Assembly: GCF_004216905.1 (NCBI RefSeq)
Contig: NZ_SGXJ01000002.1
Location: 1,116,001-1,180,000 of the forward strand
Source of the DNA: Kribbella sp. VKM Ac-2569
GTDB lineage: Bacteria; Actinomycetota; Actinomycetes; Propionibacteriales; Kribbellaceae
Direction of reading: 5' to 3'
DNA: 64,000 nucleotides
Shown: positions 1 through 64,000 of the stretch, one piece after another
How positions within the stretch are numbered: the stretch's first letter is position 1
Layout: each line of letters opens with the position of its first letter
Program-made: the position numbers and the translations under genes
The notes under the pieces: model-generated
Database searches by the model: none
What the model saw: the letters and a program-made list of their open reading frames with translations, nothing else
What the model was told of the DNA's origin: nothing

Positions 1-4
1 TTTG

Positions 5-77
5 CAGGGCACGAGGGACTTGAACCCCCAACCTTCGGTTTTGGAGACCGATGCTCTGCCAGTTGAGCTAGTGCCCT
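5..77 (-). tRNA. tRNA-Trp (CCA)
   Basis: The reverse complement folds as a 73-nt cloverleaf with a perfect 7-bp acceptor stem (AGGGCAC with GTGCCCT). The anticodon loop is CTCCAAA, giving anticodon CCA, so it is the tryptophan tRNA. The terminal CCA is not encoded. In actinobacteria this tRNA usually lies just upstream of secE-nusG; on this strand those genes would lie beyond the left edge. Confidence 0.95.
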
Positions 78-367
78 CTGCAATCCATCCGGACGCCGCG
101 TCGGACCTGATCTCGGGCATGCCGGATCAGGGCCACCAACGCCCGGACCTAGAGAAGTGTACGGGGTTCGAGCCACCTGGTCGAACTCAGCCTCTCGGCG
201 TCAGTCCGGCCTGACCCTGCCCGCACGACCCCTGGTTGGGCGCCGCACCGCGGACAGAACCATACAACCTCCAGATGGTCCCAACGGACAGTCCCCCCGG
301 CGCGTTCCCCGCCCGCCCCGTGAAACCCGGAAGCAGCGCCGTACGGCGTGGTGCCAGGATGGGCCGT
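78..367. other. Intergenic region, no gene seen
   Basis: About 290 bases separate the divergent tRNA-Trp and aminotransferase genes. Short open frames here look like GC-rich noise, and no convincing promoter, hairpin or riboswitch was found. The ribosome binding site AGGA at 356-359 belongs to the downstream aminotransferase. Confidence 0.5.
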
Positions 368-1561
368 ATGGGTTCCAGGATCTCGGCGCGGATCGGCGCC
401 ATCAGTGAATCGGCGACGCTGGCGGTCGACGCCAAGGCGAAAGCGCTCAAAGCGGCCGGGCGCCCGGTGATCGGGTTCGGCGCGGGCGAGCCGGACTTCC
501 CGACGCCGGACTACATCGTCGAGGCGGCGGTCGCGGCGGCGCGGGATCCGAAGAACCACCGCTACAGCCCCGCGGGCGGCCTGCCGGAGCTCAAGCAGGC
601 GATCGCGGCCAAGACCAAGCGGGACTCCGGCTACGAGATCGAGGCGTCCCAGGTCCTGGTCACGAACGGCGGCAAGCACGCGGTATACAACGCGTTCGCG
701 ACGCTGCTCGACCCGGGGGACGAGGTGCTGCTGCCGGCGCCGTACTGGACGACGTACCCGGAGACGATCCGGCTGGCCGGCGGCGTGCCGGTCGAGGTGC
801 TCGCCGACGAGTCGCAGAACTACTGCGTCACCGTGGAGCAGCTCGAGGCGGCCCGGACCTCGAAGACCAAGGCTCTCCTGTTCTGCTCACCGTCGAACCC
901 GACCGGCGCGGTCGACAGCCCGGAGGCGATCGAGGCGATCGGCCGGTGGGCGCTCGAGCACGACCTGTGGGTGATCACGGACGAGATCTACGAGCACCTG
1001 ACATACGGCGACGTACGGGCGACCTCGATCCCGGTCGCCGTACCGGAGCTCGCCGACAAGACCGTCGTACTGAACGGTGTCGCCAAGACGTACGCGATGA
1101 CCGGCTGGCGGGTCGGCTGGATGATCGGGCCGAAGGACGTCATCAAGGCCGCGACGAACCTGCAGTCGCACCAGACCTCGAACGTCTGCAACATCGCCCA
1201 GCGGGCCGCGCTCGCCGCGGTATCCGGCGACCTGAGCGCGGTCGACGAGATGAAGGTCGCGTTCGACCGGCGCCGCCGGACCATGGTCCGGATGCTCAAC
1301 GAGATCCCCGGTGTCGAATGCCCCGAGCCGACCGGCGCGTTCTACGCGTACCCGTCGGTCAAGGGCGTGTTCGGCAAGGAGATCAACGGGCGTACGCCGA
1401 CCACGTCCGCCGAGCTGGCCGATCTGATCCTCGACGAGGTCGAGGTGGCGGTCGTGCCGGGTGAGGCGTTCGGCGCGCCCGGGTACCTGCGGCTGTCGTA
1501 CGCGCTGGGCGACGACGACCTGGCCGAGGGCCTCGGCCGGATCGCCAAATTGCTGAGCTGA
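368..1561 (+). CDS. aspC: PLP-dependent class I aminotransferase, aspartate aminotransferase-like
   Basis: This 397-residue protein is a fold-type I PLP aminotransferase that probably transfers the amino group between aspartate and 2-oxoglutarate in the cytoplasm. The N-terminal GAGEPDF motif, the SNPTG motif of the cofactor site and the lysine in [15 protein letters not shown] (near residue 240, the Schiff-base lysine) are all visible, and the length is normal. The frame is open further upstream, but ATG 368 is chosen because AGGA lies 8 bases before it and MGSRIS matches the family N-terminus; ATG 359 is possible. It sits between tRNA-Trp and the adenosine deaminase gene, a neighbourhood conserved in actinobacteria. 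Exact amino-acid preference cannot be read from sequence; the family assignment is secure. Confidence 0.93.
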
Positions 1562-1586
1562 TTTCGCGGGGCGGGTAGGGGATCGG

Positions 1587-1592
1587 TAACCT
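1587..1592 (+). promoter_or_regulatory. Candidate -10 box for leaderless add mRNA
   Basis: TAACCT fits the TANNNT -10 pattern and ends 6 bases before ATG 1599. There is no Shine-Dalgarno sequence before this start, so transcription probably begins at or beside the start codon. The -35 is weak. Confidence 0.45.
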
Positions 1593-1598
1593 TCGGTA

Positions 1599-2633
1599 AT
1601 GACGCAGCGGGATCTGCGGGTGCTGCCGAAAACACACCTGCATCTGCACTTCTCCGGGTCGATGCGGCACCTGACGCTGGTCGAGCTGGCGGACAAGCAC
1701 GGCGTACGGCTGCCGGACGCGCTGCGGACCGATTGGCCGCCGGAGCTGTCGGCGGCGGACGAGCGCGGCTGGTTCCGGTTCCAGCGGCTGTACGACATCG
1801 CGCGCTCGGTGCTGCGGACGGAGGACGACGTACGGCGTCTGGTCCGCGAGGCGGCCGAGGACGACCGGGCAGACGGCTCGCGCTGGCTGGAGATCCAGGT
1901 GGACCCGTCCGGGTACGCGAGCCGCTTCCACGGGATCACCGAGTTCACCGACCTGGTGCTGGACGCCGCCCGCGACGCGTCGGCGTCGACGGGAATCGCC
2001 GTCCAGGTCATCATCGCCGCCAACCGGACCCGGCATCCGCTCGACGCCCGCACACTGGCGCGGCTGGCATCGCAGTACGTCGGACGTGGCGTGGTCGGGT
2101 TCGGCCTGTCGAACGACGAGCGGCGCGGTACGACGTCCGAGTTCGAACCGGCCTTCCGGATCGCCCGCCACGCCGGGCTGCTCGCGGCGCCGCACGGTGG
2201 TGAGCTGTGCGGTCCGGCGACTGTACGCACCTGTCTGGACGAACTGGGCGCCGGCCGCATCGGCCACGGCGTCCGCTCCGTCGAGGACCCTGACCTCCTG
2301 AAGCGCATCGTCGACGCGCAGATCGCGTTGGAGGTCTGCCCCGCGTCCAACGTCTCTCTAGGCGTCTACCGGCGCCCCGAGGACGTCCCCCTCCGCAAGC
2401 TCTACGAGGCAGGCGCTCGGATCGCCCTCGGCGCCGACGATCCCCTGCTCTTCGGCTCCCGCCTGGCCGAACAGTACGAAACCGCTCGCGCCGTCCACGG
2501 CTTCACAGACTCCGAGCTCGCCGACCTTGCCCGCAGCTCGGTCCTGGCCTCCACCGCCCCACCCGAGGTCCAGAAGACCCTCCTCACCGAAATCGACGAA
2601 TGGCTGGGAACTCCCGTCACAGTCCCGGCCTGA
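1599..2633 (+). CDS. add: Adenosine deaminase
   Basis: This 344-residue cytoplasmic enzyme converts adenosine or deoxyadenosine to inosine and ammonia in purine salvage. It shows the N-terminal metal-binding KTHLHLHFSGS motif, the catalytic Glu in APHGGE, RIGHG with the following metal histidine, the CPASN motif and the GADDP motif that carries the metal aspartate. The size is normal for bacterial add. The start has no ribosome binding site and appears leaderless. Its last 34 bases overlap the start of the histidine phosphatase, suggesting coupled translation. HGGE instead of the more common HAGE and GADDP instead of SDDP are mild variations, so a relative acting on another purine nucleoside is possible. 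Confidence 0.92.
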   Translation: MTQRDLRVLPKTHLHLHFSGSMRHLTLVELADKHGVRLPDALRTDWPPELSAADERGWFRFQRLYDIARSVLRTEDDVRRLVREAAEDDRADGSRWLEIQVDPSGYASRFHGITEFTDLVLDAARDASASTGIAVQVIIAANRTRHPLDARTLARLASQYVGRGVVGFGLSNDERRGTTSEFEPAFRIARHAGLLAAPHGGELCGPATVRTCLDELGAGRIGHGVRSVEDPDLLKRIVDAQIALEVCPASNVSLGVYRRPEDVPLRKLYEAGARIALGADDPLLFGSRLAEQYETARAVHGFTDSELADLARSSVLASTAPPEVQKTLLTEIDEWLGTPVTVPA

Positions 2634-3199
2634 CCTACCTCGCCCGGCACGGCCAAACCGAATGGAACGTCGCGGGCCGCCGGCAAGGCCGTCTCGACTC
2701 GCCACTCACTCCACTCGGCCTCGAACAGGCCCACCGGAATGCTCACTTGCTGACCGGCCAAGGCATCGACGCGATCTTCGCCAGCCCACTCGAGCGAGCA
2801 CGACGTACGGCCTCGATCATCGCTTCTGGGCTCGGACTGACCATCCAGGTTGTCGACGACCTGGCCGAGATCGACCACGGGTTGTGGTCGGGGCTCGGGT
2901 CGGGAGAGATCGACGCGCGGTGGCCGGGGCAGCGGGACGTGCGGGAGCGGGAGAAGTACACCTATCGGTTTCCGGAGGGTGAGAGCTACGCGGACGGCGA
3001 GGTGCGCGCCGGACGGGTGCTGGAGGAGATCGGGCGGAGCGGCGTACGGCGGCCTTTGCTGGTGTCGCACGAGATGATCGGGCGGATGCTGCTGCGACGG
3101 CTCGGCGTACCGGATGCGCTCGGTACGCGGCAGCCGTCCGACGTCGTCTACCGCGTGCGCGCCGGTGGGGTGCTGGAGGGGTTGTCGAGTTCCGGATAA
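2600..3199 (+). CDS. Histidine phosphatase family protein (phosphoglycerate mutase-like)
   Basis: This 199-residue protein belongs to the branch-1 histidine phosphatases. The phosphohistidine motif [10 protein letters not shown] lies near residue 15, the second arginine cluster [10 protein letters not shown] near 56, the acid residue in EIDHGLWSG near 90, and the second catalytic histidine in LLVSHEM near 152. Such enzymes hydrolyse phosphate esters, but the substrate is unknown; true glycolytic mutase is unlikely at this length. ATG 2600 lies inside the end of add (34-base overlap in another frame), implying translational coupling with that purine gene. A slightly later start cannot be excluded, but residues before the RHG motif fit the family. 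Confidence 0.88.
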
Positions 3200-3226
3200 G
3201 TGCTGGTTGCGTTCCGGTTCAGGTCA

Positions 3227-3256
3227 TTGTCCGGGGGTCGGGCGCGGGCCTAACTT
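3227..3256 (+). promoter_or_regulatory. Candidate promoter of the TrpB-like gene
   Basis: A -35 TTGTCC (3227-3232) and a -10 TAACTT (3251-3256) are separated by 18 bases. The -10 ends 7 bases before ATG 3264 and there is no Shine-Dalgarno sequence, so the mRNA is probably leaderless. Confidence 0.55.
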
Positions 3257-3263
3257 TGCGTGC

Positions 3264-4634
3264 ATGACGCCGACGAAGATCCTGCTGCCAGAGGAAGAGC
3301 TGCCGACCCGTTGGTACAACGTGCTGCACGACCTGCCGACGCCGCCGCCGCCGGTGCTCCATCCGGGCACAGGGCAACCGATCGGGCCGGACGATCTCAC
3401 GCCGCTGTTCCCGATGGACCTGATCCTGCAGGAGGTCTCTCAGGAGCAGTACGTCGACATTCCGGGCGAGGTGCTCGACGTCTACCGGCTGTGGCGGCCC
3501 AGCCCGTTGTATCGCGCGCATCGGCTGGAGAAGGCGCTCGATACGCCGGCCCGGATCTACTACAAGTACGAAGGCGTCTCGCCGGCGGGATCACACAAGC
3601 CGAACACCGCAGTCGCCCAGGCGTACTACAACGCGAAGTCCGGCGTCCGGAAGCTCACCACCGAGACCGGCGCCGGGCAGTGGGGTACGGCGCTCGCGTT
3701 CGCCTGCGCGCAGTACGGATTGGAGTGCGAGGTCTGGCAGGTGCGGGCGTCGTACGACCAGAAGCCGTACCGGCGGACGATGATGGAGGTGTTCGGGGCG
3801 ACCGTGCACCCGAGCCCGTCCGACCTGACCGAGGCCGGGCGGAAGATCCTTGCCGGTGACCCCGACTCCACCGGTTCACTCGGGATCGCGATCAGCGAGG
3901 CAGTCGAGGCCGCCCTGCAGGATCCCGAGGTGCACTATGCGCTCGGCTCGGTGCTCAACCACGTGCTGATGCACCAGACCATCATCGGCGAGGAGACGCT
4001 GATGCAGCTCGCGATGGTGGGCGAGACTCCCGACCTGATCGTCGGCTGCACCGGCGGCGGGTCGAACTTCGGCGGCCTGGCGTTCCCGTTCCTGCGGGAG
4101 AAATGGGCCGGCCGGATGTCACCGATCGTGCGCGCGGTCGAGCCGGCCGCGTGCCCGTCACTCACCCAGGGCACGTACGCGTACGACTTCGGCGACACCA
4201 TCGGGATGACGCCGTTGATGAAGATGCACACGCTGGGCCACGACTTCATCCCCGACCCGATCCACGCCGGCGGCCTGCGGTACCACGGGATGAGCCCGCT
4301 GATCAGCCACCTCTACGAGACCGGCGAGATCGAGGCGGTCGCCAAACCACAGTCCGAGTGCTTCGCCGCCGGAGTCCAGTTCGCGCGGACCGAGGGCATC
4401 GTCCCCGCGCCCGAGCCCACCCACGCGTTGGCCGCCGCCGTCGAGGAAGCCCAACGCTGCAAGGAGTCCGGCGAGGAGAAGGTCATCCTCACCGCTCTCT
4501 GCGGCCACGGTCACCTCGACCTCGCCGCGTACGACGCCTACCTGTCCAACGCCATCGTCGATCGCACCTGGGAGGACGCCGACATCCAGTCAGCCGTAGC
4601 CGAAGCCCTGACCCACCTGCCCGCGATCGGCTGA
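3264..4634 (+). CDS. TrpB-like PLP-dependent enzyme (TrpB2 type)
   Basis: This 456-residue protein is the long TrpB2 form of the tryptophan synthase beta chain, a fold-type II PLP enzyme that joins indole and serine. The PLP lysine is K112 in [17 protein letters not shown] and the phosphate-binding [11 protein letters not shown] follow. No trpA or other tryptophan gene is near, which is usual for TrpB2 and fits a standalone indole-salvage enzyme. Start ATG 3264 is chosen because a -10 box ends 7 bases upstream, and the product begins [19 protein letters not shown], as in this family. The frame is open upstream but that part reads in a frame of the preceding gene. Substrate other than indole cannot be excluded. 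Confidence 0.92.
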
Positions 4635-4638
4635 CAGG

Positions 4639-5142
4639 TCAGCGCCCACCGCGCTTCCACCACGGCTTGGGCTGCTTCGCCACCGCGGTGAGCCAGTCCT
4701 CCGGGATGGCCCAACCGCGGGAGGTCAACGCGTCGAAGTACTGCACCTTCAGGCTGTCCGGCAGCCAGTACGTCGCCTTGTGGCCGCCGGACACCTCGAA
4801 GTACGTCGTCCGTTGGCGACGGCTCCACACCGTCGCCTGGTTCGAGCTGTAGGCGAGGCGCACGTAGTCCCAGCGCGCCTGCTCGTCGTCCATGTCGAAG
4901 GGGCGCTCGAGGACGCGCGCCTTGCCCTGTGGCTCCTGCTCGATCTCGTCGATCAGCTTCTGCACGACGAGGCGATCGTCGGTGAGCTCCGTCGGCAGCT
5001 GTAGTCCCACCGGATCCAGCACCACCGCACCCAGCTGCGGTCGCGCCACCTCCAGGAACACCTCAAGCAGCGCGAACCCTTCCTCCACCCGTCCGAACCG
5101 CTCCAGCTCAGCGTGCAACGTCGTCACGGCTTCCTCGGGCAT
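4639..5142 (-). CDS. Hypothetical protein, 167 residues
   Basis: I do not recognise a family for this soluble, acidic to neutral protein. It is rich in Trp and Arg near its C-terminus (WDYVRLAYSSN, YFEVSGGHKATYWLP, SRGWAIPEDWL, and a basic KPWWKRGGR tail) and has no signal peptide or membrane segment. Codon use is like its neighbours, so it is likely a real gene. It is transcribed away from the XRE operon; its start ATG 5142 lies 6 bases after a TAAAGT -10 box without a ribosome binding site. The -35 region falls inside the first TGCCCC array, so it is probably co-regulated with the divergent operon. It ends 5 bases from the TrpB-like gene on the opposite strand. Confidence 0.75.
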   Translation of the reverse strand: MPEEAVTTLHAELERFGRVEEGFALLEVFLEVARPQLGAVVLDPVGLQLPTELTDDRLVVQKLIDEIEQEPQGKARVLERPFDMDDEQARWDYVRLAYSSNQATVWSRRQRTTYFEVSGGHKATYWLPDSLKVQYFDALTSRGWAIPEDWLTAVAKQPKPWWKRGGR

Positions 5143-5148
5143 CCCACA

Positions 5149-5154
5149 ACTTTA
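5149..5154 (-). promoter_or_regulatory. Candidate -10 box for the leaderless 167-residue gene
   Basis: Read on the minus strand this is TAAAGT, ending 6 bases before ATG 5142. The matching -35 position (about 5172-5178) lies in the TGCCCC array, so a protein bound there would block this promoter. Confidence 0.45.
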
Positions 5155-5174
5155 GAGCGCCAACGGTGAGGGGC

Positions 5175-5330
5175 TGCCCCTATCTGCCCCGGGATGCCCC
5201 GGCGTCCTCACGCTCAGCAACCGTCTTTCCACGCCGAAATCACCGCCGATTCGCCGCCGCAGTCCATCCACGGCAGCCGAGAACCCCTTTTTCCACAGGG
5301 ATTCGGGGCAGATCGGGGCACTGTGGGGCA
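5175..5330. promoter_or_regulatory. Mirrored arrays of 10-bp-phased TGCCCC / GGGGCA repeats
   Basis: TGCCCC occurs at 5175, 5185 and 5195, exactly 10 bases apart. Its reverse complement GGGGCA occurs at 5305, 5315 and 5325 with the same phase. The two triplets form a large inverted repeat with a 104-base centre between two divergent genes. ATCTGCCCC is shared by both arms (5182-5190 and, inverted, 5305-5313 and 5325-5333). The phase of one helical turn suggests a regulator binding one DNA face, perhaps the XRE-type protein encoded at 5393, with possible looping. That role is inference. Confidence 0.6.
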
Positions 5331-5379
5331 GATCGTCCACAGGGCCCGATTTCGCCGTCGCAGAGGGTGTTCAGCGTCT

Positions 5380-5385
5380 TACAGT
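5380..5385 (+). promoter_or_regulatory. Candidate -10 box for the XRE-type regulator
   Basis: TACAGT ends 7 bases before ATG 5393, and no Shine-Dalgarno sequence precedes the start, so the operon mRNA is probably leaderless. The -35 is not clear, which would fit activation from the GGGGCA array upstream. Confidence 0.45.
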
Positions 5386-5392
5386 TACCGCC

Positions 5393-6739
5393 ATGTCAGG
5401 GCCGAACGAGTTTCTCCGCGAGGCGCGGGAGCGCACCCCATCACGGCGCGCGCCGGGTGAACACATGTCCCGGAGCGAGCTGGCCGACACCATCTGCGCG
5501 TGGCTCTGGGACACGACCGAGATCAAGTACGAGCTCGACGGCCACTACATCGCCAAGCTGGAACGCGGCGCGGTCCGCTGGCCCGGCGCGGCGTACCGCT
5601 CCGGGCTGCGCCACGTGCTCGGCGTTGCCTCCGACAACGACCTCGGCTTCTTCCCGCCCTCCGGCGTCTCCCTGACCGAGCCGGAGCTGGCGCCGCCCGC
5701 GTCGATGGCAGGCCACGACGACGACCTGGTGAACGCGGGCGACGAGTCCATCGGGTTGCTGTCGTTCGCCGAGGAGTCGAACGTCGGCGAGCTCACCGTC
5801 GAACAGCTGCACGCCGACATCGAGCGGATCGCGCAGTCGTACCTGCGGACGCCGATCAGGCCGTTGTTCGCGAAGAGCCGTGCGATCCGGGACCGCGCGT
5901 TCGGACTGCTGGCCGGCAACCAGTCGCCGCGCCAGTCCCGTGACCTGTACGCGGCCGCCGGCTGGGCGATCACCCTGCTCGCCTGGATGTCGGTCGACCT
6001 CGGCCGGCCGGACATCGCCGAGGGTCATACCCGTACAGCCTGGGCCTGCGCCGAGGCCGCGGATCACGACGTACTGCGGGGCTGGATCCGCGCGACCCAG
6101 CACACCGCCGCGTTCTGGCAGGAGGACTTCGCCCGCGCGGCGTCGTACGCCGAGGACGGTCTTCGGTACAACGCCGGCACGGCAAGGCTCTTCCTCGCCA
6201 GCGCGGCCTCCGTCGACCTCGCCCGCGCCGGACGCACGGACAAGGCCCGTGATCTCCTCGACGTCGCCCGAACCCTCGCCGTCCGTCCGGCCGATTCCGA
6301 ACCAGGCGGAGTCCTGCTCTGTACGCCGGAACGCGCCGAAGGACTGTGGGCGGACACGCACCTGGCGTTCGGCGACGCACAACGGACCGCGGATCACGCC
6401 GACCACAGCATCGCCCTGTTCGAGGCCGTCCCGTACGCACTCCGGAACGCGGGCTCCGAACGGATGGCACGTCTCCAGCAGGCGAAGGCGCGGCTGCTCC
6501 TCGGACATCTCGACGGTGCGATCGAGGCGGTCGACCCGGTTCTGGAGCTCCAGCCGGAGTACCGCGTTCGCCCGTTGATCCAGCGCCTCGCGGAGGTCGC
6601 GGCCCTGACAGCGCCGTACGCGCGCAGTCCGAAGGGCCGGATGCTGCGGGACCGGATCGCCGAGTTCACGCAGCAACCGGGACTACCGGCCCGCCTGACG
6701 ACCCCGAACCGACGACGCGTGATCGAGGAGCACACATGA
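5393..6739 (+). CDS. Large XRE-type transcriptional regulator with helical repeat C-terminus
   Basis: This 448-residue protein has an N-terminal helix-turn-helix-like domain (about residues 20-75, with SRSELADTICAWLW and GHYIAKLERGAVRWP) and a long alpha-helical region (about 140-430) with alanine- and leucine-rich repeats resembling TPR units. Similar large XRE-plus-TPR regulators are common in actinobacteria and usually bind a peptide or small signal through the TPR part. It starts the operon 5393-8012 and its stop overlaps the next start as ATGA. It is the best candidate to bind the TGCCCC arrays upstream; that is inference. There is no signal peptide or membrane segment. Target genes beyond this operon cannot be named. 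Confidence 0.82.
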   Translation: MSGPNEFLREARERTPSRRAPGEHMSRSELADTICAWLWDTTEIKYELDGHYIAKLERGAVRWPGAAYRSGLRHVLGVASDNDLGFFPPSGVSLTEPELAPPASMAGHDDDLVNAGDESIGLLSFAEESNVGELTVEQLHADIERIAQSYLRTPIRPLFAKSRAIRDRAFGLLAGNQSPRQSRDLYAAAGWAITLLAWMSVDLGRPDIAEGHTRTAWACAEAADHDVLRGWIRATQHTAAFWQEDFARAASYAEDGLRYNAGTARLFLASAASVDLARAGRTDKARDLLDVARTLAVRPADSEPGGVLLCTPERAEGLWADTHLAFGDAQRTADHADHSIALFEAVPYALRNAGSERMARLQQAKARLLLGHLDGAIEAVDPVLELQPEYRVRPLIQRLAEVAALTAPYARSPKGRMLRDRIAEFTQQPGLPARLTTPNRRRVIEEHT

Positions 6740-7374
6740 TCAGGGAAGTCCGCGATCACTGGTACTGGCGCCCGAACTGGCGTCCCGGGCGATCGTTCTA
6801 CACGTGGCACGTCGTCTTCCCGAACGACGCCGTGCTGACCGACGTGCACTCGGCGTACCGGCGGCTGGTCGGTGCGCTGCCCGGGATCACGCCGGTGCCG
6901 GTCCAATGGCTGCACCTCACGCTGCAGGGCATCGGGTTCGCCGACAAGGTCCCGCAGTCGGACCTCGACCCGATCATCGAGGCGGCGCAACGGCGGCTCG
7001 AGTACTTCCGCCCGTTCGAGATCAAGCTCGGCCCCGCGGTCGTCGACGCCGAGAGCCTGCAGCTCCCGGTCTCCCCCGTCGACCGTCTGCGCCGTCTGCG
7101 CGCCCAGCTCCGTGCGGCGATCACCGACGTCTGGGGCAGTGACTCCGTCCCCGCACTGCCCGAACTCGACCCACACGTCTCACTCGGCTACTGGAATCAG
7201 CCCGCCCCCGCCGAACCGCTCCGCCAACGCGTCAACGCCCTGGCCGGCGGCGTCGCCAGAACCGAGATCAGCCGCGTAAGCCTGATCAACCTGAACCGCG
7301 ATCACAACCAGTACGAGTGGACCACCTACGCGAGCCTCCAGCTCGGGGCACGGCCTACTGGAGGGAGCTCATGA
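6736..7374 (+). CDS. 2H phosphoesterase / 2'-5' RNA ligase-like protein
   Basis: This 212-residue cytoplasmic protein belongs to the two-histidine phosphoesterase superfamily. The two catalytic motifs are visible as LHLTLQG (near residue 56) and DPHVSLGYW (near 147), spaced as in LigT/CPDase enzymes. Members open or join 2'-5' phosphodiester or cyclic phosphate bonds in RNA or nucleotides. ATG 6736 overlaps the stop of the regulator (ATGA), and its own stop overlaps the next start in the same way, so the three proteins are translationally coupled. The context between a signal-responsive regulator and an antitoxin-like protein hints at RNA or cyclic-nucleotide processing under stress, but the substrate is not known. 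Confidence 0.85.
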   Translation: MIREVRDHWYWRPNWRPGRSFYTWHVVFPNDAVLTDVHSAYRRLVGALPGITPVPVQWLHLTLQGIGFADKVPQSDLDPIIEAAQRRLEYFRPFEIKLGPAVVDAESLQLPVSPVDRLRRLRAQLRAAITDVWGSDSVPALPELDPHVSLGYWNQPAPAEPLRQRVNALAGGVARTEISRVSLINLNRDHNQYEWTTYASLQLGARPTGGSS

Positions 7375-8012
7375 GCACCGTCAGCCCTTTGGCCGGCGAC
7401 GCGGCGTCGCTGATCATCCGCGCGCTCCTGGACTTCAGGAGCCTCTGGACCACCCACGACCTAGTGACGACCACCGGCGTTCCCGCGCAGACCATTCGCC
7501 GGGTGGTCAACCGGCTCGAGCGCGAAGAACTCGTGGAGCGTCAGGCACCCGGAGTCGTCGCCGTACCGAGCTGGCTCACCCTGCTCCGCCGCTGGAACGA
7601 GGAGGTCCGCTTCAGCCGTGACGTCCGTCTGACGTACTGGCGCAGCAAACACGGCGCCCAGCCGCTCCTGGACCGTGTCGCGACCACACCTGTTCGTCAC
7701 GCAGTCAGCGGCGCGCGTGCGGCACAGATGTGGGCGGCAGAGACACCGGCCGGCCCGACCGTGATCTACACCCCGGACGCGCGGGCTGCTGCCACGGTGT
7801 GGGAGCTCGTGCCGGCCAGGGGCAGGTCCATCATCCTGGCTGAGCCTTCCGGGGATGTCGTCTACACCCGTTCCCGGAAGACCGACAGCGGCCTCCGGCT
7901 CGCTGCACCCGCGCAGGTCCTCGCAGACCTACTGACGGGTGCAGCGTCGGCCGGCGCTGCTGAACCTCTGACGCTCTGGATGCTGCAGCACGAACTCGAG
8001 TGGCGTTACTGA
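7371..8012 (+). CDS. Winged-helix protein, AbiEi-antitoxin-like
   Basis: This 213-residue protein has an N-terminal winged helix-turn-helix (about residues 10-62; LWTTHDLVTTTGVPAQTIRRVVNRLEREELVER). Its C-terminal part ends in a segment like GLRLAAPAQVLADLLTG, which resembles the end of AbiEi-type antitoxin domains, where a similar PLQVYLDLL segment occurs. That resemblance is by eye and only moderate. The start ATG 7371 follows GGAGGGAG and overlaps the stop of the phosphoesterase gene. No AbiEii-type nucleotidyltransferase toxin is adjacent, so it is not a standard type IV toxin-antitoxin pair. Its last 7 bases overlap the end of the convergent FAD oxidoreductase gene. It may be a DNA-binding accessory of the operon. 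Confidence 0.68.
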   Translation: MSTVSPLAGDAASLIIRALLDFRSLWTTHDLVTTTGVPAQTIRRVVNRLEREELVERQAPGVVAVPSWLTLLRRWNEEVRFSRDVRLTYWRSKHGAQPLLDRVATTPVRHAVSGARAAQMWAAETPAGPTVIYTPDARAAATVWELVPARGRSIILAEPSGDVVYTRSRKTDSGLRLAAPAQVLADLLTGAASAGAAEPLTLWMLQHELEWRY

Positions 8013-10222
8013 GCCGACGCGTAGGCGCGGATGGAGACCACATGGGCTCGTGGTGCGCCGTTGGTGCGCCTTGTCGTGAGGCGGAGGTGGGTGGCTCGGG
8101 TCTGCACGTGGTGGTGCTGGGTGCGGTGGTGGTTGTCGGTGACCTGGGCGACCACCTGCCACGGACTGTCGCCGTTGCGGACCTCCACGTCGTAAGCGGC
8201 TACGAGAGTGGGCAGGGACTCGAACGGCGTCCGGTGATGGTGGAGGTTGATGAGGTCCTCCTGGACGTCCGCATCCAGGACGACGACGATCTCGGAGAGT
8301 TCGACCGGCTCGGGCCAGGTGAGTTCGAGCCAAGGTTCGGGGTCCCAGGCCAGGTCTTCGGACGACCAGAGGTTCGGGCCGCCGTACGGGCGGGAGTAGC
8401 CGCCGATCACCTTCTCAGGCGCGTACGCCGCGGTCTCGCCGAGGCGGATGCACAAGCCGCCGCGGGGCAGGATGTGTTTCCAGGCGCGGAACTGCTCCGT
8501 CCACTGCTCGTCGGGCGCCGGGTCGCGATGGGCGAAGTGAACCGTGCCGGGGAGAGCCGTCGCAGCGGTGTGCACGGAGATGTCCGGTGTGCTGCGCAGT
8601 ACGACGAACGCGTTGGACGGAGCGGACGGACGCCAGGCCAACGGGACGTGGATCCAGCGCTTCTCGCCGGCCGGCACCTCGACTGTGCAGGAGTCGACGA
8701 GCTTGGCCGGGAGGTAGTTCTGGGCCTTCACCGGGTCGTGGAGCTCGACGGTCAGCGAACCGCCGGTCGAGTCGACGAGTAGCTCGAAACCGTCGAGCGC
8801 GGGGTCGACCGGGATGACCATTCCGAGGTCGGTGGTGAGCGGCAGCGGTCCGGACGAGACCTCGAGCGCCGGCCGGGTCAGGGTGGAGGATGCGGTGACG
8901 GTCGCCGACAATGCAACGTTTTCCGGATCGTCGTCGACGACGCCGAGGACCGACGAGTCGGCGCGGGTCAGCGCGTGCTTCATCAGGCCGAACCGGTCGT
9001 GCGCCAGCTCCCGTGGCGTCAATCCGTTGCGCAGGGCAACAGAAGCGCCGACCCCGGCCGCTTCACCGAGCAGCGCACAGGTCGCCATCACCCGCGTCGT
9101 ACCGAACGCGACGTGGCTCGCGCTGATGTTCCGCCCGGCCATCCACAGATTCCGGACGTTCCGTGAGTACAGGGAACGCAGCGGAATGTGGTAGTTGCCG
9201 TCCGGATGCCAGTGCTTCGATCCGCGCTCGGCCGCGTACACGCCACCGGGCGGGTGCAGGTCGATCGACCAGCCGCCGAAGGCCACGCGGTCGTCGAAGT
9301 CCGTCTGGTCGAGCACGTCGTGCTGGGTCAGCACGTGGTCGCCGAGGAAACGCCGGTACTCACGTTTTCCGGGCACCGACCCGATCCACTCCAGGGTCAG
9401 GTTGTCCGCGTCGAACTGCCCGGAGTTCTTGATGTGGTCCCAGATCCCGTACACCACGGCCTGCAGCTCGTCGCGGATCGCCTCGTTGTCGTCGACGACG
9501 TCCAGCTCACCGCCCCATTCGATCCACCAGAACGCGCACCCGTTCATATCGGTCCGGATCACGCGTCGTTCCGGAATCGCGGTTTCCGTGACGTCCCGCG
9601 CGAAGGACGGCGGCACGAACCGCACCGGCTCCCCGGCGTCCTTGCTGTAGAAGAGGATCGTGCTGCCGAGCGTGTTCGAGTCCGGTACGTCGGGCGCCCA
9701 CGACTCGTCGTACTCCGAACGCGGCTCCCGCCCGGTCCGGTATTCCGCACCCGCGATGACCCCGACCAGGCCGTCGCCCGAGCAGTCCACGAACACCGGG
9801 CTGACGAACCGGATCTCCTTCTCGGACCCCATCTGCCACCCGGTCACCGACCGAATCTCGCCGTCTGCGGCCTCCACCGACCGGACGTCGGTGTTCAGGT
9901 ACAGCGTTATCCGCGGCTCGGCGCGGACCGCCTCCAGCAGCACGAGATCCCAGTAGTACGGGTTTCCGAGCGGATTCCGGAACTGGTTCTCGACGAACAG
10001 CTCACCCATGATGCCGGTCTCGCGGGCGAAGCTCTGGGCGCCGTGCGCGGTCGCCCCGCACACCCACACCCGCACCTCACTGGACGAGTTGCCGCCGAGC
10101 ACCGGCCGGTTCTGCACCAGCGCCACAGTGCTGCCCTGCCGCGCGGCGCCGATCGCCGCACAGATCCCGGCGAGCCCGCCGCCGACGACGGTCAGATCGG
10201 ACTGGACCTCGAGCTGCTGCAT
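8006..10222 (-). CDS. FAD-dependent oxidoreductase with C-terminal beta-rich domain
   Basis: This 738-residue protein has an N-terminal Rossmann fold (DLTVVGGGLAGICAAIGAARQG, GxGxxG near residue 12) and the RPVLGGNSSSEVRVWVCGA segment typical of the FAD_oxidored group found in carbohydrate loci. A second FAD contact is seen at DCSGDGLVG and RNLWMAGRNISASHVAFGTTRV. After about residue 460 the sequence changes to a beta-rich domain that may bind sugar. It lacks a signal peptide. ATG 10222 is preferred over TTG 10228 because GAAGGG lies 7 bases upstream. It is the last gene of the 15558-8006 operon, so it probably oxidises a sugar or derivative imported by the transporter; the substrate is unknown. 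Confidence 0.85.
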   Translation of the reverse strand: MQQLEVQSDLTVVGGGLAGICAAIGAARQGSTVALVQNRPVLGGNSSSEVRVWVCGATAHGAQSFARETGIMGELFVENQFRNPLGNPYYWDLVLLEAVRAEPRITLYLNTDVRSVEAADGEIRSVTGWQMGSEKEIRFVSPVFVDCSGDGLVGVIAGAEYRTGREPRSEYDESWAPDVPDSNTLGSTILFYSKDAGEPVRFVPPSFARDVTETAIPERRVIRTDMNGCAFWWIEWGGELDVVDDNEAIRDELQAVVYGIWDHIKNSGQFDADNLTLEWIGSVPGKREYRRFLGDHVLTQHDVLDQTDFDDRVAFGGWSIDLHPPGGVYAAERGSKHWHPDGNYHIPLRSLYSRNVRNLWMAGRNISASHVAFGTTRVMATCALLGEAAGVGASVALRNGLTPRELAHDRFGLMKHALTRADSSVLGVVDDDPENVALSATVTASSTLTRPALEVSSGPLPLTTDLGMVIPVDPALDGFELLVDSTGGSLTVELHDPVKAQNYLPAKLVDSCTVEVPAGEKRWIHVPLAWRPSAPSNAFVVLRSTPDISVHTAATALPGTVHFAHRDPAPDEQWTEQFRAWKHILPRGGLCIRLGETAAYAPEKVIGGYSRPYGGPNLWSSEDLAWDPEPWLELTWPEPVELSEIVVVLDADVQEDLINLHHHRTPFESLPTLVAAYDVEVRNGDSPWQVVAQVTDNHHRTQHHHVQTRATHLRLTTRRTNGAPRAHVVSIRAYASAQ

Positions 10223-10233
10223 GCACAAACCCT

Positions 10234-11121
10234 TCAGGTATCTCGCTGTACGACGGGCTGCCCCGGCCCGTTCGGATGATGTGCGGTCAGGTGATCGGGC
10301 ACCCGCTGTGCGACCAGGACGAACAGCAGGCCGGCGGTCAGTACGTCGCTCGCGCGGCCGGCGAAGAACTCGGTCCAGTTCGCGCCGTTCGGCGTACCGG
10401 TGTCGAGGGTGACGTCGGCGAGCCGGCCGATCGGCGCGTCCGGCATCCCGGTGATCGCGACGGTGAGCGCGCCCTGCTCACGGGCGCGCTTGATGAACTC
10501 GAGCGTGGTCGGATCGGTACCGGACCGCGTGACGGTCAGCGCGACGTCACCCTCGCCGAGCAGGCCGGCGCCGATCTGCGAGGACTGCGGACCGTCGAAG
10601 AACCCCACCGGAATCCCGATCCGCAGCAGCCGGATGTACAGCTCGCGGGCCGGGATCGCGTCGCCCCACTCGCCGTAGATGTGGGTCCGCCGGGCGCCGG
10701 CGATCGCGTCCGCGACCCGGGTGGCCGCGGTGAGATCGATCGCGGCCAACGCGTTCCGCAGCGCGTTCGCCTGCGTCGACGCGAGCACGTTGAGCACCTG
10801 CTCGGGCGGATCCGCCGGGCCGATCGCCATGCCGATGTCGCTCGCCCAGCCGGCCTCCAGACCGCGGCCGACCTCCATCGCCAGCGCGGCCCGCAGCGCG
10901 GGATACCCGGCGTACCCGAGGTGGGTCGACAGCCGGGTGACCGTCGCGGCCGAGGTCTGCGCGGCTTCGGCCAGTTTGGTGATCGAACCGCGCGCGACCT
11001 CGTCCGGGTTCGCCAGGATGTGTTCGGCGACCCGTTGCATCGCACCGTTCAGCTCGGGCACGGCCCGCTTGACCTGCTGCAACGGACTCGGACTGCCGGC
11101 TCGTTCCATCGAGGAATCCAT
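10234..11121 (-). CDS. MurR/RpiR family transcriptional regulator
   Basis: This 295-residue protein has an N-terminal HTH_6 domain (about residues 10-90, with GSITKLAEAAQTSAATVTRLSTHLG) and a C-terminal SIS domain (about 130-270) that binds phosphosugars. It lies inside the sugar operon between the 459-residue protein and the FAD oxidoreductase, 11 bases from each, so it is likely the local regulator responding to a phosphorylated sugar. The chosen start ATG 11121 gives the shortest gap from the previous stop; ATG 11109 is an alternative. Candidate binding sites are the AATCT/AGATT clusters upstream of the operon at 15540-15636. Confidence 0.9.
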   Translation of the reverse strand: MDSSMERAGSPSPLQQVKRAVPELNGAMQRVAEHILANPDEVARGSITKLAEAAQTSAATVTRLSTHLGYAGYPALRAALAMEVGRGLEAGWASDIGMAIGPADPPEQVLNVLASTQANALRNALAAIDLTAATRVADAIAGARRTHIYGEWGDAIPARELYIRLLRIGIPVGFFDGPQSSQIGAGLLGEGDVALTVTRSGTDPTTLEFIKRAREQGALTVAITGMPDAPIGRLADVTLDTGTPNGANWTEFFAGRASDVLTAGLLFVLVAQRVPDHLTAHHPNGPGQPVVQRDT

Positions 11122-11131
11122 TCCGTGATCA

Positions 11132-12511
11132 TCACGTATAGACGAACTGGGCACTCGCGACGCCGTCCGCGTCACTCACCACCCGTACCCAGTGCGCACT
11201 GAACCCGGGCGGGAAAACGTGTGACCGGATCTGCCCCGGCTCGACCGTCAACGCCTCCACGGCGCCGAACCGGCCGTGCCCGTGAAAGTCGATCTCGACC
11301 GTGATCGTCAGCGGATTGTCCGAGAAGTTCTCCAGGTGCAGACACTTTCCGTCGAAGCCCGTCATCAGGTACGGATCGGACGGAACGCCGGCGGAAACCG
11401 GTGTTTCCCACCACGGCCCGCCCCACCCTGCCGGCTTGCCGAAACTCCACAGGTCGTCGGTCTTCCCGAACCACAACCCGGATTGCGGCTCGGCGGTCGT
11501 CGGATTGAGCCCGTGACTCGGTGAAGCATTGTCCGCACCGGCCACGAGCATCCCGCGCCACGAGCAGAAGTCACCCAGGACCCACAGGTGCGTCGAGATC
11601 GGGCGGACACCCCAGATCCGGCCGCCGTACGCCCACGGCGACACCTCGTAGAACATCCCGTGGTGGTCCATCAGCAGTCGCTCGTGCTCGACCTCGCGGA
11701 TCCGCGGCCACTCGGTCTGCCACTTGTGGTCGAAACAGTGCGAAGCCTTCGGCAGCCGGTACCGCGTCCACTGCTGGTCGGCCTCGGTGAACACCTCGAG
11801 GATCGCCGACGCCCGGTCCCACCCGGTCGCGAAGATCGTCCCGCCGAACTCGTGCCGCCCGCCGATCGCCGTGAACGGATCGTCCCGCAGGATCTTCCAC
11901 GACGTACCGTCGTACTCGGCCAACCGGCCGCGCGACCGCTCGCCGGCCCACTCCGGCTCGGCGTACTCGTTGGAACACACCACGAGCCGGCCGAAACTCG
12001 TGTAGCAGTCCTTGTAGTGCACCTTCATCTCGCCGTCGGTCCCGAGCTCGTCGTTGAGGTCGAAGAGCTGCGTGCACTCGTACGTCGTGACGTCGAGCTC
12101 GAACAGCTCGCCCTCCATCACGAGCACGTAGACGTGCGTGTCCGGTTTCGTCAGGTGCCGCGACGTACCGCAGACCCGGAGCGGCTCGAGCTCCGGGATC
12201 GTCACGATCTTGTGGTCCGCGGAAATCACGTGCGGCCCGAGGACCAGCTTCGAGGTCGGAAAATGCACGAAACGGTTGGTGTACGTTCCGTCCACGCCGA
12301 GAGTTTCCGGAACGATTTCCATCGACAGGTCGGCGTCGACCCGGCGCAGGCTGACGCCCGCCCCGGACGGCGCCTTGTGGGAGTTGTAGTTCTGGACGTA
12401 GAGCTTCCCGTTCCACGGCATCAGCGAACCGATACCGAGCTCGCTGCGCGGCGGCCCGAAGTCGCCGATCTGCGCGAGATGCGGAAAGACACCTGACACG
12501 TTCTGCATCAT
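11132..12511 (-). CDS. Unrecognised 459-residue protein in sugar operon
   Basis: I do not recognise this protein. It has no signal peptide, and its many short beta-prone blocks with aromatic residues (NGKLYVQNYNSHKAP, MEGELFELDVTTYECTQLFDL, EFGGTIFATGWDRASAILEVF, WRGMLVAGADN) look like a beta-propeller, followed by an Ig-like C-terminal portion from about residue 380. ATG 12511 overlaps the stop of the upstream permease as ATGA, so it belongs to the operon. The frame continues further upstream but that part is permease sequence in another frame. A sugar-processing or sugar-binding role is suggested only by context. Its conserved-looking codon use and coupling argue for a real protein. Confidence 0.82.
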   Translation of the reverse strand: MMQNVSGVFPHLAQIGDFGPPRSELGIGSLMPWNGKLYVQNYNSHKAPSGAGVSLRRVDADLSMEIVPETLGVDGTYTNRFVHFPTSKLVLGPHVISADHKIVTIPELEPLRVCGTSRHLTKPDTHVYVLVMEGELFELDVTTYECTQLFDLNDELGTDGEMKVHYKDCYTSFGRLVVCSNEYAEPEWAGERSRGRLAEYDGTSWKILRDDPFTAIGGRHEFGGTIFATGWDRASAILEVFTEADQQWTRYRLPKASHCFDHKWQTEWPRIREVEHERLLMDHHGMFYEVSPWAYGGRIWGVRPISTHLWVLGDFCSWRGMLVAGADNASPSHGLNPTTAEPQSGLWFGKTDDLWSFGKPAGWGGPWWETPVSAGVPSDPYLMTGFDGKCLHLENFSDNPLTITVEIDFHGHGRFGAVEALTVEPGQIRSHVFPPGFSAHWVRVVSDADGVASAQFVYT

Positions 12512-13332
12512 TTGATCCCTGTATGAGTCATGGCGGCGATGAAGCGGCGTTGCAGGACGACGAACACGATCAGCACCGGCACGATCGAGATCACCGAGGC
12601 GGCCATCGTCAGACCGGGCGCGATCTGGCCCTGTTCGTCGACGAAGTTGGTCAGGCTGAGCGGCAGCGTGTACCGGTCCGGGTTGCTGATCAGCACCAGC
12701 GGTGTCTCGTAGTCGTTCCAGGACCAGACGAACGCGAGGATGCCGAGTGCGCTCATCACCGGTGTTGCCAACGGCAAGTAGATCCGGGTGAACACCCGCC
12801 ACTCGTTGGCGCCGTCCATCCGGGCCGCCTCGGCGAACTCGGCGGGCTGGCTGACGAAGAACTGGCGCATCAGGAACGTTCCGAGCACGGTGAACATCCC
12901 CGGCAGGATCAGCGCCCAGAGCGTGTCGTACAGCCCGAGTTTCTGGAAGTAGATGAACCGCGGAACGAGCAGCAGCTGGGCCGGAATGATCGCCGTCGCC
13001 AGGTACAGCAGGAACAACTTGTCCCGGCCCTTGAACGACATCCGGGCGAACGCGTAGCCGGCCATCGTCGCGGTGATCAGCTCCCCCGCGACCCGCAGCA
13101 GCGCCACGAACACCGAGCGGCCGAACGCCGGAAGAACCGAGGTCGCCCCGCTCAGGACAGTGCTGAAGTTGTCCCACTGGAACGGGTTCGGGATCCACTG
13201 CATCGGGATCTTGTAGGCGTCCACGTCCGGTTTCAGTGCGGTCGAGATCATCCACGCGAACGGCGCGAGGAAAGCGATGGCGAGGGTCCACAGCGGGACG
13301 CCCCAGATCCACTTGCTGTACTTCTTAGTCAT
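12508..13332 (-). CDS. Carbohydrate ABC transporter permease (MalG type)
   Basis: This 274-residue inner-membrane protein has six predicted membrane segments and the cytoplasmic EAA loop (EFAEAARMDGANEWRVFTRIYLPLATP, near residues 165-190) that docks the ATPase. It pairs with the permease encoded at 13325-14257; the genes overlap by 8 bases. It ends in the usual MalG-like tail FIAAMTHTGIK. No ATPase gene is in the operon, so a shared MsiK-type ATPase encoded elsewhere is expected from what is known of actinobacterial sugar importers. Confidence 0.93.
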   Translation of the reverse strand: MTKKYSKWIWGVPLWTLAIAFLAPFAWMISTALKPDVDAYKIPMQWIPNPFQWDNFSTVLSGATSVLPAFGRSVFVALLRVAGELITATMAGYAFARMSFKGRDKLFLLYLATAIIPAQLLLVPRFIYFQKLGLYDTLWALILPGMFTVLGTFLMRQFFVSQPAEFAEAARMDGANEWRVFTRIYLPLATPVMSALGILAFVWSWNDYETPLVLISNPDRYTLPLSLTNFVDEQGQIAPGLTMAASVISIVPVLIVFVVLQRRFIAAMTHTGIK

Positions 13333-14257
13333 TGAGGGCCCTCCCTCGCTGCGCCCGCCAGGTGAGCAGGGTCAGGACGAGTACGCCGACGAACGTCACC
13401 AGGCCGATCGCCGACGCGTAGCCGAACCGGTAGAACTGGAAGCCGGTCTGGTACATGTAGTACGAGATCGTGGTGGTCGCGTCGCCCGGACCACCCGCGG
13501 TGATCAGCGCGATCAGGCCGAAGCCCTGCGAGGCCCCGATGATCAGCGTGACCAGCAGGAAGATCGTTGTCGGCAGCAACGACGGCCAGGTGATCACGCG
13601 GAACTTCGACCACGCGGAGGCGCCGTCGATGTCGGCCGCTTCGTACAGCTGCTGCGGCGCGTCCTGCAGCGCGGACAGGTAGATCAGCGAGCAGTACCCG
13701 ACGCCACCCCACACCGCCATCACGATCAGCGCCGGCAGCGCCCAGTGCGAGGAGGCGAACCACCCCGGCTGGAGCCCGAACGCGTCGAGGACCTGGTTCA
13801 CCAGGCCGGCCTTCGGGTTCATCAACATCAACCAGGTCATGCCGATCGCAACCACGTTGACGATGTACGGCAGGAAGAAGATCGCCCGGAGTACGGCGCG
13901 ACCCGGAAGCGGACGGTTGAGCGCGATCCCGAGGGCGAGTCCGAGTACGACGGTGAGCGGGACCGACACCACGACGTACACCAGTGTCAGGCCGATCGCG
14001 TGCCAGAACCCGGGGTCCCGGGCGATCGCGACGAAGTTGTCGAGGCCGTTGAAGGTGATCCCGCCGAGGCCGGACACCAGGTTCCAGTCCGTGAAGGCGA
14101 GTACGACGACGCTGATCAGGGGGATCAGCGTGAACGCGATCACGCCGAGCAGGTTCGGGGCGATGAACAGGAACCCGATCCAGCCGGACGGGCGGATCCC
14201 GGAGCCCCGCTCGGTCCGGGCCTTGGTGCCGGCCGCGACGACCGTGGCGGTGGCCAT
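13325..14257 (-). CDS. Carbohydrate ABC transporter permease (MalF type)
   Basis: This 310-residue membrane protein has six membrane segments after a 25-residue cytoplasmic N-terminus, and an EAA loop at YEAADIDGASAWSKFRVITWP (near residue 205). TAGGPGDATTTISYYMYQTGF near the C-terminus is typical of MalF/UgpA-like permeases. Its ATG overlaps the stop of the binding-protein gene and its end overlaps the second permease by 8 bases, so it is the second gene of the operon read from 15558 leftwards. Confidence 0.93.
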   Translation of the reverse strand: MATATVVAAGTKARTERGSGIRPSGWIGFLFIAPNLLGVIAFTLIPLISVVVLAFTDWNLVSGLGGITFNGLDNFVAIARDPGFWHAIGLTLVYVVVSVPLTVVLGLALGIALNRPLPGRAVLRAIFFLPYIVNVVAIGMTWLMLMNPKAGLVNQVLDAFGLQPGWFASSHWALPALIVMAVWGGVGYCSLIYLSALQDAPQQLYEAADIDGASAWSKFRVITWPSLLPTTIFLLVTLIIGASQGFGLIALITAGGPGDATTTISYYMYQTGFQFYRFGYASAIGLVTFVGVLVLTLLTWRAQRGRALND

Positions 14258-15558
14258 CAGGGCCTCCTCTCGTTACGGGCGATCGCGGCGTCGGCAAGCC
14301 GCCGTACCTCACGGATCGCGACCCCAGGGTCCTTCTCACCGAGCCAGCACAGGTCGCGCTGCTGCTTCATCGCAAGGGAAATCTCCGGAAATCCGGTCAG
14401 CCGGGTGTCGGTCGCGAGCTTCGGATCGGACGCCAGGACGACGCGCCGGAACGAGTCGAGATCGAAGTACTTCTCCGGCTCTTTTCCGAGCATTCCGGAA
14501 ACGATCTGCTCGTCGGTGACGTTGCCGAGCGCCGGCATCTTGCCGCCCTTGAGCATCGGCGTCGCGCCCTCGGTCAGCCAGAACTTCACGAACGCCCAGG
14601 CCGCCTCGAACTTCGGCGACTTCGGGTTGACCATGATGAAATTGCTGAACGAGCCGCCGTTCCAGTTCTGGCCGTCGACGGTCGGCGACGGCGCGAACGC
14701 GACCTTGAAGTCGTGCGGGTACTTCTTCGCGTCGTACAGGTAACGCAGGTTGAACGGGGCCGTCGACCAGAGGTGGAACTCCTCGCCGAGGAACGAGTTC
14801 TGCTGGTACGCGTCCAGGTGCCGGGACAGCACCTCGGTCCACGGGAACGCCGTACCCTGGGCGATCATCTCGCGGCCGACGCGGAAACCCTGCTCGAAGT
14901 GCGGATCGCCGAAGTTCGAGCGGTTTCCGTCGTACCAGTAGTTCGGCCCGAGGGCGATCCGGGCGACGTCGGGCAGCGTGTACGTGCCGACCGTCTTGTC
15001 CGTCGTCAGCTTCTTCGCCGTCGCGCGGAACTCGTCGATCGTCCACGACTGCGGAAGTTCGACGCCGGCCTGTTGCCGGAGCTTCTCGTTGAACAGCACG
15101 AAGAACGGCTCCCGCGCGGTGGCGAGCGCCTTGACCTTGCCGTTGTCGATGTACGACCGCGGCTGCTCGGTGTCGAGGAACACCTGCAGCTCCGGGTCCG
15201 CCTTGACCCGATCGGTCAGGTCCGCCGCCAGTCCGGACCCGGCCCGCAACGCCATCGCACCCTGCGAGTACGTGAAGTACACGTCGATGTCGACGCCACC
15301 CTGGAGGGCGGTGTCGAGCTTGAGGTTGCCGCGGTCGTCGTTCACGAACCGCGTGTAGTTCACCTTGTACTGCGGAAACTTCGCCTGGAACGCCTTCACC
15401 ACATCAGCCGGCCCGGATGCCGCCGGCACCCCGCCCCACACCTGCAGAGCCCCCGACCGCCCACCGTCGCCACCGGAACACCCCGGCACCACAGCAGCCG
15501 CCAGCCCTGCCCCCACCCCGGCCAACACCTCCCGCCGAGAAAATCTTTTACGCCTCAC
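14257..15558 (-). CDS. Sugar ABC transporter substrate-binding lipoprotein
   Basis: This 433-residue family 1 solute-binding protein starts with a twin-arginine-like leader (MRRKRFSRREVLAGVGAGLA) and a lipobox VVPGC, so it is exported and anchored to the outer face of the membrane. It has the usual length and two-lobe layout of sugar-binding proteins (KFPQYKVNYTRFVNDD early, AWAFVKFWLTEGATPML late). The GTG start 15558 is preceded by the strong site GGGAGGTGGG. It is the first gene of the operon 15558-8006. The ligand is unknown; the downstream oxidoreductase and the unknown 459-residue protein suggest an unusual sugar or glycoside. Confidence 0.92.
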   Translation of the reverse strand: MRRKRFSRREVLAGVGAGLAAAVVPGCSGGDGGRSGALQVWGGVPAASGPADVVKAFQAKFPQYKVNYTRFVNDDRGNLKLDTALQGGVDIDVYFTYSQGAMALRAGSGLAADLTDRVKADPELQVFLDTEQPRSYIDNGKVKALATAREPFFVLFNEKLRQQAGVELPQSWTIDEFRATAKKLTTDKTVGTYTLPDVARIALGPNYWYDGNRSNFGDPHFEQGFRVGREMIAQGTAFPWTEVLSRHLDAYQQNSFLGEEFHLWSTAPFNLRYLYDAKKYPHDFKVAFAPSPTVDGQNWNGGSFSNFIMVNPKSPKFEAAWAFVKFWLTEGATPMLKGGKMPALGNVTDEQIVSGMLGKEPEKYFDLDSFRRVVLASDPKLATDTRLTGFPEISLAMKQQRDLCWLGEKDPGVAIREVRRLADAAIARNERRP

Positions 15559-15636
15559 AACCCACCTCCCACCAGATTGCGCAAAAGATTAGCGACCCCA
15601 ACCCCTCCTGCCTACCCCCAACGCAAATCTTTTTCA
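15540..15636. promoter_or_regulatory. AATCTTTT / AAAAGATT cluster at operon start
   Basis: The AT-rich word occurs as AAAATCTTTTA at 15540-15550, as AGATTGCGCAAAAGATT at 15574-15590 and as CAAATCTTTTT at 15623-15633, in both orientations, in otherwise very GC-rich DNA. The minus-strand TAATCT at 15587-15592 also fits a -10 box for the binding-protein gene. Such AT-rich inverted repeats suit an RpiR-family regulator, one of which is encoded in this operon. The assignment is inference. Confidence 0.4.
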
Positions 15637-15641
15637 GAACC

Positions 15642-15737
15642 CGCTAACGACAGGAGGTAGTACCGCCCACCGGCCGTCGGCACCTGGTCGCGAGCGCATC
15701 TCAGGTAGCTCGACAGGCCTACCTCCTGTCGTTAGCG
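15642..15737. repeat. 96-bp inverted-repeat element, copy 1
   Basis: A 19-base arm CGCTAACGACAGGAGGTAG at 15642-15660 is repeated perfectly inverted at 15719-15737, with a 58-base centre. Copy 2 lies 994 bases away at 16636-16731 with the same arm length, centre length and partly the same centre. The right arm supplies the TAA stop codon of the gene on the minus strand (15734-15732). It could be a small non-autonomous mobile element or a structured RNA; no known family is recognised. Confidence 0.8.
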
Positions 15738-16583
15738 CGCCGCGAGCGCGCTGCGAACGGTCTCAATCACCCAGGCCGGATCCCCGATCACCTGCTGATA
15801 GGTGAACCGCAGTACCAACCACCCGGCACCGACCAGGTCGTCGTACCGCCGGCAATCCGCAGCGAACGCGCCAGCCGAACCGTGGAACTCATAGCCCTCG
15901 GCCTCCAGCGCGATCCGCGCCACCCGATGCCCGAGATCGACCCGAACCCGGATGCCGCCGGCGTACACGATGACCTGGGGCTCGAAGTCGTCGATCCCCG
16001 CGCCGATCAGCAGGCTCCGCAACATCGACTCCAGGAAACTCTCCGACCGCGTGGTGGCTGCGGCGGCGACCCGAACCGCGTTCGGGCGACCCGGTCCACG
16101 CATCGCCTCGGCAGCTGCTTCCAACTCGTCCTTCGCCAGCCTGCCGGTAGCCAACGCCGCGTCAGCCACGGCGAGCGCCTCGCCGAACGGCAGTAGTCGC
16201 GAACAATCGAGGGCAGTTCGCAGCAGGCCGGTCAGCCGAGCATCACGCTCCACCCGCGAAACCGCTGCCCAGTGCAGCTCAGCCGGGCGTCCCGGCCGAG
16301 GCCTGCGCTTCGCAGGAACCGTGACGTGCGGCTTCTCCGGTCGTACGAGCAGGGGCAATCCCCAGGCGGCTGCGGCGCTGGTGTAGGAAACGACACCGTC
16401 GTAGGCGACCGCAGCAAGTCGGTCCGGGCCGAGACTGGGCAGGCCGTAGACCCCGCGCGCGAGCCGCTCGACCTCGCCTCGCTGCACCGCCGCCTTCAAG
16501 GCCCCGGGCGAGACCAGCCCGACCAGCTGTGCGGCGGTGGCACAGCCACCCAGCCGGGCCAGGATCTCGGCGACAACGGTCAC
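15732..16583 (-). CDS. AbiEi-like N-terminal domain plus DUF559 (Vsr-like nuclease fold) protein
   Basis: This 283-residue protein begins with an AbiEi_4-like winged-helix domain (about residues 1-55, ILARLGGCATAAQLVGL and RGVYGLP) and ends with a DUF559 domain (about 185-280) of the Vsr/restriction-endonuclease fold. Candidate catalytic acids are in SFLESMLRSLL, VRVDLGHRVARIALEAEGYEFHG and the following DDL. Such proteins are frequent in actinobacteria and their job is not established; DNA cleavage is plausible. The gene is bracketed by two direct copies of a 96-bp inverted-repeat element, and its TAA stop lies in copy 1. This suggests the gene and element travelled as a unit. No partner toxin gene is adjacent. 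Confidence 0.85.
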   Translation of the reverse strand: MTVVAEILARLGGCATAAQLVGLVSPGALKAAVQRGEVERLARGVYGLPSLGPDRLAAVAYDGVVSYTSAAAAWGLPLLVRPEKPHVTVPAKRRPRPGRPAELHWAAVSRVERDARLTGLLRTALDCSRLLPFGEALAVADAALATGRLAKDELEAAAEAMRGPGRPNAVRVAAAATTRSESFLESMLRSLLIGAGIDDFEPQVIVYAGGIRVRVDLGHRVARIALEAEGYEFHGSAGAFAADCRRYDDLVGAGWLVLRFTYQQVIGDPAWVIETVRSALAAR

Positions 16584-16635
16584 CCACCGATACTGCGGGA
16601 TTCGCCGCGACTGGCGCGGAAGTTGTCCACAGGCC

Positions 16636-16731
16636 CGCTAACGACAGGAGGTAGTCGCCTCAGCGAAGACCCGGCACGCTCGGCCGCTCGCTCAGGAACG
16701 GCTCAGCAGGCAGTACTTCCTGTCCTTACAG
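16636..16731. repeat. 96-bp inverted-repeat element, copy 2
   Basis: The left arm 16636-16654 is identical to the 19-base arm of copy 1. The right arm 16713-16731 is diverged but keeps TAC, TCCTGTC and TTA at the same places. The centre is again 58 bases, and shares CGGCAC, CTCAGG and GCTC..CAGGC with copy 1 at nearly the same offsets. The right arm supplies the TAA stop of murB (16728-16726), at the same offset as in copy 1. Confidence 0.75.
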
Positions 16732-17751
16732 GGTGCAGTTCACCAGGACGGGTTCGTTGACGAGGGTGATGTTGAAGGATTGTTGGACTTGGGTGCGGAC
16801 GTGGGTGGCCAGGGTCAGGAGTTCCTTGGCGGTGGCTTGGCCTCGGTTGGTGAGGGCCAGGGTGTGTTTGGTAGAGACGGCGGCGTTGCCGATGGTGAAG
16901 CCCTTGGAGACGCCGGCGTGTTCGATCAGCCAGGCGGCGCTGGTTTTGACTCGGCCGTCAGGTTGCGGCCACTGGGGAGCGCCGGCGGGGACTTCGGCGG
17001 GGGTGTCGAGGATGGGGTTGGTGAAGAAGGAGCCTGCGCTCCACGTGTCGTGGTCGGCGGGGTCGAGGACCATGCCTTTGCTGCGGCGCAGGCCGAGGAC
17101 GGCTTCCCGGACCTCGGTCATCGGCGCGCGCGAGCCCGCCTCGACGTCGAGCACCCGGGCAAGTTCGGCGTACCCGACCGGCGCCGACAGATCGCCCAGC
17201 GTCAGCTGGAAGGTGACCTCGAGTACGACGTACCGCGACGGGTCGGCCTTGAACCGCGAGTTGCGGTAACTGAACCCGCAGTCGCCCGCGAAGATCGTCT
17301 CGACCTTGCGGACGACGCGATCCCACACCCGCACGGACGCAACGGTCTCCGCGACCTCGTGACCGTACGCCCCGACGTTCTGCACCGGCGTCGACCCGGC
17401 GAGCCCGGGGATGCCGGACATCGACTCGAGCCCGCTCCACTCCTCCGCGATCGCGCGCTGCACGACGCCGTCCCAGTCCTCCCCGGCCGCGATGTGCACC
17501 ATCGCCCCGGAGCACATGTCCGCGTCGACGCGGATGCCGGAGGTCGCGATCTTCACCACGGTCCCGCGGAACCCGTCGTCCCCGATCACCACGTTGCTAC
17601 CGCCCGAGAGCAGCAGCACCGGCTCCCCGGCTGCGTCGGCGTCCCGGACCGCGGTGATCAGGTCTTCCTCGGTGCTGACCTCGACGAACTTGTCGGCCAA
17701 CCCACCGATTCGCAGCGTGGTGTAGTCGGCCAGCGACACGTGCGTACTCAC
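16726..17751 (-). CDS. murB: UDP-N-acetylmuramate dehydrogenase
   Basis: This 341-residue cytoplasmic flavoenzyme reduces UDP-GlcNAc-enolpyruvate to UDP-MurNAc, the second committed step of peptidoglycan synthesis. FAD-binding motifs LLSGGSNVVIGDDGF (near residue 47) and GIPGLAGSTPVQNVGAYG (near 118) are clear, as are CGFSYRNSRFK with the substrate tyrosine/arginine region, the catalytic serine context AGSFFTNPIL (near 240) and the C-terminal SAAWLIEHAGV. It is the type I form by length. The GTG start overlaps the stop of the hadB-like gene (GTGA). The last codons run into a 96-bp repeat element that provides the TAA stop, so the C-terminus may have been shaped by that insertion. Confidence 0.97.
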   Translation of the reverse strand: MSTHVSLADYTTLRIGGLADKFVEVSTEEDLITAVRDADAAGEPVLLLSGGSNVVIGDDGFRGTVVKIATSGIRVDADMCSGAMVHIAAGEDWDGVVQRAIAEEWSGLESMSGIPGLAGSTPVQNVGAYGHEVAETVASVRVWDRVVRKVETIFAGDCGFSYRNSRFKADPSRYVVLEVTFQLTLGDLSAPVGYAELARVLDVEAGSRAPMTEVREAVLGLRRSKGMVLDPADHDTWSAGSFFTNPILDTPAEVPAGAPQWPQPDGRVKTSAAWLIEHAGVSKGFTIGNAAVSTKHTLALTNRGQATAKELLTLATHVRTQVQQSFNITLVNEPVLVNCTL

Positions 17752-18149
17752 CGGACCCGCACGACCGCCCTGGCCCGGCCGAGCACCTTCTCCTCGCCGG
17801 CGACCGCCGTGATGTCGATCTCGGCGAGCCCGTCCGCGACCTTGTCGACGCGCGCGGAAAACGTCACACCCGCGCCCTTGTCGTCGTCCGGTACGACGAC
17901 CGGCTTGGTGAACCGTACGCCGTACTCCACCAGGTCGGCCGGATCGTCGATCCAGTCCGTGACGACGCGCACCGCGGACGCCATCGTGAGCATCCCGTGC
18001 GCGATCACGCCGGGCAGGCCGAGTGCCGCGGCCATCCGGTCGTTCCAGTGGATCGGGTTGAAGTCCCCGCTCGCCCCGGCGTACCGGACCAGGTCCTCGC
18101 GCCGCAGCGTGACGGTCAGCGCCGGCAGCTCGGTCCCTACCTCGATCAT
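17748..18149 (-). CDS. hadB: MaoC family dehydratase (HadB-like)
   Basis: This 133-residue hot-dog fold protein has the hydratase-2 motif YAGASGDFNPIHWND (near residue 22), containing the catalytic Asp and His, followed by GLPGVIAHGMLTMA. It is the catalytic half of an (R)-3-hydroxyacyl-ACP dehydratase; the other half is the hadA-like protein encoded just upstream with a 4-base overlap. In mycobacteria HadAB dehydrates beta-hydroxyacyl-ACP in FAS-II. In this organism the acyl substrate is not known. The order rpmG-hadA-hadB-murB is conserved in actinobacteria. Confidence 0.9.
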   Translation of the reverse strand: MIEVGTELPALTVTLRREDLVRYAGASGDFNPIHWNDRMAAALGLPGVIAHGMLTMASAVRVVTDWIDDPADLVEYGVRFTKPVVVPDDDKGAGVTFSARVDKVADGLAEIDITAVAGEEKVLGRARAVVRVR

Positions 18150-18568
18150 GCGTCCGCCCGGTTGTGCGAGAGGGTCGACGTCGCCGTGGCGATCGGCTCG
18201 CCGTCGACTGTGGTCAGGGTGGTCTCGTACATGATCACCTCGACGGGCCCGGCCTTGCGCACGGTGGTGATGGTGGCGGTCGCGGCGATGTTGTCACCGG
18301 CCTTGATCGGACGGGTGTAGTTGAACTTCTGCGCGCCGTGCACGATCCGGTCCAGCCGCAGGCCGAGCTCCTCGTCGTTCAGCAGCTCCTCGAGCGCGCG
18401 GCTGCCGACCATGAACGCGAACGTCGGCGGCGCGATCGCGTCGTCGCCCCGGTACGCCGGGTTTCGGTCACCGATCGCGTCGGCGAACTCCCGGATCTTC
18501 TCCCGGCCGACCTGGTAGGACTCGGCGGCCGCGTAACTCCGGCCGACCATCGTGGCGTCGATCGTCAT
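18146..18568 (-). CDS. hadA: FAS1-like/MaoC dehydratase (HadA-like)
   Basis: This 140-residue hot-dog protein lacks the full catalytic motif and matches the HadA-type partner subunit (SYAAAESYQVGREKIREFADAIGDRNPAYRG, then IAPPTFAFMVG and VHGAQKFNYTRPIKAGD). It forms a dimer with the HadB-like product, to which it is coupled by an ATGA overlap. ATG 18568 is chosen because MTIDATMVGRSY matches the family start; a TAGGGT -10-like box ends 8 bases upstream, so a leaderless start is possible. It is divergent from the FhuF-like gene. Confidence 0.88.
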   Translation of the reverse strand: MTIDATMVGRSYAAAESYQVGREKIREFADAIGDRNPAYRGDDAIAPPTFAFMVGSRALEELLNDEELGLRLDRIVHGAQKFNYTRPIKAGDNIAATATITTVRKAGPVEVIMYETTLTTVDGEPIATATSTLSHNRADA

Positions 18569-18639
18569 ATCCGCTAACCCTACTGGCAGACTATGGTCCG
18601 GGTTTCCGCCGCCCACGATTGTGACGGAGAAGGTTGAAC

Positions 18640-19386
18640 GTGACGACAGTGGCGGCGCTGGCGAGGTACGCGCCTCGGTACCGGCTGGAGATCGGCGAGC
18701 CGGAGGGCTCCGCGTGGCTGCGGGTGGACCGGATCCTGGAGCCCGGCAGCCCCGAACTCACCGAGCTGCTCAAGCGGGACGACGAGGCCAGTTGCCACCG
18801 TACGGCGCACGCGAACGCGCTCAGCATGATGTCGTTCTACGCCGGCCGCGCGCCCGCGACCGCGCTCCTGCTCTGGGCGCTGGAGGGCCGCGTCCTCGAC
18901 ATCCGCCCGCAGAACCTGTGGGTCCGGCCGCACGACGGGCACGGCATCGCGGCAGTCGCCGTACGCTCCGCCCGCTTCCTGCCCGGTGGGATGGACACGC
19001 TGTACGACGTGGTGCTGCGCCAGCATCTGCTGCCACTTGCCGAGGAGCTGCACCGGCGGACGCGGGCCGGGTTGCGGCAGGTGTACGGCGGTGTTGCGGC
19101 GGGCGTCGCGATGGGATTCTGTGCCGCAACGCGCGAGGACGTCACGGTGGAGCCGACGTACCTGCTCGAGCGGTGGCGGACGTTCATGGCGAAGGCACCT
19201 GGCGGGCTGGCGCGGCTCGGCGAGGTGGAGGTAGCGGCCGGGAAGCTCGTCTACCTGCGGAACACGTGCTGTCTGTATTACACGAGCGACGTCGGCAACG
19301 GCACGCTCTGCGGCTCCTGCTGCCTCACTCCGCGTGACGAGCGTCTCACGGCGTACGAGGGCGGCTGCCCGATTCTGACCGTCTGA
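18640..19386 (+). CDS. FhuF-like (2Fe-2S) ferric-siderophore reductase family protein
   Basis: This 248-residue protein has a C-terminal FhuF-type iron-sulfur motif, two adjacent cysteines followed by ten residues and C-x2-C (NTCCLYYTSD...LCGSCCL, near residues 207-225). In this family the cluster reduces ferric iron in siderophores after import. No siderophore transporter or biosynthesis gene is nearby, so the partner is unknown. GTG 18640 is chosen because GGAGAAGG lies 6 bases before it; TTG 18634 would overlap that site. It interrupts the conserved rpmG-hadA neighbourhood on the opposite strand. A shared terminator hairpin follows its stop. Confidence 0.82.
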   Translation: MTTVAALARYAPRYRLEIGEPEGSAWLRVDRILEPGSPELTELLKRDDEASCHRTAHANALSMMSFYAGRAPATALLLWALEGRVLDIRPQNLWVRPHDGHGIAAVAVRSARFLPGGMDTLYDVVLRQHLLPLAEELHRRTRAGLRQVYGGVAAGVAMGFCAATREDVTVEPTYLLERWRTFMAKAPGGLARLGEVEVAAGKLVYLRNTCCLYYTSDVGNGTLCGSCCLTPRDERLTAYEGGCPILTV

Positions 19387-19396
19387 GGGAACAGCG

Positions 19397-19428
19397 AAGG
19401 GCCGCTTCGGTAGTCCGAAGCGGCCCTT
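19397..19428. terminator. Bidirectional terminator hairpin
   Basis: A perfect 14-bp stem (AAGGGCCGCTTCGG at 19397-19410 with its complement at 19415-19428) and a TAGT loop lie between the convergent FhuF-like gene and rpmG. There is only a weak T run, as is common in high-GC actinobacteria, and the symmetry would serve both directions. Confidence 0.75.
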
Positions 19429-19443
19429 GCGAAAGACCTGAGG

Positions 19444-19611
19444 TCAGCGCGTCTCGCGGTGGTCCGTGTGGTCGTTGCACCGGTGGCAGTACTTCTTCAG
19501 CTCAAGACGATCCGGGTCGTTACGCCGGTTCTTCTTGGTGATGTAGTTCCGCTCCTTGCAGACCGTGCACGCCAGGGTGATCTTCGGGCGAATGTCGGTT
19601 GACTTGGCCAC
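19444..19611 (-). CDS. rpmG: 50S ribosomal protein L33, zinc-binding form
   Basis: The 55-residue product starts [20 protein letters not shown] and keeps both CxxC pairs (CTVC near residue 15 and CHRC near 42), so it is the C+ zinc-ribbon form of L33 in the large subunit near the E site. The GTG start at 19611 has GAGG 6 bases upstream. It lies just after tRNA-Thr and tRNA-Met on the same strand, as in most actinobacteria, and may be cotranscribed with them. Confidence 0.96.
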
Positions 19612-19678
19612 TGCTGCCTCTTCTGTTCAGGAGTGCGCAACTGAGGTGATCGCACTCTCGAGATACTGCCTTGCCAGG

Positions 19679-19752
19679 TAGCGGGGGCGGGAGTCGAACC
19701 CGCGACACCACGATTATGAGCCGTGTGCTCTAACCACCTGAGCTACCCCGCC
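19679..19752 (-). tRNA. tRNA-Met (CAT), elongator
   Basis: The reverse complement gives a 74-nt cloverleaf starting GGCGGGGTAGCTCAG with anticodon loop CTCATAA. The anticodon is CAT, and the first acceptor pair is a standard pair type for elongators, so elongator Met is preferred over initiator. CCA is not encoded. Confidence 0.93.
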
Positions 19753-19766
19753 GGGTGAGAGTTCGT

Positions 19767-19788
19767 CATCCCACCCGGAGGTGGGATG
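19767..19788 (-). other. Hairpin between the two tRNA genes
   Basis: CATCCCACC (19767-19775) and GGTGGGATG (19780-19788) form a 9-bp stem with a CGGA loop in the spacer between tRNA-Thr and tRNA-Met. It may guide processing of a joint transcript; it lacks a T run. Confidence 0.45.
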
Positions 19789-19798
19789 CCGTTCTCAG

Positions 19799-19871
19799 AG
19801 CCCCTTTACGGAATCGAACCGTAGACCTTCTCCTTACCATGGAGACGCTCTGCCGACTGAGCTAAAGGGGC
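19799..19871 (-). tRNA. tRNA-Thr (GGT)
   Basis: The reverse complement folds as a 73-nt cloverleaf with acceptor GCCCCTT paired to AAGGGGC and anticodon loop ATGGTAA, giving anticodon GGT. CCA is not encoded. It is the first gene of the tRNA-Thr, tRNA-Met, rpmG run. Confidence 0.95.
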
Positions 19872-19958
19872 GGGCCGAGGAGAGAGATTACACGGTCCGC
19901 CGCCCCGATGTGAAATCGAGCCGACCGCACCTTGCAGGCCCCTCAGTCCGTCCCGGAA

Positions 19959-19964
19959 ATCATA
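19959..19964 (-). promoter_or_regulatory. Candidate -10 box for tRNA-Thr/tRNA-Met/rpmG
   Basis: On the minus strand this reads TATGAT, five of six matches to the consensus, about 87 bases before the tRNA-Thr 5' end. The -35 is not clear. Confidence 0.4.
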
Positions 19965-19994
19965 CCGGGTCCGGCGGAGTGCTCTTGACCATTT

Positions 19995-20936
19995 TCAGTC
20001 CAGTACGGCGTCGTCCTCGGAGAAGTCGTCAGAAGCGTCCGTCGGCGGATGCGCGAGATGCCACCGGACCGACGCGCGGAGCGTCTCGGCCGGATCCACT
20101 GGTGCCCAGCCGAGCACCGTGCGCGCCTTCCACGGGTCCATCAGCAGGTGCTGGTCGATCGCCCCCGTGAGCGACAGGTCCGACGGCAGCAGGTCGTCCC
20201 GCACCCGCACCAGCTCCGCGTCCTCGACCCCCGCCGCCGCCAGGATCTGTTCGGCGAACAGCCGGTACGGCGCGGTCGACGGCTCCACCACGTTGAAAGC
20301 ACCGGGGAAGTCGCCACCCAGCGCCAAGGACACTGCGGCCGCGACGTCGCCGACGTACACCCGGCTGAAGAGGAACTGCCCGGAACCGACCGGGATCCGG
20401 CGCCGCCCGGACCGGACTCGCCGCAGGACGAACTCGAAGCGCCGCTGATAGTCGTGCTCGCCGTACACCGCCCCGAGCCGCAGCACGGTCGCCCCCCGCG
20501 GGAGGTACCGCTCCTCCACCTCCAGGTTCTCGTACTTCGGCCCGTCGACGAAGCGGCGGTCCCGCAGCGGTGATTCCTCGGTCAGCGGCAGCGCGTCCGT
20601 CGTACGGTCCGAGTGCAGCCCGTCGTAGGCGCGGTAGACGTCGCCGCTGGAGATGGCGACGAGCTTCACGGACGGTCCGACCGCGCCGAGGGCCGCGTCG
20701 GCGGCCGCCGCGTTCATGCCCGAGATGTCGACGAGTGCCTCGGGATCGAACGGTTTCAGCGCGGCAGCCAACGCCGTCCCGTCGTGACGGTTGACGTGCG
20801 CGTGCTCGACGGGCACCAGATCGTCGGGCTCATGGTCGCCGCGGTGCACCACCAGCAGCGTGTGCTGCTCCGCAGCCAGCCGCTCGACGACGGCCCGTCC
20901 GATGAACTGGGTTCCACCCAAGATCGCGATCCGCAT
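19995..20936 (-). CDS. NAD-dependent epimerase/dehydratase family protein
   Basis: This 313-residue protein is an extended short-chain dehydrogenase with an N-terminal nucleotide-binding motif MRIAILGGTQFIGRAVV. ISSGDVYRAYDG holds the usual active-site serine region, but the expected YxxxK appears as YENLE, without the lysine, so it may be an atypical reductase or a non-catalytic member. Later blocks VLRLGAVYGEHD and AFNVVEPS are normal for the family. The C-terminus is acidic. It is separated from the tRNA genes by 123 bases and is divergent from the DUF899 gene. The substrate is unknown. Confidence 0.83.
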   Translation of the reverse strand: MRIAILGGTQFIGRAVVERLAAEQHTLLVVHRGDHEPDDLVPVEHAHVNRHDGTALAAALKPFDPEALVDISGMNAAAADAALGAVGPSVKLVAISSGDVYRAYDGLHSDRTTDALPLTEESPLRDRRFVDGPKYENLEVEERYLPRGATVLRLGAVYGEHDYQRRFEFVLRRVRSGRRRIPVGSGQFLFSRVYVGDVAAAVSLALGGDFPGAFNVVEPSTAPYRLFAEQILAAAGVEDAELVRVRDDLLPSDLSLTGAIDQHLLMDPWKARTVLGWAPVDPAETLRASVRWHLAHPPTDASDDFSEDDAVLD

Positions 20937-21057
20937 GGAGACAGTCCTACCGCTCCGGGTGCCCGGGTCCTAGATTCGTCTGCGATCGGCAGACAGCGGA
21001 TGTCGAGAACCGCCGGACGGCTCCGTCCTACTGGCAGGACCTACGAGAGGAGCAGGG

Positions 21058-21690
21058 ATGTCCGAGACAGCAATGCCGCCGGTGGTGCCGGCCGAGGAAT
21101 GGGCTGCGGCCCGCGCCGAACTGCTGGTCGCCGAGAAGGAGGCCACGCGCACCCTGGACCGGATCGCGGCCCAGCGGCGGCGGCTGCCGATGGTGCGGTT
21201 CGGCGAGTACACCTTCACGTCGGCGGACGGGCCGGTCACGCTGCTGGAGTTGTTCGGTGAGCACCGCCAGCTCGCGCTGTACCAGTTCATGAACGTCGGA
21301 CCGGACGCGTTCTGCGGCGGCTGCACGTATTTCACGAAGAACGTCGCCAACCTCCCAGGCCTGGCCGGCAACGACGTGGCCTGGGCGACCGTTTCCGACA
21401 TGCCGATCGAGCAGATGGCCGGGTACTGGAAGGAGATGGGCTGGGAGCACATCCCGTTCGCCTCCTCGGCGAGTACGACGTTTTCCGCCGACTGCGGTGT
21501 CGGCGGCGGCTTCCTGCTGAGCATGTTCCTGCGCGACGGCGACAACGTTTTCCGCACCTACACGACCGGCCAGCGCGGCGTCGACCGGCTGTTGTTCAGC
21601 ACCAACGTCTCCGACCTCGCCGCGTACGGCCGCCAGGAGGACTGGGAGGACTCCCCGGCAGGCTGGCCGCAGGCGCCGACGTATGGCTAG
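21058..21690 (+). CDS. DUF899 family thioredoxin-like protein
   Basis: This 210-residue cytoplasmic protein matches the DUF899 group of thioredoxin-fold proteins: a helical N-terminus (VPAEEWAAARAELLVAEKEATR), then MVRFGEYTFTSADGPVTLLELFGEHRQLALYQFM, and a CxxC in FCGGCTYF near residue 84. The function of the family is not established; a redox or dioxygenase-like role has been proposed. The ATG has a strong AGGAG site upstream. Its TAG stop overlaps the stop of the convergent LLM gene. Confidence 0.86.
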   Translation: MSETAMPPVVPAEEWAAARAELLVAEKEATRTLDRIAAQRRRLPMVRFGEYTFTSADGPVTLLELFGEHRQLALYQFMNVGPDAFCGGCTYFTKNVANLPGLAGNDVAWATVSDMPIEQMAGYWKEMGWEHIPFASSASTTFSADCGVGGGFLLSMFLRDGDNVFRTYTTGQRGVDRLLFSTNVSDLAAYGRQEDWEDSPAGWPQAPTYG

Positions 21691-22730
21691 GCCCAGACGC
21701 GGCTCGGGTACGACGCTCGCAGTGCCGGCATGACGTCTGTGACGAAGGTCTCGACGGACTCCCGGTTGTCCTCCTCCGGGAGCCCCGCGACCTCCAGCGA
21801 GATGCCGGAAAGCTCGTGCCCGAACGCTTCCTGGTACCGGCCGAACTTGTCGATCACCTGTTCCGGCGACCCGACCAGCACCGATCCGCCGTCGAGGAAC
21901 TCCTCGAGCGTCCGGAACGGCAGCTGGTTGTGCCGGGCACCCGGTGAGTCCATGAACGCGTCGAAGATCGGCCGGTACCCATCGACCGCCTCCTGCGACG
22001 TCTTCTTCACGTACAGCCCGTTGAACCCAGCACCCACCACAGCTGCCGCCGGGTCCCGCCCGTACGCCTCCCAACGCTCCCGGTAGTGCCGGATCAGCCC
22101 GGCGTACTTCTCCAGCGGATGGAAGCCGTTCGCCGAGAACAAGGGATCACCCCAGCGCGCGGCCAGCTCGGTGGACTCCGTCGATGACGCCGACCCGTGC
22201 CACAGCGGGATGCCCTCCGGTCGGTACGGGCGCGGCTGCGTGGTCGCGTCGGTCAACGCCGGGCGATAACGCCCCGACCAGGAAACTCCGGTTTCCTGCA
22301 GCAGTCGACGGAGCAGCTCGTACTTCTCCCGGTTCCGGTCCCACTGCCCGTCCAGCTCGTACCCGAACAGCGCGTTCTGGTCCGGGTCGTTTCCCTTTCC
22401 GATGATGATGTCGAGCCGTCCACCCGACAGCTGGTCGAGCGTCGCGTAGTCCTCCGCGACTCGCACCGGGTCCAGCAGCGACAGCACCGTCACCGTGGTC
22501 AGCAGCCGGATCCGCGACGTCACCGCCGCGATGTAGGACAGTACGACCGGCGGCGACGACGAGATGAACCGTTGCGCGTGCCGCTCCCCCACGCCGTACG
22601 CGTCGAAGCCCAGCTCCTCCGCCCACTGCGCCTGCTGTACGACGCGCCGGAACCGCTCGGACGGCGTGAGCTGCACGCCGCTGATCGGGTCCGGCGAGTT
22701 GTCGATCAATGTGTAGGTACAGAACCTCAT
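21687..22730 (-). CDS. LLM class flavin-dependent oxidoreductase (operon end)
   Basis: This 347-residue protein is a luciferase-like monooxygenase using reduced FMN. The barrel motifs are visible: AEELGFDAYGVGERHAQRF, IRLLTTVTVLSLLDPVRVAEDYATLDQLSGGRL with the flavin phosphate region, and a C-terminal VGSPEQVIDKFGRYQ. It is the last gene of the sulfur operon, its ATG overlapping the stop of the DUF1684 gene. Reduced flavin would come from the SsuE-type reductase encoded upstream. The sulfur compound oxidised cannot be named. Confidence 0.9.
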   Translation of the reverse strand: MRFCTYTLIDNSPDPISGVQLTPSERFRRVVQQAQWAEELGFDAYGVGERHAQRFISSSPPVVLSYIAAVTSRIRLLTTVTVLSLLDPVRVAEDYATLDQLSGGRLDIIIGKGNDPDQNALFGYELDGQWDRNREKYELLRRLLQETGVSWSGRYRPALTDATTQPRPYRPEGIPLWHGSASSTESTELAARWGDPLFSANGFHPLEKYAGLIRHYRERWEAYGRDPAAAVVGAGFNGLYVKKTSQEAVDGYRPIFDAFMDSPGARHNQLPFRTLEEFLDGGSVLVGSPEQVIDKFGRYQEAFGHELSGISLEVAGLPEEDNRESVETFVTDVMPALRASYPSRVWA

Positions 22731-23503
22731 CGCACCTTCTTCTCGCCCGCGGTCACCGGCAGACCGAGGCGGTTACCGGGCACCGGCGCCGGGCAGGTCC
22801 CGTACGCCGTGAACGCGAACGGCAGGTTGATGGTCCGGTTGAAGTCGATCCGCACCGACCCGTCCCGCTCCACCGGCCCGGTCGTCACCGTCCGCCAGGG
22901 CGCCGTTTCCTCACCGTTCGTCTTGTCGTGGAACGAGAGGTTGAGCCGGCTGTCACTCGCCGCGGTCGCGACCAGCTCGTACGCCGTACTGCCCAACGCG
23001 ACGTGCACCGTGCCGACCGCGGTGATGTGCTGACGCAGGTCGTCGCGCGCCGTGGACACCTCCACCCGCTGCGCCTTCGAGTACGGACTGAAATACCCGG
23101 TGACCGTCCAGGCGTCGTCGATCGGGTACGTCGGTACGCCCTGGAAGCCCTGCCGCGTCGCCGCGCCCGGGTCCCGCTGCCGGACGGCGTACCGGCCGCC
23201 GCGGAGAACGAGTTCCGCCAACCGGTTTCCGTGCAGCAGCCAGCTGATCGAGCCGGCTTCCGGAACGCTGGCGGAAACCGTTCCGTGTACTGGTTCTCCG
23301 CCCGCCGTCAGTTCCCCGGAGGCCGTGACGTGGGCCTGTTCGTCCGCCCACCACTTGCCGGCCAGACCGTCGATCGCGGTCGGTGTGGCCGACAGCCAGT
23401 TGAAGGCGACGACGGACAGCCAGCCGTAGTCGGTGTCCAGGTCGCGCTCCCGCGCCGCGTGCCAGGTCTGCCAGTCCTGCTCAAGATCGGAAACGACCGT
23501 CAT
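22727..23503 (-). CDS. DUF1684 domain-containing protein
   Basis: This 258-residue protein matches DUF1684: WQTWHAARERDL near the N-terminus, DYGWLSVVAFNWL, an aspartate-rich core and the conserved C-terminal NLPFAFTAYGTCPAPVPGNRLGLPVTAGEK, with a cysteine near the end. The family is widespread and has no proven reaction. ATG 23503 overlaps the stop of the LLM monooxygenase upstream and its stop overlaps the next LLM start, so it belongs to the operon. Its place among flavin monooxygenases suggests a role in binding or processing organosulfur intermediates; that is inference. Confidence 0.88.
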   Translation of the reverse strand: MTVVSDLEQDWQTWHAARERDLDTDYGWLSVVAFNWLSATPTAIDGLAGKWWADEQAHVTASGELTAGGEPVHGTVSASVPEAGSISWLLHGNRLAELVLRGGRYAVRQRDPGAATRQGFQGVPTYPIDDAWTVTGYFSPYSKAQRVEVSTARDDLRQHITAVGTVHVALGSTAYELVATAASDSRLNLSFHDKTNGEETAPWRTVTTGPVERDGSVRIDFNRTINLPFAFTAYGTCPAPVPGNRLGLPVTAGEKKVR

Positions 23504-24600
23504 GACGCTTTCCTTTGTTCGCGGTGGGCTACCTCGGAGCGGACCAGCGGGATCACGTACCGGCCGAAGTCGATCGCGTCGTCGTAGATGTCGTAGCCGC
23601 GGGCGGAGAAGATCCGGATCCCGAGGTCGTAGTAGTCGAGCAACGCGGCGGCAACGGTTTCCGGCGTTCCGACCAGTGCCGTGGAGTTTCCGCCGCCACC
23701 GGTCACGCCGGTCGGCGCCGTCCAGAGTGCGCGATCGTGGCGCTCGCCGGCCGCGACCGCCTTCAGCAACCGCTGCGATCCGGCGTTTTCCGGCGTCTTC
23801 GACCGCAGCCGGGTGCTCGCCGGAACGCCGCCGGCCTGCACATCCTTGATCCGGCCGAGAACGCGTTCCGCCTTCTCCCACGCGAGTTCTTCGGTCGGCG
23901 CCAGGATCGGCCGGAACGCGATCTGGATCGTCGGCCGGTCCGTCCGTCCCGCGCGCGCCGCCGCGGCGTCGATGGTCGCGAGCTGATCCCGGGTCCCGGC
24001 AAGCGGCTCACCCCAGAGCGCGAAGATGTCCGCCTCGGCCGCACCTACCGCGTACGCCGCCGCGGACGAGCCACCAAATGAGATCCGGGGCCGCGGCTGC
24101 TGGATCGGCTTGATGTCGGCGAGGAACTGCTCGAACCGGTAGTGCTTTCCGTCGAAGTCGAACCGGGTGTCCGAGGTCCACGCCTGCTTGAGGATCTGGA
24201 TGAACTCGGCGGTCCGCCCGTACCGGTCGTCCTTCGCCAGGAAGTCACCCTCCGCGGCCTGGTCCGCGGTCGACCCGCCGGTGATCACGTGCACCTCGAA
24301 CCGGCCGCCGCTGAGGTGGTCCAGGGTCGCAAACGTTTTCGCGGTCAGCGTCGGGTACGCGACGTTCGGCCGATGGGCAACGACGAGGTTGATCCGCTCG
24401 GTGCGGCCGGCGACGTACGCCGCGACCTGGGCCGGGTCGGGTGAGCCCGAGTGATAGGCGAACAGGATGCGGTCCCACCCGTTGTCCTCGTGGGCTCGCG
24501 CGAGTTTGCTGGTGTACTCCAGGTCCAGCGGGTCGCCGGTTCGCGGCGTCACCTCGCTGGCCGGGTTGGTTCCGGCAATGCCGAGGAACTCAACTGGCAT
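23500..24600 (-). CDS. LLM class flavin-dependent monooxygenase, SsuD-like
   Basis: This 366-residue protein resembles alkanesulfonate monooxygenase: it begins MPVEFLGIAGTNPAS, has NGWDRILFAYHSGSPDPAQVAAYVAG and LVVAHRPNVAYPTLTAKTFATLDHLSGGR, and ends GYDIYDDAIDFGRYVIPLVR, close to SsuD. It would cleave a C-S bond with FMNH2 and O2, releasing sulfite. The ATG overlaps the end of the FAD/NAD(P)-binding gene by 11 bases. A longer upstream frame exists but is sequence of that neighbour in another frame. Confidence 0.91.
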   Translation of the reverse strand: MPVEFLGIAGTNPASEVTPRTGDPLDLEYTSKLARAHEDNGWDRILFAYHSGSPDPAQVAAYVAGRTERINLVVAHRPNVAYPTLTAKTFATLDHLSGGRFEVHVITGGSTADQAAEGDFLAKDDRYGRTAEFIQILKQAWTSDTRFDFDGKHYRFEQFLADIKPIQQPRPRISFGGSSAAAYAVGAAEADIFALWGEPLAGTRDQLATIDAAAARAGRTDRPTIQIAFRPILAPTEELAWEKAERVLGRIKDVQAGGVPASTRLRSKTPENAGSQRLLKAVAAGERHDRALWTAPTGVTGGGGNSTALVGTPETVAAALLDYYDLGIRIFSARGYDIYDDAIDFGRYVIPLVRSEVAHREQRKAS

Positions 24601-26479
24601 GGCGTTCTTCCTTCCGTACGGTGGGTGCGAGCAGCTTGAGCAGGTCCCTGGCGACGGCGTCGTTCTGCCGGAAGCCGGGACCGTTGAAATGCGGCCGGGA
24701 GAAACCTGACGAGCCGGCCGATCCGGAAACGGACGGCCCGAGCAGAAACAGCGTTTCCTGCGTGGATCCGTCGGAGCGGATCGCGCGGCATCGCGAGTCC
24801 GCCTTGAGCTGACCGCCGCCGAGACTCGTTCCGTCGGCCGCGAACAGCTCGTCCGCCGCCAGCGCACCCGAGTCCAGCAGACCGCGCAGCAACGGATCGG
24901 CGGTCGCGAGTACGTCGGGACGCGGCAACCGCGCCTCGACGAAGGCCCGCGCCCGGATCTCACCCGCCACAGCAGGGCTCGTGGCAACGAACTGATCGTT
25001 GTCCATAGCAACCTCAAGATCCGGACCGGCGAACCGGACAACGCCGGCCCGGTGCAGCGCGAGCAGCTCCTCCAGCCGCCGCGGCGGTGGTCCGCTCGCC
25101 ACGAACGAGAAGAACCCATGCCACTCGGTCTCCACCCGCCGTACCCGGTCTTCGTCCGACAGTTGCCCGTCGGTGATCGCCCGCGACAACACGCTGTAGA
25201 TACTCAGCAGCGCGTTGAACACGGCCAGATCCGCCGAGTACGCCGGATCCGCGCGCCGGAGCAGGTCGTTCTCGATCAGCTCGGTGAGAAACCGCTCGAA
25301 CCCCTCCCGATCCTCGAAGAACCGTCCCGCCAACGGCCGATCCAGCTCGTGCCGAACGAACCGGTCGGCAGCATCCGGGACAGCCGCGTCAACGGCAACC
25401 TCGAACTCCGCATCGAATCCAGGCGACCAGACGTCGAGCGCTTCGGCGAACCGTTCCCACGGCCACCGGGTTCGTTCGGGATGGGCTGTGAACAGCTGCC
25501 GGTAGTGGGCGTAGGCCAGTTCTTTCTCGATTAACGGCGCCACGTCGCAGTCGAAGTCGAGAAGGCCTTCGCCCAACGCCTCCTTCGTCAGGTAGCGCGT
25601 CGGAACCGGCTTCGTTCCCGGGACGGTGTAGCCGAGCTTCGAGTGGTACGGGACGCCGCGGCGTGAACCGACGTACAGGATCGGCTCGTCGCCGGAGGGG
25701 TGGTAGCTGAGGATGCCGTCGCACTCGTCGTACCAGCCGCCGCGGCCCTCGGTGAGCAGCACCATCAGGTCGACGAACGCCTGCCCGAAGCCGCGGACGA
25801 TCACCGGTGCCTGCGGCCACAACCCGTCCAGGTCGACGTCGGCGGTGTACCCCGGCGGGATGTACGTCAGGCCGGCGTCCGCGGCCTGCGCCGCCCACGC
25901 CGATTCCGAGGCCGTGGGCAACCGATCGAGATAGCCGAGCGCGAGCACCACCGCGTCGGCCGCGATCTCCCGTCCGGACCCGAGGATCACCCGCTGGTCC
26001 GCAGTGAGCTCGACGGCTCGCTCCGGATGGGTGACGACGGTCGCGGGGAGAGCGCGGACGACGCGCTCCCACACCCACGCCAGATACTCCGCCTGCACCA
26101 GACGCGGTGGGAAGTCCATCGGGCCGGGCGGTTCGAGCCCGGCCTCCTCGAGGATCACCGCACCCTCACCGGCGACCCAGGTGGCGAGGTCCGGCCCCGG
26201 CACGATCGGCCCGTCGCACTCGACCGACTCGTCGGTGAAGATCGTGACGTCGGACGTCATCGAGTTCATCCACAACAGCCGCGACTGCTCGCGCCGCCAG
26301 ATCCGCCCGCCACCGGCCGGAAACGGATCCACCACGTGGATCTCGACCCGGCGGCCGCCGAGCAACTCATCGGCACTCGCCGCGAACCGTTCCAGCAACC
26401 CGGCGGTCCGCGGCCCACCACCCACGAACACCACCGTCGCCGGCGGCTCCTTCCACGGATGCAGATCGGCCACGGTCAT
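24590..26479 (-). CDS. FAD/NAD(P)-binding protein (NAD_binding_9 type)
   Basis: This 629-residue protein has an N-terminal dinucleotide fold (VVFVGGGPRTAGLLERFAASAD), the VDPFPAGGGRIWR segment and ALGYLDRLPT of the NAD_binding_9 group. The rest is helical with a second FAD-related block at SSGFSRPHFNGPGFRQNDAVARDLLKLL. This family is often annotated hypothetical. It lies between two LLM monooxygenase genes and overlaps both starts, so it likely takes part in oxidising sulfur compounds or in electron supply. No signal peptide is present. The exact reaction is unknown. Confidence 0.85.
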   Translation of the reverse strand: MTVADLHPWKEPPATVVFVGGGPRTAGLLERFAASADELLGGRRVEIHVVDPFPAGGGRIWRREQSRLLWMNSMTSDVTIFTDESVECDGPIVPGPDLATWVAGEGAVILEEAGLEPPGPMDFPPRLVQAEYLAWVWERVVRALPATVVTHPERAVELTADQRVILGSGREIAADAVVLALGYLDRLPTASESAWAAQAADAGLTYIPPGYTADVDLDGLWPQAPVIVRGFGQAFVDLMVLLTEGRGGWYDECDGILSYHPSGDEPILYVGSRRGVPYHSKLGYTVPGTKPVPTRYLTKEALGEGLLDFDCDVAPLIEKELAYAHYRQLFTAHPERTRWPWERFAEALDVWSPGFDAEFEVAVDAAVPDAADRFVRHELDRPLAGRFFEDREGFERFLTELIENDLLRRADPAYSADLAVFNALLSIYSVLSRAITDGQLSDEDRVRRVETEWHGFFSFVASGPPPRRLEELLALHRAGVVRFAGPDLEVAMDNDQFVATSPAVAGEIRARAFVEARLPRPDVLATADPLLRGLLDSGALAADELFAADGTSLGGGQLKADSRCRAIRSDGSTQETLFLLGPSVSGSAGSSGFSRPHFNGPGFRQNDAVARDLLKLLAPTVRKEERHAS

Positions 26480-27792
26480 AACGACAGTCCGAGGTGATCG
26501 CGAAGGGTCGTGCCGGCGTATTCCGAGCGGAAAACGCCGCGTTCGCGGAGCAGGGGGACGACGCGGTCTACGAAGTCGTCGAGGCCGGACGGAGTGAGGT
26601 GCGGAACGAGTACGAAACCGTCGGCCGCGTTTTCCTGGACGTGCCGGTTGACGGCCTCCGCGACCGTGGTGGGTGAACCGACGAACGTCTGCCGGTTCTG
26701 CTGGTTGATGACGGTCTGCCGTAGCGACCAGCCGTGCGCCTCCGCCTGCGCCCGCCACTCGGAAACGATCGGAAACGGATCGTTGTACCCGACCCGCCCC
26801 CGTGTCACCGACGACCCGACGACCGGGTCCTCGGCCGGCAGCGGACCGTCCGGGTCGTACGCCGAGAGATCGCGTCCCCAGAGCAGTTCGGCCAGCACCA
26901 ACGCGGTCGGACCGGAAACCTGCTGCTCCCGGATGTACGCCGCTTTCTCGATCGCGTCGGCGTCCGTGTCCGCGACCACGACCGTCACCGCGGGCATGAT
27001 CTTCAGCGACTCGTCGGTCCGCCCGTACTTCGCCAGCCGCGCCTTCACGTCCTTGTAGAAGGTCTGCCCGCCTTCGAACGTCCCGTGCCGGCTGAAGATC
27101 ACGTCCGCGCTCGAGGCCGCGAACTCGCGTCCCTCATCGCTGTCGCCGGCCTGGATGATCACCGGCCGGCCCTGCGGCGACGGCGGCAGACCGAACCGCC
27201 CGCGGATCGTGAAGTGGGCGCCGTCGTCCGCGAAGGCCCCAGCGCCCTCGCGGGCGAACGCACCCGCCGCCTGGTCGAGGACGAGTTCGTCACCGTTCCA
27301 GGAATCCCAGAGTTTCCGTACGATCCGGAGCGATTCCTGCGCGCGGACGTACCGGTCGCCCTTGTCCAGGTACCCGCCGCGGCGGAAGTTCTCGCCGGTG
27401 AACGCGTCCCAGGACGTCACGACGTTCCAGGCCGCGCGGCCGTTGGAGACGTGGTCGAGGGTCGAGAGCCGTTTCGCCAGTTCGTACGGCTCGTTGAAGG
27501 TCGAGTTGACGGTCGCGGCCAGGCCGAGGTGCGTCGTGACCGAGGCGAGCGCGCTGAGCACGGTCAGCGACTCTGGCCGGCCGACGACGTCCAGGTCGTG
27601 GATCCTCCCCTTCACCTCGCGCAGCCGCAGCCCCTCGGCCAGGAAGAAGAAGTCGAACGTCCCGCGTTCCGCGGTTTCCGCAAGTTGCCGGAACGATCCG
27701 AAATCGATCTGCGACCCGGCCACGGGGTCCGACCAGATGGTCGTGTTGTTCACGCCCGGAAAATGCGCGGCAAGATGGATCTGCTTGGTCAT
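26476..27792 (-). CDS. NtaA/DszA-type LLM flavin-dependent monooxygenase
   Basis: This 438-residue protein is of the long NtaA/SnaA/DszA branch of LLM enzymes (TKQIHLAAHFPGVNNTTIWSDP, NVVTSWDAFTGENFRRGG, GRFGLPPSPQGRPVIIQAGDSDEGREFAA, then SRHGTFEGGQTFYKDVKARL). Relatives cleave C-N or C-S bonds, including sulfone desulfurisation by DszA, with FMNH2 from a separate reductase. Gene ends overlap both neighbours as ATGA. The length is usual. The operon context favours a sulfur compound over a chelator such as NTA. Confidence 0.92.
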   Translation of the reverse strand: MTKQIHLAAHFPGVNNTTIWSDPVAGSQIDFGSFRQLAETAERGTFDFFFLAEGLRLREVKGRIHDLDVVGRPESLTVLSALASVTTHLGLAATVNSTFNEPYELAKRLSTLDHVSNGRAAWNVVTSWDAFTGENFRRGGYLDKGDRYVRAQESLRIVRKLWDSWNGDELVLDQAAGAFAREGAGAFADDGAHFTIRGRFGLPPSPQGRPVIIQAGDSDEGREFAASSADVIFSRHGTFEGGQTFYKDVKARLAKYGRTDESLKIMPAVTVVVADTDADAIEKAAYIREQQVSGPTALVLAELLWGRDLSAYDPDGPLPAEDPVVGSSVTRGRVGYNDPFPIVSEWRAQAEAHGWSLRQTVINQQNRQTFVGSPTTVAEAVNRHVQENAADGFVLVPHLTPSGLDDFVDRVVPLLRERGVFRSEYAGTTLRDHLGLSL

Positions 27793-28868
27793 CGCACACT
27801 CCTCGCGTACCTGTTCTGCGGCCGCCGCAACCCGAGCCGCCCGCGCAAACTCCCGCCCTGCTCCCCGGACCCGACCAAGCCGCGTTCCCGCAGCACCGGC
27901 AGCAACTGCTCCGCGATCACCGGCACGTCGAGCTCGAGCGACGCCGGCCGAAGCTGTACGCCGTCAACGCCCGCCGCGGCCCATCCCTCGATCAACGAGG
28001 CGAGCCGCTCGACACCGTCGACGTGCGGCCGCACCTCGGCGGACACGAGCACCAGCGGCCCGACCACCTGGTCCGACGTCAAAGTCACACTCCGATCGGC
28101 GAGCGTCACACTGCGACCAGCGTTTTCCCGCAGCTCCCGCACCCGGGTCGACAGGTCGCCGGAATCCGGCAGAAACACCAGTTCCGCGTCAGCGGCTGCG
28201 TCCAACGCCTCCGGGCTGGTGACCCGGATCGCGGTGATCGGGTGCCCCTGCGGCGGCCGCGGGACGATCGACGGACCTTTGACACTGAACGTCGGTGTTT
28301 CGAAGTCGACGTAGTGCAGCTTCTCCCGATCGACGAACCGCCCGGTGGCAGCGTCGCGGATGACCGCGTCGTCCTCCCACGAGTCCCACAGGCGACGCCC
28401 GGCGTCGACGACGTACCGCGCCTCGCGCCACGTCTCGGCGGCCGCAGCCGGCTCGCGCCGCCCGATCACCGCAGCCGCTTCGGCCGATGTCGAGACGTCC
28501 GCGATCCATCCGGCCCGGCCACCCGAGATGTGGTCGAGCGTCGCGACCGACGCCTGCACGTGGAACGGTTCCGTGTGCGTGACAGTGATCGTCGGCAGCA
28601 ACCCGATCCGTTGCGTCACCGGCGCGACCCGCGCAGCCAGCCCGAGTGCATCCAGCCGGACACTCACCTGATCGAGTACGTCGTCCGGCGCCTCGAGCGC
28701 GTCCGCGAACGTCACGAGGTCAACACCCGCAGCCTCCGCCCGCTGCGCCGCGCGTACGGCGAGCTCACCGGTCAGAATCGCCCGCGGATCAACCTCCGGA
28801 GCACGCCACGCCCCAGGATCCCCGCCCGCCCCGTCGATCTCGATCGCCGTGATCAACCCCCGGCTCAT
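27789..28868 (-). CDS. LLM class flavin-dependent oxidoreductase
   Basis: This 359-residue LLM protein has VDLVTFADALEAPDD, TQRIGLLPTITVTHTEPFHVQASVATLDHISGGRAGWIADVST, and a C-terminal VIAEQLLPVLRERGLVGS. It is a more diverged member with a typical NtaA-like flavin site and slightly short C-terminal insert. Its ATG overlaps the stop of the SsuE-GNAT gene and its stop overlaps the NtaA-type gene. Together with the neighbouring LLM proteins it gives the operon four paralogous monooxygenases, likely for different sulfonates, sulfones or thioethers. Confidence 0.88.
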   Translation of the reverse strand: MSRGLITAIEIDGAGGDPGAWRAPEVDPRAILTGELAVRAAQRAEAAGVDLVTFADALEAPDDVLDQVSVRLDALGLAARVAPVTQRIGLLPTITVTHTEPFHVQASVATLDHISGGRAGWIADVSTSAEAAAVIGRREPAAAAETWREARYVVDAGRRLWDSWEDDAVIRDAATGRFVDREKLHYVDFETPTFSVKGPSIVPRPPQGHPITAIRVTSPEALDAAADAELVFLPDSGDLSTRVRELRENAGRSVTLADRSVTLTSDQVVGPLVLVSAEVRPHVDGVERLASLIEGWAAAGVDGVQLRPASLELDVPVIAEQLLPVLRERGLVGSGEQGGSLRGRLGLRRPQNRYARSVR

Positions 28869-29920
28869 GACGCCACCTTCAACGCGACCGGGAGGTCCTT
28901 CCTGAACGGCAGCGGACCGATCGACTCGGGATCGGCCTCGGTGTCGAACTGCGGCTCGAACCCGACCGCCAGATACAATCCAGCCGCCTCGGGCTGCCGC
29001 GGACCGGTTGTCAGATACAACCGCCGATACCCGAGATCGAGCGCCGCCGCCTCCAGTTCGGCGAGCACGCGACGCCCCAACCCCTGCCGGCGATGCAGAT
29101 GCGACGTCCACATCCGCTTCACCTCGGCGGTCTCGTCGTCGTACCGACGGATCGCGCCGCCGGCAACCGTCTGGCCGCCGTGCCGCAGCAGCACGAACGC
29201 GCCGCCCCGCTCGACGTGAAAGTCCGACGGCGGTACTTCGGTCAACTGCGTGTTCTCGTTCGTACGCCCGTACCGCGTGCTGTACTCGACGACCAGATCC
29301 GCCAGCAACGGCGCCGCCTCGGGATCCTCCGGCCGCGCCCGGATCGCCTCCACCGCAGCGATCTGCACCGGCGTACTCTCCACTGGCTGTTCGCCCTCGA
29401 CGGTCGCGAGGAACGCCTCCGTCACCTGATACAGCGGGACCGATGCCACCGGATCGAGCAGCAGCCCGCCGCCGTCGTACAGCTGGACGTGCGAGGACAG
29501 GACGAACCACCCCTGCCCGATCGCGCCCGCGCCGAGGCTGGTGAGCACCGGCCGGAGGGCGTAGTCGATCACCAGCACATGCGCCGGCGTACCACCCGTT
29601 GCCAGCGGCAACACTGTCTTGCCCTTCAACGCGTACTGCGGCAACAGGTCGAGAAACACCTTCAGCAAACCGGAGTACGCCGCCTTGTAGACCGGGGTCG
29701 TGACCACGACCGCATCCGCGTTCTCGAGCACTGCGGCCGCTGCGGAAATCGCTGGATCGTCGGCCTGACCGCGCAGCAACGGCTCGGCCGGAAGATCGCG
29801 CAACACGATCGGTGTGACGGTGTGGCCGTGGCTGATCAGGCGCTTGGTGACATAGTCGAGAACCGCGTCGGTCCGCGACGGGACCGAGGGGCTGCTGGAG
29901 ATCGTTGCAATGGTCGCCAT
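28865..29920 (-). CDS. SsuE-type NADPH:FMN reductase fused to GNAT acetyltransferase
   Basis: This 351-residue protein joins two domains. Residues 1-180 are a flavodoxin-fold FMN reductase like SsuE (ISSSPSVPSRTDAVLDYV, PVYKAAYSGLLKVFLDLLPQYAL, VLPLATGG and IDYALRPVLTSLGA). Residues about 205-345 are a GNAT N-acetyltransferase (VKRMWTSHLHRRQGLGRRVL with the acetyl-CoA site, then LYLTTGP and GLYLAVGFEP). The reductase supplies FMNH2 to the LLM monooxygenases; the GNAT may acetylate a thiol amine such as cysteine or a toxic intermediate. ATG 29920 has AGGAG 6 bases upstream. The fusion is the clearest oddity of the operon; no frame change is needed to read it. Confidence 0.9.
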   Translation of the reverse strand: MATIATISSSPSVPSRTDAVLDYVTKRLISHGHTVTPIVLRDLPAEPLLRGQADDPAISAAAAVLENADAVVVTTPVYKAAYSGLLKVFLDLLPQYALKGKTVLPLATGGTPAHVLVIDYALRPVLTSLGAGAIGQGWFVLSSHVQLYDGGGLLLDPVASVPLYQVTEAFLATVEGEQPVESTPVQIAAVEAIRARPEDPEAAPLLADLVVEYSTRYGRTNENTQLTEVPPSDFHVERGGAFVLLRHGGQTVAGGAIRRYDDETAEVKRMWTSHLHRRQGLGRRVLAELEAAALDLGYRRLYLTTGPRQPEAAGLYLAVGFEPQFDTEADPESIGPLPFRKDLPVALKVAS

Positions 29921-29929
29921 TGAGTTCTC

Positions 29930-30886
29930 CTATTTCTTCGGCAGACCGGGCGGGTTGATCAAGGACTTCGGGACGGCCTCGCCCTGCAGGCCCCACTTGG
30001 CCAGCACCTTCGCATAGCTGCCGTCGACGATCGCCGCGTTCAGTGCGTCCGCGAGCGGCTTGACGAGACCGTTGTCCTTCTTGGTCGTGATCCCGACCAG
30101 GCCCTGCACGGGATAGCTGGACGAGACGGTGCCGACGATCTCGGTCTTGTGCTGAGTCGCGACGTGGTACGACGCGTTCGGGTTCGGGCCGAGGTACAGG
30201 TCGATCCGGCCGGACTGCAGCGCGAGGTAGGTGTCCGCGGCCTGCTGGTAGTACTTGAGGTTCGCGGGTTTCCGCCCGGCCGCGACGTTCTGCTTGTTCC
30301 AGTCGACCAGGATCGCTTCCTGCAACGTTCCGGAACCGACCGCGACGTTCTTTCCGGAAAGGTCCGCCGGGCCGGTGACCTTCAGCCCCGATCCCAGCTT
30401 CGCCTCGAACGCGTGCAGCCCGAGCCGGTACGTCGCGAAGTCGTACTTCTCCTTGCGCAGTTCGGAAACTCCGATGTTCGAGATTCCGACCTGGTATTTC
30501 CCGGAGTCCAGCCCGAGGAACAGGTTCTCCCAGCTCGTCGTTTCGATCTCGGCCTGCAGCCCGAGCACGCTCGCGACCAGGTAGGCGATGTCGATCTCGA
30601 CCCCGATCGGCGTCTTGTTGTCGTCCGCCGTGAACCCGAGCGGCGGCAGACCGCCGCCGGCCGAGCCGTTCCCGATCACCAGCTTCCCGGACTCCCGCAC
30701 CGAGGCCGGCAACTCGGCCGCGATGCTGTCCACCTTCGCCGAGGTGATGTGCTTCTGGTCGGCCGAGGTGTCGAACGCCACCGCCGACGTGTCACCGCTC
30801 TTGGCAGCGGGTTCAGTTTGTGGATCCGCACAAGCAGCCGCCGCCAGCAGAACCATGCCGAGCACCAAGCTCCAACGTTTTCTCAT
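29930..30886 (-). CDS. Amino-acid-type ABC transporter substrate-binding lipoprotein 2
   Basis: This 318-residue family 3 solute-binding protein has a lipoprotein signal (MRKRWSLVLGMVLLAAAACAD; lipobox AAAC). The core shows LPPLGFTADDNKTPIGVEIDIAYLVASVLG and YDFATYRLG, as in polar amino acid binding proteins. It is about the same length as, and plainly paralogous to, the product of 30896-31828; both end in a similar NPPGLP tail. It lies 9 bases downstream of that gene and has its own GAGG site. A sulfur-containing amino acid or sulfonate ligand is likely from context. Confidence 0.92.
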   Translation of the reverse strand: MRKRWSLVLGMVLLAAAACADPQTEPAAKSGDTSAVAFDTSADQKHITSAKVDSIAAELPASVRESGKLVIGNGSAGGGLPPLGFTADDNKTPIGVEIDIAYLVASVLGLQAEIETTSWENLFLGLDSGKYQVGISNIGVSELRKEKYDFATYRLGLHAFEAKLGSGLKVTGPADLSGKNVAVGSGTLQEAILVDWNKQNVAAGRKPANLKYYQQAADTYLALQSGRIDLYLGPNPNASYHVATQHKTEIVGTVSSSYPVQGLVGITTKKDNGLVKPLADALNAAIVDGSYAKVLAKWGLQGEAVPKSLINPPGLPKK

Positions 30887-30895
30887 CAGTTGTCC

Positions 30896-31828
30896 TCAGC
30901 TCGTCAGGGGAAGGCCGGGCGGGTTGATCTCGGACTTGGCGACCGCCTCGGTCGACACGTTCCAGCGGTCCAGAACCTTGGCGTAGCTGCCGTCCGCGAT
31001 CACGCCGTCGATCGCCGCCTGGTAGGCCTTCACCAGGCCGTTGTCCTTCTTCGTGGTGGCCGCAATCAGGCCCTGTAGCGTCGGCCCGGCGCCGGAGAAC
31101 TTGCCGATCGTCTCGGTCTCACCGGACGTCTTCACGTGGTAGGCGATCGACGGGTTCGGACCGAGGTACCCGTCGATCCGGCCGGAACTCAGCGCCAGGT
31201 ACGTGTCGGTGTTCTTCTGGAAGTACTTGATCGTTGCCGCCGGCAACCCGGCCTTGACGTTGGCCTCGTTCCAGTCGACCAGGATCTTCTCCTGATTCGT
31301 CCCCGAGCTGACCGCAATCGTTTTCCCGGCGATGTCCTTGCCACCGGTGACCCGCCAGGTCCCGCCCTTCTTCGCCTCGAACGCGATGTCGTCCTTGCGG
31401 TACGTCGCGAAGTCGTACTTCTGCTTGCGCTTCTCCGTCACGGTGATGTTCGAGAAGCCCACGTCGTACTTGGCCGAGTCGAGGCCGACGAACAGGTTCT
31501 CCCAGCTGGTGACCTGGACCTCAGGCTGTAGCCCGAGCGCCTGGGCGACCAGGTAGGCGATGTCCACCTCCAGCCCGATCGGGGTCTTGTTGTCGTCGGC
31601 GTAGAAGCCGAGCGGCACGCTGCCGCTGCCGAAACCGGCACCGACGACCAACGTGCCGCGGTCCCGGACCTTCGCCGGCAGCAACGCGGCAGCGGCATCG
31701 TTGCGAGTGGTGGTGACACGGTTCTGCTCGGCGGAGGTGTTGACCCCGGTGTCCGAGGCAGCGGTGGCCTGTACACCACAACCGGCCAGCGTGAGCAGCG
31801 CAAGGGAGAGGACAAGAAGTCGTTTCAT
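30896..31828 (-). CDS. Amino-acid-type ABC transporter substrate-binding lipoprotein 1
   Basis: This 310-residue family 3 solute-binding protein carries a lipobox LAGC after a hydrophobic leader (MKRLLVLSLALLTLAGCG). VPLGFYADDNKTPIGLEVDIAYLVAQALG and GYLGPNPSIAYHV match its downstream paralog. ATG 31828 shares one base with the stop of the ATPase gene (TGATG); GTG 31831 is an alternative. The two tandem binding proteins would share a single permease and ATPase and widen the range of ligands. Confidence 0.92.
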   Translation of the reverse strand: MKRLLVLSLALLTLAGCGVQATAASDTGVNTSAEQNRVTTTRNDAAAALLPAKVRDRGTLVVGAGFGSGSVPLGFYADDNKTPIGLEVDIAYLVAQALGLQPEVQVTSWENLFVGLDSAKYDVGFSNITVTEKRKQKYDFATYRKDDIAFEAKKGGTWRVTGGKDIAGKTIAVSSGTNQEKILVDWNEANVKAGLPAATIKYFQKNTDTYLALSSGRIDGYLGPNPSIAYHVKTSGETETIGKFSGAGPTLQGLIAATTKKDNGLVKAYQAAIDGVIADGSYAKVLDRWNVSTEAVAKSEINPPGLPLTS

Positions 31829-32580
31829 CACAGCACCTTCGAGATGAACGCACGGGTGCGCTCGTGGACGGGGTTGTCGAGCACTTCGCGCGGTGGACCG
31901 GACTCGACGATGCGGCCGTCGTCGATGAAGACGACCGTGTCGGCGATCTCCCGGGCGAAGCCGATCTCGTGGGTGACGACGACCATCGTCGAGCCGTCGC
32001 GGGCGAGTTCCTTGATCACGTCGAGGACCTCGCCGACGAGCTCCGGGTCCAGCGCGCTGGTCGGCTCGTCGAACAGCAGGACCTTCGGTTTCAGCGCCAG
32101 CGCGCGAGCGATCGCGACACGTTGCTGCTGACCGCCGGACAGTTGCCGCGGATAGGCGTCCGCCTTCTCGCCGACGCCGACGCGCTCCAGCAGGTCCCGC
32201 GCGAACGGCTCGACCTCGCTGCGCTTGCGGCGCTGCGCCGACACGGGCGCCTCGACGACGTTCTCCAGCGCGGTGAGATGCCCGAACAGGTTGAAGTTCT
32301 GGAACACGAACCCGACCTGCGACCGCTGCCGGAGGATGTCGCGCTCCCGCAGCTCGTGCAGCTTGTCGCCGCGGCGTCTGTACCCGATCAGCTCGCCGTC
32401 GATCCGGATCAGCCCGCGATCCACCTTCTCCAGATGGTTGATCGACCGCAGCAGCGTCGACTTCCCCGATCCGGACGGGCCGAGGATCACGGTAACCGCG
32501 CCGGCCTCGACCTCGAGGTCGATCCCCTTCAGTACTTCGAGCTCGCCGAAGCTCTTGTGCACACCCTTCACGTCGATCAT
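31828..32580 (-). CDS. Amino acid ABC transporter ATP-binding protein
   Basis: This 250-residue ATPase has the Walker A motif GPSGSGKST (near residue 34), Q-loop FQNFNLFGHLT, signature LSGGQQQRVAIARAL, Walker B VLLFDEPTSALD and the switch histidine in VVTHEIGFA. It is of the polar amino acid uptake (GlnQ-like) group, consistent with the permease and family 3 binding proteins. It overlaps the permease gene as ATGA. It works at the inner face of the membrane as a homodimer, powering import. Confidence 0.96.
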   Translation of the reverse strand: MIDVKGVHKSFGELEVLKGIDLEVEAGAVTVILGPSGSGKSTLLRSINHLEKVDRGLIRIDGELIGYRRRGDKLHELRERDILRQRSQVGFVFQNFNLFGHLTALENVVEAPVSAQRRKRSEVEPFARDLLERVGVGEKADAYPRQLSGGQQQRVAIARALALKPKVLLFDEPTSALDPELVGEVLDVIKELARDGSTMVVVTHEIGFAREIADTVVFIDDGRIVESGPPREVLDNPVHERTRAFISKVL

Positions 32581-33470
32581 CGCGTCGTACCTCGCGCGAA
32601 GCGGCGTTCCACGTAGTACTGCACGATCGACAGCAGTGTGGTCAGCACGATGTACCAGACCGTGGCGACCATCAGCAGCGGTACGACGCGGCTGTTCCGG
32701 CCGTAGATCACCTGCACCTGGTAGAAGAGCTCCGGGATCGCCATCACCGAGACGATCGAGGTGCCCTTGAACAGACTGATCACCTCGTTCGCGCCGTTCG
32801 GCAGGATCGAGCGCATCGCCTGCGGCAGCACGATCCGGAAGAACTGCCGCCGTTTCGGAATCCCCAGTGCGGCGGCGGCTTCGGTCTGGCCGGCGTCGAC
32901 GGAAATGATTCCACCGCGGATGATTTCCGCGGCGTACGCCGCCTGATGCAGAGCCAGTCCCAGTACGGCGGCGCCGAGCGGACCGAACAGGTTGTTCGTA
33001 CTGAAGTGCACGAACTCCGGGCCGAACGGGATGCCGAGGCTGAGCTCCTGGTAGAGGTACGCGATGTTGAACCAGAACAGCAGCTGCACGATCAACGGGA
33101 TCGAGCGGAACGCCCAGATGTAGCCCCAGGCAACTACTTGCAGGAACGGGCTGCCGGACAACCGCATCGACGCGAGGACGGCGCCGAGCACGAACCCGAG
33201 CACCGTGCCGTACACCGTCAGCTGCACGGTCACCCAGAGCGCCGAGAAGACGGTCTTGGTGGCGAAGAACTGGAAGAAGGTCGGCCAGTCCCAGCCCGGG
33301 TTGGTGGCCAGTCCGTGCACGAACATCGCGAGCAGGACGAGTACGACGCCGACACCGACCCAGCGCCACGGATGTCGCCGGGCTACGACGGTCAGATCGG
33401 CTTCGAGCGGTACTGCGGTCGCCGGCGGTCCGGTCGTACCGGACGCAGACGTGACTGAAGTGGTGGACAC
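32577..33470 (-). CDS. Amino acid ABC transporter permease
   Basis: This 297-residue membrane protein has a 30-residue Thr/Ala-rich cytoplasmic N-terminus, then about five to six membrane segments, with the HAAT-family loop EAAAALGIPKRRQFFRIVLPQAMRSILP. The GTG start 33470 has AGGGAG about 7 bases upstream. It is the first protein gene of the operon after the leader peptide. As the only permease it would form a homodimer. Confidence 0.94.
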   Translation of the reverse strand: MSTTSVTSASGTTGPPATAVPLEADLTVVARRHPWRWVGVGVVLVLLAMFVHGLATNPGWDWPTFFQFFATKTVFSALWVTVQLTVYGTVLGFVLGAVLASMRLSGSPFLQVVAWGYIWAFRSIPLIVQLLFWFNIAYLYQELSLGIPFGPEFVHFSTNNLFGPLGAAVLGLALHQAAYAAEIIRGGIISVDAGQTEAAAALGIPKRRQFFRIVLPQAMRSILPNGANEVISLFKGTSIVSVMAIPELFYQVQVIYGRNSRVVPLLMVATVWYIVLTTLLSIVQYYVERRFARGTTR

Positions 33471-33538
33471 GATGACACTCCCTGGCGGTGGGCAGGCTTC
33501 GCGGGCCCTGCGACGGCGGAGGGCGGCAGCGGGCAGCA

Positions 33539-33558
33539 GGCGTCCGGAACCGGACGCC
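33539..33558 (-). terminator. Attenuator-like hairpin between leader peptide and permease gene
   Basis: GGCGTCCGG (33539-33547) and CCGGACGCC (33550-33558) form a perfect stem with a very short loop, 26 bases after the leader stop and about 70 bases before the permease start. No long T run follows. It could act as attenuator or block ribosome access. Confidence 0.55.
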
Positions 33559-33583
33559 CTGACAGGACGTGAGGAGACTCAGG

Positions 33584-33658
33584 TCAGCGCAGACAGAGGG
33601 CGCTGGAAACCCGGAGGAGGTCGATGTGGAGGCGGTAGTACGGCGGCTTGCGCGTCAT
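33584..33658 (-). CDS. Putative cysteine leader peptide, 24 residues
   Basis: The short frame encodes MTRKPPYYRLHIDLLRVSSA followed by LCLR and a TGA stop. ATG 33658 has a GAGGAG site 8 bases upstream, so it is likely translated. The pattern HIDLLRVSSALC resembles the short actinobacterial peptides annotated as putative leader peptides next to sulfur and cysteine genes, where translation of a late Cys codon senses cysteine supply. A strong hairpin lies between the leader stop and the permease start. Low cysteine would stall the ribosome near codon 22 (TGT) and change folding downstream, turning the sulfur operon on. This is inference from pattern and context; the peptide itself is not expected to have another function. 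Confidence 0.8.
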   Translation of the reverse strand: MTRKPPYYRLHIDLLRVSSALCLR

Positions 33659-33708
33659 TCCCGTCTCCTCTCGTCGGTCGTGTCATTTCAGTATGGGACG
33701 CGGCTGAA

Positions 33709-33739
33709 AGATTAGTAAGTCGGTCGACAAAGCTCTCAA
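33709..33739 (-). promoter_or_regulatory. Candidate promoter of the sulfur operon
   Basis: On the minus strand TTGAGA (33739-33734) and TAATCT (33714-33709) are separated by 19 bases. The leader start lies about 50 bases downstream. The CATACT at 33695-33690 is another possible -10. Confidence 0.4.
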
Positions 33740-33913
33740 TATATGGACGCCTTATACCGGCCTGGAGGGCCTGCTCGACGCCAATCGCGGGGTGATCCGC
33801 GTCACGGCGACGGCGACTTTCTTGCCCAACCGGTTCACGCCTGAGCATGCACCGGACGGCAGGACGCCCTCACCGAGCGTGTTCGATTTCGTTGAACTTT
33901 CCGCAATCCGTGT

Positions 33914-33943
33914 TTGAGGGGTTCGTGACCTGCTCGTTATGGT
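33914..33943 (+). promoter_or_regulatory. Candidate promoter of the M23 peptidase gene
   Basis: TTGAGG (33914-33919) and TATGGT (33938-33943) are spaced by 18 bases, and the GTG start lies 54 bases further on. This is a good housekeeping-type match. Confidence 0.5.
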
Positions 33944-33997
33944 CATTCAGTCGCCGTACCCCCTCAACGGCGGATACCCCTCCCTGGAAGGCTTCTC

Positions 33998-34918
33998 GTG
34001 CCCACTCACCAAGACGCGCCGCAATCAGACCGGCAGGCGTCCAGCCGCCCGGCTGCTTCGCGCCGGGTGGCAAAGCACCGCTCCTCCCGCCGCAACGCGA
34101 CCCGCCGTACCCAGCTGATCGGCCTGACCGCCGCACTGGCCGCCGCAGCCGGGACCACGACCGTCGGACTCAGCTCGTCCGTGACCGGTCCGGCCAACGC
34201 ATCCGGGAGCACCGGCCTGAACCCCTCACAGGCCGACGCTCTGACCGCCGCCCGGATCGACCGGCGCGACCTCGGGTCCCGGGACGCGTCCCGGATCGAC
34301 CTGTCGCTCGCGTCGACCCGGAAGGCGGCGGCCGAGACCGCCGCGAAGCAGCGGGCCGCGCGACTGGCCGCGAACGCGACGCTGACGCAGCGCCGGGCGC
34401 TCGCGCTGGCCGCCGCGAAGGCAACCGCCGCGAAGAAGGCCGAAGCGAACGCCAAGGCCCTCGCCGCTGCGAAGAAGGAAGCCCTCGCGAAGGCAGCGGC
34501 GATCAAGGCGGCTGCGGCCCCGAAGATCGTGCTGCCGACCACCGGCTACCACCTGACCGCCCGCTTCAACCAGGCCGGCGGCCGCTGGGCGCACAACCAC
34601 ACCGGTCTCGACTTCGCGGCCCCGATGGGTACGCCGGTTCGCTCGGTGATGGCCGGTGAGGTCATCCAGGCCGACTTCGAAGGCGCGTACGGCCGCCAGG
34701 TGAAGGTGCGGCACGCCGACGGCACGGTCACGTCGTACAGCCACATGTCCGAGTTCGACGTCTCCGTCGGCGACTCGGTCGAGGCCGGCACGATGGTCGG
34801 CCGCATCGGCATGACCGGCAACACCACCGGCCCCCACGTCCACTTCGAGGTCCTCCCCGGAGGCGGCTCCCCCATCGACCCCGAACCCTGGCTCCGCGAA
34901 CACGGCCTCAACCCGTAA
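33998..34918 (+). CDS. M23 family metallopeptidase (LytM-type)
   Basis: This 306-residue exported protein has a basic, long N-terminus and a membrane-type signal (RRTQLIGLTAALAAAAGTTTVG), an Ala/Lys/Arg-rich coiled segment (about residues 105-180), and a C-terminal LytM zinc domain (about 190-295). The zinc ligands sit in HNHTGLDFAAP, and in TGPHVHFE. It likely cuts peptidoglycan cross-links or activates amidases during growth and division. The GTG start has GGAAGG 7 bases upstream. Signal cleavage site is uncertain. Confidence 0.9.
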   Translation: MPTHQDAPQSDRQASSRPAASRRVAKHRSSRRNATRRTQLIGLTAALAAAAGTTTVGLSSSVTGPANASGSTGLNPSQADALTAARIDRRDLGSRDASRIDLSLASTRKAAAETAAKQRAARLAANATLTQRRALALAAAKATAAKKAEANAKALAAAKKEALAKAAAIKAAAAPKIVLPTTGYHLTARFNQAGGRWAHNHTGLDFAAPMGTPVRSVMAGEVIQADFEGAYGRQVKVRHADGTVTSYSHMSEFDVSVGDSVEAGTMVGRIGMTGNTTGPHVHFEVLPGGGSPIDPEPWLREHGLNP

Positions 34919-34936
34919 GACCTCCTACAAGGTCTT
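34917..34936. terminator. Small hairpin at the M23/GNAT convergence
   Basis: AAGACCT (34917-34923) and AGGTCTT (34930-34936) can pair across a CCTACA loop; the arms overlap the stop codons of both convergent genes. A weak bidirectional terminator is possible. Confidence 0.4.
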
Positions 34937-35434
34937 GGCCATGTCGAGGGCGGCTATGTAGTGGCCCTCGATGAGGAATTCGTTGGGGTGGGTGCCTTCC
35001 AGCACGTAGCCGTGGCGTTCGTACAGGCGGCGGGCTGCGGTGTTGGTGCTGTGGACGTGCAGGCTGATCTTGCGCGCGCCGCGGAGGCGGCCCTCGGCGG
35101 TGGCGGCGTCCAGGAGGGCGGAAGCGACGCCCAGTCGGCGCGCCTCGTGGGCGACCGCGAGGCCGTTGATCGACAGTACGCCGGAACCCTCGGGGAACGG
35201 GTACTTGTCCTGCAGGCGCAAGTACCCGACCACGGCCCCCTCGTGCTCCGCCACCAGATGCGCCTCCGGCCCGCTCCGGCTGAAGAACGTGTCCTGCAGG
35301 GTTTCCAGGTACGACGGGAACCCCGACGACGCGTCCCACGCGCTCCGCTCGATCGCGAGCAGCGCCGCGTCGTCCTCCTCGACGGCACGTCGTACCGTCA
35401 CTTGCTGGTCACCTGATCGGCGGTCGTCACTCAC
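34925..35434 (-). CDS. GNAT family N-acetyltransferase
   Basis: This 169-residue acetyl-CoA-dependent transferase has the RxxGxG-like site as ARRLGVASALLDAATAEGR (near residue 110), followed by ISLHVHSTNTAARRLYERHGYVLEG, as in RimI-like enzymes. The GTG start 35434 is preferred because GAGG lies 8 bases upstream. The substrate is unknown. It is convergent with the M23 gene and divergent from the M15 gene. Confidence 0.86.
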   Translation of the reverse strand: MSDDRRSGDQQVTVRRAVEEDDAALLAIERSAWDASSGFPSYLETLQDTFFSRSGPEAHLVAEHEGAVVGYLRLQDKYPFPEGSGVLSINGLAVAHEARRLGVASALLDAATAEGRLRGARKISLHVHSTNTAARRLYERHGYVLEGTHPNEFLIEGHYIAALDMAKTL

Positions 35435-35555
35435 CGCACCATCCTCGCCCGCCGTACGGGCCAACTGTCTGCGGGGTCAGGTTCCGGGGCCGGTATCGAA
35501 AACGTATCGGAAATCGCAGACGCTGCCGCAACATCGCCTTGGATGAACTGTCGGC

Positions 35556-36167
35556 ATGCTGACCAATCACCTGAGGCGCGATCGTCGGCTCGCCGTACCC
35601 GGCCGCCTGGCGATCGTTGCCGCCGTCATCAGTCTCGCGCTGACCTCGTGTACAGCGGTTTCCGCGCAGGACTCGGCACCGTCGAGCACCGGATCCGACC
35701 GGTCCTCCAAGTCCGGCTCGACCAAGGGCGGACCGCCCGGCGCGGCGGACGGCGTACTCCCGGACCACACCTCGGCGTACGACACCAGCCTGCCCGGGGT
35801 CACCAAGCTCGATCCCGCTCTCCGCGAGGCCGTCCAGAAGGCCGAGACCGCGATGAAGGCGGACGGCATCAAGATGCAGGTCACGACGGGCTGGCGCAGC
35901 AAGAAGTACCAGGAAGAGCTGATGGAGAAGGCGATCCGCAAGTACGGCAGCAAGAAGAAGGCCAAGGAGTACGTCGCCGACCCGGACGAATCGCACCACG
36001 TCACGGGCCACGCCGTCGACATCGGCCCCACCGACGCCGACTACTGGCTGATCCGCCACGGCAACCGCTACGGCCTCTGCCAAACCCTCTCCAACGAGAT
36101 CTGGCACTTCGAACTGGTCACCACCCCGGGCGGGACCTGCCCACCCATGACCGACCCGAAAGGTTAG
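35556..36167 (+). CDS. M15 family D,D-carboxypeptidase lipoprotein (VanY-like)
   Basis: This 203-residue protein has a lipoprotein signal (ISLALTSC as lipobox, near residue 32), a Ser/Gly-rich linker and an M15 peptidase domain. The zinc motif SHHVTGHAVDIG (near residue 147) supplies His and Asp ligands, and EIWHFE (near 186) the catalytic Glu and third His. It should trim the terminal D-Ala of peptidoglycan peptides outside the cell. No van regulator or ligase is nearby, so it is a cell-wall maintenance enzyme rather than a resistance gene. Its stop overlaps the next convergent gene. Confidence 0.87.
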   Translation: MLTNHLRRDRRLAVPGRLAIVAAVISLALTSCTAVSAQDSAPSSTGSDRSSKSGSTKGGPPGAADGVLPDHTSAYDTSLPGVTKLDPALREAVQKAETAMKADGIKMQVTTGWRSKKYQEELMEKAIRKYGSKKKAKEYVADPDESHHVTGHAVDIGPTDADYWLIRHGNRYGLCQTLSNEIWHFELVTTPGGTCPPMTDPKG

Positions 36168-36685
36168 CGGGGTTCTTCGGGGGGATCGGGGAGTTTGGCG
36201 AGGGGGCGTTGGGACCAGGCGACGTCGTGCCAGGCGTCGAGCTTCCAGCCGATGTCGCGGTAGGTGCCGATCGGGTCGAAGCCGAGGGACTTGTGCAGGG
36301 CTTCGCTGGCTGGGTTGGGCAGGGTCACGCCGGCGATGGCGGTACGGAAACCGCGTTCGGACAGGCGGTCGAACAGGGCGTTGTAGAGCATTCGGCCGGC
36401 GCCGGTGCGATGGTGGCTGGGGGCAACATAGACGCTCACCTCACAGGACCAGCGGTACGCCGGGCGCGGCTTCATCGGACCGCCGTACGCATATCCGACG
36501 ACCTGGCCGTCGTCTTCGAGAACCAGCCACGCGTGGGTGGACTGGGCCTTGGTGATGCGCTCGGCCATCTCCTCGACCGTCGGCGGTTCGAGCTCGAACG
36601 TGATCGAAGTACCGGTGACATAGGGCGTGTAGATCGCCGCGCAGGCCTCGGCGTCCGCGGCCGAAGCGTCTCTGACCTGAACCAT
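36164..36685 (-). CDS. GNAT acetyltransferase, phosphinothricin acetyltransferase-like
   Basis: This 173-residue protein shows the Pat/Bar pattern: VRDASAADAEACAAIYTPYVTGTSITFELEPPT at the start, EVSVYVAPSHHRTGAGRMLYNALFD with the acetyl-CoA loop, and FDPIGTYRDIGWKLDAWHDVAWSQRPL at the end. Related enzymes acetylate phosphinothricin or methionine sulfone; the real substrate is unknown. ATG 36685 lies 6 bases after a TACTAT box, so it is probably leaderless. It is divergent from an XRE-cupin regulator with only 39 bases between. Confidence 0.88.
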   Translation of the reverse strand: MVQVRDASAADAEACAAIYTPYVTGTSITFELEPPTVEEMAERITKAQSTHAWLVLEDDGQVVGYAYGGPMKPRPAYRWSCEVSVYVAPSHHRTGAGRMLYNALFDRLSERGFRTAIAGVTLPNPASEALHKSLGFDPIGTYRDIGWKLDAWHDVAWSQRPLAKLPDPPEEPR

Positions 36686-36691
36686 GACACG

Positions 36692-36697
36692 ATAGTA
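36692..36697 (-). promoter_or_regulatory. Candidate -10 box of the Pat-like gene
   Basis: On the minus strand TACTAT ends 6 bases before ATG 36685. It overlaps the control region of the divergent regulator. Confidence 0.45.
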
Positions 36698-36711
36698 GCC
36701 ATAACTGACGC

Positions 36712-36717
36712 TATAGT
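36712..36717 (+). promoter_or_regulatory. Candidate -10 box of the XRE-cupin gene
   Basis: TATAGT, five of six to consensus, ends 7 bases before GTG 36725. Related words ACGATAGTAGC (36689-36699) and ACGCTATAGTGGC (36708-36720) could be operator half-sites. Confidence 0.5.
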
Positions 36718-36724
36718 GGCAAGC

Positions 36725-37288
36725 GTGATGGATGAACTGTCTCGATCCTTGGCCGCGACCGTGCAGCAGGCACGGGTTGCGCAGGACCTGTCCGTGAACG
36801 CGCTCGCCGAGCGATCGGGGGTATCGCGCGCGATGATCGGGAAGATCGAGCGGGGCGAGGCGCAGCCCACCGCCGTACTGCTGGGGAAGTTGTCCGGTGC
36901 GCTCGGCATGACGTTGTCCGAACTGGTCGCCCGCGCGGAGAACACGGGTGAGCTGCTTCGGCGAGCGGACGATCAGCCGGTCTGGACCGACCCGGTCACC
37001 GGGTACCGCCGACGCGCGGTGTCCCCGGTGACCGACGGGCCACTGGAATTGGTGGAGGTGGAATTGCCTCCTGGGGCGTCGGTCTCGTACCCGGCCGACG
37101 CCTACATCTTCAAGTACCAGCAGTTGTGGATCCTCGACGGACGGCTCCGCTTCCACGAAGGATCACAGGTCCACGAACTGCACGCCGGCGACTGCCTGCA
37201 ACTCGGTCCGCCCCTACCGACGACCTTCCACAATCCGGGTACGTCGGTGTGCCGCTACCTTGTCGCGCTGGTCAAAGGGCGCGGCTGA
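36725..37288 (+). CDS. XRE family regulator with cupin domain
   Basis: This 187-residue protein has an N-terminal helix-turn-helix (about residues 8-65; RVAQDLSVNALAERSGVSRAMIGKIERGEAQPT) and a C-terminal cupin (about 115-183; FKYQQLWILDGRLRFHEGSQVHELHAGDCLQLG). Such proteins sense a small ligand in the cupin. GTG 36725 is preferred since it lies 7 bases after TATAGT; ATG 36728 is the alternative. It probably controls itself and the divergent Pat-like acetyltransferase gene. Its last 34 bases overlap the end of the convergent monooxygenase gene. Confidence 0.89.
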   Translation: MMDELSRSLAATVQQARVAQDLSVNALAERSGVSRAMIGKIERGEAQPTAVLLGKLSGALGMTLSELVARAENTGELLRRADDQPVWTDPVTGYRRRAVSPVTDGPLELVEVELPPGASVSYPADAYIFKYQQLWILDGRLRFHEGSQVHELHAGDCLQLGPPLPTTFHNPGTSVCRYLVALVKGRG

Positions 37289-38766
37289 AACCACTGCGCC
37301 GCCGCGTCACGCAGACCTTCACGTTCCGCGATCCCGTCCTTGTCGGCCGCCCAGGCGACGTAACCGTCCGGCCTGATCAGCAAGGCGATCGGAGCCTCAC
37401 CCCGGCCGGTGACCACCTCGATGGGCTCCGAGACGAGGTCGGCGAACGAGGCGTCGGGGGTGAGGTCGACGAGAAGCGGGCGGGCGGACCGCATCAGCTC
37501 GGCCAGCCGCACCGAGCCGATCGTCAGATCCGGCGCCCAGCGGCCGACCAGGGGATGCGAACCCTCGTAGTACTTGATGTCCGCGCCGGAAATCAGTTCC
37601 GCAACTCGCTGCACGTTCCGCGGATCGGTCAGAAACTCGCCGAACAGTTTCCGCAACTCCGTCACCTGCTCACCCGGTGCGATCAACGCGGACTGCGCCT
37701 GGGTGTGCATCACGACCCGCTCTCCCACCGGCCGGCGCTCGGACTCGTACGTGTCGAGCAGCCCCGGCGGCGCCCAGCCCTGCACCTCGGCCGCCAGCTT
37801 CCAGCCGAGATTGACCGCATCCTGCAGCCCGAGGTTCAGCCCAGGCCCGCCGATCGCGGAATGCACATGCGCGGCATCGCCGACCAGCAACACTCGTCCG
37901 GAACGGAAACTCGAGGCCAGCCGGCTGTTCCCGCCGACCACCCGCCGGAGCTGCCGCACACCCTCACCCGTTGGCTCGACCAACGGCAGGTGGACGCCGA
38001 GCACCCGGTCGGCGCTCTCCTGCAACTCCTGGAACGTCACCTCGCCGTCGGGCGGCGTGTCCCACTCTCCCGTGCTGATCGCGGGCAGCCGATTCGGAAA
38101 CGGCGCCCAGACGAACAGTCCACGTTCCGTCCGCTGGTGCAGGAACGGCGGCACGACGCCGTACCCGGGGATCTTCAGCAGCCCGTCCTCGATGTACTCG
38201 GGCGGCACTGCGGCGCTTCCGGTCCGGGACACCATCGAGTCGTTGGTGACGCCGGGAAAGTCGATTCCGGCCAGTTTCCGCGTCGGGCTGTGCCCGCCGT
38301 CGGCGCCGACCAAGTAGCCGGCCCGCAGTTCGTACTCGCCGTCCGGTCCGGACAGCGACACCGTGACGCCGTCCGCGTCCTGTGTGAACCCGGTCAGCTC
38401 GTGACCACGCCGGATCTCGACGCCGAGTTCCAGGGCCCGCTCCTGCAGCACCTCCTCGATGCGTACCTGCGGAACCTGCAGCAGGTAGACCGGGTTCTCC
38501 TCGAGTACGTCGAGCGGCAACGGCATCGCACCGAACACGAAACCAGGAGCCGGCTGCGGCGGACCCGGCGTACCGCTCAACCGCTCGTACAGGCCCCGCC
38601 GGTCGAGCATTCTGATGACCTGGCCGACCAGGCCGTTGGCGCGCGGCACTGTGCTGCGTTCCGGAAGTTTCTCGAGCACGATCGGCCGGACTCCGGCCAG
38701 CCGGAGTTCACTGGCGAGCATGAGGCCGTTCGGTCCGGCCCCGGCGATGACAACTTCTGCGTCCAT
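37255..38766 (-). CDS. FAD-dependent monooxygenase (PHBH class, RdmE/Rox-like)
   Basis: This 503-residue aromatic hydroxylase has the FAD motif VVIAGAGPNGLMLASELRLAG, the ADGGHSPTRKLAGI motif and the second FAD motif VLLVGDAAHVHSAIGGPGLNLGLQDAVNLGWKLA, and a C-terminal thioredoxin-like domain (RPLLVDLTPDASFADLVSEP, LLIRPDGYVAWA). Relatives hydroxylate polyketides or inactivate rifampicin and tetracycline-like drugs. ATG 38766 has GGAGGG 7 bases upstream. The gene lies 68 bases after the tetR-type gene on the same strand, with a hairpin between, so it is likely controlled by that repressor. The substrate is unknown; no biosynthetic cluster is nearby. Confidence 0.92.
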   Translation of the reverse strand: MDAEVVIAGAGPNGLMLASELRLAGVRPIVLEKLPERSTVPRANGLVGQVIRMLDRRGLYERLSGTPGPPQPAPGFVFGAMPLPLDVLEENPVYLLQVPQVRIEEVLQERALELGVEIRRGHELTGFTQDADGVTVSLSGPDGEYELRAGYLVGADGGHSPTRKLAGIDFPGVTNDSMVSRTGSAAVPPEYIEDGLLKIPGYGVVPPFLHQRTERGLFVWAPFPNRLPAISTGEWDTPPDGEVTFQELQESADRVLGVHLPLVEPTGEGVRQLRRVVGGNSRLASSFRSGRVLLVGDAAHVHSAIGGPGLNLGLQDAVNLGWKLAAEVQGWAPPGLLDTYESERRPVGERVVMHTQAQSALIAPGEQVTELRKLFGEFLTDPRNVQRVAELISGADIKYYEGSHPLVGRWAPDLTIGSVRLAELMRSARPLLVDLTPDASFADLVSEPIEVVTGRGEAPIALLIRPDGYVAWAADKDGIAEREGLRDAAAQWFQPRPLTSATR

Positions 38767-38798
38767 GACGCGTCCCTCCACTTAGGCGTGACTGACCG

Positions 38799-38817
38799 CC
38801 CCGGCGACTTACCGGGG
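38799..38817 (-). other. Hairpin between TetR and monooxygenase genes
   Basis: CCCCGG (38799-38804) and CCGGGG (38812-38817) form a 6-bp stem with a 7-base loop. It may partly terminate or stabilise the joint message. Confidence 0.35.
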
Positions 38818-38834
38818 TCGAGTAGTTCTGTTGG

Positions 38835-39443
38835 CTATTCGGGGACGGGCAGGCCGGCTTCGACCTGGTCGAGCGCCGACGACAGCAGGTCGGCGATCGA
38901 GCGCGGCGGATCGGCCCGCAGCCACTCCGCCATCACGACCGCGCGGGTCGCGCCGATCACCTCGGCGACCAGCCGCGGATACATCCCCGAGGCGCCGGTC
39001 CGGTCGGCGACCGCGGCCGCCAGTTCCTCACCGACCCGGGCGTAGGCGCGCGCGACCGCACCCTGCAGTGCCGGCTCGCTCATCATCAACCGGATGCCGG
39101 CGAGCCACTGCTCATCCGGCGGCCGGCGCCCGCCGTGACCTTCCTCGCCGAGGGCGAAGTGCTTCTCGATCGCCACCCGGATCGCGACCCACAACGGCTC
39201 GTCGGCGGGCCGTGCCCGGAGCTCCTCGGCGATCCGCAGGCTGCGATCCACCTCGCGGGCGGCGATCGCATCGGCCTTGCTGTCGAAGTAGTTGCGGAAC
39301 GTCCGCAGCGAGACGCCGGCCTCGTCGGCGATGTCCTCGATCCGCACGTTGCCGTACCCGCGCTCGACGGCGAGCCGGACGGCCGCCCAGCTCAACGCGA
39401 TCCGCGTCTCCTGCTTCTTCCGCTCCCGCAACCCGTCGGCCAT
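38835..39443 (-). CDS. TetR family transcriptional regulator
   Basis: This 202-residue protein has a TetR helix-turn-helix (about residues 10-56; VERGYGNVRIEDIADEAGVSLRTFRNYFDSKADAI) and a ligand-binding C-terminal domain. The chosen ATG 39443 lies 6 bases after a TACGGT box; no ribosome binding site is present. Inverted repeats at 39463-39493 overlap the promoter, fitting autorepression. It probably controls the adjacent FAD monooxygenase gene. Confidence 0.92.
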   Translation of the reverse strand: MADGLRERKKQETRIALSWAAVRLAVERGYGNVRIEDIADEAGVSLRTFRNYFDSKADAIAAREVDRSLRIAEELRARPADEPLWVAIRVAIEKHFALGEEGHGGRRPPDEQWLAGIRLMMSEPALQGAVARAYARVGEELAAAVADRTGASGMYPRLVAEVIGATRAVVMAEWLRADPPRSIADLLSSALDQVEAGLPVPE

Positions 39444-39449
39444 ATCTCG

Positions 39450-39493
39450 ACCGTAGCAGAAGTTGCCCAAAGAGCAAAGATGCCTTTTAGGCA
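39450..39493. promoter_or_regulatory. TetR promoter and operator-like palindromes
   Basis: The minus-strand -10 TACGGT lies at 39455-39450 and a TTGCTC -35 at 39477-39472. Two palindromes cover the -35 and beyond: TTGC..GCAA at 39463-39477 and TGCCTTTTAGGCA at 39481-39493. Confidence 0.5.
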
Positions 39494-39543
39494 ATTTCTT
39501 CCAACCGGGCAGAACTGGCGTCGGACCGTGGTTGGGTTAGCTC

Positions 39544-40752
39544 ATGACGGTGTCCCCGCTGGTCTGGGTGCTGACGCTGCTGGTGATCGTCGGCCTGTTG
39601 CTGTTCGACTACTTCTTCCATGTGCGGTCGGCGCACGTCCCGACCCTGCGCGAAGCCGCCGTCTGGTCCGCGCTGTACGTCGGGATCGCGCTGCTGTTCG
39701 GACTCGGCACCCTCGTCCTCGGCGGCGGCGACATGGGATCGGAGTACTTCGCCGGCTACATCACGGAGAAGGCGCTGTCGGTCGACAACCTGTTCGTGTT
39801 CCTGATCATCATGACCGGTTTCCGGGTGCCCCGGGAGAACCAGCAGAAGGTCCTGCTGGTCGGGATCGTGGTCAGCCTGATCGCGCGGGCCGGGTTCATC
39901 TTCATCGGCTCGGCGTTGCTGAACACGTTTTCCTGGGTGTTCTACCTGTTCGGGATCGCGCTCCTGCTGACCGCCGGAAACATGCTCAAGCCGGAGACCG
40001 AGGAGTCGCACCAGGCGCAGAACCTCGTGGTCCGGCTGAGCCGCCGGCTGTTCCGGACCTCGGAGGAGTACGACTCGGACCGGCTGACGACGGTCGTCGA
40101 CGGTCACCGGATGCTCACGCCGATGCTGCTGGTGATGGTCGCGATCGGCGCCACCGACCTGATGTTCGCACTCGACTCGATCCCGGCGATCTTCGGCCTG
40201 ACGCAGAACGTGTACGTCGTGTTCACCGCGACCGCGTTCAGCCTGCTCGGCCTGCGGCAACTGTTCTTCCTGCTGGACGGGCTCCTGGACCGGCTGATCT
40301 ACCTGTCCTTCGGGCTCGCCGCGATCCTCGCGTTCATCGGCGCCAAGCTGATCCTGCACGCGCTGCACGAGAACAACCTGCCGTTCGTGAACGGCGGCGA
40401 CCACGTCGAGGTGGCGGAGATCAGCACCGGTCTCTCGCTGGTCGTGATCCTGGCCGTGCTGGTGATCACGATCTTCGCGTCCCTGTTCAGCACCCGCGGG
40501 CGGACGCAGACCGCGATGGCCCACATCCGCCGGGACGCGACGGCGTACCTCGATCCGGAGTACACCGACGACCCCGGGGAGCGGGAGCGGGTGTTCCAGC
40601 GGTTGCTACGGGCCCGCGACCACATCACCGAGCTCGGTCCGAAGGCCAAGCAGCAGGTCTGGAACGAGGAGGATCTGATGGCCCTGTGCCGCGAGGTCGG
40701 CGAGGCGCACGCCGCCGCCCACGCCGACCACGAGATCCGGCCTAGCCTTTGA
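39544..40752 (+). CDS. terC: TerC family integral membrane protein
   Basis: This 402-residue protein has about nine membrane segments and the TerC core (EYFAGYITEKALSVDNLFVFLIIM with the Asp-Asn pair near residue 84, and AIGATDLMFALDSIPAIFGLTQ with the second Asp-Ser near 210). In other bacteria TerC relatives move manganese or act in tellurite resistance and metal loading of exported proteins. No manganese riboswitch is seen upstream. The tail of 90 residues is hydrophilic. It overlaps the end of the convergent permease gene by 11 bases. Confidence 0.92.
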   Translation: MTVSPLVWVLTLLVIVGLLLFDYFFHVRSAHVPTLREAAVWSALYVGIALLFGLGTLVLGGGDMGSEYFAGYITEKALSVDNLFVFLIIMTGFRVPRENQQKVLLVGIVVSLIARAGFIFIGSALLNTFSWVFYLFGIALLLTAGNMLKPETEESHQAQNLVVRLSRRLFRTSEEYDSDRLTTVVDGHRMLTPMLLVMVAIGATDLMFALDSIPAIFGLTQNVYVVFTATAFSLLGLRQLFFLLDGLLDRLIYLSFGLAAILAFIGAKLILHALHENNLPFVNGGDHVEVAEISTGLSLVVILAVLVITIFASLFSTRGRTQTAMAHIRRDATAYLDPEYTDDPGERERVFQRLLRARDHITELGPKAKQQVWNEEDLMALCREVGEAHAAAHADHEIRPSL

Positions 40753-41572
40753 CGGCTCCTGACGCGAGACCGCTCACGTAGAACCGCTGCAGGCCCACGT
40801 ACAGCACCACGCACGGGATCATCGCGATGACCGATCCCGCGACCAGCGAGCCGAAGTTGATCTCGCCGTACGCGCCGGCCTGGACGTTCACGAGCGCGAC
40901 CGGCAGTGTGTAGAGCTCGTCCTTGGTCAGGAAGGTGAGCGCGCCGAGGAACTCCGTCCAGGCCGCGAGGAACGCATAGAGCGCGACCGTCGCAGCGCCC
41001 GGTGTGATCAGCGGACGCAGGACGGAACCGAGCATTCGGAACGTTCCGCAACCGTCGACATGCGCCGAGTCCTCCAGCTCCACCGGCACCGAGGCGAACG
41101 AGTTCCGCATCACGAACACCCCGAACGGCAGGTTGACCGTGGTGTAGAACAGCACCAGCCCGAGCAGGCTGTCCGTCAGCCGCAGGACATTCATCTCCAG
41201 GTACAGCGGCGTCAGGATCGCCTGGAACGGGATCATCATCGACACCACCACGAGCGCGAACAGCAGCGGCCCGCCGCGGAACCGGAAACGCGCGAACCCG
41301 TACCCGGCGAAGGTGGCGAGCAAGGCCGTCAGGATCGCGGTACTGATGGCGACGACCAGACTGTTTCCGACCGCCCGGATCAGGTTTCCGGGTCCCTCGA
41401 TCAACGTCCGGAAGTTGTCCCAGGTCAGATCGAAGAAGGTTTTCCCGTCCGGGGCCGCGACGATCACGTCGTTCGGCTGCACCGACCGGAAGAGGGCCCA
41501 CAGCAACGGTACGGCGAAGACCAGGAACGCGCCGCCACCGCCGATCACGTAAAACGTGTTCTTGAGTCGCAT
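40742..41572 (-). CDS. Carbohydrate ABC transporter permease (MalG type), arabinofuranoside locus
   Basis: This 276-residue membrane protein has six membrane segments and the EAA-like loop VELEDSAHVDGCGTFRMLGSVLRPLITP (near residue 180). It is the last gene of the GH127 operon and starts 2 bases after the stop of the other permease. Together the two make the channel. The missing ATPase is likely shared from elsewhere. Confidence 0.92.
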   Translation of the reverse strand: MRLKNTFYVIGGGGAFLVFAVPLLWALFRSVQPNDVIVAAPDGKTFFDLTWDNFRTLIEGPGNLIRAVGNSLVVAISTAILTALLATFAGYGFARFRFRGGPLLFALVVVSMMIPFQAILTPLYLEMNVLRLTDSLLGLVLFYTTVNLPFGVFVMRNSFASVPVELEDSAHVDGCGTFRMLGSVLRPLITPGAATVALYAFLAAWTEFLGALTFLTKDELYTLPVALVNVQAGAYGEINFGSLVAGSVIAMIPCVVLYVGLQRFYVSGLASGAVKG

Positions 41573-41574
41573 CG

Positions 41575-42456
41575 TCAGTCCTTCTCCCGGAGCAGGCGGA
41601 ACTGGGCCGCGGTGACGAGACCGACCACGATCACCAGCACGATCGACAGCGCGGTCGCGGCGCCGAGCTGCAGCTGGACGAAGGCCCGGTTGTAGATGTA
41701 CTGGACCACCGTCGTGGTGTCGGTTCCCGGACCGCCGCGGGTGAGGATGTAGAACTGCGAGAACGCGAGCAGCGAGCCGATCACCGAGATGATCACCGCC
41801 ATCGCGATCGTCCGCCGCAGGATCGGGATCGTGATCTCCCACTCCTGTTTCCACCAGCCGGCACCGTCCAGCTCGGCGGACTCGTAGTACTCCCGCGGGA
41901 TCGCCTGCATGCCGGCCATCAGCAGCATCATCGTCAGCCCGCTGACCGCCCAGATCACCAGCACGCAGATCAGTCCGGTGGCGAGCGGCCCGTCCACCAG
42001 CCAGGCCGTCGTACCGTCGGTGATGCCGAGCTTGCGGAGCACGATGTTGATCACGCCGCTCTCCGGCTGCGCCTCCAGGACGGTGACGAAGCTGAGCGTC
42101 GACAGTCCGACGACGAACGGCAGGAAGAAGACCGTCCGCAACAACGTGGAGCCGCGGCGTTTCCGGCGTACCAGGACCGCGAGCGCGTAGCCGAGCACCA
42201 GGATCGGCCCGGTCACGATGACCGTGTAAAGCAAGGTGTAGAGGACGGACTTGGCGAACGCGGCGTCGGAAACGATCGCGGTGTAGTTCTTCAGCCCACT
42301 GAACTTCACCGTGCCGATCAACGGCCAGTTGGTCAGCGAGATCACCAACGCGAACCCGAGCGGGACCAGGACGAAGACGCCGACGAACAGTACGGCGGGA
42401 CTCACCAGGAGCAGCCCCGTCCGGCCAGGATGTGTGAGCGAACGCGGCGTGGTCAT
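41575..42456 (-). CDS. Carbohydrate ABC transporter permease (MalF type), arabinofuranoside locus
   Basis: This 293-residue membrane protein has six membrane segments, the EAA loop YYESAELDGAGWWKQEWEITIPILRR and the RGGPGTDTTTVVQYIYNRAF end block. Its ATG overlaps the stop of the binding-protein gene as ATGA. The longer open frame upstream is sequence of that gene in another frame. Confidence 0.92.
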   Translation of the reverse strand: MTTPRSLTHPGRTGLLLVSPAVLFVGVFVLVPLGFALVISLTNWPLIGTVKFSGLKNYTAIVSDAAFAKSVLYTLLYTVIVTGPILVLGYALAVLVRRKRRGSTLLRTVFFLPFVVGLSTLSFVTVLEAQPESGVINIVLRKLGITDGTTAWLVDGPLATGLICVLVIWAVSGLTMMLLMAGMQAIPREYYESAELDGAGWWKQEWEITIPILRRTIAMAVIISVIGSLLAFSQFYILTRGGPGTDTTTVVQYIYNRAFVQLQLGAATALSIVLVIVVGLVTAAQFRLLREKD

Positions 42457-43763
42457 GCCTGCCCCTGACGGAGAATGCGGTCGTAGTTCTGTTGTGCTTC
42501 CTTCATGGCGGCCTCCAGCTCGCCGTCGAACACGGCGCGGCGGAACATCTGCAGCCACGGCCCGTCCGGCTGGTTGTAGAGGAGGTTGTAGGAAAGCGTT
42601 GTCGGCGCGTACCCCTCCTGGATCCGCTCCAGCGGCAGCGTCGCCAACGGGTACTTCTTCGCGAACTCCGGCGTCCGCGCATCGGATCGCACCGGCGTGT
42701 ATCCACCGGCCGGCAGATCGATCTGTTGCGGCAGGTCCAGCGCGAACCGCACGAACTCCCACGCCCCCGATGCATTGCGCGCGCCGCGTGGGATACACAT
42801 GTTGTCGCCGCCGTCGAAGAACGCCGCACCGCCGTCGGGCCCGGACAGCAACCGTGGCGCCACCTTCTGGTGGAACGCCTCGTCGGACGCGGACACGACC
42901 ACGCTGTAGTTGGACGGGAAGATGCCGATCTTGCCGGCCCGGAAATCGCTCCCCCAACGGGACGCGTCGTCGGAGAAGTTCGCCCTCGGCACCAGGCCGT
43001 CGACCCACAGCTGCCGGTGCAGCTCGAGCATCTGCCGGACGACGTCGTTCCCGGTGATGTGCCCGGACTGGCTGCCGATCGGTCCCTGGATCAGATCCGT
43101 GTCCGCGGCCCACACCATCGGCTGGACGACGAAGCCGAGCGCTCCCGGACTGTTCGCCGGGAAACTCCACGCATAGATGTCGTCGCCGAGTTTCCGGAAC
43201 TTCCGGGCCGCGTCGAGCAGGTTTCCGAACGACTTCACCGCCTCGTCAGGATCGACGTCGGCCCGGTCGCAGAGCTCGGTGTTGAACCAGAACATCGAGT
43301 TGTCCGCGAGGTACGGAACGCCGTACGCCCGGTCGTCCTTGGTCGCCAGCCGGAGATGGCCGGGGCTGAGTTTGTCCCGGAAATCCAGCGCGGCAAGCGG
43401 TTCCGTCAGGTCGGTGAACGCGTCGCGGTAGATGAACAGCATCGAGTTGATGTCGTCGATGTCGACCAGGTCCGGCACCGTCCGGCCGCGGATCGCGGTC
43501 GCCAGCTTGGTCACGTACTGGGCGTCCAGGACCGGTGTCAGCTCGACGGTGAGCCGGTTCTGGGACGCGTTGAACTTCTTCACCAGGTCGGTCAGACCGG
43601 TCTGCGTCGCCGCCCGGCACCACACCTGCACGGTGCCGGTGGCGTCCTGCCCGAAACCCGCCGCCTGGACGTCGGGTTCGGGCAGGACCGAGCTACAGCC
43701 CGGGAACAGACCGGCCGTGGTCGCCGCGGCACCTAAGCCGAGGAGCTTCCGCCGGGTGAGCAT
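42453..43763 (-). CDS. Sugar ABC transporter substrate-binding lipoprotein, arabinofuranoside locus
   Basis: This 436-residue family 1 binding protein begins MLTRRKLLGLGAAATTAGLF and a lipobox FPGC, a Tat-like lipoprotein leader. It has SQNRLTVELTPVLDAQYVTKLATAIRG and the typical WEFVRFALDLPQQ late helix. The ATG 43763 lies 2 bases after the GH127 stop. It likely binds arabino-oligosaccharides released outside or arabinose; ligand inferred from GH127. Confidence 0.91.
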   Translation of the reverse strand: MLTRRKLLGLGAAATTAGLFPGCSSVLPEPDVQAAGFGQDATGTVQVWCRAATQTGLTDLVKKFNASQNRLTVELTPVLDAQYVTKLATAIRGRTVPDLVDIDDINSMLFIYRDAFTDLTEPLAALDFRDKLSPGHLRLATKDDRAYGVPYLADNSMFWFNTELCDRADVDPDEAVKSFGNLLDAARKFRKLGDDIYAWSFPANSPGALGFVVQPMVWAADTDLIQGPIGSQSGHITGNDVVRQMLELHRQLWVDGLVPRANFSDDASRWGSDFRAGKIGIFPSNYSVVVSASDEAFHQKVAPRLLSGPDGGAAFFDGGDNMCIPRGARNASGAWEFVRFALDLPQQIDLPAGGYTPVRSDARTPEFAKKYPLATLPLERIQEGYAPTTLSYNLLYNQPDGPWLQMFRRAVFDGELEAAMKEAQQNYDRILRQGQA

Positions 43764-43765
43764 CG

Positions 43766-45622
43766 TCACGCCCTGGGCAGCCAGACGCGCATGGCACCGA
43801 TCTCCCGGTTCGCCCACGCGTAGTACGGAACCGCCACCACCTCCACCGCATCACCGGTCGAATCGGTCGCCCCGGGCTCGAACGACCACCCTGGTTTGTG
43901 CCCCGTACCTGTACGTCCTTGGGCCCTCAGCACAGTCACCCCGTCCAGCAGATTCGACGCCTCAGCGGTGGGTGCCTCAGGCAACAGGTGCAGGTCGTCC
44001 ACGTTCGCGTGGTTGTCGGCCTGTTCGACCGCGTACACCAGTGGGCCGCGTTCGAGAGCCACACAACCTCGCACGGCGTCGATGCGTGGATCTGCACCTA
44101 CTACACGTGGTGTGAGCGGGAGAACCAGTTCGATCTCGGAGGCCTCTACCCGGGCATAGCCGCCCGCGTCCACCGAATCCCCGTTCACAGTCGCACCTAC
44201 CGCCCACCCCGGAATGCGTAGTTCAACCACAGCAGGATTCGTGGAGGTGATGCGAACGGTGCCGTCCCACGGGTAGTTGGTGTCGATGGTCACCTCGACG
44301 TCGCCGGACTTGATGACGCCGGCGGCGTACTGGTGGATCTGGACGGCGTCGTCGGTGGTCGTCGCGAGGTAGCCGTCGAGACTGGACAGCGTGCGCATGA
44401 TGTTCGGCGGACAGCACGCGCAGTCGAACCAGCCGCGCCGTCCGTGCGCCGGACTCCGGCCGGTGTCCGGGTACGCCGCTCCGCGCAGCTGCAACGGGTT
44501 GACGTAGAAATACTCCGTCCCGGACAGTGACACACCGGCAAGGAAACCGTTGTACAGCATCCGCTCGATCGCATCGCCGTACGACGCCTCACCCGTCGCG
44601 AGCAGCATCCGCCAGGCCCACTGGATTCCGCCGATCGCGGCACACGTTTCCGCGTACGCACGGTCCGGCGGCAGCTCGTACTCGTCGCCGAACGCCTCAC
44701 CCTCCCACCGCGCACCCAGCCCGCCGGTGACGTACGTCTTCGTGGACCACATGTGGTCGAACTGCCGCTTCAGGGAGTCCAGCAGCTCGGAGTCGCCGGT
44801 TTCCAACGCGACGTCGGCCGCACCGGCGGCGAGGTAGACCGCGCGGACCGAGTGCCCCTCGACCGTGGTCGCCTCGCGGACCGGGACCCGGTCGGAGAAG
44901 TACGCCGGCGAGTGTCCGTGCCGCTCGATGATCCCGTGCCCACGAGCCTCGACGAACCATTTCGCCAGGTCCAGGTACGCCGTCGTACCGGTTTCTCGAT
45001 AAAGCTCGACGAGGGCCATCTCGATGACCGGGTGGCCGTCGATGTCGACCGTCTTGTCGTCGCCGAACGTCGCGACCAGGTGGTCGGCCAGCTTGGTCGC
45101 TACATCGAGCAGCGCCCGGTCGCCGGTGCAGCGGACCTGGGCAACCGCGGCCTGGATCAGGTGGCCGGCGCAGTAGTGCTCGTGGCTCCAGACGAGTTGC
45201 TGGTAGCGACCCTCGTCGCCGTACCGGAGCTGGACAACCGAGTCGAGGTACCCGTCCTCGCGTTGGGCGGCCGCGACGACCGCGGTCAGATCGCGGATGC
45301 GCCGCAGCAGGTCGTCGTCGGGATTGCGCCCGTACTCCCACGCCGCGGCCTCGAGCCACTTGTAGACGTCGGAGTCGGCGAACACCGGGCCGATCGCCTC
45401 GCCCTCGCCGAGGCCGGCCGCGAGGCGGAGGTTCTGCAGGTTTCCGGCCTTCTCGAGCTGGTCCTGGCCGCTCGGGATCGCGTCCGCGCCGTTGCGGGCC
45501 TGCCGCGGCGCCCAGAAGCCGCCGGTGATCGTGGCCTGGCCGAGTCCGAGGGGGTGCCGGCGGCCCTTCGTGGTGGCCGCCGGGCTGCGGGAAGTAGTGA
45601 CAGTTTCCGGGGAAGCGCTCAT
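43766..45622 (-). CDS. GH127 family beta-L-arabinofuranosidase
   Basis: This 618-residue enzyme is of glycoside hydrolase family 127, with an alpha/alpha barrel and beta domains. The zinc-linked active site is visible: AYAETCAAIG with the Glu and Cys (near residue 335) and the nucleophile-bearing FDCACCPPNIMR (near 415). It removes beta-L-arabinofuranose from glycans and glycoproteins. No signal peptide is present, so it acts on imported sugars. It is first in the operon 45622-40742; the ATG has AGGAG about 9 bases upstream. It is divergent from a LacI-type gene with a palindromic operator between. Confidence 0.93.
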   Translation of the reverse strand: MSASPETVTTSRSPAATTKGRRHPLGLGQATITGGFWAPRQARNGADAIPSGQDQLEKAGNLQNLRLAAGLGEGEAIGPVFADSDVYKWLEAAAWEYGRNPDDDLLRRIRDLTAVVAAAQREDGYLDSVVQLRYGDEGRYQQLVWSHEHYCAGHLIQAAVAQVRCTGDRALLDVATKLADHLVATFGDDKTVDIDGHPVIEMALVELYRETGTTAYLDLAKWFVEARGHGIIERHGHSPAYFSDRVPVREATTVEGHSVRAVYLAAGAADVALETGDSELLDSLKRQFDHMWSTKTYVTGGLGARWEGEAFGDEYELPPDRAYAETCAAIGGIQWAWRMLLATGEASYGDAIERMLYNGFLAGVSLSGTEYFYVNPLQLRGAAYPDTGRSPAHGRRGWFDCACCPPNIMRTLSSLDGYLATTTDDAVQIHQYAAGVIKSGDVEVTIDTNYPWDGTVRITSTNPAVVELRIPGWAVGATVNGDSVDAGGYARVEASEIELVLPLTPRVVGADPRIDAVRGCVALERGPLVYAVEQADNHANVDDLHLLPEAPTAEASNLLDGVTVLRAQGRTGTGHKPGWSFEPGATDSTGDAVEVVAVPYYAWANREIGAMRVWLPRA

Positions 45623-45641
45623 CTGCCGTGACTCCTGAGTT

Positions 45642-45666
45642 AGGAAAATCCGGAACACGTTTTCCT
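45642..45666. promoter_or_regulatory. LacI-type operator candidate between GH127 and LacI genes
   Basis: AGGAAAA (45642-45648) and TTTTCCT (45660-45666) form an inverted repeat with an 11-base centre, 20 bases upstream of the GH127 start. It lies in the right place for the divergently encoded LacI-type repressor. Confidence 0.5.
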
Positions 45667-45779
45667 GGACGAAGGTAGAGAGCCTTCAGCGCCAGGTCAA
45701 CCCCTACCTGTGGATAAACTCCGGACCGGCCGCGATCCGTGGGGTACTGTGCCGGAAACCTCAGGAAAGGAGTTGCCGC

Positions 45780-46778
45780 ATGGCGTCACGGACCATCCGC
45801 ACGCCCGGGATCAAGGACGTGGCCGCGCTGGCCGGCGTCTCGGCGAGCACGGCGTCGAAGGCGCTGAACGACACCGGGCAGCTCCGCGCGGAGACCCGCG
45901 AGCGCGTCCGGCGGGCCGCCGAACAGCTCGGTTTCACCCCGGACAGTCGCGGCCGCGCGCTCGCGTCCGGGCGTAGTTTCACGGTCGGTCTGATCACCAC
46001 GGACAGCTCCGGCCGGTTCAGCATCCCGATCATGCTCGGCGCCGAGGACGCGCTCAGCGCGGGCGAGATGGCGCTGGTCCTCTGCGACACCCGCGACGAC
46101 CCGCTCCGCGAGCAGCACTACCTGAAGTCGCTGGTGTCGCGCCGGGTGGACGGCATCATCGTGACCGGCCGCCGGACCGAGGCGCGGGAGCCGATCGACG
46201 TGCCGATCCCGGTCGTCTACGCGTTCAGTCCGTCGACCGATCCGGACGACACGTCGGTGATCGTCGACGACCACGGCGGCGCCGCGTCCGCCGCGCGGCA
46301 CCTGCTGTCCCTCGGCCGCGAGCAGATCGCGCACGTCACCGGGCCGGAGTCACACCTCAGCGCACAGATTCGAGCCGCGGCGACCATGGGGGCCGCGCGG
46401 GAGGCGTTCGTCGGCCAGCCGCTGTACGGCGAGTGGAGCGAGCGCTGGGGCCGGCACGCGGTCGACGTACTGCTCCGGGCGCAGCCGACCGTCGACGCGA
46501 TCACCTGCGGCAGTGACCAGATCGCCCGCGGCGTCTGCGACCGCCTGCGCGAGCTCGGCCGGTCAGTCCCCGACGACATCGCGGTCACCGGCTACGACAA
46601 CTGGTCCGTGATGGCACTGGCCAGCCGCCCACCGCTCACCACCGTCGACATGGAACTCGAAGAACTCGGCCGCCGGACCGCCAACCTGCTCCTCGACGTC
46701 ATCGCCGGTTCGCCCCGCCGCGGCCAACTGATCCTCCCCACCCGCCTGATCCCCCGCGAGTCGACGCTCGGCACCTGA
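45780..46778 (+). CDS. LacI family transcriptional regulator, arabinofuranoside locus
   Basis: This 332-residue regulator has the LacI helix-turn-helix (residues 10-57; GIKDVAALAGVSASTASKALNDTG) and hinge, and a periplasmic-binding-protein-like effector domain ending in VTGYDNWSVMALASRPPLTTVDM. The ATG has AGGAAAGGAG just upstream. It is divergent from the GH127 operon and likely represses it until an arabinose-type sugar binds. Confidence 0.94.
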   Translation: MASRTIRTPGIKDVAALAGVSASTASKALNDTGQLRAETRERVRRAAEQLGFTPDSRGRALASGRSFTVGLITTDSSGRFSIPIMLGAEDALSAGEMALVLCDTRDDPLREQHYLKSLVSRRVDGIIVTGRRTEAREPIDVPIPVVYAFSPSTDPDDTSVIVDDHGGAASAARHLLSLGREQIAHVTGPESHLSAQIRAAATMGAAREAFVGQPLYGEWSERWGRHAVDVLLRAQPTVDAITCGSDQIARGVCDRLRELGRSVPDDIAVTGYDNWSVMALASRPPLTTVDMELEELGRRTANLLLDVIAGSPRRGQLILPTRLIPRESTLGT

Positions 46779-46864
46779 GCGGACCTTTCGGCGGCGCACG
46801 TCCAGTCTTCGGATGGTCACCCGCAGGACCGCCGTTGGTTCCGAAAACCCTCTAGATTGATGCG

Positions 46865-48052
46865 GTGCTGCGCAAGCTAGTGATCGGCGTGGCGGTCATT
46901 GCCACGCTGGTGGCGGGGGTGGGGACCGCACGCCTGGTCCTTCCGTGGACCGATCCCGCCCGTGGTGTGGTGAAGCAGCTGGCGTTCCTGCGTGCCGAGC
47001 TCGAGGGCGGCGCGGATCTTTCCGCGCAGAAACAGTTTCCGGAGGGCTACTTCTTTCTGAACGTGCTGTACGGACTGACCTGGGTCCAGGTCGGCATCGA
47101 CGATCCCGGGCGATCCGCGGACGCGACCGCGGAGGTGCGGTGGGCGCTCGACCGGATCGCGTCCTCGGACGGGACCGCTCCGTTCGACGAGTCGCTGCAA
47201 CCGCAGTACGGCGTCTTCTACGCGGGCTGGACAAACTGGCTGCGCGGCGGGCTGATCGCGCTCGGCCACTCGGATGCCGCCGACCGCGACACGTTCACCA
47301 GCGAATCGGTGGAGATCGCCACCGCTTTCCGGACCGCGGAAACCCCGTTTCTGGCGGCGTACCCCGGACAGGCCTGGCCGGTCGACTCGGTCGTGGCGAT
47401 CGCCTCGCTCCGCCTGTACGACGCTTTGGTCGCACCGCGCTTCGGGCAGATCGCGCGGAACTGGGTGACGACGGCGAAGACGAAACTGGATCCGGCCACC
47501 GGGCTGCTCCCGCATCAGGCCGTTCCGCAGGTTTCCGGCGCGCGCGGCTCGTCGCAGGCGATGATCCAGCGGTTTCTCATCGACGTCGATCCGGCGTTCG
47601 CGCGAACGCAGTACGAGATCTTCAAGGACAAGTTCGTCACCGGGCTCGGCGTTCGCGAGTACCCGAAGGGCACGACCGGACAGGGCGATGTCGATTCAGG
47701 CCCGCTGGTGTTCGGGATGAGTCTTTCCGCGACCGTCGTCGCGATGGGCGCGGCGCGGGTGCACCACGATCCGCTGGGCGACCGGCTGGCGCGGACGGGT
47801 GAGTTGGTCGGGCTGCCGTTCAGCGGCTTGAAGACGAAGCGGTACGTGTTCGGCGCGGTTCCGATCGGGGACGCTTTCCTCGCCTGGTCGACCTCCGCGC
47901 GGCCGCTGGTCGCCGCCGGCCAGCCGGAGCTCGACGGCGAGTCCGGCTGGTGGCGGCTTCCCTGGCTGGTGCTGCTCTGGCTACCGGCGTTGATCCTCTG
48001 GGGCGCGCTCCACCTCAGGCATCGCGGCCGAAGGCGGAGGCGAGCGCACTGA
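46865..48052 (+). CDS. Membrane-anchored protein of unknown function
   Basis: I do not recognise this 395-residue protein. It has an N-terminal membrane segment (LVIGVAVIATLVAGVGTARL) that is likely an uncleaved anchor, a large helical external domain (about residues 30-360, with WVQVGIDDPGRSADATAEV and aromatic repeats such as YGVFYAGWTNWLRGG) that may be an alpha/alpha toroid, and a C-terminal membrane segment (LVLLWLPALILWGALHL) with a basic tail. The toroid idea fits glycan-processing enzymes but no catalytic motif is seen. Its last 38 bases overlap the convergent CE7 esterase gene. It sits between two polysaccharide loci. Confidence 0.8.
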   Translation: MLRKLVIGVAVIATLVAGVGTARLVLPWTDPARGVVKQLAFLRAELEGGADLSAQKQFPEGYFFLNVLYGLTWVQVGIDDPGRSADATAEVRWALDRIASSDGTAPFDESLQPQYGVFYAGWTNWLRGGLIALGHSDAADRDTFTSESVEIATAFRTAETPFLAAYPGQAWPVDSVVAIASLRLYDALVAPRFGQIARNWVTTAKTKLDPATGLLPHQAVPQVSGARGSSQAMIQRFLIDVDPAFARTQYEIFKDKFVTGLGVREYPKGTTGQGDVDSGPLVFGMSLSATVVAMGAARVHHDPLGDRLARTGELVGLPFSGLKTKRYVFGAVPIGDAFLAWSTSARPLVAAGQPELDGESGWWRLPWLVLLWLPALILWGALHLRHRGRRRRRAH

Positions 48053-48995
48053 GCTTGCGCGGCAGGTCGTACTCCGCGCCGCCTTCGTGCCCGTTGTAGG
48101 TGAACACCTCGATTTCCGCGGGACCGGCGTACCGGTGGTAGGCCGCGAACACCGTCGACGGCGGGCAGATGTTGTCCATCAGCGCGACCGAGAACCACGC
48201 CGGGCAGGTCGCCCGGGCGGCGAAGTTCACCGCGTCGAAGTAGGACAGCGTGCCGATCGCGGTCTCGGTCTCGAACCGGTGACCCTTGAGCCAGCGCGCG
48301 ATCTCGGCGTACGGACCGTTGTCCGTGATCTGCGACGCCCGCCGGTAGTGCGACAGGAACGGTACGTCGGCGATTGCGGCGGACAGGTCGGCACGCAGAC
48401 CGGCGACTGCGATCGCCAGCCCACCGCCCTGGCTGCCACCGAGCACGGCGACCCGATCGCTGTCGACGTCCGGACTGCTCTTCACGGCGTCGACCGCACG
48501 GACCGCGTCGGTGATCAGCCGGCGGTAGTAATGCTTGGCCGGATCTTCGATTCCGCGGGTCAGGAAACCCGGTGACGACGATCCGTGTCCTTCCGGCGCG
48601 ATGTCCGCAGTTTCCGAAACGGTTTTTCCGCCACCGCCCTGACCACGGTTGTCCATGATCAGGTGCGCGTACCCGGCCGCGCTCCAGGTCAGCCACTCGT
48701 ACGGAATCCCGCGGCCACCGTTGTAGCCGATGTACTGCACGACCGCGGGCAACGGCCCGGTGCGATGGCGTGGCAGGAGCAGCCACGCCTTCACCGGTTG
48801 ACCACCCCACCCGCTGAACGTGACGTCCTGGACCTCGACGGTCGCCAGGCGTGCGTTGTACGGCGTGAACCGGGCGTCGATCGGGTATCCAGTCGCGTCG
48901 TCGAGCGTCTGCTTCCAGAACGCGTCGAAGTCCGCGGGCTCCTCCGGCTCCGGCCGGTACTCACGCAACCGGTCCAGAGGCATGTCGACCAGCAT
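48015..48995 (-). CDS. CE7 family acetyl xylan esterase / cephalosporin deacetylase
   Basis: This 326-residue alpha/beta hydrolase has the CE7 triad: Ser188 in GGSQGG, Asp274 in MDNICPPS and His303 in NGHEGG, with RGQGG near residue 117 and FDAFWKQTLDD at the start. It removes acetyl groups from xylo- or other oligosaccharides inside the cell, as no signal peptide is seen. It is the last gene of the uronate-polysaccharide operon and starts 27 bases after the PL8 stop. Its end overlaps the convergent membrane-protein gene by 38 bases. Confidence 0.93.
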   Translation of the reverse strand: MLVDMPLDRLREYRPEPEEPADFDAFWKQTLDDATGYPIDARFTPYNARLATVEVQDVTFSGWGGQPVKAWLLLPRHRTGPLPAVVQYIGYNGGRGIPYEWLTWSAAGYAHLIMDNRGQGGGGKTVSETADIAPEGHGSSSPGFLTRGIEDPAKHYYRRLITDAVRAVDAVKSSPDVDSDRVAVLGGSQGGGLAIAVAGLRADLSAAIADVPFLSHYRRASQITDNGPYAEIARWLKGHRFETETAIGTLSYFDAVNFAARATCPAWFSVALMDNICPPSTVFAAYHRYAGPAEIEVFTYNGHEGGAEYDLPRKLSALASAFGRDA

Positions 48996-49022
48996 TCGCC
49001 TTCCTTTCAGTGGAAGTGGCTT

Positions 49023-51332
49023 TCAGTGGAAACAGACTGTTGCCGCGTTTCCGTGGCGGTCGGTCGTGTCGACGACGATGCGCCAGCCGCGGTCGCGGCG
49101 GCTGACCGTGACCCCGGCATCGGCCTTCGTCAGCAGCAGGTCGGGCTTGTCCAGGTCGACGGTGACCGAGGTACGCGTCTGCGTCGGATCCGAGATCGCG
49201 ACCGTTCCGCCGGCGACCACGATCGAGGCCGGGCCGTCGGCGGTGAGTTCGGCGACGGTGCCGGCCGTCCAGAAGTTGGCCGCCAGGACATTGCGCAGCC
49301 GGACAGCGTGCGCCGTACTGTCCGCCCGCAGTTTCTGGACCGGGAGCTTGCCGGCGAACGACTTCGTCTCCGCGAGTGTTGCGGTCGGCAACTGCACGTA
49401 GAAGTAGCCCTGCCCGGCCGGCGCCGTACCGTGCGCGAACCACACGGTTTGGTAGGGCCGGGTCACCGGGGTGTCGGTGCCGTACTTGAGGTTGATCTCC
49501 CGCCAGGTCGCGGTCCGGTTCTCGCGCAGCGCCTGTACCGGTGTGCGATCGGGGAACACGTAGCCGCCGGTGCCCTCGAGATGACACCAGCCCGGAGCTG
49601 CGGTGAAGGTCTCGTCGCCGGTGCGCAGCTTGCGGTTCTCGACCACCGTCTCGACCGTGCCTTCGCCGGTAATGTCCGACCCGAGGCACACCATCACGTC
49701 GTCGACCAGGAACCAGCTCTTCAACGCCCGCAGGTTCGTCCCGAACCCGCGCAGATCCATGCCATAGGCACCGATCGTGCGCTTCGGAATCGACACACCA
49801 CCGACCCAGTCGGCCTCGCTGGTGCTGCGGAAACCGTAGGAGTCGGCCAGTCGCCGGGTGTCGATCGTGGTCCCCGGCAACCGGTACGGGTCGACCGTCG
49901 GCCAGTAGTCGCCCGAGTAGTGACCCAGGTCGTCGTCGTACAGCAGCACCATCCCGTCGGACAGGTGCCAGCCGTGCAAGTTCTCGGTCTGGATCGACTC
50001 GTAGTTGTAGATCCGCGACGAGTACGCGCTCAGTCCGATCGTGAACGACGGACGGTGGTGCGCGACCTTGTCCATCCGCGGGTACTGCTTGTGCAGGACG
50101 AGCGGACCGCGGGCCGAGGCCGACGATGCGAGGATGCTCCGGGCCGCCACCAGCGAGGCCGGATCGGTGACTGTGAGGAAATCCCGGAAAGTATCTTCGG
50201 TGATCCACTGCTTGACCAGTGCGGTCAGTTGCGCGGCCCGTTCCGCCGGCGCGGCCGGGATCAGGCGCAGCGTGCCCTCGATGATCGTCTGCGTCGGCGC
50301 GTGATTCTGCTTGCTGGGACGGGCGATCTCACGACCGCAGACCGAACCCATCAGGTCGCCGCGCACCATCAGCGGATCGAACGCGTCGTTGATCCAGCCG
50401 TAGATGTTCTCGAGCTCCGGATCGGTGACGGTCCACTCGGTCCCGCCGAGCAGATAGAGCAGGGAGGAAAGCGTTCCGAGCAGTTCCTTGCCGTAGCCGC
50501 CGTTGTACGGGTGCTTGTAGTGCTGCAGGAACGATCCGTCGCTGTAGAACCCCTCCCCGGTTCCGTCGATCCGCCCAGGGGCGTCATTGAACGCGAGCAC
50601 GCTGTTCGCCCCGCTGCCCTCGACGTCGCTGATCGCGTCGCGGACGCGCACGAGTGCGGCGGTGTCGCCGTCGAGGACGGCCCGGACCGCCACCACGGTG
50701 GCGATCCAGACCCGGTTCGCGCCGGTCGCGATCTGCCGGTCGGCGCGCCACAGGTTCGGGTCGGGCGTGTAGTAGTTGATGGCCTGCGTGTACGTCGTAC
50801 GCACGTCCGCCGGAATCACGTCGTACAGCAGGACCAGCGTGTCGGCGAAGGCGGCGGCACCGCCGATCTCCCAGTCGTAGTCGTTGTCGTACCGCGGGAG
50901 CGTGGGGCTGTAGCGGTTCGTGTGCATCCATTCGAGGGCGCCGCGAATATCGTCGGCAACCGACGCGTTTCCTTGGTGGGCCGAGCCGTTCGTGGCCCAC
51001 GCGACCGCGATCTGCTTGATCCGGCGGAAGTTCGAGGCGACGTGGTTGGAAAGCGTTGTACTCGCGAGATCCGGCCAAAGGGTCGTACGGCCCGCCGAGC
51101 GGTCGAGAGTGGCGAGCGCGGACTGGGCCAGGCGGTCGACGCGGGCGATCGCGACGGCGAGGTCCGGGTCGGCGGGGTCGACGGTCGGGCCGCCGGTGAG
51201 CAGCGTCTGCCAGCGGAGGCGGAGTTCGTCGGTGGACGCGTCGGCCCAGGTGGGTGTGGGGAGGGCGAGGAGTGTGGCCCCGCCGATCATTCCGCCGAGA
51301 ACAGTCCGGCGGCGGAGGGTGAGGTCAGGCAT
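49023..51332 (-). CDS. Polysaccharide lyase family 8 (hyaluronate/chondroitin/xanthan lyase type)
   Basis: This 769-residue secreted enzyme has a Tat signal (LRRRTVLGGMIGGATLLA), an alpha/alpha toroid with the catalytic TGANR (Asn near residue 206), DGSFLQHYKHPYNGGYG (His 271, Tyr 280) and a C-terminal beta-sandwich. Such lyases cleave uronic-acid polysaccharides (hyaluronan, chondroitin, xanthan) by beta-elimination to unsaturated products. The exact glycan cannot be read from sequence. It is a late gene of the operon. A 16-base duplication repeats the TTTCAGTGGAA stop region just after its end. Confidence 0.94.
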   Translation of the reverse strand: MPDLTLRRRTVLGGMIGGATLLALPTPTWADASTDELRLRWQTLLTGGPTVDPADPDLAVAIARVDRLAQSALATLDRSAGRTTLWPDLASTTLSNHVASNFRRIKQIAVAWATNGSAHQGNASVADDIRGALEWMHTNRYSPTLPRYDNDYDWEIGGAAAFADTLVLLYDVIPADVRTTYTQAINYYTPDPNLWRADRQIATGANRVWIATVVAVRAVLDGDTAALVRVRDAISDVEGSGANSVLAFNDAPGRIDGTGEGFYSDGSFLQHYKHPYNGGYGKELLGTLSSLLYLLGGTEWTVTDPELENIYGWINDAFDPLMVRGDLMGSVCGREIARPSKQNHAPTQTIIEGTLRLIPAAPAERAAQLTALVKQWITEDTFRDFLTVTDPASLVAARSILASSASARGPLVLHKQYPRMDKVAHHRPSFTIGLSAYSSRIYNYESIQTENLHGWHLSDGMVLLYDDDLGHYSGDYWPTVDPYRLPGTTIDTRRLADSYGFRSTSEADWVGGVSIPKRTIGAYGMDLRGFGTNLRALKSWFLVDDVMVCLGSDITGEGTVETVVENRKLRTGDETFTAAPGWCHLEGTGGYVFPDRTPVQALRENRTATWREINLKYGTDTPVTRPYQTVWFAHGTAPAGQGYFYVQLPTATLAETKSFAGKLPVQKLRADSTAHAVRLRNVLAANFWTAGTVAELTADGPASIVVAGGTVAISDPTQTRTSVTVDLDKPDLLLTKADAGVTVSRRDRGWRIVVDTTDRHGNAATVCFH

Positions 51333-51342
51333 AGAGGTCCTC

Positions 51343-52488
51343 TCAAAGAGCTAGAGCGATCGCCTTCGCGCCGACGGAGTTGGGGTGCAGGCCGTCGCCG
51401 CTGTTGAAGTCGGGGCGGAGTCGGGCGGGATCGGCCGGGTCGCGGAGCGCGGCGTCGACGTCGAGCAGGCGATCGAAGAGACGTCCTTGCCGGAGTACGG
51501 CGTTGACGTCGTTGCGGACCTGGTCGAGTGCTTCTGTGTAGCGGATCCAGCCCTTGAACGGGCCGATTGTCGCGCCGATCACCTCGAGATCGTGGTCGTG
51601 CGCGCGGCGTACCAACTGCTCGTAGGCGTCGAGGATCCGGGTCGGGTCGGTCTGGCTGGGTGGTTGCTGGATGTCGTTGATGCCCAGGACCATCACCAGC
51701 GTCGCGACGTTCGGCAGGCCTAGTACATCGCGGTCGAATCTGGCCTGGCCGCCCGGTCCGAAGCGGGCGTCGTCGAGCAGAACACGGTTTCCGCTGATCC
51801 CGAGGTTGGCGATCGCGGGGCGCCGGCGGAACCGCGCGGCGTACTGGTCGGGCCAGCGGAGGTTGGCGTTGTCCGGCGTACCGACGCCTTCGGTGATCGA
51901 GTCGCCGAGCACCGCGACCACCTCACGTCCGGTCGCCGGTACGTCGACGCCGGTGAGCAGGAACACCGAGTTCGTGGCGCGGTCTCCGATGTGGCCGGTC
52001 GCATGCACGTTCCGGTGGAAACTCAGCGGACCGGTGGGACCTGGCAGGTACATGCTCACCACGAGATCGCCACCGTCCGGCAGGATCAGCCCAACCGGAT
52101 CACTCACCACGGTCGCCCCTGCAGCCAGCACTACATCCTTCTCGCCGCCGAACAACACCGGCTTGGCATTGGCCGTCACCGGCCCTAGGACGACAGGCGC
52201 AGAACCGAACGGATTCGCAAACCGCAGCCGAACCGCAGGCTCGGTGGTGCCGGCGGAGAGCCGGAGCTTGTATCGGAGCGTGGTGTCGGTGAAGCCGCTC
52301 GTCGCATCGGCATCCGCGGCGGTGGGAGCCGTCTGTGCGGTCGCCCAACTCGCAGCCCACTGGAGCCGCGCCGAGGCCGTTGTTGTCTGACCGGCAGTTG
52401 CGCCTGCGGTTGCAGTTGTGCCGAGGACGCCGCCCAGGACGCCACCAGCTGTGCCGCCGAGGATCGACCGGCGCGACACCCCACCCAT
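51343..52488 (-). CDS. Secreted SGNH/GDSL family esterase
   Basis: This 381-residue protein has a Tat-like signal (SRRSILGGTAGGVLGGVLG), a beta-rich N-terminal part (LRYKLRLSAGTTEPAVRLRFANPFGS), and a SGNH domain with AVLGDSITEG (near residue 195), NLGISGNR, GINDIQQPP and GLHPNSVG, giving the Ser, Gly, Asn and His blocks. It probably removes acyl groups from the glycan attacked by the lyases. ATG 52488 shares one base with the stop of the beta-helix gene. Confidence 0.92.
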   Translation of the reverse strand: MGGVSRRSILGGTAGGVLGGVLGTTATAGATAGQTTTASARLQWAASWATAQTAPTAADADATSGFTDTTLRYKLRLSAGTTEPAVRLRFANPFGSAPVVLGPVTANAKPVLFGGEKDVVLAAGATVVSDPVGLILPDGGDLVVSMYLPGPTGPLSFHRNVHATGHIGDRATNSVFLLTGVDVPATGREVVAVLGDSITEGVGTPDNANLRWPDQYAARFRRRPAIANLGISGNRVLLDDARFGPGGQARFDRDVLGLPNVATLVMVLGINDIQQPPSQTDPTRILDAYEQLVRRAHDHDLEVIGATIGPFKGWIRYTEALDQVRNDVNAVLRQGRLFDRLLDVDAALRDPADPARLRPDFNSGDGLHPNSVGAKAIALAL

Positions 52489-53540
52489 CAGCAGGCCGCC
52501 GTGGGGTTGAAGTCGGCGGCGTAGGTGCCGACGGAATCTCCGCCGGTGTTTCCGGACATGGTGTTTCCGCACACCTGACCCTGCGGCGTGCGCATGAACT
52601 TGACGCCGCCGGACGCGTTGTTCGTGATCGTGTTTCCGTAGACGTTGTTGTCGACGCCATCGGTTTCCGTGTCGCCGCCGAGGCGGACGCCGGCGCCGGT
52701 GTTGTCGTGGATCGTGTTGTAGCGGAACGTGTTTCCGCTGCCGCGGGCGTCCAGTCCGCCCGAGCTCGGGTCCTTCTGCTGACTGCAGTCGTTGTGCTCG
52801 ATGACGTTCGCGGTGGAGTTCTCCTTCACGTCGACACACTCGTTGCCGTACGTCGCGATCGTGTTGTCGTGGATGCGGTTGTTCCGGCTGCGGTCCGCCT
52901 GGGCGTCCGGTGCGCCGTTCTCGCCCTGCTGCTCCGGCGCGGTCCCGAGGTAGATCCCCTCGCCGTTCTTCCCGCCGTCGTTGAACTTGAAGTCGTACAC
53001 CCCGCACGGACCGACAGTGTTGTCGTGGACGTCGGCGTTCGTGATCAGGTACCGCAGCCGCAGGCACTCGCCGCCCGCGTTCTTCAACCGCATGTTCCGG
53101 ATCGTCAGCGTGCCCACGCCGTCACCAGGCGACGTGCTCATCACGTACACGAGCTTGTCCCGGTACCCGTCCTTGCTGGACGACGACCCGAACAGCCCGT
53201 CGATCGTGAACCCGTCCAGCGTCACGCTGTCGTGCTGGATCTGGAAGATGCGCGAGTTTCCGGCGCCTTTCACGACCGCGGTCGACGGGCCGGTGATCGT
53301 GACACCGGACCTGATCGTCACCGCGTCCTGGAGATAGGTGCCGGAGGCAAGATGTACGGTCGAGCCGCGCGGCGCGGTATCAAGCGCTTTCTGGATGGTC
53401 GCGAACGGCGTACCGGTCGACGTACCGGAGTTCGCGTCGCTGCCGGTGGTGGCGACGTAGTAGTCGGTCGCGGCGTGCGCCGGGATCGCGGGCAGCGCCA
53501 GCGCGGCGCCGAGAAGCAGGATCGGGACAGCTCGGGACAT
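52488..53540 (-). CDS. Secreted right-handed parallel beta-helix protein
   Basis: This 350-residue protein has a cleavable Sec signal ending at AHA (MSRAVPILLLGAALALPAIPAHA), a DUF1565-like start (TDYYVATTGSDANSGTS) and many N-rich beta-helix coils (NNRIHDNTIATYGN, NTFRYNTIHDNTGAGVRL, NVYGNTITNNASGGV). Such proteins are often polysaccharide lyases or binding proteins; no full PL motif is recognised. Four or more cysteines suggest disulfides. It lies in the uronate-polysaccharide operon. Confidence 0.9.
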   Translation of the reverse strand: MSRAVPILLLGAALALPAIPAHAATDYYVATTGSDANSGTSTGTPFATIQKALDTAPRGSTVHLASGTYLQDAVTIRSGVTITGPSTAVVKGAGNSRIFQIQHDSVTLDGFTIDGLFGSSSSKDGYRDKLVYVMSTSPGDGVGTLTIRNMRLKNAGGECLRLRYLITNADVHDNTVGPCGVYDFKFNDGGKNGEGIYLGTAPEQQGENGAPDAQADRSRNNRIHDNTIATYGNECVDVKENSTANVIEHNDCSQQKDPSSGGLDARGSGNTFRYNTIHDNTGAGVRLGGDTETDGVDNNVYGNTITNNASGGVKFMRTPQGQVCGNTMSGNTGGDSVGTYAADFNPTAAC

Positions 53541-53570
53541 GGTGGTCCTCCTGATTGGGCGGTTTGCTGC

Positions 53571-54158
53571 CTATGAGTGGTCGGCGACGAGCAGGCCGAC
53601 CAGAACCGGAACTGTGGTGCCGAGGAGCAAGGGACCTGCTGGTACGACGAGCGAGAAGACAGGTGCGGCGACGGCGGCACTGAGGAGTGCAGTGCCGCGC
53701 GGGACGGACGTGAAGGCGAGACGGAACGCCGTACGACGCCAGTCGGCGGCTGATCCGGATGGGTTGCGGCCCGCGGCGACGGCGAGCGCGAGGTGGTAGG
53801 TGACCGCGGCGGCGATCAGACCGACGTGGATCATGAACAGCGTCAGGACGAGCGGCCCGGACCGGCCGGACAGGAACGACAAGTTGCTGGCGGCAATCAC
53901 TGCGGCGATCGTCATCAGCACCGAGTGCGGAAGCAGCGGACGCCAGTACTTGCGCCAGCCGACGAACACTCCCGTGAAACACCGCGTGTCACCATCGGTC
54001 CGCCACCGGTTCAGCACGAACCCGACCGCAGCCAACGCCGGCAACCACGTCACGATCCCCAAACACAAGACCGTGAACGCCGCCCCCGCCGCCGCCGGAT
54101 TGGCTACCCACCCCAACCAATCCAACGCCCGCCGGCTCAACCCCGTCGGACGGGTCAT
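53571..54158 (-). CDS. DUF624 (YesL-like) membrane protein
   Basis: This 195-residue membrane protein has about five membrane segments, and GWVANPAAAGAAFTVLCLGIVTWLPALAAV matches the DUF624/YesL start. In Bacillus YesL lies in a rhamnogalacturonan uptake locus, and the family is typical next to sugar importers. Its exact job is unknown. Its ATG overlaps the stop of the heparinase-like gene. Confidence 0.88.
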   Translation of the reverse strand: MTRPTGLSRRALDWLGWVANPAAAGAAFTVLCLGIVTWLPALAAVGFVLNRWRTDGDTRCFTGVFVGWRKYWRPLLPHSVLMTIAAVIAASNLSFLSGRSGPLVLTLFMIHVGLIAAAVTYHLALAVAAGRNPSGSAADWRRTAFRLAFTSVPRGTALLSAAVAAPVFSLVVPAGPLLLGTTVPVLVGLLVADHS

Positions 54159-56134
54159 AGGGTGATCGTCCTGTCTGTGGTGCGGATGATGGCGCGGACC
54201 GCCACGCCATCACAATCGACTCGCTGCCGGTGCTCGCCCGCTCCGATCGCCACATCGCCGGCAATTGTGATGGCCTGGGCGTCCAGCGCTCCTTCGTCGT
54301 CGGCGAGCAGGACGGTCTCGTCGTCGAAGGCGATTCCGAAGCCGTGGGTGAGGTCGAGCCGGCGGGCCGTCGGCGGGGTCGGGTGGAGGGCGGAGGTTGG
54401 TTCGATCGTGGTGAGGAGGGTGGCGGTCGTCGACTGGTGAGCGGTGGCTCGGAGCGTGTGCATCGTGCGGGTGAGGCGGAGGCTGGGAGTGCTGGACGTT
54501 GGGTTGGCCTCGACCTCCGTCACCGCAGACTCGACGGTCAGCGGCGTGTGGAATCGGACCCACGCCTGCGCAGACCCAGACCGAAGCGCGATCTCATCGG
54601 CGTACTCGATCGGCCAGTCGGCGTGCAGCAGGAGTGTCCAATCACGCGGAGAATCGGCCGCACAGCGATCCAGCAGGACAAGCCGTCCACCCGGGGTGAA
54701 GACCAGCGTCCGATCGAGCCGCGTGATGCCCAGTTCGGGCGGGTACATCGCAGCGATCTGCGCGGTGGCGTGCGCCATCCCGTCGACCGCGTGTACGTCG
54801 ACCATTCGCGCCTGGCGCTCGTACGGAATCCCCTTGTAGACGTGGTATCGGTCCTCGTCGGCGTACCCGAAACCGTCGACCAGGATCAGGTTGTGGTCCC
54901 CCGCTCGCTTGCGGTTGCTGTATCCCTCGTCCACGGCCAGGAACGCGCCCCGCGACGTCAGCACGAACGATCCCGAGTCGGGATGATGGTGCCCGGCGCT
55001 CAACGTGTCCCACCCGCGCTCGAGGTCCAGCCGGCGTGACGTATCCCAGGCCCGGTGCCCGCCGCCGGGCGCCGCCTTGAACGACACCATCGTGGCCTCG
55101 TCGTCCCATCCGGTCCGTGCCGTGACGAGGCCGAGGTCCGGAAAGTACGCGGAAAGCGGCGCGGTCTTCGCGGGATCGACCGGCGGCAGCGAGTCGTCGT
55201 ACCAGAGCAGCTCGAGGTACGCCTCCGGCATCACGCCTGGCTTCACGCCGCTCGCGTACGCCTCCCTCCAGAAGAAACGTTCGGAAACGAGATCCGCGAG
55301 CCACTGCGCCTCACCGATCCGGTACGCGGACGCGAGTTTCCGGTACAGCGCAACACTGTGTCCGCTCCGCCGGTCGTGGCAGTCGCCGTGATCGATGTTT
55401 TCCTCGAACCCCGGCGCGCACTGCTGCAACCGGTAGGAAAACGTGTTCGCCAGGAACCGGCAGTGCTCCCACCAGTCGAGCCTTTCCTGGTCCTGCAGCA
55501 GATCCAGGTACGTCGCCAGCCACGGAACGCCGTACCGCCAGTAGACGACGCCCTCCATGTCCGACCCGTCCGCCGGCAGCAACTCGATGACTGTCTCGAA
55601 GTTCCGACGAGCGCGGTCGGTCCACTCGGTGCGACCCAACGCGTACCCGGCCGCGGCGAGCCCGGTGTAGCAGATCCAGTTGTGGTTCTGCCAGTACGAC
55701 GAACTCCACCACGAGCCCTCGGACTCGACGGCGAACTCGTACAACCGCGATCCCTGCAACTCCAGCTTGGCGCGCAACTCGTCAGCAAGCTCGAAGTCGT
55801 CGCCGAGCCAGCTGGAGGCGAGGGACAAGCCGTGGAGCAACCAGCCCGCGTCGAGATCGTGATCCGGCAGATGTGCCTTGCCCCAGTGGGGGAACCCGAT
55901 TGCGGCCGAGATCCAGCGGGCTGCCTCGAAGCGGTAGCCCTCGTTGCCGGTCAGGCGGTAGGCCAGCGCCAGGTTCGCGGCCGCCGGGCCGAAGTACGTG
56001 ATGCTCGCGGACGGATGCTCGGTCGGCGGGGTCTGCGTGCGGTACCAGTCGCACTGCTCCCGCAACCGCCGCCACTGCGCGGCGTACCGCCCTTCGAGCC
56101 CGTCACGTACCTCCGCCACTCGATCGTCGAACAT
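54155..56134 (-). CDS. Heparinase II/III family protein, longer paralog
   Basis: This 659-residue protein has an alpha/alpha toroid N-terminal half (WRRLREQCDWYRTQTPP, NHNWICYTGLAAAGYAL) and the heparinase II/III-type beta domain (GGGHRAWDTSRRLDLERGWDTLSAGHHHPDSGSF, then FLAVDEGYSNRKRAGDHNLILVDG). The histidines and tyrosine there fit a lyase active site for uronic-acid glycans. No signal peptide is seen, so it may act on imported oligosaccharides. ATG 56134 shares a base with the previous stop. Confidence 0.88.
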   Translation of the reverse strand: MFDDRVAEVRDGLEGRYAAQWRRLREQCDWYRTQTPPTEHPSASITYFGPAAANLALAYRLTGNEGYRFEAARWISAAIGFPHWGKAHLPDHDLDAGWLLHGLSLASSWLGDDFELADELRAKLELQGSRLYEFAVESEGSWWSSSYWQNHNWICYTGLAAAGYALGRTEWTDRARRNFETVIELLPADGSDMEGVVYWRYGVPWLATYLDLLQDQERLDWWEHCRFLANTFSYRLQQCAPGFEENIDHGDCHDRRSGHSVALYRKLASAYRIGEAQWLADLVSERFFWREAYASGVKPGVMPEAYLELLWYDDSLPPVDPAKTAPLSAYFPDLGLVTARTGWDDEATMVSFKAAPGGGHRAWDTSRRLDLERGWDTLSAGHHHPDSGSFVLTSRGAFLAVDEGYSNRKRAGDHNLILVDGFGYADEDRYHVYKGIPYERQARMVDVHAVDGMAHATAQIAAMYPPELGITRLDRTLVFTPGGRLVLLDRCAADSPRDWTLLLHADWPIEYADEIALRSGSAQAWVRFHTPLTVESAVTEVEANPTSSTPSLRLTRTMHTLRATAHQSTTATLLTTIEPTSALHPTPPTARRLDLTHGFGIAFDDETVLLADDEGALDAQAITIAGDVAIGAGEHRQRVDCDGVAVRAIIRTTDRTITL

Positions 56135-57840
56135 CACAGCCCTCCGATCGGGTGCTCATGCCCGTCGACGGTGATCACGTCGCCGACCAGCCGCACGTCC
56201 ACAGGCGTGGTCGAGTAGACAGAGCAGTACGTCGCCGCCGGACCAACAACCGTCCAATCAAGCCAGGTCCGCACCCGCTGCGGATCATCAGCCGGCCCAG
56301 GACCGGGTCGAGTCACCGGCACGGCGTCGCCAGAGACGTGGTCGCCGTACAGCGTCTCGTCGCCGAACCAGGTGGTCCGGATAGCGTCCGGTCCGACCTC
56401 CACGGTCAGCTCGACATCAGGCCGGAACTGCAGGACGATCTCGCGCTCGCGATCCGCCGTCACTCGGACGACATCCACCAGGTAGTTGTCACCGGCAATC
56501 AGCTTCCGCGTCGCGCGAACACCGTCGTACCAGCCGTCGATCGTGGCCGTCACCGAGTCCTCGTCCTGCGTCAGCTGGCCCGTCGCCTCGGCGGGTTCGA
56601 GGTTGTCGATGCGAATCGTCGGGTGCGCCGCGACCGACTTGTAGTGAGCGCGCCACTGGGCATGACCGTACGGGACCTGGCCGGGATCGGGCTGCCAAGG
56701 GGTGGTGGCGCCGTACAGGTAGAGCGCGAGTTTGTCGTGGTGCCCGTGGGAGCCACCGTGCGGCCCGTGGTCGAGGATCGCGTGAATGCCGGGCACCCGA
56801 ATCACCGCATAGGACGAGCTGAGGTGTTTGCGCTGGAACGAAGTGGGCGCCGGCGTACCGGGTGGGCCGCCGAACCATCCGGTGAGCTTGTCCTCCAGGC
56901 CGTCGTACTCCGGCCCGACCTCCGCCAGAGCTCGAGCAGCGACGGCGTCCAACCCATGGGATGTCGTGAACTGGCGGGCCAGCGCCACGATCTCCAGCCA
57001 CTCCAGGGCCAGCGGCGTCCGGAGGTACGGGCCGTCGTGCAGGGCCGGGAGAAGACCGCCGTCGGTGGCGATCGAGGCGAGGGCCGCGATCATCTTCTCC
57101 AGCCGGTCAGGCACCAAGGAAGGGTCGAAGCCACGCAGGCTCAGTAGGTAAGCACGCAGTACGAAGCCGTGGTAATACGTGCTCGCTTCCCACTCCCAGC
57201 CGTCTTCGCCGGTCGCCGCCTCCAGGTGCGCGAACTGCCCGTGCTCGCCGGTCAGCCACTCCTTCTCCCCGGACCACACCTCACCCCGAACGGCAGCAGC
57301 CGCCTGGCTCGCCGTCGTACCGAGCGCGTTGAACCACGCCGTGTAGTTCGACGAGAACTTGTCCTGGGCAACCATCGCATCACGCGCCCGCTGCGCCCCG
57401 GCAACCATGTCATCGAGCATCGGCAACGTCTCACGCAGCTCGGCCCGCCCAGCCAGGTTCAGGATCGAGTGTGCGATCGGCACACCCCACACCGCATCGG
57501 TGAGCGCCTGGTGAAAGAGCCGGCCGCGCTGCATCCACCCCTGCGCCTGCTCGTGCTCCCCCGCTTTCGTGAGGTCCGAATACAACCGCGCGTACGACGC
57601 GAGCAGCTCAGCCCCACCGCCGTCGTACGAGAGCAACCGGATCCGCCGCGCCCAGAAGTGATGTGCCAGCACGGTCCACGCGCCGCGCACCGCGGGGGTG
57701 TCGACCCGGCAACCGTAGGAACACGGAACCCCGCCGGCCGGAAAGTTTCCGGAATCGAATCCGACATGCGCCAGCTCGACGCCGTGCGCCGGGCACACGT
57801 ACTCGTGCCACCAGCCGCCACGCTCGGTCGGAGGATTCAT
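56134..57840 (-). CDS. Heparinase II/III family protein, CxHG-start type
   Basis: This 568-residue protein begins with a Cys-rich segment (HEYVCPAHGVELAHV, VPCSYGCRVDTP), continues in an alpha/alpha toroid (FSSNYTAWFNALGTTASQAAAAV, SAEWEASTYYHG-like) and has the catalytic-looking HGPHGGSHGHHDKLALYLYG, with GHHDKL typical of heparinase II/III and alginate-type lyases. No signal peptide is seen. ATG 57840 overlaps the SDR stop (ATGA). Together with its downstream paralog it likely cleaves oligouronates inside the cell. Confidence 0.88.
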   Translation of the reverse strand: MNPPTERGGWWHEYVCPAHGVELAHVGFDSGNFPAGGVPCSYGCRVDTPAVRGAWTVLAHHFWARRIRLLSYDGGGAELLASYARLYSDLTKAGEHEQAQGWMQRGRLFHQALTDAVWGVPIAHSILNLAGRAELRETLPMLDDMVAGAQRARDAMVAQDKFSSNYTAWFNALGTTASQAAAAVRGEVWSGEKEWLTGEHGQFAHLEAATGEDGWEWEASTYYHGFVLRAYLLSLRGFDPSLVPDRLEKMIAALASIATDGGLLPALHDGPYLRTPLALEWLEIVALARQFTTSHGLDAVAARALAEVGPEYDGLEDKLTGWFGGPPGTPAPTSFQRKHLSSSYAVIRVPGIHAILDHGPHGGSHGHHDKLALYLYGATTPWQPDPGQVPYGHAQWRAHYKSVAAHPTIRIDNLEPAEATGQLTQDEDSVTATIDGWYDGVRATRKLIAGDNYLVDVVRVTADREREIVLQFRPDVELTVEVGPDAIRTTWFGDETLYGDHVSGDAVPVTRPGPGPADDPQRVRTWLDWTVVGPAATYCSVYSTTPVDVRLVGDVITVDGHEHPIGGL

Positions 57841-58601
57841 CGGGGCCACGTGCCACCGTCGATGTCGATGGTGATCCCGGTCAGGTACCCGGACGCCGGC
57901 AGCGCCAGGAACCGGACCGCGTTCGCCACGTCCTCGACCTGCCCGGCGCGGCCGATCGGCGTGCCCGCGACCATGTTCGCCTGCGCCGCTTCGGTGGAAA
58001 ACGTTTGATGGAACGCGGTCTCCGCGATGTACCCGGGAGCGATCGAGTTGACCGTGATCCCCTGCGGCCCGAGCTCCTTCGCCAGGCCCTTGGTGAACCC
58101 GCGGATCCCGGCCTTCGCCGCCGCATAGATCACCGACCCGGGACCGCCGCCGTTGTGCGCGGCGAGCGAGGCCATCGTGATGATCCGGGGGTTCGCCGAC
58201 TGCGCAAGATGCGGAATCGCGGCCCGAGTGGTCCGGAACGTCGCCCCCAGGTTCACGTCCACAACCTGCTGGAAATGCTCGTCGGACATTTCCGAGACCT
58301 TGACCCGCCCGATCAGGTGACCGGCATTGCAGACCAGGACGTCGAGCCCGCCGAGGAAACCGGCCGTTTCGTCGAGCAGCCGGTCGACGTCCGCCGTACT
58401 CGTCACGTCGGCGCCGACCGCAATCGCTTTCCGCCCGAGTTCCTCGATGTCGGAAACGCTCTGCGCGGCCGCGTCGGCGGACTTTCCGTAGTGCACCACC
58501 ACGTCGGCCCCGGCCGCCGCCAGGCCGAGCGCGATCCCGCGGCCGATGCCGTGCCCGGCACCGGTCACCAGCGCGCGCGTCCCCTGCAGTTCCCCGGTCA
58601 T
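57837..58601 (-). CDS. SDR family oxidoreductase, KduD-like
   Basis: This 254-residue short-chain dehydrogenase has TGAGHGIG at residues 13-20 and the catalytic Ser145, Tyr159 and Lys163, with NAG near 93. It is close to KduD/FabG-type reductases. In a lyase locus the likely job is reduction or oxidation of a keto-deoxy-uronate intermediate. ATG 58601 has GAAAGGA 8 bases upstream; ATG 58628 (ATGA with the permease stop) would add nine residues. Confidence 0.89.
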   Translation of the reverse strand: MTGELQGTRALVTGAGHGIGRGIALGLAAAGADVVVHYGKSADAAAQSVSDIEELGRKAIAVGADVTSTADVDRLLDETAGFLGGLDVLVCNAGHLIGRVKVSEMSDEHFQQVVDVNLGATFRTTRAAIPHLAQSANPRIITMASLAAHNGGGPGSVIYAAAKAGIRGFTKGLAKELGPQGITVNSIAPGYIAETAFHQTFSTEAAQANMVAGTPIGRAGQVEDVANAVRFLALPASGYLTGITIDIDGGTWPR

Positions 58602-58624
58602 AGAAACAGTCCTTTCAGTCAGTG

Positions 58625-59506
58625 TCATTTGATGCCCGCGGTAGCGAAACCTTGGACGAAGTAGCGCTGCCCGATCAGGAACAGCACCACCATCGGCACG
58701 GTGGCCAGCGTGGTCCCGGCCATCAGGAACGCCCACTGGGTGTCGTTCTCGGTGCGGAAAACGGAAAGTCCGACCTGGATCACCCGCAGGCTGTCGCTCT
58801 TGGTCACCAGCAGCGGCCAGAGGAAGTTGTTCCACGACCCCTCGAACGTGAGCAGCGCGACGGTGATGAACGCGGGCTTCACCAGCGGCGTCATGATCCG
58901 CGCGTAGATGCCGAGCTCGCTGAGGCCGTCCAGCCGGGCCGCCTCCTCCAGTTCGACCGGCAGGTCCAGGTAGAACTGCCGGAACAGGAACACCGAGAAC
59001 GGACTGACCGCGCCCGGGATGATCAGCGCCCACCAGGTGTCCAGCCACCCGGTGCCGCCCTGCCCGGTGATGTCGTTCCCGCCGAACAGCGGCATGAACC
59101 GCACGATCAGGAACTCCGGCAGGATCTTCGTGTACGTCGGGATCATCAGCGCCCCGACGAACGCGAGGAAGATCAGCGAGCTGCCCCGGAACCGCAGCCG
59201 CGCCAGCGCGTACCCGGCCATCGAGGCGATCAGCACGTTCAGCACGGTATGGCTCGCGGCGATCACGAAGCTGTTCCGCGCGTACGTCGCGAACGGCGCG
59301 GCGCGCAACGCGTCCGCGTAGTTGCCGAAGGCCCACTCTGTCGGGAACAACCGCGGCGGCACCGCGGCGATGTCGCCGGGGGTCTTCACCGAGGTGAGCA
59401 GCATCCAGACGAACGGCACGATCATCACCAGCGAGATCGCGGTCAGGGTCAGGTAGAGCACGATCCGGCCGGTCCGGAACCGCGCAGAAGTCTCAACGGG
59501 TGGCAC
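58625..59506 (-). CDS. Carbohydrate ABC transporter permease (MalG type), uronate locus
   Basis: This 293-residue membrane protein has six membrane segments and the EAA loop VELEEAARLDGLSELGIYARIMTPLVKP (near residue 195), ending in FVQGFATAGIK. The GTG start overlaps the end of the other permease gene by 14 bases. It pairs with that product; no ATPase gene is in the operon. Confidence 0.93.
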   Translation of the reverse strand: MPPVETSARFRTGRIVLYLTLTAISLVMIVPFVWMLLTSVKTPGDIAAVPPRLFPTEWAFGNYADALRAAPFATYARNSFVIAASHTVLNVLIASMAGYALARLRFRGSSLIFLAFVGALMIPTYTKILPEFLIVRFMPLFGGNDITGQGGTGWLDTWWALIIPGAVSPFSVFLFRQFYLDLPVELEEAARLDGLSELGIYARIMTPLVKPAFITVALLTFEGSWNNFLWPLLVTKSDSLRVIQVGLSVFRTENDTQWAFLMAGTTLATVPMVVLFLIGQRYFVQGFATAGIK

Positions 59507-60434
59507 GGTCGCCTCCGGTGATCCGCCGGTTCAGCAACGTCAGGAACAGCAGCAGTGCGAACAACACCAGGCTCTGCGCACACGCGTATCCCATCCGGAA
59601 CTCCCGGAAAGCGGACTTGTAGATCTCGTAGGTCATCATCGTCGTGCTGTTGGCCGGCCCGCCGTCGGTCAGGATGTACACCTGGTCGAACGACTGGAAC
59701 GCGCCGATCACCGACGTGACGAAGACGAAGAACGTCGCCGGCCGCAGCAACGGCAGGGTCAGACTGAAGAACTGCCGGAACTTCGAGGCGCCGTCCACCG
59801 ACGCCGCCTCGTAGAGCTCGGTCGGCAGACTTTGCAGCGCAGCCAAGTAGATCAGCATCTTCAGACCGATCCCCTGCCAGATCCCGACCACGATCACCGC
59901 CGGCATCGCCCAGTCCGTCGACGACAGCCAGGCCGGGCCGTCCAGGCCGAGGAACGACAGGACAGCGTTGGCCAGTCCGCTCCGCGGGTCGTAGATCCAC
60001 AGCCACACCAGCGCCACCGCGATCGTCGCGGTCACCTGCGGAATGAAGATCGCGGTCCGGAAAATCGCCCGTCCGGCCAGCTGCGTGTTCAGCATCAGCG
60101 CGATCAGCAGCGAGATGCCCATGGCCACCGGCACGGTGAAGAACGTGTAGACGCTGGTGTTCAGTACGGCACGCCGGAAAACGCTGTCGGAAAACAGATC
60201 GCGGAAATTTTCCAGCCCGATGAAGCGCGGCGGTGTGAGCACGTCGTACGACGTGAAACTCAGCACGATCGCGGCGACCAGCGGAATGCCGATCCAGATC
60301 AGGGCGTGCAGCACGGCGGGCGCGACCATCAGCAGGCCGGCCCGGCGGCGGGCACGCAGCAACCCCCGGCGCCGGGGTGGAGCAGCGGAGGGCCCGGATG
60401 CGGCTGCGCGCACCCGGTCCCGCGTCGACACCAT
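59493..60434 (-). CDS. Carbohydrate ABC transporter permease (MalF type), uronate locus
   Basis: This 313-residue membrane protein has an Arg-rich N-terminus, six membrane segments and the EAA loop YEAASVDGASKFRQFFSLTLPLLRP, with the TDGGPANSTTMMTYEIYKSAF end block. ATG 60434 is used; GTG 60446, which overlaps the binding-protein stop as GTGA, is an alternative giving four more residues. Confidence 0.92.
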   Translation of the reverse strand: MVSTRDRVRAAASGPSAAPPRRRGLLRARRRAGLLMVAPAVLHALIWIGIPLVAAIVLSFTSYDVLTPPRFIGLENFRDLFSDSVFRRAVLNTSVYTFFTVPVAMGISLLIALMLNTQLAGRAIFRTAIFIPQVTATIAVALVWLWIYDPRSGLANAVLSFLGLDGPAWLSSTDWAMPAVIVVGIWQGIGLKMLIYLAALQSLPTELYEAASVDGASKFRQFFSLTLPLLRPATFFVFVTSVIGAFQSFDQVYILTDGGPANSTTMMTYEIYKSAFREFRMGYACAQSLVLFALLLFLTLLNRRITGGDRATR

Positions 60435-60442
60435 GGTTCCGC

Positions 60443-61729
60443 TCACAGTCGCGAAATCGCTTCCTTGCTCAGGTTCGCGAGCTCGTCGATCGCTTCCTTG
60501 GCGGTCCGCTTGCCGACCACGGCGGTCTCGAGGGTGGTCTTGATCTTCTCCCGGATCTCCATCCAGGCCGCCGTACCGCCCTCGGACCGGGCCTTGCTCA
60601 TGTTGTCCAGGGCAAGCTTCACGAAACCGTTGTTCTTGACGTAGTCCGAGGTCCGCAGGTCCTGGACGCCGGGGACGGAACCGCGTTGTTCCGCGGTCGG
60701 CAGGATGGATTCCGGCGTACCCATGAACTCCACCAGCGCCTGGGCCGCGGCAGCGTGCTTGGACGACGCCGACCGGGCCACCATGGTGCCGCCCTGCAGC
60801 ATCGCGGGCACCTTGTTGGCCAGGATGAACGCGCCGACCTTGTCCTCCTTGAGCAGCTCCGGACTCTGCTTCTTGAGCTGCACCCAGAGCGAGTTGTTCG
60901 ACATCATCATCGCGGAACGACCCTGCTGCAGGGTGGTCGGCTGACCGGCGGACGACTTGAACGAGTAGTCGGCGGACTTGTCCTTGATGACGTCGAGGAA
61001 CAGTTGCAACGCCTCGACGCCGCGGTCGTCGTTGAACTTCACCTGCTGCCCGCTGTCGTCGAACAGGTTGCCGTCGTTGGCGAACAGGAACGTCTCCCAG
61101 CACTGCCGGAGATCGATCGAGAACGGGTCGAAGCCGACCCGGCTGAGCTTGCCGGAGCTGTCGCTACGGGCCAGTTCCTTGGACATCTCGCGCAGCTCGG
61201 CCCAGTCCTTCGGCGGCGCCTTGATCCCGGCCTCGGCGAACAGGTCCTTGCGGTAGGTGACGATCCGGGTGTCGAGGACCATCGGCAACGCGTACAGCTT
61301 GCCGTCGTACCGGGACGGCTCGAGGACGCGGTCCTCGTACTCGTACCGCTTGGCCAGGTCGTCGGGCAGCGGCGCGAGCACCTTCTTGTGCGCGAACGGC
61401 GGGATCCACCCGACGCCGAGCATCACCACGTCCGGCATCAGGCCACCGGCCAGGCTGGTGGTGATCTTCTCGTTCAGGGCGGCGTACGTCGTGTAGTCGA
61501 CCTTGACCGTGACGTTCGGGTTCTTCTGCTTGAACGCCGGCAGCAACTTGCCCTCCAGCAAGTCCTTGCCGGTGCTGCCCTCGAACAGCGGGGTGAGCAG
61601 GCTGATCTCGCCTTCGACGGGTCCGTCGGCGGTCGCCTGGCTGTTGCCGGACGACGCGGAGCACCCGGTGGCGGCGGCGACCGCGCCGAGCCCGAGGGCC
61701 GTCAGGACTGATCTGCGGGTGTACTCCAT
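60443..61729 (-). CDS. Sugar ABC transporter substrate-binding lipoprotein, uronate locus
   Basis: This 428-residue family 1 binding protein has a Tat-like leader (MEYTRRSVLTALGLGAVAAA) and the lipobox ATGC. NPNVTVKVDYTTYAALNEKITTSLAGG and LPMVLDTRIVTYRKDLFAEAG are typical. It is the first gene of the operon that runs from 61729 to 48015 and likely binds oligouronides from PL8 action. The promoter region carries three copies of a LacI-type palindrome. Confidence 0.92.
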   Translation of the reverse strand: MEYTRRSVLTALGLGAVAAATGCSASSGNSQATADGPVEGEISLLTPLFEGSTGKDLLEGKLLPAFKQKNPNVTVKVDYTTYAALNEKITTSLAGGLMPDVVMLGVGWIPPFAHKKVLAPLPDDLAKRYEYEDRVLEPSRYDGKLYALPMVLDTRIVTYRKDLFAEAGIKAPPKDWAELREMSKELARSDSSGKLSRVGFDPFSIDLRQCWETFLFANDGNLFDDSGQQVKFNDDRGVEALQLFLDVIKDKSADYSFKSSAGQPTTLQQGRSAMMMSNNSLWVQLKKQSPELLKEDKVGAFILANKVPAMLQGGTMVARSASSKHAAAAQALVEFMGTPESILPTAEQRGSVPGVQDLRTSDYVKNNGFVKLALDNMSKARSEGGTAAWMEIREKIKTTLETAVVGKRTAKEAIDELANLSKEAISRL

Positions 61730-61761
61730 GGCGCGCCTTTCGTGGTGCTGCGGAAGGGAGT

Positions 61762-61777
61762 GGTGCAACGATCTACC
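61762..61777. promoter_or_regulatory. LacI-type operator, partial site
   Basis: GGTGCAACGATCTACC matches the perfect site at 61806 except near one end (TCTACC for TGCACC). It lies 33 bases upstream of the binding-protein start. Confidence 0.6.
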
Positions 61778-61805
61778 AGCCGGAGCGGCGCAGTTATGCG
61801 AGGCT

Positions 61806-61821
61806 GGTGCAACGATGCACC
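61806..61821. promoter_or_regulatory. LacI-type operator, perfect site
   Basis: GGTGCAACGATGCACC is a perfect GGTGCA/TGCACC palindrome with centre ACGA. It lies between the operon and the divergent LacI gene. Confidence 0.7.
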
Positions 61822-61898
61822 GCATGTTAGGAACGGATTTCACAACACGTCAAGAGGTCGACGCCGATGAACTTCAAGCTGGACTTTCGGCAACGTGT

Positions 61899-61914
61899 GA
61901 TGCATCGTTGCACT
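61899..61914. promoter_or_regulatory. LacI-type operator, inverted copy near the regulator gene
   Basis: GATGCATCGTTGCACT is the same sequence in reverse orientation with one change in the outer arm (TGCATCGTTGCA core). It lies about 40 bases before the regulator start, fitting autoregulation. Confidence 0.6.
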
Positions 61915-61952
61915 GCGATACGGCAGCACCGACGGGGTGACAGAATGCGCGG

Positions 61953-63020
61953 GTGGGCGGTGAATTGAGAACTGGCGAGGTGACGATCCAGCAGGTCGCG
62001 ACCGAGGCGGGCGTCTCGCCGAGCACGGTGTCGAACCTGCTCAACGGGCGCAGCCACCGGATGCTGCCGGAGACCCGGCAGCGGATCGAGCGCGCCATCG
62101 ACAAGCTCGGCTACCGGCCGAACCGGGCCGCCCGGCAACTGCGCACCGGCCGGAACACCACGATCGGACTCGTCGTCCCGTCGGTGGGCAACCCGTTCTG
62201 GGGTGCGCTCGCGCGGCACCTGGAGTCCGCGGCGCTGGCCGAGGGGTACCACGTGCTGCTCTGCAACTCCGAGCGCGATCCCCGGCGCGAGCGCGACTAC
62301 GTCGACGAGTTGTGGGCCGACGGCGTACACGGCGTCGTACTGTGCTCGTCACTGCCGTCGCTCGAGCATGTGATGCCGCTGGTCGAGCGCGGGCTGCAAC
62401 TGGTCGCATTCGACCGTACGTCGCAAGCCGGCGACCCGGCGTCGCTCGTCAGCATCAGCGTCGACAACGCGGTCGGCAGTCAGCTCGCCACGCAGCACCT
62501 CACGGATCTCGGGCACCGCCGGCTGGCGTTCGTGTCCGGCGCGTTGGCGAGCGTCAACCGCAAGGAGCGGTACCGCGGGTTCATGGCCGGTCTCGAACAG
62601 GCGGGGGTCGATCCGGCGACTTCCGTCCGGGCGCCGATCAAGGGCGACGCGGACGACTTCGGCGACGTCGAGGCGTCCGAGCTGGGTCGCGCGGCCGCCG
62701 CCGAGCTGCTCGCGCTGGAGGAACCGCCGACCGGGATCGTCGCGATCAACGACATGTGCGCGCTCGGGGTCTGCCGCGGGCTGCGGGACGGCGGACTCGA
62801 GGTGGGCAAGGACGTGTCGGTGGTCGGGTTCGACGACATCGTGCTCGCGGACCTGTACGCGCCGACGCTGACCACGGTCCGGCAGCCGATGAAGGAGATG
62901 GCCGCGGCCGCGTTCACCCAACTCCGGTCCCGGCTGGACGACTCCGGACCGACGCAAGGGCAGTCGCTGCTCTTCCGGCCCGAGTTGATCGTGCGCGAAT
63001 CCACCGCAGCGCCGTCGTAA
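61953..63020 (+). CDS. LacI family transcriptional regulator, uronate locus
   Basis: This 355-residue protein has a LacI helix-turn-helix (about residues 10-60; VTIQQVATEAGVSPSTVSNLLNG), the hinge AARQLRTG and an effector domain ending in FDDIVLADLYAPTLTTVRQPM. The GTG start at 61953 has no strong site; a GTG at 61980 is possible but would start inside the DNA-binding helix. It is divergent from the polysaccharide operon and most likely binds the GGTGCAACGATGCACC sites. Confidence 0.92.
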   Translation: MGGELRTGEVTIQQVATEAGVSPSTVSNLLNGRSHRMLPETRQRIERAIDKLGYRPNRAARQLRTGRNTTIGLVVPSVGNPFWGALARHLESAALAEGYHVLLCNSERDPRRERDYVDELWADGVHGVVLCSSLPSLEHVMPLVERGLQLVAFDRTSQAGDPASLVSISVDNAVGSQLATQHLTDLGHRRLAFVSGALASVNRKERYRGFMAGLEQAGVDPATSVRAPIKGDADDFGDVEASELGRAAAAELLALEEPPTGIVAINDMCALGVCRGLRDGGLEVGKDVSVVGFDDIVLADLYAPTLTTVRQPMKEMAAAAFTQLRSRLDDSGPTQGQSLLFRPELIVRESTAAPS

Positions 63021-63021
63021 A

Positions 63022-63831
63022 ATGAGCCCGGTGCAACGGATCTCCTCGCGGAACGCCCGGTTCCAGGTGTGGCAGGCGTCGCTGACAAATCGCACCAAGC
63101 GGCAGCGGTCCGGCGAGTTCCTGGTGCAGGGCGTGCGGCCGATTTCGGTTGCCGTGGACAACGGTTGGCCGGTGCGCACCGTCGTCACCGACGCCTCGCG
63201 GCCCTTGTCCCGCTGGGCTTCGGACCTGCTGCAACGGCTGCCGAGCGTCGAGCGGGTCGCGATGGCGCCGGAGTTGCTCGCCGAGCTCGGCGAGAAGGAG
63301 GAGCCCGAGCTGATCGCCGTACTGGAGCTGCCGGCCGACGATCTTGATCGGATCCCGGTCGGACCGGAGTTCCTGGGCGTCGTCTTCGACCGGCCGACCG
63401 GGCCGGGGAACATCGGGTCGATCATCCGGTCCGCCGACGCGTTCGGCGCCGACGGCGTGATCGTCACGGGGCATGCGGCCGACATCTACGACCCCAAGGC
63501 GGTCCGCGCGACGACAGGATCGCTGTTCGCGATTCCCGCCGTACGCGCGCCTTCGCATCGGGAGGTTCTCGACTGGGTACGTCGCTCCCCAGTCGCCGTG
63601 GTCGGCACCGACGAGCACGGGTCGACCGACGTGTACGACTTCGACTTCACCCAGCCGGTCCTGCTGCTGATCGGCAACGAGACCGCGGGCCTGAGTACGG
63701 CGTGGAAGGAAGCCGCCGACCACCTGGTCCGGATCCCGATCACAGGATCGGCCAGCTCCCTCAACGCCGCCAACGCCGCAACCGCGGTCCTCTACGAGAT
63801 CTCCCGCCAGCGCTCACGCCCTCCCCACTGA
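63022..63831 (+). CDS. TrmH/SpoU family RNA 2'-O-methyltransferase
   Basis: This 269-residue SPOUT enzyme has an N-terminal substrate-binding part (ISSRNARFQVWQASLTNRTKRQRSGEFLVQG) and a C-terminal knot domain with the three SpoU motifs: NIGSIIRSADAFGADGVI (near residue 133), LLIGNETAGLS (near 212) and SSLNAANAATAVLYEISRQR (near 238). It methylates a ribose in rRNA or tRNA; the target base is unknown. Its ATG follows the LacI stop by 1 base. Confidence 0.92.
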   Translation: MSPVQRISSRNARFQVWQASLTNRTKRQRSGEFLVQGVRPISVAVDNGWPVRTVVTDASRPLSRWASDLLQRLPSVERVAMAPELLAELGEKEEPELIAVLELPADDLDRIPVGPEFLGVVFDRPTGPGNIGSIIRSADAFGADGVIVTGHAADIYDPKAVRATTGSLFAIPAVRAPSHREVLDWVRRSPVAVVGTDEHGSTDVYDFDFTQPVLLLIGNETAGLSTAWKEAADHLVRIPITGSASSLNAANAATAVLYEISRQRSRPPH

Positions 63832-63849
63832 CCACCCCACCCACGATCC

Positions 63850-63892
63850 GCGCGGCCGGAGCCGTCGTACGTGGCGCGGCCGGAGCCGTCGT
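63850..63892. repeat. Two 19-base direct repeats
   Basis: GCGCGGCCGGAGCCGTCGT occurs at 63850-63868 and again at 63874-63892, 24 bases apart. It is next to the tandem repeats at 63897 and may belong to the same element end. Confidence 0.7.
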
Positions 63893-63896
63893 CCGC

Positions 63897-63938
63897 ATTT
63901 GATGGGTCAGCCAGCGAATTTGATGGGTCAGCCAGCGA
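63897..63938. repeat. Two perfect 21-base tandem repeats, possible IS21-type end
   Basis: ATTTGATGGGTCAGCCAGCGA is repeated directly at 63897-63917 and 63918-63938. Repeated GGGTCA...GCGA blocks are typical of the ends of IS21-family elements, but no transposase gene is inside the window, so this is only a suggestion. From 63939 to the edge no gene is supported. Confidence 0.5.
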
Positions 63939-64000
63939 AATGCCGGGTTCCACACTCTGAGTTTCGGTCGCTAACCCCCAATTTGCCTGGCCCACCCAGC

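Follow-up and report, generated by a model that had tools for sequence, protein, structure and literature searches.

A conserved single-cysteine leader peptide of the NF042934 family, with a near-invariant TGT codon, precedes a cystine-type ABC transporter operon in Kribbella

In Escherichia coli, the tna operon is subject to Rho-dependent attenuation, in which the leader peptide TnaC stalls in the presence of free tryptophan. The leader described here would resemble TnaC in that a ribosome parked at its end would shield RNA from Rho, but differs in the proposed signal, which is scarce Cys-tRNA rather than a free amino acid. Mycobacteria reportedly possess poly-Cys leaderless short ORFs, said to have been described by Canestrari and colleagues in 2020. 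These share with our leader Cys codons near the stop codon and a position before sulfur genes, whereas ours has one Cys, is preceded by a Shine–Dalgarno (SD) sequence and, in equilibrium folding, is not predicted to unmask the SD of the next gene; the Ms4527A model scored it at 18 bits, below the cut-off of 45. Seliverstov et al. (2005; PMC1262725) gave candidate cys leaders for Mycobacterium, Propionibacterium acnes and Bifidobacterium longum; these too are short ORFs that carry Cys codons close to the stop and lack a terminator, with Rho as one suggested possibility, and they differ from ours in having runs of Cys codons instead of one. The family whose curated cut-off our leader exceeds is NF042934 (cis_reg_atten), a protein model that is blind to codon choice and whose listing offers no mechanism.

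The locus lies in a window of 64,000 nt (the whole stretch of DNA analysed) from Kribbella sp. VKM Ac-2569, and all features given below are on its minus strand. The original prediction of a short frame with a good ribosome-binding site was borne out by a 24 aa ORF, MTRKPPYYRLHIDLLRVSSALCLR (33584–33658), whose ATG is preceded at six bases by the SD sequence GAGGAG (33665–33670), part of a purine-rich block in the orthologues. The predicted Cys codon near the stop is the TGT at 33593–33595, third from the stop and followed by CTG CGC and then TGA; it is present in 24/24 orthologues, and we refer to this proposed sensor codon as register 0. The conserved core R-L-HIDLLRVSSAL-C (33593–33634) spans registers −13 to 0, with variable wobble bases. 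Upstream, a −10-like box, CATACT (33690–33695), marks a putative promoter, CATACTG being invariant in the 24-row alignment, and a conserved block, ACTTACTAATCTTTCA (33705–33720), in the same alignment is a possible −35 region or operator; a mechanical scan for sigma-70 sites gave none. The SD, together with a −10-like box ∼32 nt upstream of the ATG, suggests that the transcript has a 5′ UTR and is probably not leaderless.

Against NCBIfam NF042934 (‘putative leader peptide’) the leader scored 30.7 bits (E-value 1.6 × 10−7, cut-off 27), and a genome search likewise placed it above the cut-off, at 28.9 bits. This match indicates that it belongs to a known family, of which it is an otherwise ordinary member and not a new kind of leader, and gives formal standing to the likeness to actinobacterial sulfur-gene leader peptides noticed originally. 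The accompanying view that such a peptide is too short for routine gene calling calls for correction, as NCBI has a named model for these peptides, and they are therefore not beyond annotation. When the window was dinucleotide-shuffled 100 times, the bare motif R-x3-D-x2-R-x5-C near a stop arose 53 times in all, as against once in the real sequence; it is thus not rare by chance, and the weight of the case rests on conservation.

The leader stop is separated by 113 nt from the GTG (33470) of an amino-acid ABC permease gene of cystine type (32577–33470; BPD_transp_1; PRK15100 141.7 bits, below the cut-off of 300), which has the SD GGGAG (33478–33482) and, in alignment and folding, a small local hairpin, CCTG...CAGG (together 33478–33496). 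This gene is followed by those for a TcyN-type ABC ATPase (31828–32580; PRK11264 318.3 bits, below the cut-off of 406), two solute-binding proteins of family 3 assigned by profile matches (30896–31831 and 29930–30886), an SsuE-type FMN reductase with a C-terminal GNAT domain in a single ORF (28865–29920; TIGR03567 191.1 bits, over the cut-off of 164.05) and a luciferase-like FMN-dependent monooxygenase (27789–28868; Bac_luciferase; TIGR03860 198.1 bits, below the cut-off of 279.7). From their adjacency, the six genes probably form a single operon, and their content would fit uptake and use of cystine or organosulfur compounds. The permease is 99 % identical to copies recorded for K. pratensis and K. 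soli, and the same permease follows the leader in 23/24 genus orthologues. In the remaining locus (L042, genome G005) it is cut to a short remnant, with the SsuE-type gene directly next and the leader kept, which amounts to a natural deletion.

The genome of VKM Ac-2569 contains five NF042934 members at an E-value of 0.0043 or better, two of them above the cut-off, and these precede the cystine-type ABC operon, a TauE/SafE permease, a flavin reductase, a sulfite reductase and a DUF4395–rhodanese pair. Across the genus, all 38 genomes had a match at an E-value of 0.01 (36 above the cut-off), for a total of 149 places; we read 94 of these loci (five from the focal genome plus sets of 29 and 60), 24 of which make up the focal group, A. 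In a sample of the class, 110/148 genomes and 60/82 genera had a match at an E-value of 0.001, with 96 genomes above the cut-off. In a phylum sample searched at a stricter E-value of 10−5 and with fewer candidates scored (at most 29 per genome, against at most 56 in the class sample), 13/296 genomes had a match and the focal genome itself missed the threshold; with candidates limited in this way, absence from a genome proves nothing. Three weak matches were found on plasmids; the one from Streptomyces sp. NBC_01001 carries the annotation ‘putative leader peptide’, and no feature is given at the other two. The 134 class loci (76 genomes) read in detail comprise 30 from the phylum sample, 24 from the class sample and 80 hand-picked among the further matches listed for the latter, and are high-scoring rather than random; where the match was displaced, rows were positioned with a fallback pattern, which demanded the final Cys but left its codon free, and an earlier pattern applied to 54 of the loci left L223 and L243 unmatched. 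Starting instead from 80 relatives of the permease, a strict pattern found a leader upstream of 27, including 12 of Kribbella type (L142–L153) that overlap the genus set, and a relaxed pattern added five, three of them 675–1059 nt away and one with E for D; by both patterns, the leader was absent from the upstream stretch examined in 48/80. One of the Kribbella-type leaders, L152, is from a record titled Streptomyces sp. SID13031, which is probably a mislabelled Kribbella.

Conservation within the focal group follows the peptide. Nucleotide identity was highest for the core, at 0.91, and still 0.84 over the N-terminal codons; it was 0.70 for the 45 nt preceding the ATG, 0.43 and 0.54 for two parts of the spacer and 0.68 for the 60 nt that open the next gene. 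The core thus exceeds all its flanks, and the leader passes the refutation test set with the original prediction, poor conservation of the peptide relative to flanking DNA. Over the 24 orthologues (21 distinct cores), the core had a pS of 0.323 and a pN of 0.011, giving a pN/pS of 0.035; for the four other groups to which this calculation extended, pN/pS was 0.096 (B), 0.062 (B2), 0 (C) and 0.032 (F). The leader N-terminus, by comparison, differs in both length and sequence along the 24-row alignment. These values indicate that selection acts on the leader peptide and not on the DNA as such. With an NF042934 match, 24 genus orthologues, a fixed core, synonymous change and an invariant Cys codon, the leader peptide is more than a chance ORF, and the original prediction was in substance right.

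The same register extends beyond Kribbella: R(−13), D(−9), R(−6) and C(0) occur in 134/134 class loci and L(−8) in 130, although the NF042934 model selects for these residues and their invariance is therefore partly by construction, which is not true of codon choice. The distance from Cys(0) to the stop is 0–5 codons in the genus groups and 3–4 codons in 93/134 class loci. One leader-like frame, RRHIDLQRVCSAMG (L332, genome G230), treated separately because its match ends one position early, carries Gly where the register-0 Cys would stand and has perhaps decayed.

The unexpected part of these data, and what is new, is that the Cys codon at this fixed register relative to the conserved peptide motif is near-invariantly TGT. 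It is TGT in 133/134 class loci, the exception being L324 with TGC, and in all 94 genus loci read; 75/76 class genomes have only TGT at register 0, across different operons. The permease set, collected by a pattern without any condition on the codon, gave TGT in 27/27, 15 of these outside Kribbella. TGT is otherwise the rarer codon: TGC to TGT is 172 : 40 in the genome background of VKM Ac-2569, 287 : 37 in the downstream genes and 136 : 27 at other Cys positions of the same class leaders, among them 53 : 5 at −7 and 43 : 7 at −2. Comparison of register 0 with the other leader Cys codons gave a Fisher P-value of 1.4 × 10−55, uncorrected for relatedness and thus overstating the independence of related loci. 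Wobble bases at other core positions are mixed, mostly G or C. In the poly-Cys leaders L112–L114, which share an R-x-A-V-D-L-C-R register, the tract mixes TGT and TGC and register 0 is again TGT. Among the matches listed in searches of open-licence PMC literature, we did not find the register-0 rule stated, and searches there with core-motif letter strings yielded nothing on bacterial leaders, as judged from titles and the starts of abstracts.

The base after TGT(0) is also skewed, being C in 103, T in 25, A in five and G in one of the class loci, C in 48 and T in 46 of the genus loci, and C in nine and A in six of the non-Kribbella permease set; after Cys codons of downstream genes it is G in 145, C in 102, A in 47 and T in 30 cases. 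A strict rule of a pyrimidine after TGT was considered and discarded, as A follows in 6/15 non-Kribbella permease-linked leaders and only G is avoided. After the leader Cys codon at −7, C is likewise common and G rare (C 52, A 6), which does not hold at −2 (29 C, 11 T, 8 G and 2 A), so that the skew of the neighbouring base carries less weight than the choice of codon. Two tRNA-Cys genes with anticodon GCA were found, by a search pattern that itself contained GCA, so that another isoacceptor is possible. A tRNA with a GCA anticodon reads UGU by G-U wobble. Such wobble, in combination with a non-G neighbour, may slow decoding at UGU.

The genes linked to the 134 class leaders were clustered by BLAST, with one member per cluster, as well as some singletons, tested against Pfam; cluster sizes are approximate because wrong-frame ORFs occur among the members. 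The largest clusters were rhodanese (26), sulfite reductase (25) and DUF4395 (19), followed by cysteine-synthase-type PLP enzymes (7), cysteine dioxygenase (7), solute-binding protein family 5 (7), PAPS reductase (6), ROK (5), luciferase-like proteins (4), NMT1-type binding proteins (4), SDF symporters (3), POR (2), ThiS (2) and, assigned by eye, an SsuE-like cluster of two loci; tested singletons include APS kinase, flavin reductase, TauD and a sulfatase. By these domain matches, most of the tested linked genes are sulfur or cysteine genes; ROK (five loci), solute-binding protein family 5 (seven) and POR (two) have no obvious sulfur role. Leaders of the form RVHMDL[VL]RYAGCVC precede the cysteine dioxygenase cluster at L123, L124, L129, L130, L135, L136 and L265 (Pfam tested on L123). 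Linkage to cysteine dioxygenase is the opposite of sulfur acquisition and is unexplained by a simple starvation switch. At L033, L052 and L058, ARRH[IV]DLMR..SA.C leaders stand before an apparently secreted protein, which at L033 has no Pfam match.

Between the leader stop and the permease SD lies a C-rich, G-poor spacer of 101 nt (33483–33583; C 0.47, G 0.29), which is rut-like by composition only. Across five operon groups, C minus G in the spacer averaged +0.25 and was positive in 69/69, compared with −0.01 for 40 upstream regions of the window taken as controls; in the class set, the 45 nt after the stop were C-rich in 121/134 loci, against 53/133 upstream control stretches, although none of the two loci of group E was C-rich there and the class-set C-richness tails off gradually, across 160 nt and on into the gene. 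The focal spacer is not unstructured in folding. It contains the palindrome GGCGTCCGGTTCCGGACGCC (33539–33558), with 9+9 arms, GGCGTCCGG-TT-CCGGACGCC, which folds into a hairpin of nine pairs, a terminal G-U among them, and a GUUC loop. The hairpin foreseen before the permease gene is therefore real as a palindrome and kept in most orthologues (the stem pattern occurs in 17/23 orthologous spacers), but it has no U-tract and its role as a switch is only putative. No terminator-like site was found in 33400–33800, and Rfam covariance models run on 32000–34500 gave only a sub-threshold ALIL match elsewhere in that interval (17.1 of 50 bits). Two candidate pairings were tried and dropped: the permease SD with CTCCTCC in the leader codons, as others have CTGCTGC and this synonymous variation leaves no conserved anti-SD, and the leader SD with a complement, GTCTCCTC, after the stop (L001), as this is lost in most orthologues.

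We consider it somewhat better than an even bet that this NF042934 leader responds to cysteine, with a pause at UGU allowing the uptake operon to be expressed, most probably by excluding Rho from the spacer. The ribosome would reach the single UGU codon while R-L-HIDLLRVSSAL sits in the exit tunnel and, with Cys-tRNA scarce, would pause there, at a register-0 codon made unusually slow by the conserved chain together with the wobble reading of UGU. Standing near the leader's 3′ end, the paused ribosome would permit expression of the cystine/organosulfur uptake operon, most probably because it would shield the C-rich spacer from Rho; with cysteine plentiful, the ribosome would terminate, the spacer would lie bare and expression would fall. 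Among possible outputs, a C-rich spacer without a U-tract terminator slightly favours Rho, to which C-richness as such points weakly, and we hold to a Rho-dependent output with low confidence. Set against this reading are the cysteine dioxygenase linkage, which is odd for induction by starvation, the lack of a register-0 Cys in L332 and the TGC of L324.

How the pause would be converted into expression is where the first two of four alternatives differ. In translational attenuation, as in mycobacterial poly-Cys leaders, a stalled ribosome would open an RNA structure that otherwise masks the next gene's SD; we regard this as a tentative possibility on the unlikely side. The poly-Cys leaders L112–L114 (from a genus taken to be Mycobacterium), which precede DUF4395/rhodanese genes, share the register, and M. 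smegmatis cysteine genes are said in PMC13236596 to have been shown to be under translation attenuation. We folded the spacers with and without a ribosome in groups A (23/24 loci, as for composition, L037 having no start-pattern match), B (23/25), C (12/14), D (6/10) and F (5/6), the loci left out of the last four likewise lacking the pattern. In group D, the sulfite reductase leaders, the mean unpaired value of the SD rose from 0.178 to 0.444 with the ribosome on the Cys codon, by more than 0.05 in 6/6; smaller rises were seen for the SD of group F (0.295 to 0.379; above 0.05 in 2/5) and the start codon of group B (0.144 to 0.261). However, with the ribosome on the stop the group D SD is equally open (0.485), so that stalling and normal termination are not distinguished. 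For the focal permease SD, the values were 0.254 without a ribosome, 0.257 with one on the Cys codon and 0.219 with one on the stop (23 orthologues, equilibrium folding), and the SD of group B (0.162 to 0.169) and that of group C (0.285 to 0.302) were almost as constant, which led us to reject a ribosome-masked SD switch in these three groups, with the proviso that equilibrium folding can miss kinetic effects. A further point against it is that the focal-group SD lies 64–133 nt from the leader stop. Classical attenuation, with the hairpin at 33539–33558 acting in a terminator/antiterminator pair, seems to us improbable. In its favour, the 17 spacers with the stem present a series of G-C (6), G-U (6) and A-U (5) at the second pair, and the mean fold z-score against shuffles is −0.9, negative in 19/23, albeit only mildly so; yet no U-tract terminator was found, 6/23 spacers miss the stem pattern (L057 and L060 folding a different stem), and no competing antiterminator was seen in the focal-group folds inspected. 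Moreover, with Cys(0) only 0–5 codons from the stop, stalled and terminating ribosomes would cover almost identical RNA.

The other two alternatives concern what the peptide itself does. It might be an arrest peptide that, like TnaC, stalls when cysteine or another signal is abundant. Two observations would suit this reading: a 14-residue register that is held rigidly, its R, D and R unchanging, much as in arrest peptides, and the cysteine dioxygenase genes downstream of some members; the tested linked genes, though, mostly acquire or assimilate sulfur and would be expected to be cysteine-repressed, and we judge it very improbable. That the leader specifies a functional small protein rather than a regulator would agree with the strong conservation of the peptide, but its N-terminus is variable, its end keeps an exact register to a single codon, and synonymous choice at Cys(0) is under a constraint for which a peptide product would have no use; to this we attach hardly any credence.

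Returning to the UGU pause, whether it extends to a class-wide sensor is, in our estimate, evenly balanced: here, the R(−13), D(−9), R(−6) chain and a UGU seldom followed by G would form a tuned slow step, with poly-Cys leaders as a variant. Charged tRNA-Cys would then be read at one codon and not through a Cys run, and a synonymous change of TGT to TGC alone should blunt the response. The data suggest that the ribosome may measure cysteine supply at a single codon; cysteine control in the Actinomycetes seems to be spread over many separate leader ORFs, linked through the ribosome alone. If a single synonymous base, TGT and not TGC, at that fixed register does the sensing, codon choice and nascent chain would act jointly as a metabolite sensor, in a clean and testable form, and much of an actinobacterial cysteine regulon would be readable from sequence.

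The flavin reductase leaders of group C (L003, L088, L089 and others) have TGTCTA-N9-TAGACA ∼21–41 nt upstream of the ATG, and a sulfite reductase leader, L004, has TGAGAT-N3-ATCTCA upstream; these inverted repeats, noticed by eye and not present in every row, are possible operators of a sulfur repressor. Lastly, L327 and L328 (G000:C3, ∼1095447 and 1101198) mark two Gly-Cys-Val tRNA clusters ∼6 kb apart and in opposite orientation.
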